Assembly: GCA_021817755.1 (NCBI GenBank)
Contig: JAKAGC010000077.1
Span: forward strand, 1-10,549
Direction: 5' to 3'
Source of the DNA: Acidobacteriota bacterium
Lineage (GTDB): Bacteria; Acidobacteriota; Aminicenantia; UBA2199
DNA: 10,549 nucleotides
Shown here: positions 1 through 10,549 of the stretch, in pieces
Layout of the letters: every line of letters starts with the position of its first letter
Numbering within the stretch: position 1 is the first letter of the stretch
Translations under genes and position numbers: made by a program
The notes under the pieces: generated by a model
The model's database searches: none
What the model saw: the letters and a program-made list of their open reading frames with translations, nothing else
Told to the model about the DNA's origin: nothing

Positions 1-1
1 T

Positions 2-211
2 AAGATGAGAAAGGATATGATTGAATCCAATTTTTGGATACAAGCATATAATTTTGATGGTTCACTTATTAATGAGACTTTAATTCCGTTAAATCCAGGA
101 CAGAGGATGTTTCTTGATAAAACTTCCGGGAAATTATATTCGTTAATCAATATGGATAATGATCCTTCGAAAAGAGAATATTCTATTCTCGTATATAAAA
201 TTATGGAATAA
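2..211 (+). CDS. C-terminal fragment of probable 6-bladed beta-propeller protein
   Basis: The reading frame is open to the left window edge (AAG precedes the first ATG at 5), so this is most likely the tail of a longer gene. The visible residues include AYNFDGSLINETLIPL, then FLDKTSGKLYSLI, and end in SILVYKIME. This resembles the last blade of the 6-bladed propeller proteins in which a 'DG..i.E..l' strand is followed by 'g.lY.i' and a closing 'VyKI'. The assignment rests on this short pattern only; repeats from other blades lie outside the window. It ends 20 bases before the next gene and probably shares its transcript. An independent 68-residue protein starting at ATG 5 is possible, but no ribosome-binding site can be judged so close to the edge. 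Confidence 0.5.
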   Translation, partial: KMRKDMIESNFWIQAYNFDGSLINETLIPLNPGQRMFLDKTSGKLYSLINMDNDPSKREYSILVYKIME

Positions 212-231
212 AAGAATTAATAGGTGGCAAA

Positions 232-435
232 ATGAAAGAAACAATTGCTAAAACAATTTTATCTATCTTAATAATAATTGGAATTATATTTACATTCATA
301 AATTTTTACTCAATTGATATTAGAGCTACGTCTGGAACAGGGAGAGGTGTGTGGGTAATCGATGAAATAACAGGTGATAGAGTATGTATGGGGCAAGGAA
401 ATGAATGTGATTTACCTAAAGAATGTGTTAGCTAG
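232..435 (+). CDS. Small membrane-anchored peptide with three cysteines
   Basis: This is a 67-residue protein of no family I recognise with certainty. A good Shine-Dalgarno (AGGTGG, 222-227) sits 4 bases before the ATG, which supports real translation. Residues 1-7 are polar and contain two lysines. Residues 8-26 are strongly hydrophobic, giving a signal peptide or signal anchor. The remaining ~40 residues are predicted to lie outside the cytoplasm, are glycine-rich at first (TSGTGRG) and end with Cys52, Cys59 and Cys65. The layout (propeller gene, tiny exported Cys peptide, thioredoxin-like gene) recalls the NVEALA-type peptides beside 6-bladed propeller genes in Bacteroidota, but the NVEALA motif itself is not visible. 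The odd number of cysteines leaves one free for a mixed disulfide, for example with the downstream thioredoxin-fold protein; that is inference. Confidence 0.7.
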   Translation: MKETIAKTILSILIIIGIIFTFINFYSIDIRATSGTGRGVWVIDEITGDRVCMGQGNECDLPKECVS

Positions 436-524
436 TTTGCAGTATTAATGTGACTTTTTGATGTGAATTAAGTTTTTTTTGAAATTTTAATATAAGGGTA
501 TTGATGGGATATTAATTGAATTGA

Positions 525-1031
525 ATGAAAAATTATATAATTGGGATACTTATAGTAATAATTTTAGTACTAACAAGTCTATTATATAAATCATCCCAAT
601 TACCCATATATAGTGAATTTCCTATTAAGAAATATTTAAATACTAAAAATTATGATATCCCTCTTTTCATATTTGCCTTTTTTTCAGAATATAATTGTCG
701 TGATTGTTTAAAAATCTTGAATGAATTGAATACATTACCCTCTCATTTTATTATTAATGCAGTAGTACCTGAAAAAGAGGTAAAATATACAATAAAATTT
801 CAAAAACTAACTGGTTTTTCATTTCCTCTTCTGAGTACATCACAGTTTAAAAAATATATCCCATGGCATACCCCTACTATAATAGTAGTCTCACCCAATG
901 GATATATTGTATCTGTGATACCAGTAATTCCTGGTGAACCAGGATATTTAAAAAGATATCTTTCAGCTTTGTACTTGAAATTACTACCGGTTTTTATGGA
1001 GTACAAGATGTCACAAAGCAAGAATCCCTAA
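525..1031 (+). CDS. Membrane-anchored thioredoxin-fold protein, CRDC motif
   Basis: This 168-residue protein has an N-terminal membrane segment (about residues 4-21) that would hold a thioredoxin-like domain on the periplasmic face. The strand LFIFAFFSEYN leads into the CxxC motif Cys58-Arg-Asp-Cys61. Further on come HTPT with the cis-proline candidate Pro117, the strand IIVVSP and a glycine (SPNGYIV), all in the expected thioredoxin/TlpA/redoxin order. This supports a thiol-disulfide or redoxin-like role, with the Cys-containing peptide encoded 89 bases upstream as a conceivable substrate. The start is fixed by an in-frame TGA at 522-524 just before ATG 525. There is no convincing Shine-Dalgarno, only GATGGGA about 16 bases upstream, so translation may be weak. 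The CRDC active site differs from the common CGPC/CxPC forms, so whether it is an oxidant, reductant or sensor is open. Confidence 0.75.
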   Translation: MKNYIIGILIVIILVLTSLLYKSSQLPIYSEFPIKKYLNTKNYDIPLFIFAFFSEYNCRDCLKILNELNTLPSHFIINAVVPEKEVKYTIKFQKLTGFSFPLLSTSQFKKYIPWHTPTIIVVSPNGYIVSVIPVIPGEPGYLKRYLSALYLKLLPVFMEYKMSQSKNP

Positions 1032-1173
1032 AATTCTCTGTTGTCTTTTTCAATAATTGATTCTATATTGCTGATTAATAATATAGTGAACTCTTATTTG
1101 AAATCTAAAAATTAATTTGGTTAAAAATATAAAGACTGAGTATTTTTATTCAAGATATTTTGATAGGATTAAA

Positions 1174-3708
1174 ATGAATAGGAAAAAATATTCCCTTTAC
1201 AAAAAAGATACCGTTTTTTTATTATTAATTCTTCTGATTTTTTGTATCTTAATTTCAGGGTGTTCAAGCAATAAGCGAAGATATGAACTAATGAGAATGG
1301 ATGAAAATGTATTGGAAGAGGAGCTTTATAAAGAAAATGATACTTCTCGAAAAGTTGATATTTATAATGAAATGGCGTATAGATGGCGCAGAAAGGATTC
1401 AAGCAAAGCAATTGATTGGGCTTCCAAAGCAGATAAATTAGCTAAAAATTTAGGGTATCAAAGAGGCGTGGTCGATTCATTGTGTAATAGGGGAGTAATC
1501 TGTTTTTACAAAAGCGAGTACAGTGCATCTAAAAATTACTATGAGACAGGTTTGGAATTGGCAAAAATTATTCATTATAGCCTCGGTGAAGCTGCCGCAT
1601 ATAATGGTATCGGACGGTATTACCAGGCAAGAAGAGAATATGCAACAGCTTTAGACAACTTTATAAAAAGTCAAGAAATATGTGAAAACATTAGCGATCC
1701 AAGAGAGCTTGCAGGGGCAAATTATGGTTTTGGAGCACTTTATTATTATGATCAAAAAGATTATACTAGTGCTCTCAAATATTTTAAAAAGAATATAGAA
1801 ATGGGCCGGAAAATAAATGATGATACCATTATTACAGGAGCCTATTATGCCATAGGGGAAATGTATTTGAATATGGGGGACAAGGAAACGGCCAAAAAGA
1901 ATTTTGAAAATTGTTTATCTCTCAGTAAAGAGAATAATGATATTTATAATGAAGCCAATGCTTATGAAGGATTGGGGGACTGGTATAAAATTCAAAGTGA
2001 TTATAAAAATGCATTTGAATATTATTTTAAAAGCAAATATTATTTTGAAAGACTTGGTGATGGGATGCAGAAAGCGGAAATACTGAAAAGAATGGGAATA
2101 CTCTTTAATTTACAAGCTGCTGCAACGGGTAAAAATGAGTTTTACCAGACAGCGCTTGAGTATCTGAAAGAGTCGTTAGATATTGCAAAAATAAAAAAAA
2201 TTCCAAGTACTATTGTTGATGTTTCCGAGGAGATGATTAAATCGTATATAGCTTTGGGTGAGTACGTTTCTGCTCTCGACATTTACAAAGTATTACTGGA
2301 AAATAAAGATTTCTTAAAAAAAAATGAAATGCTGAGAGTTAAAGTAATATTTGATTTTGAGAAAAGAAGTGAAACAGAAAGATTTAAGACGATATTTTGG
2401 ATAACCGTAGCCGGTTCTTTATTTATAGGTTTTGCTTTTCTATTATTATATTTAATAGAGTTGATACGAAAAAATAGAACAGTGGAAAATTTAAATGAAA
2501 TAGGTCAGGCAATTACCTCCTCACTTTCTGTTAAAGAAATAATCGAACGGGTGTATGACAATGTAAATAGACTGATGGCAGCAAAAGGGTTTTATATTGG
2601 AATTTATAATGAAATGAAGCAACGGCTTGAATTGTCGGATGGAAAAGAATTCGGGAAAAGAATGGATTTTCATTATAACGATTTGTCAGACAAAAACCGC
2701 TTAAGTGTTAAATGCTTTGTGAGTGAAATTGAAATCAAAATCGATGATTATGAAAGGGAATATAGTGAATATATTAATGAGGATTTACCTGTTAAAGTCG
2801 GGAATCAATTCAAATCTCATATATTTCTTCCCCTAATAGCATATAATGAGCAAGGAATGAAGAAAAAAATAGGTGTGTTAATTGTCCAGAGTGATAAAAA
2901 AAGAGCGTACACGGATTATCATTTGAATATATTAAGAAACCTTGCGATATATACAGCTATCGCTCTGGATAATGCCAATGCATATAAAAAGATCGATGAA
3001 CAGAAAAAGAAAGTAGAAAAAGCGCTTAGATTGGAACAAGATATAATTGATCATAAAGATATTCTTATCTATACGGTTTCCCACCAATTTAAAACTCCCC
3101 TTGCTATTATTGACGAATCGATACAGATTTTAAAATTTTACTATTCCAAATTAACCCAAGCTGAAATTCATGATCATTTTAAAGTAATTACTACAAATCT
3201 GGAGCGTATGTTAAATATGATCGACAAATTGCTAAAATTAGGAGAGGTCTTTAATCCCGGTAATTATAATCTTTCTGAAATTTGTAAAACTGTTATCGCA
3301 GAAGTAAAATCCGGAGAAGGGAGTAAAAATGACATTAATTTTTATAGTGAGTGTAATTGTAATAGAGTGTGGATGGATAAGGACTTAATGATTATCGCGA
3401 TTCACAATATCATCACTAATTCGATTAAATATTCTCCTGCGGGAAGCCGTATTGTATTAGAACTTTTATGTGATTCCGATTACGCGATAATAAAAATCGA
3501 AGATAATGGAAACGGTATTCCTGAAGATGAATTGGAACATGTATGGGTTCGGTTTAACCGGGGAGCGAATGTAAAAAATATCCCGGGAACCGGCTTAGGA
3601 TTAGCGATAGTTAAACGATATGTCGAATTGCACGGGGGAGAAAAACATATCGAGAGCAAAGTCGGTGAAGGTACAACGGTAACGATAAAAATTCCAAAGA
3701 ACGGATAA
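1174..3708 (+). CDS. TPR-GAF sensor histidine kinase with lipobox N-terminus
   Basis: This is a membrane sensor kinase of 844 residues from ATG 1174. That start is preferred over the in-frame TTG at 1117 because it has AGGAT just upstream and opens directly onto a signal sequence (MNRKKYS..., hydrophobic 14-28) ending in LISGC, a lipobox with Cys30. Residues ~32-400 are about eight TPR-like helical pairs, predicted periplasmic. A membrane helix at 407-430 is followed by a GAF-like domain (~439-609), a charged coiled coil and a HisKA domain with phospho-acceptor His637 in SHQFKTPL. The HATPase has the N-box (Asn749 in HNIITNSIKYS), G1 (Asp777 in DNGNGIP), the F-box (VWVRFNRG) and G2 (GTGLGL, 805-810), so all catalytic boxes are intact. 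The single-domain receiver gene 59 bases downstream is its likely partner. The ligand is unknown; TPRs usually bind peptides or proteins. A true lipid anchor on a kinase that also has a membrane helix would be unusual, and the Cys may simply sit in an ordinary signal anchor. Confidence 0.9.
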   Translation: MNRKKYSLYKKDTVFLLLILLIFCILISGCSSNKRRYELMRMDENVLEEELYKENDTSRKVDIYNEMAYRWRRKDSSKAIDWASKADKLAKNLGYQRGVVDSLCNRGVICFYKSEYSASKNYYETGLELAKIIHYSLGEAAAYNGIGRYYQARREYATALDNFIKSQEICENISDPRELAGANYGFGALYYYDQKDYTSALKYFKKNIEMGRKINDDTIITGAYYAIGEMYLNMGDKETAKKNFENCLSLSKENNDIYNEANAYEGLGDWYKIQSDYKNAFEYYFKSKYYFERLGDGMQKAEILKRMGILFNLQAAATGKNEFYQTALEYLKESLDIAKIKKIPSTIVDVSEEMIKSYIALGEYVSALDIYKVLLENKDFLKKNEMLRVKVIFDFEKRSETERFKTIFWITVAGSLFIGFAFLLLYLIELIRKNRTVENLNEIGQAITSSLSVKEIIERVYDNVNRLMAAKGFYIGIYNEMKQRLELSDGKEFGKRMDFHYNDLSDKNRLSVKCFVSEIEIKIDDYEREYSEYINEDLPVKVGNQFKSHIFLPLIAYNEQGMKKKIGVLIVQSDKKRAYTDYHLNILRNLAIYTAIALDNANAYKKIDEQKKKVEKALRLEQDIIDHKDILIYTVSHQFKTPLAIIDESIQILKFYYSKLTQAEIHDHFKVITTNLERMLNMIDKLLKLGEVFNPGNYNLSEICKTVIAEVKSGEGSKNDINFYSECNCNRVWMDKDLMIIAIHNIITNSIKYSPAGSRIVLELLCDSDYAIIKIEDNGNGIPEDELEHVWVRFNRGANVKNIPGTGLGLAIVKRYVELHGGEKHIESKVGEGTTVTIKIPKNG

Positions 3709-3767
3709 TATTGGAAAAAGAAAGAGAAGAGTAAATCCGAATAGAGAAAAAGAAGGAGGAATTTGAA

Positions 3768-4133
3768 ATGGCAACAGTTTTGGTAATTGAAGATGAAGTT
3801 CAACAATTGAACAATATTTGTCAAGTTTTGAAATTGGAGGGGTATGAGACTCTTCAAGCAGAAAATGGAAAAAAAGGCCTTGAAATGGCATTAACTCACT
3901 TACCGGATTTAATAATTTGCGACATCGATATGCCGGAAATGGATGGATTTGGAGTTCTTAAAGCATTGCAGGGAAATCCCCGTGTTTCTGCCATTCCTTT
4001 TATATTTCTTACGGTTTTTTCAACTCCAGCTCATATAGATAAAGCATTTAAAAAGGGGATCGATGCTTATATAATAAAACCGTTTAGTATTGTCGATCTG
4101 TTAAACAAAGTCAAAACCCATATTCGGGATTGA
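3768..4133 (+). CDS. Single-domain CheY-like response regulator
   Basis: This 121-residue protein is a receiver domain alone. It has the acidic pocket Glu8-Asp9, phospho-acceptor Asp52 in CDIDMPEMDG, Thr82 in FIFLTVF and the invariant Lys104 in IIKPF, so all the residues needed for phosphorylation are present. There is no output domain: the protein stops right after the last receiver helix. A strong Shine-Dalgarno (AAGGAGGA, 3753-3760) lies 7 bases before the ATG. It follows the histidine kinase by 59 bases and is presumably phosphorylated by it, then acts by protein contact or as an intermediate in a phosphorelay whose further parts are outside the window. No intrinsic terminator is obvious downstream. 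Confidence 0.93.
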   Translation: MATVLVIEDEVQQLNNICQVLKLEGYETLQAENGKKGLEMALTHLPDLIICDIDMPEMDGFGVLKALQGNPRVSAIPFIFLTVFSTPAHIDKAFKKGIDAYIIKPFSIVDLLNKVKTHIRD

Positions 4134-4606
4134 GCTAGTTGATATTGATAACAGGCTATTCCTATAAATGGTTTTGAAATTTGTCAATTCATGAAAAATT
4201 ATATAATCAATTTATTTCATCTGAAAAATAATTTTCCTCTTTCATAGGATTAAATGAGTTTAAAAGTTGTGATTCCGATCCACTGATTATTTGAATCCAA
4301 AAAATTGAAATTTTAGTCCCTTTTAAAGGCTATATGCTCTTGATGGGCTAGAAGAATTGTTCAATGATATGTCTTCTTTACCGGTTAACAGAATTCTCTT
4401 TAAATTCCCTCTCTTTATCGGATGTACTTTCTTATCTTTCCACTAATTTTCCGAAATTGTAGTAATTTCTGAGTTATTTTATTCTTTTAAAAGAAAACCA
4501 ACACCGGAATACCTTTTTCCTATCAGTGAATTAAACCTTTTATAAAAAAAATGAGGTGGAACTCTATAATTTTTTTAAAAAGTAAAATTTCTCCGTCTAT
4601 ATATGT
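4134..4606 (+). other. AT-rich intergenic stretch without a gene
   Basis: No convincing coding region is seen on either strand: open frames are short (for example 18 codons from ATG 4192) and lack ribosome-binding sites. The stretch holds several small inverted repeats made almost only of A and T, such as GAAATT/AATTTC at 4453-4469 and a 14-base palindrome at 4482-4495. These are within what AT-rich DNA gives by chance. The promoter for the peptide gene downstream should lie in its last part; TATAAT at 4565-4570 is a possible -10 box, but no good -35 stands at the right distance. Confidence 0.5.
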
Positions 4607-4707
4607 GTACAACGAATAAAGAAACCCGCAGGACGGGTACACGGGAAGTAGATATTACCCCTGATAACCTGCACGCGGAATAAAGCTAACGTACAACGGA
4701 GGAACCG
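4607..4707 (+). promoter_or_regulatory. Structured 5' leader of the peptide gene, flanked by direct repeats
   Basis: This segment is about 50% G+C (41 of 80 bases in 4621-4700), against about 27% in the preceding 120 bases. Nested complementary blocks can fold: GCAGG (4628-4632) with CCTGC (4668-4672), enclosing GGGTA (4635-4639) with TACCC (4656-4660). A competing small hairpin is possible, ACCCG (4624-4628) with CGGGT (4634-4638), so two alternative folds exist. Two direct repeats bracket the structure: GTACAACG at 4607-4614 and 4691-4698, and GAATAAAG at 4614-4621 and 4678-4685. The segment ends in the Shine-Dalgarno GGAGGA (4698-4703), 4 bases before the peptide ATG, and the last repeat copy touches that site. 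A regulatory leader RNA is inferred; I recognise no known riboswitch. Confidence 0.45.
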
Positions 4708-4866
4708 ATGAAACAAAAAAGTTCAAACAAATTAAATCTCAACAAAATCACTATCCAGGATATTAACGCGAAACTCTCTAACCTGGGCGGCGATGAATTG
4801 AAGATGGTTAAAGGCGGAGAATATCGTCCTGATACCGGCGTTACCTGCTTGATCGTCTACTGTTAA
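4708..4866 (+). CDS. KGG-leader RiPP precursor peptide (lanthipeptide-like)
   Basis: This 52-residue peptide has a strong Shine-Dalgarno (GGAGGA, 4698-4703) and its own terminator downstream. The leader, residues 1-37, begins MKQKSSNKLNLNKITIQDIN and ends DELKMVKGG. The 'KLNLNKxTI' block, a leucine-rich helix and a final Lys-Gly-Gly follow the plan of the GG-leader natural-product precursors and class I lanthipeptide leaders of Bacteroidota-type bacteria. The 15-residue core EYRPDTGVTCLIVYC holds Thr43, Thr46, Cys47 and Cys52, enough for one or two thioether rings (Thr to Cys) or a disulfide. In known systems a bifunctional C39 peptidase-transporter cuts after GG during export. No LanB/LanC, radical SAM or transporter gene is in the window, so it is an orphan precursor here. 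Its G+C (63 of 159, ~40%) exceeds that of its flanks. The class of modification is not determined. Confidence 0.82.
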   Translation: MKQKSSNKLNLNKITIQDINAKLSNLGGDELKMVKGGEYRPDTGVTCLIVYC

Positions 4867-4908
4867 GCTCCCCGGCTTTCTGTCGGAAACAGTGTAAGAA
4901 AACGGATG

Positions 4909-4953
4909 AGGCCAACCTAAAAGTATACTTTTGGGTTGGCCTTCTGTTTTTTT
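4909..4953 (+). terminator. Intrinsic terminator of the peptide gene
   Basis: GGCCAACCTAAAAG (4910-4923) pairs with CTTTTGGGTTGGCC (4928-4941) over 14 base pairs with one G-U wobble and a TATA loop; the A4909/T4942 pair extends it. A T-rich tract (4942-4953, ending in seven T) follows. This is a textbook rho-independent terminator on the plus strand. It lies 43 bases after the peptide stop codon and separates that transcript from the regulator gene downstream. Confidence 0.92.
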
Positions 4954-5009
4954 ACTAAAAAATTGTATATTCCGAATACATTAAAATTGTGTTTTTGTTT
5001 AAAAAGGGC

Positions 5010-5038
5010 TTGAATTTTACTGCCGAATGTTTTATTAT
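5010..5038 (+). promoter_or_regulatory. Sigma70-like promoter for the propeller-AraC regulator
   Basis: TTGAAT (5010-5015) and TATTAT (5033-5038) are separated by exactly 17 bases and match the sigma70 consensus boxes at 4 of 6 and 5 of 6 positions. Transcription would begin near 5045, leaving a leader of about 23 bases before ATG 5068. Together with the upstream terminator this suggests the regulator is transcribed separately from the peptide gene. Confidence 0.6.
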
Positions 5039-5067
5039 CAATACTCTAACATCCAAAAAGGTTAACA

Positions 5068-7893
5068 ATGAAAATTATGTATCGGCAGGTCGTTAAGAAG
5101 AGGTTTTCTGCGTTTTTAATTTTAATATTCTTATTGGCGCTACAATTGTGGCCCGTTGCTCCCAATACATCCATTGAAAATTACCTGATCGATAAATGGG
5201 ATATCATTGATGGACTGCCTCCGGAAATTATTTCTATTACTCAAACTCCTGACGGTTACCTCTATATTGCAACAAATAAAGAATTATTCCGATTCGATGG
5301 TATCCGGTTTGAAATCGTTCCGTTCTATGAAGATATTAAAATTATCCCCAAAAAAAGTGTCTACCCAAATGCTCTATTTCTCGATAAATCAAAAATACTC
5401 TGGATTGCAAGTGCCTATGGCTTGACATCTTATGATTACAGAACGGGAAAATTCAAAACTCTTACTACTGAAGATGGGTTACCTTCGGATAAAATTCGAA
5501 AGGTTCAGGAGGATATGAGTGGTAACCTCTGGATTGGCTTTTTTGTCAGTTTTGCAGCACGTTATTCCAATGGAAAAGTAACAACGTTCGGCCCTTCTTC
5601 CGGATTGGAGGGTAAAAAAATAAATGCCATAATCGAAGATCGTTACGGTCGCTTAATTCTTGGAACTCGCGAAGATGGACTATTTATTTACAAAGACGGA
5701 CAGTTTTCACACTATATAATCGAAGGATTGAATTATTCCGAACTGAATGCAATCAGAGAGGATTCCCAGGGTGCCTTATGGATCGGAACCAAAAGCGGTT
5801 TGTCTCGGTTTATGGATGGAAAATTACGAGAATATACTTCTCATGATGGGCTATCCGGGAATTCAATATCTTATATCTTCGAAGATAGTGATAAAAATTT
5901 ATGGGTTGGTTCAAGTAACGGTTTAAACCGGGTAAAGGTCCTGGAAAACGGATCGATTAATATCGAGCACTTACTACCAGGTGAGATTGTACTTTATATA
6001 TTTGAAGATAGTGAAAAAAACGTATGGATCGGAACTGCACAACATGGATTGAAACGATTGAAAGATCGAAAGTTTTTTTCTGTTCCGTTTTTTGACTCAC
6101 AAATCGGTGAAGAATTTACGTCGCTTTATGAAGATGCGAATGGTGATATTTATGCAGGGTCTGTAAGCGGGAAGATATTCCGTTATAATCCTCTGAATGA
6201 GAAAACTGAAATTATCTACCCCCGGGAAATGAAGAACGCCAGTATCATTTCTTTTGCGAGAGATTCTGAAAACAATTTATGGATTGGAACAATAGGGAAG
6301 GGTGTTTTCAAATTAAAAAATAAAACATGGTCATCCTATACTACGAGCAATGGATTGGCAGATAATACGGTTACTTCAATTTTTAGTGATAGTGAGGGCT
6401 CTTTATGGTTTAGTACCCTGGATGGCGTGAGTGTATTAAAGAAAGGGGAAAATGTCATCCATACTTTTGGAACTAAAGAGGGATTGCCTGGAAAATGTGT
6501 ATCTTCAGTAATTGAGGATAAATCTAAGAATATATGGATCGCTACAGATAAAGGCATAATAGTTTTGAAAGATGGGAAACTTGAGAAAGCCAGTTCTATA
6601 TACTATCTTAAAGGGACGGTTGTTTCATGTATTTATGAAGATACCAATTCTCCCGGGGTTTTTTGGATTTCCACCAATGGCGACGGGTTAAAACGATTAG
6701 ATAAAAGTAACGGAAGAATTTTGTCTTTTAATACGTCTCTTGGGATGGCTACAGATTTTCTTTACCGGTTCTACGAAGACCATCAGGGTAATTTTTGGAT
6801 TGCCAGTAATAATGGCGTTCTTCGTATTGATAAGAATCCGTTAAATCAAATGGCTTATCGTGGGTTACAATGGATTAATTGTATATCTTATGATGTTTCA
6901 GATGGTTTGAAGGATATTGAATTTAATAATTATAACTCTGCAAATTCGGCGATCGAGATTAATAATGGAGAGTTCTGGTTTGTTACCAAAAAGGGTATTT
7001 CTACTGTGAATCCCGTAAATATCCTAATTAATAAAATGCCTCCCCAGGTTTTTGTTGAAAAGGTCAATATCGGAAATAAATCCTATTCTCCCATTGTATT
7101 TTTGAAACATTTTGAATCTAAAGGGAACAATGAAATCGGTTTTCGTTTTAGTGCTCCCACATTTCTTTCACCTTCAAAAGTGAAATATAAGTATTTTTTA
7201 AAGGGATATGACACAGATTGGGAATTTCTTCCCCAGGGGAGTGATCGATTTATCAGTTATAGAAACATTAATCCCGGAGAATATACATTCAAAGTCACGG
7301 CTTGTAATTCGGATGGTATATGGAATAGGGAGGGAGATTCCATTGTTCTTGTCGTAAAGCCTTTTATTTATCAAACATTGTTTTTTAAATTATTTATTTT
7401 ATTCTTTATTGCTTCGGTTGCAATGATTCTGGTTTATTTTCATATGAAAAGAAGAGAGATGCGTAAATCCCGTGAGAGTGTAGAAAAAAGCGAAGAAGAT
7501 AAGACAGATGAAAGTACGGAAACTAAGCGGATACCGTTACCTGAAGATGTTGTCGAATCTTTGACCCGGAAATTAAAACAGGTTATGGAAACTGAAAAGA
7601 TCTATAGAGACCAGGAAATTTCTTTGAAATCCGTAGCGGATCAAATTGGAACTACCCCTCATGTTCTTTCCCAATTACTGAATGAAAATTTAAACCGCAA
7701 TTTCGCTGATTTTATTAATTCATACAGAATTGAAGAGATTAAAGCCATTCTCGATGAACCCGAAGGACTGAAGAAAAAGAATTGGATACTTGCTCATGAT
7801 GCAGGATTTAATAATATGACCGTGTTTTATAAGGCATTTAAGAGATACACGGGAATGACTACCAATGATTATAAGAAGAAAATGAAAAAATAA
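5068..7893 (+). CDS. Transmembrane one-component regulator: propeller, Y_Y_Y, AraC-type HTH
   Basis: This 941-residue protein is built like the periplasmic half of a hybrid two-component propeller sensor joined straight to a DNA-binding domain. A signal sequence (hydrophobic ~14-30) is followed by about 14 Reg_prop repeats of the form 'i..i.eD..g.lWiGt..Gl.r', for example IREDSQGALWIGTKSGLSRF. These would make two seven-bladed propellers up to about residue 655. A Y_Y_Y domain (~707-765, YKYFLKGYDTDW...) precedes a single membrane helix (~773-791). A highly charged linker leads to a C-terminal AraC/XylS-type pair of helix-turn-helix motifs (~824-941, ending in GFNNMTVFYKAFKRYTGMTTNDY). No HisKA, HATPase or receiver lies between membrane and HTH, so signal transfer must be direct, probably through dimerisation. 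The start uses AAAAAGG just upstream; ATG 5077 is an alternative. It lies 201 bases after the peptide gene and is convergent with the caspase genes, 13 bases apart. The ligand and targets are not visible. Confidence 0.92.
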   Translation: MKIMYRQVVKKRFSAFLILIFLLALQLWPVAPNTSIENYLIDKWDIIDGLPPEIISITQTPDGYLYIATNKELFRFDGIRFEIVPFYEDIKIIPKKSVYPNALFLDKSKILWIASAYGLTSYDYRTGKFKTLTTEDGLPSDKIRKVQEDMSGNLWIGFFVSFAARYSNGKVTTFGPSSGLEGKKINAIIEDRYGRLILGTREDGLFIYKDGQFSHYIIEGLNYSELNAIREDSQGALWIGTKSGLSRFMDGKLREYTSHDGLSGNSISYIFEDSDKNLWVGSSNGLNRVKVLENGSINIEHLLPGEIVLYIFEDSEKNVWIGTAQHGLKRLKDRKFFSVPFFDSQIGEEFTSLYEDANGDIYAGSVSGKIFRYNPLNEKTEIIYPREMKNASIISFARDSENNLWIGTIGKGVFKLKNKTWSSYTTSNGLADNTVTSIFSDSEGSLWFSTLDGVSVLKKGENVIHTFGTKEGLPGKCVSSVIEDKSKNIWIATDKGIIVLKDGKLEKASSIYYLKGTVVSCIYEDTNSPGVFWISTNGDGLKRLDKSNGRILSFNTSLGMATDFLYRFYEDHQGNFWIASNNGVLRIDKNPLNQMAYRGLQWINCISYDVSDGLKDIEFNNYNSANSAIEINNGEFWFVTKKGISTVNPVNILINKMPPQVFVEKVNIGNKSYSPIVFLKHFESKGNNEIGFRFSAPTFLSPSKVKYKYFLKGYDTDWEFLPQGSDRFISYRNINPGEYTFKVTACNSDGIWNREGDSIVLVVKPFIYQTLFFKLFILFFIASVAMILVYFHMKRREMRKSRESVEKSEEDKTDESTETKRIPLPEDVVESLTRKLKQVMETEKIYRDQEISLKSVADQIGTTPHVLSQLLNENLNRNFADFINSYRIEEIKAILDEPEGLKKKNWILAHDAGFNNMTVFYKAFKRYTGMTTNDYKKKMKK

Positions 7894-7906
7894 AAAAGCG
7901 GGAATT

Positions 7907-8824
7907 TTATTGGAAAGTTATATTGTAAGTGCTTTTAGTGTTAAATAATATATTCCATCCTTCATGGGTAAATAATATAAATGAAGCCGGGGAATTGCAA
8001 TTCGAATTATTTAAATAACCATATTCCGGAAAATATCCGGTTGTTTCAATCAAATTAAAGCGGATTGCCATATAGATTTCTTTAATTTCTATCCATGGCT
8101 TTTTATTCTTTTCCAATTCCAATGTAAAAAGACGGGCGAATTCGGATTTCCCCGGAACTTTTTCAAACCCTCCCGAAGTCAAAACCTTTTTAGAACATCG
8201 ATTATAAATTTCTGGGAAGGTGTTTTGAATATTTTCCGAATTATCTGAGTCATATCCATTTGAGATAAGTGTGGATGCATAACAGGAATCGGAAACGATA
8301 AGAATATGGTTTGATTTTATTTTATTAATTAAACCGGTTAATTCTGAATTACTGAACCAATAGGCTCTTGAGTTGATGTCTATATCTGCATTATAAGGAA
8401 TCCAGTAACCGTTCCAGGATTCTTCTGTATAGGATTGACCATGCCCGCTGAAGTAGATTAAAAGCGAATCGTTTTCTTTTAATTGATTTTCTCTTCCTGC
8501 CTGAAAACTGATTAGATAATTGCGTATTGCTTCCTTAGTTGCGTTTTCGTTATATAATTCTTTCACTTCATCGAAATGGTATTTAGATACGATTACTTTC
8601 TTCAATCCTAGTGCTTCTTTTACCGGCCCGCGGATGGAAGGCCAGTACTGATAGTTTTCTATTGCGATGATGAATAGGTATTGTTTACCCGGTAATGAAT
8701 TTTCGATTGCCTGATTGTATTCTTCTTTGAATCCTTGCCGTATTACGATGCCTCGGCTCTCATTGGAAAAGAGCATGAGGTAAATAATCGTACCGGTAAG
8801 AAAACAAAAAAGAACTTTTTTCAT
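7907..8824 (-). CDS. Secreted caspase-like (C14) protease, single domain
   Basis: The protein has 305 residues from the ATG at 8824, which overlaps the stop codon of the upstream gene as TAATG. This start is preferred over the in-frame ATG at 8866 because it begins directly with a signal peptide (MKKVLFCFLTGTIIYLMLFS...) and sits at the coupling site, with GGAAAAAA before it. The caspase fold is visible: the first strand YLFIIAIENYQYW (~49-61), a helix with PVKEALGLKKVI, the strand LLIYFSGHGQ carrying catalytic His128, then ILIVSDSCYAS with catalytic Cys181. Both dyad residues are present, so activity is plausible. There is no added domain beyond the caspase unit. Export to the periplasm or outside is inferred from the signal peptide. 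Substrates are unknown; bacterial relatives often cleave after Arg or Lys. Confidence 0.88.
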   Translation of the reverse strand: MKKVLFCFLTGTIIYLMLFSNESRGIVIRQGFKEEYNQAIENSLPGKQYLFIIAIENYQYWPSIRGPVKEALGLKKVIVSKYHFDEVKELYNENATKEAIRNYLISFQAGRENQLKENDSLLIYFSGHGQSYTEESWNGYWIPYNADIDINSRAYWFSNSELTGLINKIKSNHILIVSDSCYASTLISNGYDSDNSENIQNTFPEIYNRCSKKVLTSGGFEKVPGKSEFARLFTLELEKNKKPWIEIKEIYMAIRFNLIETTGYFPEYGYLNNSNCNSPASFILFTHEGWNILFNTKSTYNITFQ

Positions 8825-10549
8825 TAATTTTTTCCAATTGTAAACGTATATTCTTGAGTACCCCAATTCTTCCCTGTACTTCGTCCTACGATCGATGAGG
8901 CGTTTTTTTCCAGAAGTCCGATATTTATTGGAACTTCGGTAACGATTAATTTGATAATTTCTTTTCCCGGTTTTTCAAGCAGCAAAAGTACACTGTTTTT
9001 CAAATCCACTTCACTTTCTGCCGGGATTAATGCTTTTTGCCATCGATCTCCCAGGTTTGGGAATATTGCTTCTGTTTTCCCATTTTCAGGGAGATCCAGA
9101 ATATAGACATAACAATCCTTACAACTATGATTTTTTATTTTGAAAGAAAGAATTGTTCCAGGTTGAAAATCACGATTATGTAACGATTCTGATGAATTGA
9201 ATTCCAATTGCTTTTTATACCATTTTTTATTTTCCCTAAAAAATTCTTCACGTAATCCTGTTCCTGCTGATGGAAACCAGGAAGTTATTGAAAGATGAAC
9301 ATTGATTTTAAGTTCTGAATCAAGATTTTTTAAGCGGTTTATATTGTTTCTTTTTTTCCAATAATTCATGAGGATATATAGTTCTCGTGAAAAGGGGAGT
9401 AGGGAATCACCAAATTTAAAGAACATGGCTACCCATTCGAAAGAGTAAAAAGTATTTTCTTCTTCTGTTACCAGATCGCCTACTTTTAATTTTGATCCTC
9501 CTTTTTTTAATATGGCTTCACTGTAGAAAGGCGTTACTCTGGTAATCATAAGCTGTGGAAGTTTCATTTTGTTTTTTATACCCGGATTATAAAGCCGGAA
9601 AAGTGTTCCCTGACAGATTCCCGATATATAACCTGCTTCGATTCTGATATTTTTTCCTCTATCCCATACTTTGCTAATAGGAATTCGAGGGGGAGCCTGT
9701 AGAGCATCGGTTCCAAATATTCCTTTATCCGGATCGCCTTGAAATTGAGGGTGTTGTTGATCAAAATAAGTAGAGACCATGATACTGGTTCTCTGAAAAA
9801 TATCACTCCAGGTTTCGCCAGACATTGCATGGCTTAATGCTTTGGCCCAATACCACGAAAATAAACCGTGGGTTTGCCCGTCAAAATTTGCTTCAAATGC
9901 CATTTCATTATCTTGTGAAGCCCCGATAAGAATACCAGTATTATATTCTTTATTAATCACTACTTTTGAGATTGGTTCGGGGTAATCATGATCGGGGGTG
10001 ACTGATCGAACCGTTAGAATATCACCCCGTGATGAACTACCGGAGTGGCATGAGTCCGAGATAAAAATTACATTCTCTGTTTTTTCAAAAATAGGAATTA
10101 ACCACATATTTATTTCATCATCTGTTATATCGTAACGGTCTTTACCTTCTACCTTAGTGCTTCTTGCACCATATGAAACCCAGGTTTGATCGTAAACTCC
10201 CGGATACTCATCTCCATTTCTATCCGGTACCAGTGAACCATGCCCACAGTAATGAATATAAACCCAATCTCCTTTTTTTAATTTTTGGGAAAGCTGGAAA
10301 AATGCCTTTTCAAGGGCAGTATGGGTGGCGTTTTGATTGAATGCAAATAGGATATTTTCCTCTTTAAAATGAAACGTATTTAATAGTATATTTTTTATCA
10401 TATATAAATCATTTCTCGGGCCTTCCAGGGATGGCAGGCCTGAAATCGTATAATCGGAAATACCTATTAATAAGGCATATTTTGTCTCTCCCCATAGATG
10501 TGAATATAATATAATAATATAAAGTAAAAGGACAATTTTTAGTGAGTTT
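8824..10549 (-). CDS. Secreted metacaspase-like protease with C-terminal DUF4384, 5' end off window
   Basis: The frame stays open past the first internal ATG (10401) to the right edge. The extra 49 codons matter: they encode a signal peptide (NSLKIVLLLYIIILYSHLWG) and the first caspase strand (KYALLIGISDY), so the true start lies just beyond the window and at least 574 residues are real. Numbering from the edge, the dyad is His103 (HYCGHGS) and Cys167 (ISDSCHSG). Between them are DEYPGVYDQTW (113-123) and DITDDE (140-145), typical of metacaspase-type p20 domains. After the ~240-residue catalytic domain comes a mixed region, then a DUF4384-like domain (~463-542) with GTILSFKIKN, YVYILDLPENGKTEAIFPN and LIVTEVPINI. 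DUF4384 often accompanies bacterial caspases and kinases; its role is unclear. The gene overlaps the second caspase gene by one base, so the two are translated together. Confidence 0.9.
   Translation of the reverse strand, partial: NSLKIVLLLYIIILYSHLWGETKYALLIGISDYTISGLPSLEGPRNDLYMIKNILLNTFHFKEENILFAFNQNATHTALEKAFFQLSQKLKKGDWVYIHYCGHGSLVPDRNGDEYPGVYDQTWVSYGARSTKVEGKDRYDITDDEINMWLIPIFEKTENVIFISDSCHSGSSSRGDILTVRSVTPDHDYPEPISKVVINKEYNTGILIGASQDNEMAFEANFDGQTHGLFSWYWAKALSHAMSGETWSDIFQRTSIMVSTYFDQQHPQFQGDPDKGIFGTDALQAPPRIPISKVWDRGKNIRIEAGYISGICQGTLFRLYNPGIKNKMKLPQLMITRVTPFYSEAILKKGGSKLKVGDLVTEEENTFYSFEWVAMFFKFGDSLLPFSRELYILMNYWKKRNNINRLKNLDSELKINVHLSITSWFPSAGTGLREEFFRENKKWYKKQLEFNSSESLHNRDFQPGTILSFKIKNHSCKDCYVYILDLPENGKTEAIFPNLGDRWQKALIPAESEVDLKNSVLLLLEKPGKEIIKLIVTEVPINIGLLEKNASSIVGRSTGKNWGTQEYTFTIGKN

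What the first reader, a model, noticed from the sequence alone, without database searches (positions are those of the whole stretch)
4708..4866. Unlisted 52-residue KGG-leader peptide gene, an orphan RiPP precursor
Seen: a strong Shine-Dalgarno, a 37-residue leader ending in KMVKGG, a 15-residue core with two Thr and two Cys, and a perfect intrinsic terminator behind it. Known: leaders with 'LNLNK.TI...L...E...VKGG' belong to GG-leader natural-product precursors and class I lanthipeptides. Inferred: the core TGVTCLIVYC could carry one or two methyllanthionine rings, or another thioether. No modifying enzyme is nearby, so the product depends on enzymes encoded elsewhere or on an unknown modification.
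Basis: partly seen in the sequence, partly recalled or inferred. Interest (0 to 1): 0.75.

Follow-up and report, generated by a model that had tools for sequence, protein, structure and literature searches.

The report
Peptide gene paired with propeller sensor
A tiny gene in an uncultured bacterium encodes the precursor of a small, probably ring-closed peptide that in related genomes nearly always sits beside one particular kind of membrane sensor, so it may be a chemical signal with its own receptor rather than a stray antibiotic.

Summary
The 52-residue gene at 4708-4866 is real: SD, KGG leader, 15-residue core, strong terminator. It is not a lone orphan. A profile found 21 full-length members, itself included, in 6 of 34 family genomes (Candidatus Aminicenantes); all 21 keep Thr six residues before a near-terminal Cys. 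In 17 of 19 readable loci a double-propeller/Y_Y_Y/AraC membrane regulator follows on the same strand, here 5068-7893. A collection scan with the regulator brought back 15 of those loci and three new ones: one with a new peptide of the family, one without, one unreadable. Linked regulators form one clade. Peptides have alternative-sigma-like promoters (sigma-54-like 8 of 21, ECF-like 5 of 21 including this one), regulators a sigma-70-like one (13 of 18). LanB, LanC and a C39 exporter lie elsewhere in the genome, with 48 other lanthipeptide leaders over cut-off. Best reading: a GG-leader, probably lanthionine-ringed signal, exported and read by its neighbouring propeller receptor. The pairing is shown; ring, export and ligand role are inferred.

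The parts
4573..4597 (+). putative ECF-sigma-like promoter of the peptide gene (TTTTAAAAA-N12-CGTC)
   Evidence: pattern with 8 occurrences in 1.69 million strand-bases of fetched loci: 4 upstream of sigma-factor-like genes (one of them in this genome), 3 upstream of peptides of this family, 1 elsewhere
4698..4702 (+). Shine-Dalgarno GGAGG
   Evidence: sequence
4708..4866 (+). 52-aa GG-leader precursor peptide gene
4708..4818 (+). leader, 37 residues, L-x-L-x-K-x5-(L/I) ending in KGG
   Evidence: motif as described in PMC7268733 (passages), where the last residue is L; here it is I
4819..4863 (+). core EYRPDTGVTCLIVYC; conserved pair Thr46 (codon 4843-4845) and Cys52 (codon 4861-4863), predicted ring
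   Evidence: Thr at Cys-6 in 21 of 21 genome members and in 71 of the 72 best database members
4908..4943 (+). intrinsic terminator between peptide and regulator
   Evidence: strong hairpins after the other testable siblings
5010..5038 (+). putative sigma-70-like promoter of the regulator, TTGAAT-N17-TATTAT
   Evidence: same form in 13 of 18 linked regulators, 0 of 21 peptides
5068..7893 (+). partner: Reg_prop/Y_Y_Y/AraC (HTH_18) one-component regulator with an N-terminal helix and a helix at residues 771-798 taken as membrane spans
   Evidence: Pfam; AF2 model mean pLDDT 82, best PDB match 4a2m BT4663 sensor, E 8.3e-50

Best explanation
The gene encodes the precursor of a small RiPP signal. 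SHOWN by sequence: it belongs to a peptide family whose members keep Thr and Cys six apart and lie directly upstream of one clade of propeller-AraC membrane regulators; a terminator separates the two genes and their upstream promoter-like sequences are of different kinds. INFERRED: when an ECF-like sigma factor (a homologue is encoded on contig C726 of this genome, with a zinc-finger-like anti-sigma and an M48-TPR protein) or, in siblings, sigma-54 is active, the precursor is made; a general LanB (with LanC) encoded elsewhere dehydrates Thr46 and joins it to Cys52 (methyllanthionine, 7-residue ring; Thr43-Cys47 could give a second); a C39 ABC transporter cuts after KGG and exports the 15-residue core; the core binds the periplasmic double propeller of the separately expressed regulator at 5068-7893, and its cytoplasmic AraC domain changes transcription of genes not yet known.
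For: Linkage in 17 of 19 readable loci, 12 of 14 without the five loci in which I first noticed it. Regulator scan: one new locus found without using the peptide (L196) carries a peptide with Thr at Cys-6. Linked regulators plus one unlinked form a clade, 100/100. No other neighbour family reaches that frequency: next is 7 of 21 loci, then 4. Peptide upstreams: sigma-54-like in 8, ECF-like in 5, sigma-70 form in 0 of 21; regulator upstreams: 0, 0 and 13 of 18; that AraC regulators do not usually serve sigma-54 promoters is recalled. LanB in exactly the 7 of 34 family genomes with leader-profile hits. C39-ABC in the genome. Some siblings pass the NF038180 or NF038153 cut-off.
Against: No modification, export or binding is shown. 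The window peptide is below the lanthipeptide cut-offs and the L196 peptide matches no NCBIfam model. G007 has three members and LanB but no LanC hit at E <= 1e-5. Two readable peptides have no regulator next to them (G000:C75, G003:C227); one close regulator (L194) has no peptide. The regulator scan is mostly not independent: 15 of its 18 close loci are forward loci, from the same five assemblies. Core, leader, sensor and HTH distances all correlate (rho 0.40-0.65), which co-inheritance alone explains. The nearest solved sensor senses heparin/heparan sulphate. Eight of 21 peptides show neither promoter form; sigma-54 itself was not searched for. The promoter patterns were written after I had read the upstreams.
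Confidence: 0.48

Rival explanations
1. The peptide is the output, not the input: a small antimicrobial or other effector RiPP whose production is controlled by the adjacent propeller-AraC regulator, which senses a glycan or cell-envelope cue.
For: The adjacency is equally expected; the sensor fold is that of glycan-sensing HTCS; lanthipeptides can have antibacterial as well as signalling activity (PMC12715929, passages).
Against: Promoter-like sequences upstream of the peptides are sigma-54-like (8 of 21) or ECF-like (5 of 21, two of them only by the relaxed pattern), and none of the 21 has the sigma-70 form seen at the regulators; no transporter or immunity-like family recurs across the loci (ORFs of 100 aa or more within 6 kb); cores have one fixed Thr-Cys pair, whereas many other leader genes of this genome encode Cys-rich cores.
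Confidence: 0.31
2. The unprocessed precursor or leader acts inside the cell as a partner of the regulator or of its transcript; no ring, no export.
For: G007 lacks a detectable LanC; a terminator lies between the two genes.
Against: Conserved GG site and C-terminal Thr-Cys motif and the co-occurrence of LanB with the leaders in the family, 7 of 34 genomes, argue for maturation, though genome size confounds the latter; the sensor part resembles a periplasmic domain.
Confidence: 0.1
3. Unconnected neighbours: an orphan RiPP precursor that lies beside an abundant regulator type by chance or by block inheritance.
For: Y_Y_Y proteins are common here (30 to 72 matches per genome); all loci come from six related genomes, so block inheritance is not excluded for each pair.
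Against: 30 matches in 4.7 Mb would not give 17 of 19 adjacencies by chance; the loci have mostly different flanking genes; linkage is confined to one regulator clade.
Confidence: 0.05

Closest known systems
Class I lanthipeptides of Bacteroidetes / pinensin family (NF038153, NF038180)
   Same: L-x-L-x-K-x5-L leader often ending in GG with C39 proteases, and split LanB as for pinensin (PMC7268733, passages); here Lant_dehydr_N and _C are separate ORFs on C50; 9 of 21 members hit the pinensin leader model at E <= 1; two of the best 72 database members are named 'pinensin family lanthipeptide'
   Different: one conserved ring pair in a short core, no enzyme gene at the locus, recurring regulator partner, alternative-sigma-like promoters
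HTCS / one-component double-propeller sensors (BT4663, BT3049, BT4673)
   Same: Reg_prop double propeller plus Y_Y_Y; one PDB title calls BT4673 a putative one-component system, another a hybrid two-component system
   Different: AraC domain directly behind the membrane helix, and partnered with a RiPP-type precursor gene
Nisin-type autoinducing lanthipeptides (NisRK)
   Same: a ringed, leader-processed peptide as signal; nisin ring C also joins Thr and Cys six apart (all recalled)
   Different: receptor would be a propeller-AraC one-component protein, and precursors are scattered away from shared enzymes
Precursors each followed by a putative signalling protein in Bacteroidales RiPP cluster BGC5 (PMC10352776, passages)
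   Same: precursor next to a signalling protein; signalling role suggested by the authors
   Different: that cluster carries rSAM, LanC-like and HK/RR genes; the word 'propeller' does not occur in the main text

Membership tests
Class I lanthipeptide precursor (NF038153) | score over curated cut-off 22 bits | tested here: not met
   17.9 bits, E 0.0025; 11.6 bits, last of 60, in the genome scan; sibling G001:C156 has 22.3 bits
Class I lanthipeptide precursor (NF038153) | LanB and LanC available in the genome | tested here: met
   LanB on C50 (522 bits) with a Lant_dehydr_C ORF; LanC on C743 and C684; none at the locus
Class I lanthipeptide precursor (NF038153) | (methyl)lanthionine in the product | not testable with these tools
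   needs mass spectrometry
Pinensin family (NF038180) | score over cut-off 24 bits | tested here: not met
   not listed for the window peptide at E <= 10; 3 of the 7 family members given to pass (43, 36.8, 37.9 bits)
rSAM-modified GG peptide (TIGR04149) | score over cut-off 25 bits | tested here: not met
   14 bits
GG-leader peptide exported by a C39 ABC transporter | GG site and a C39-ABC transporter in the genome | tested here: met
   KGG at residues 35-37; C129 encodes C39 + ABC_membrane + ABC_tran; whether it handles this peptide is not tested
HTCS-type propeller sensor (regulator) | double Reg_prop propeller and Y_Y_Y sensor fold | tested here: met
HTCS-type propeller sensor (regulator) | histidine kinase and receiver domains | tested here: not met
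   AraC-type HTH only; hence a one-component regulator, not an HTCS
Peptide pheromone system | peptide binds and activates the paired receptor | not testable with these tools
   needs binding and reporter assays

The most novel reading that the evidence does not exclude
Double beta-propeller membrane regulators, known from solved structures as glycan sensors, have been turned into receptors for cognate ringed RiPP pheromones in Aminicenantes; one genome runs several parallel peptide-receptor pairs that share one set of modifying enzymes, with the signals switched on by ECF or sigma-54 factors and the receptors made from housekeeping promoters. A second, histidine-kinase clade of propeller sensors did the same with other GG-leader peptides.
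Probability: 0.38. Interest if true: 0.85.

Novelty: new variant of a known kind. Interest (0 to 1): 0.72.

Why it matters
It would give an uncultured bacterial group a predicted peptide signalling system, give candidate ligands to a large class of propeller sensors that are usually thought of as sugar readers, and offer a reason why lanthipeptide-type precursors lie scattered far from their enzymes. The unit is small (52 codons plus one receptor) and can be rebuilt in a laboratory host, so the idea is directly testable.

Tried and rejected
Rfam and tRNA scans of the window: nothing. Pfam on the peptide: nothing at E <= 1. Literature, one library of open-licence PMC papers only: 0 papers for Aminicenantes + lanthipeptide, propeller regulator + lanthipeptide, Reg_prop + peptide pheromone, and the combinations; 6 for Aminicenantes + RiPP, by their listing unrelated; 1, seen as a listing only. 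Searches gave 4, 21 and 11 lanthipeptide papers, of which I looked at passages of three (PMC7268733, PMC10352776, PMC12715929) and only the listing of the rest. This is weak evidence of novelty. Mantel tests do not separate ligand-receptor coevolution from co-inheritance. Phylum search, 396 genomes drawn evenly: apart from this genome only G106 and G398 match at E <= 0.001, none reaching the last columns of the profile. G006:C102 (E 1.8e-6) was read and dropped from the family: different core (Thr at Cys-6 of no terminal Cys motif) and no regulator.

Corrections on the way: one search used a wrong ORF for the L196 regulator and a wrong leader split for the window peptide; redone. The 50-row tree holds two rows that are not regulators, let in by a length filter (shown); they lie outside the clade.

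Full report
THE OBSERVATION. The ORF at 4708-4866 is there as described: 52 codons, GGAGG five bases before ATG, a 37-residue leader ending in KMVKGG and a 15-residue core EYRPDTGVTCLIVYC. The terminator is strong (16-pair stem 4908-4943; -35.1 kcal/mol, z -9.7). The curated leader models see the peptide only weakly: NF038153 17.9 of 22 bits, TIGR04149 14 of 25 bits; Pfam has nothing.

THE GENOME. The window is contig C9 of a 4.74 Mb, 811-contig genome, 79.6% complete. That genome has 60 matches to NF038153 at E <= 10, 48 of them over the cut-off (two with the help of their neighbours in frame); the window peptide is the weakest of the 60. In 14 control genomes five have matches at that lax threshold, none over the cut-off. 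Enzymes are elsewhere: LanB on C50 (522 bits) with a separate Lant_dehydr_C ORF beside it, a second LanB-like protein and LanC on C743, a LanC on C684, one C39-ABC exporter on C129. Among the 34 genomes of the family LanB occurs in 7, the same 7 that have leader-profile hits at E <= 0.01; LanC in 6 of these 7, not in G007. This co-occurrence is confounded: the 7 are also the large genomes (4.7-10.4 Mb against 1.8-3.4 Mb).

THE FAMILY. A single-sequence search of 60 relatives gave hits at E <= 0.01 in 4 genomes, this one and three others. A profile of eight sequences then found 21 members at E <= 1e-10 in 6 of 34 family genomes: 3 in G000, 4 in G001, 6 in G002, 3 in G003, 3 in G007, 2 in G013; the eight used for the profile are among them. 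The next match is at 7e-8; most of the further listed matches stop before the core, some span it and were not read. Aligned, the 21 share T-x-x-[PIR]-x-[FYL]-C, mostly with G two before the Thr; Thr and Cys six apart are invariant in 21 of 21, while Cys47 of the window is not conserved. In the protein database 106 proteins match at E <= 0.001; of the best 72 (E <= 4.2e-7, genome members included) 71 have Thr six before a Cys and P0072 has Ala. This count leans on a profile that includes the motif; the independent case is the L196 peptide below. The seven of these 72 for which a source names the organism are all Candidatus Aminicenantes. Two leader types share the core: NF038153-like (14 of 21 match at E <= 1) and pinensin-like NF038180 (9 of 21, best 8e-15).

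THE PARTNER. Reading the loci showed a Reg_prop/Y_Y_Y/AraC-type regulator downstream on the same strand in 17 of 21, starting 96-501 bases away as the ORFs are called. In G003:C926 a 122-aa repetitive ORF and in G002:C62 a 111-aa opposite-strand ORF lie between; G002:C62's regulator is read as two pieces and G000:C318's is cut by the contig end. Of the other four, two peptides sit at contig ends (G002:C644, G007:C183) and two have no such gene next to them (G000:C75, G003:C227): 17 of 19 readable. Leaving out the five loci where I first saw it (window, G001:C21, G001:C156, G002:C62, G002:C603) it is 12 of 14. Y_Y_Y matches number 30 in this genome and 31-72 in the other five. An all-against-all comparison of 127 neighbour ORFs of 100 aa or more within 6 kb finds the propeller family at 18 of 21 loci (the 17 plus one not adjacent at G003:C227), a large secreted-looking protein family at 7, anti-sigma-like and M48-TPR-like families at 4, a sigma-like family at 3, and the rest at 3 or fewer.

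REVERSE SEARCH. A scan of the named genome collection with the alignment of 16 regulators (A3) returned 41 loci: 18 close (39-48% identity) and 23 distant (32% or less). Fifteen of the 18 are loci already counted above, from the same five assemblies. The three new ones: L196 carries an upstream peptide (MKKETLHLEKNTIQHLNLVAETLDDEALENLRGGQDDQRRATIVPVICE; Thr six before Cys; hairpin and T run behind it; profile E 7e-8), L194 has none, L199 is cut at its 5' end. So within the close group 16 of 17 readable have a peptide, but only one of two readable loci is new evidence. None of the 23 distant loci matches the peptide profile below E 6. In a tree of 50 rows (17 linked, 33 others, two of which are not regulators) the linked ones plus one unlinked (L194 = G003:C87) form a clade with 100/100 support; the label needs 2 changes against a shuffled mean of 14.4 (midpoint root, 8 of 47 inner branches weak).

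THE REGULATOR. Window 5068-7893: ten Reg_prop stretches, Y_Y_Y, a helix at 771-798 (taken as the membrane span), HTH_18, no kinase. The AF2 model (mean pLDDT 82.3, pTM 0.65) matches the periplasmic sensor of BT4663 (4a2m, E 8.3e-50, TM 0.62/0.76), then BT3049 and BT4673. Five linked relatives given to Pfam have the same layout.

PROMOTERS. These patterns were written after reading the upstreams, so they describe more than they test. TGGCA-N6-TTGC (the sigma-54 consensus, recalled) lies upstream of 8 of 21 peptides at -79 to -106; its rate in the fetched loci predicts 0.1, and 500 shuffles give at most 1. Among 59 other leader-model hits of this genome (one of them the family member C318) one site was found, counted for two adjacent C290 peptides. 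The window and others instead have TTTTAAAAA-N12/13-CGTC, with 8 occurrences in 1.69 million strand-bases: three sigma-operon upstreams from which the exact form was written (L091, L092, L096), the window peptide (4573-4597), G002:C603, G007:C183, one unrelated place, and one upstream of this genome's homologue of that sigma factor on C726, which is the blind hit. That sigma homologue is 45% identical and over the Sigma70_r4 cut-off; the ORFs behind it match zf-HC2 below (18.6 of 22.2 bits) and M48 over (24.3 of 20.3) the cut-off. A relaxed form adds G001:C156 and G013:C777. The linked regulators have TTGAAW-N16-18-TAYWMT in 13 of 18 (210-nt windows; shuffles at most 1), the peptides in 0 of 21 (300 nt); no regulator upstream has either peptide-type pattern. 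Eight peptides, and L196's, show neither form. Hairpins follow all 20 testable peptides (z -2.2 to -8.3 against 60 mononucleotide shuffles each); G003:C926 has no T run, and the one scored for G001:C156 is weak.

HOW IT PROBABLY WORKS. See Best explanation. The step from paired genes to ligand and receptor is inference. It rests on pairing without another equally common neighbour, several diverged pairs per genome, a secreted-type peptide beside a periplasmic-type sensor, and promoter-like sequences that suggest separate control, of kinds an AraC partner would not usually serve (recalled). The main rival, peptide as regulated output, stays open at about 0.3. Distance correlations (core-sensor 0.48, core-HTH 0.50, leader-sensor 0.58, sensor-HTH 0.65) do not decide it.

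A SECOND CLADE. A uniform scan for SD plus GG/AG leader plus Cys within 1.5 kb upstream, either strand, of 44 other propeller-regulator ORFs hit 4 of the 5 members of one clade (G013:C403, G000:C531, G001:C206 divergent; G000:C290 in tandem; G000:C296 has a leader-like peptide without GG) and 1 of 30 others (G007:C389) with at least 300 bases upstream; 9 could not be judged. Two of the five were checked and carry HisKA/HATPase. The scan was designed after I had seen these cases and needs an independent survey.

KNOWN OR NEW. The leader motif, GG site and C39 link are those described for Bacteroidetes class I precursors (PMC7268733, passages). A Bacteroidales survey reports precursors each followed by a putative signalling protein and suggests signalling (PMC10352776, passages). 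My searches of open-licence PMC found no paper that ties RiPP precursors to propeller-AraC regulators. I rate it a new variant of a known kind: a peptide signal with an unusual receptor class.

Noticed in passing
G000:C290 (L053:3798-4810, minus strand): Five lanthipeptide-leader matches (four over cut-off) in a row, with one sigma-54-like site, directly upstream of a propeller histidine kinase.
   Followed up: partly
G000:C531 (L177:7255-7359 and 7601-7732): Two very short GG-leader peptides ending RPIIDCAP and RPILSCCP, divergent from a propeller regulator; the first is over the TIGR01847 bacteriocin-leader cut-off.
   Followed up: partly
G000:C75 (L078:4743-4892): Peptide of the same family (core SYADTGITSIRVFC, sigma-54-like site) without a regulator beside it; possibly a second ligand or a lost receptor.
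   Followed up: partly
neighbourhoods of G001:C112, G001:C21, G002:C29, G002:C57, G002:C603, G003:C392, G013:C777: A large secreted-looking protein family (e.g. L147:2633-6643) recurs within 6 kb of 7 of 21 peptides; a candidate target of the regulators (single-linkage grouping, not examined further).
   Followed up: no
G000:C677, C788, C431 (and C546, cut): Leader-like peptides with a shared CWENLWT..YYC..IW core, a different family.
   Followed up: no
window 7907-8866 and 8824-10401 (minus): Two caspase-domain (Peptidase_C14) proteins, the second with a sub-threshold DUF4384 match.
   Followed up: no
window 232-435: 67-aa peptide with a hydrophobic N-terminal helix and three Cys near the end, followed by an ORF with a sub-threshold thioredoxin match; recalls NVEALA-type peptides, but no model passed its cut-off.
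   Followed up: no
window 1117-4133: TPR-GAF histidine kinase and single-domain response regulator upstream of the peptide; no related neighbour at the other 20 loci.
   Followed up: partly
window 4610-4870: G+C 44% against 34% for the window; the peptide ORF itself 40%.
   Followed up: no
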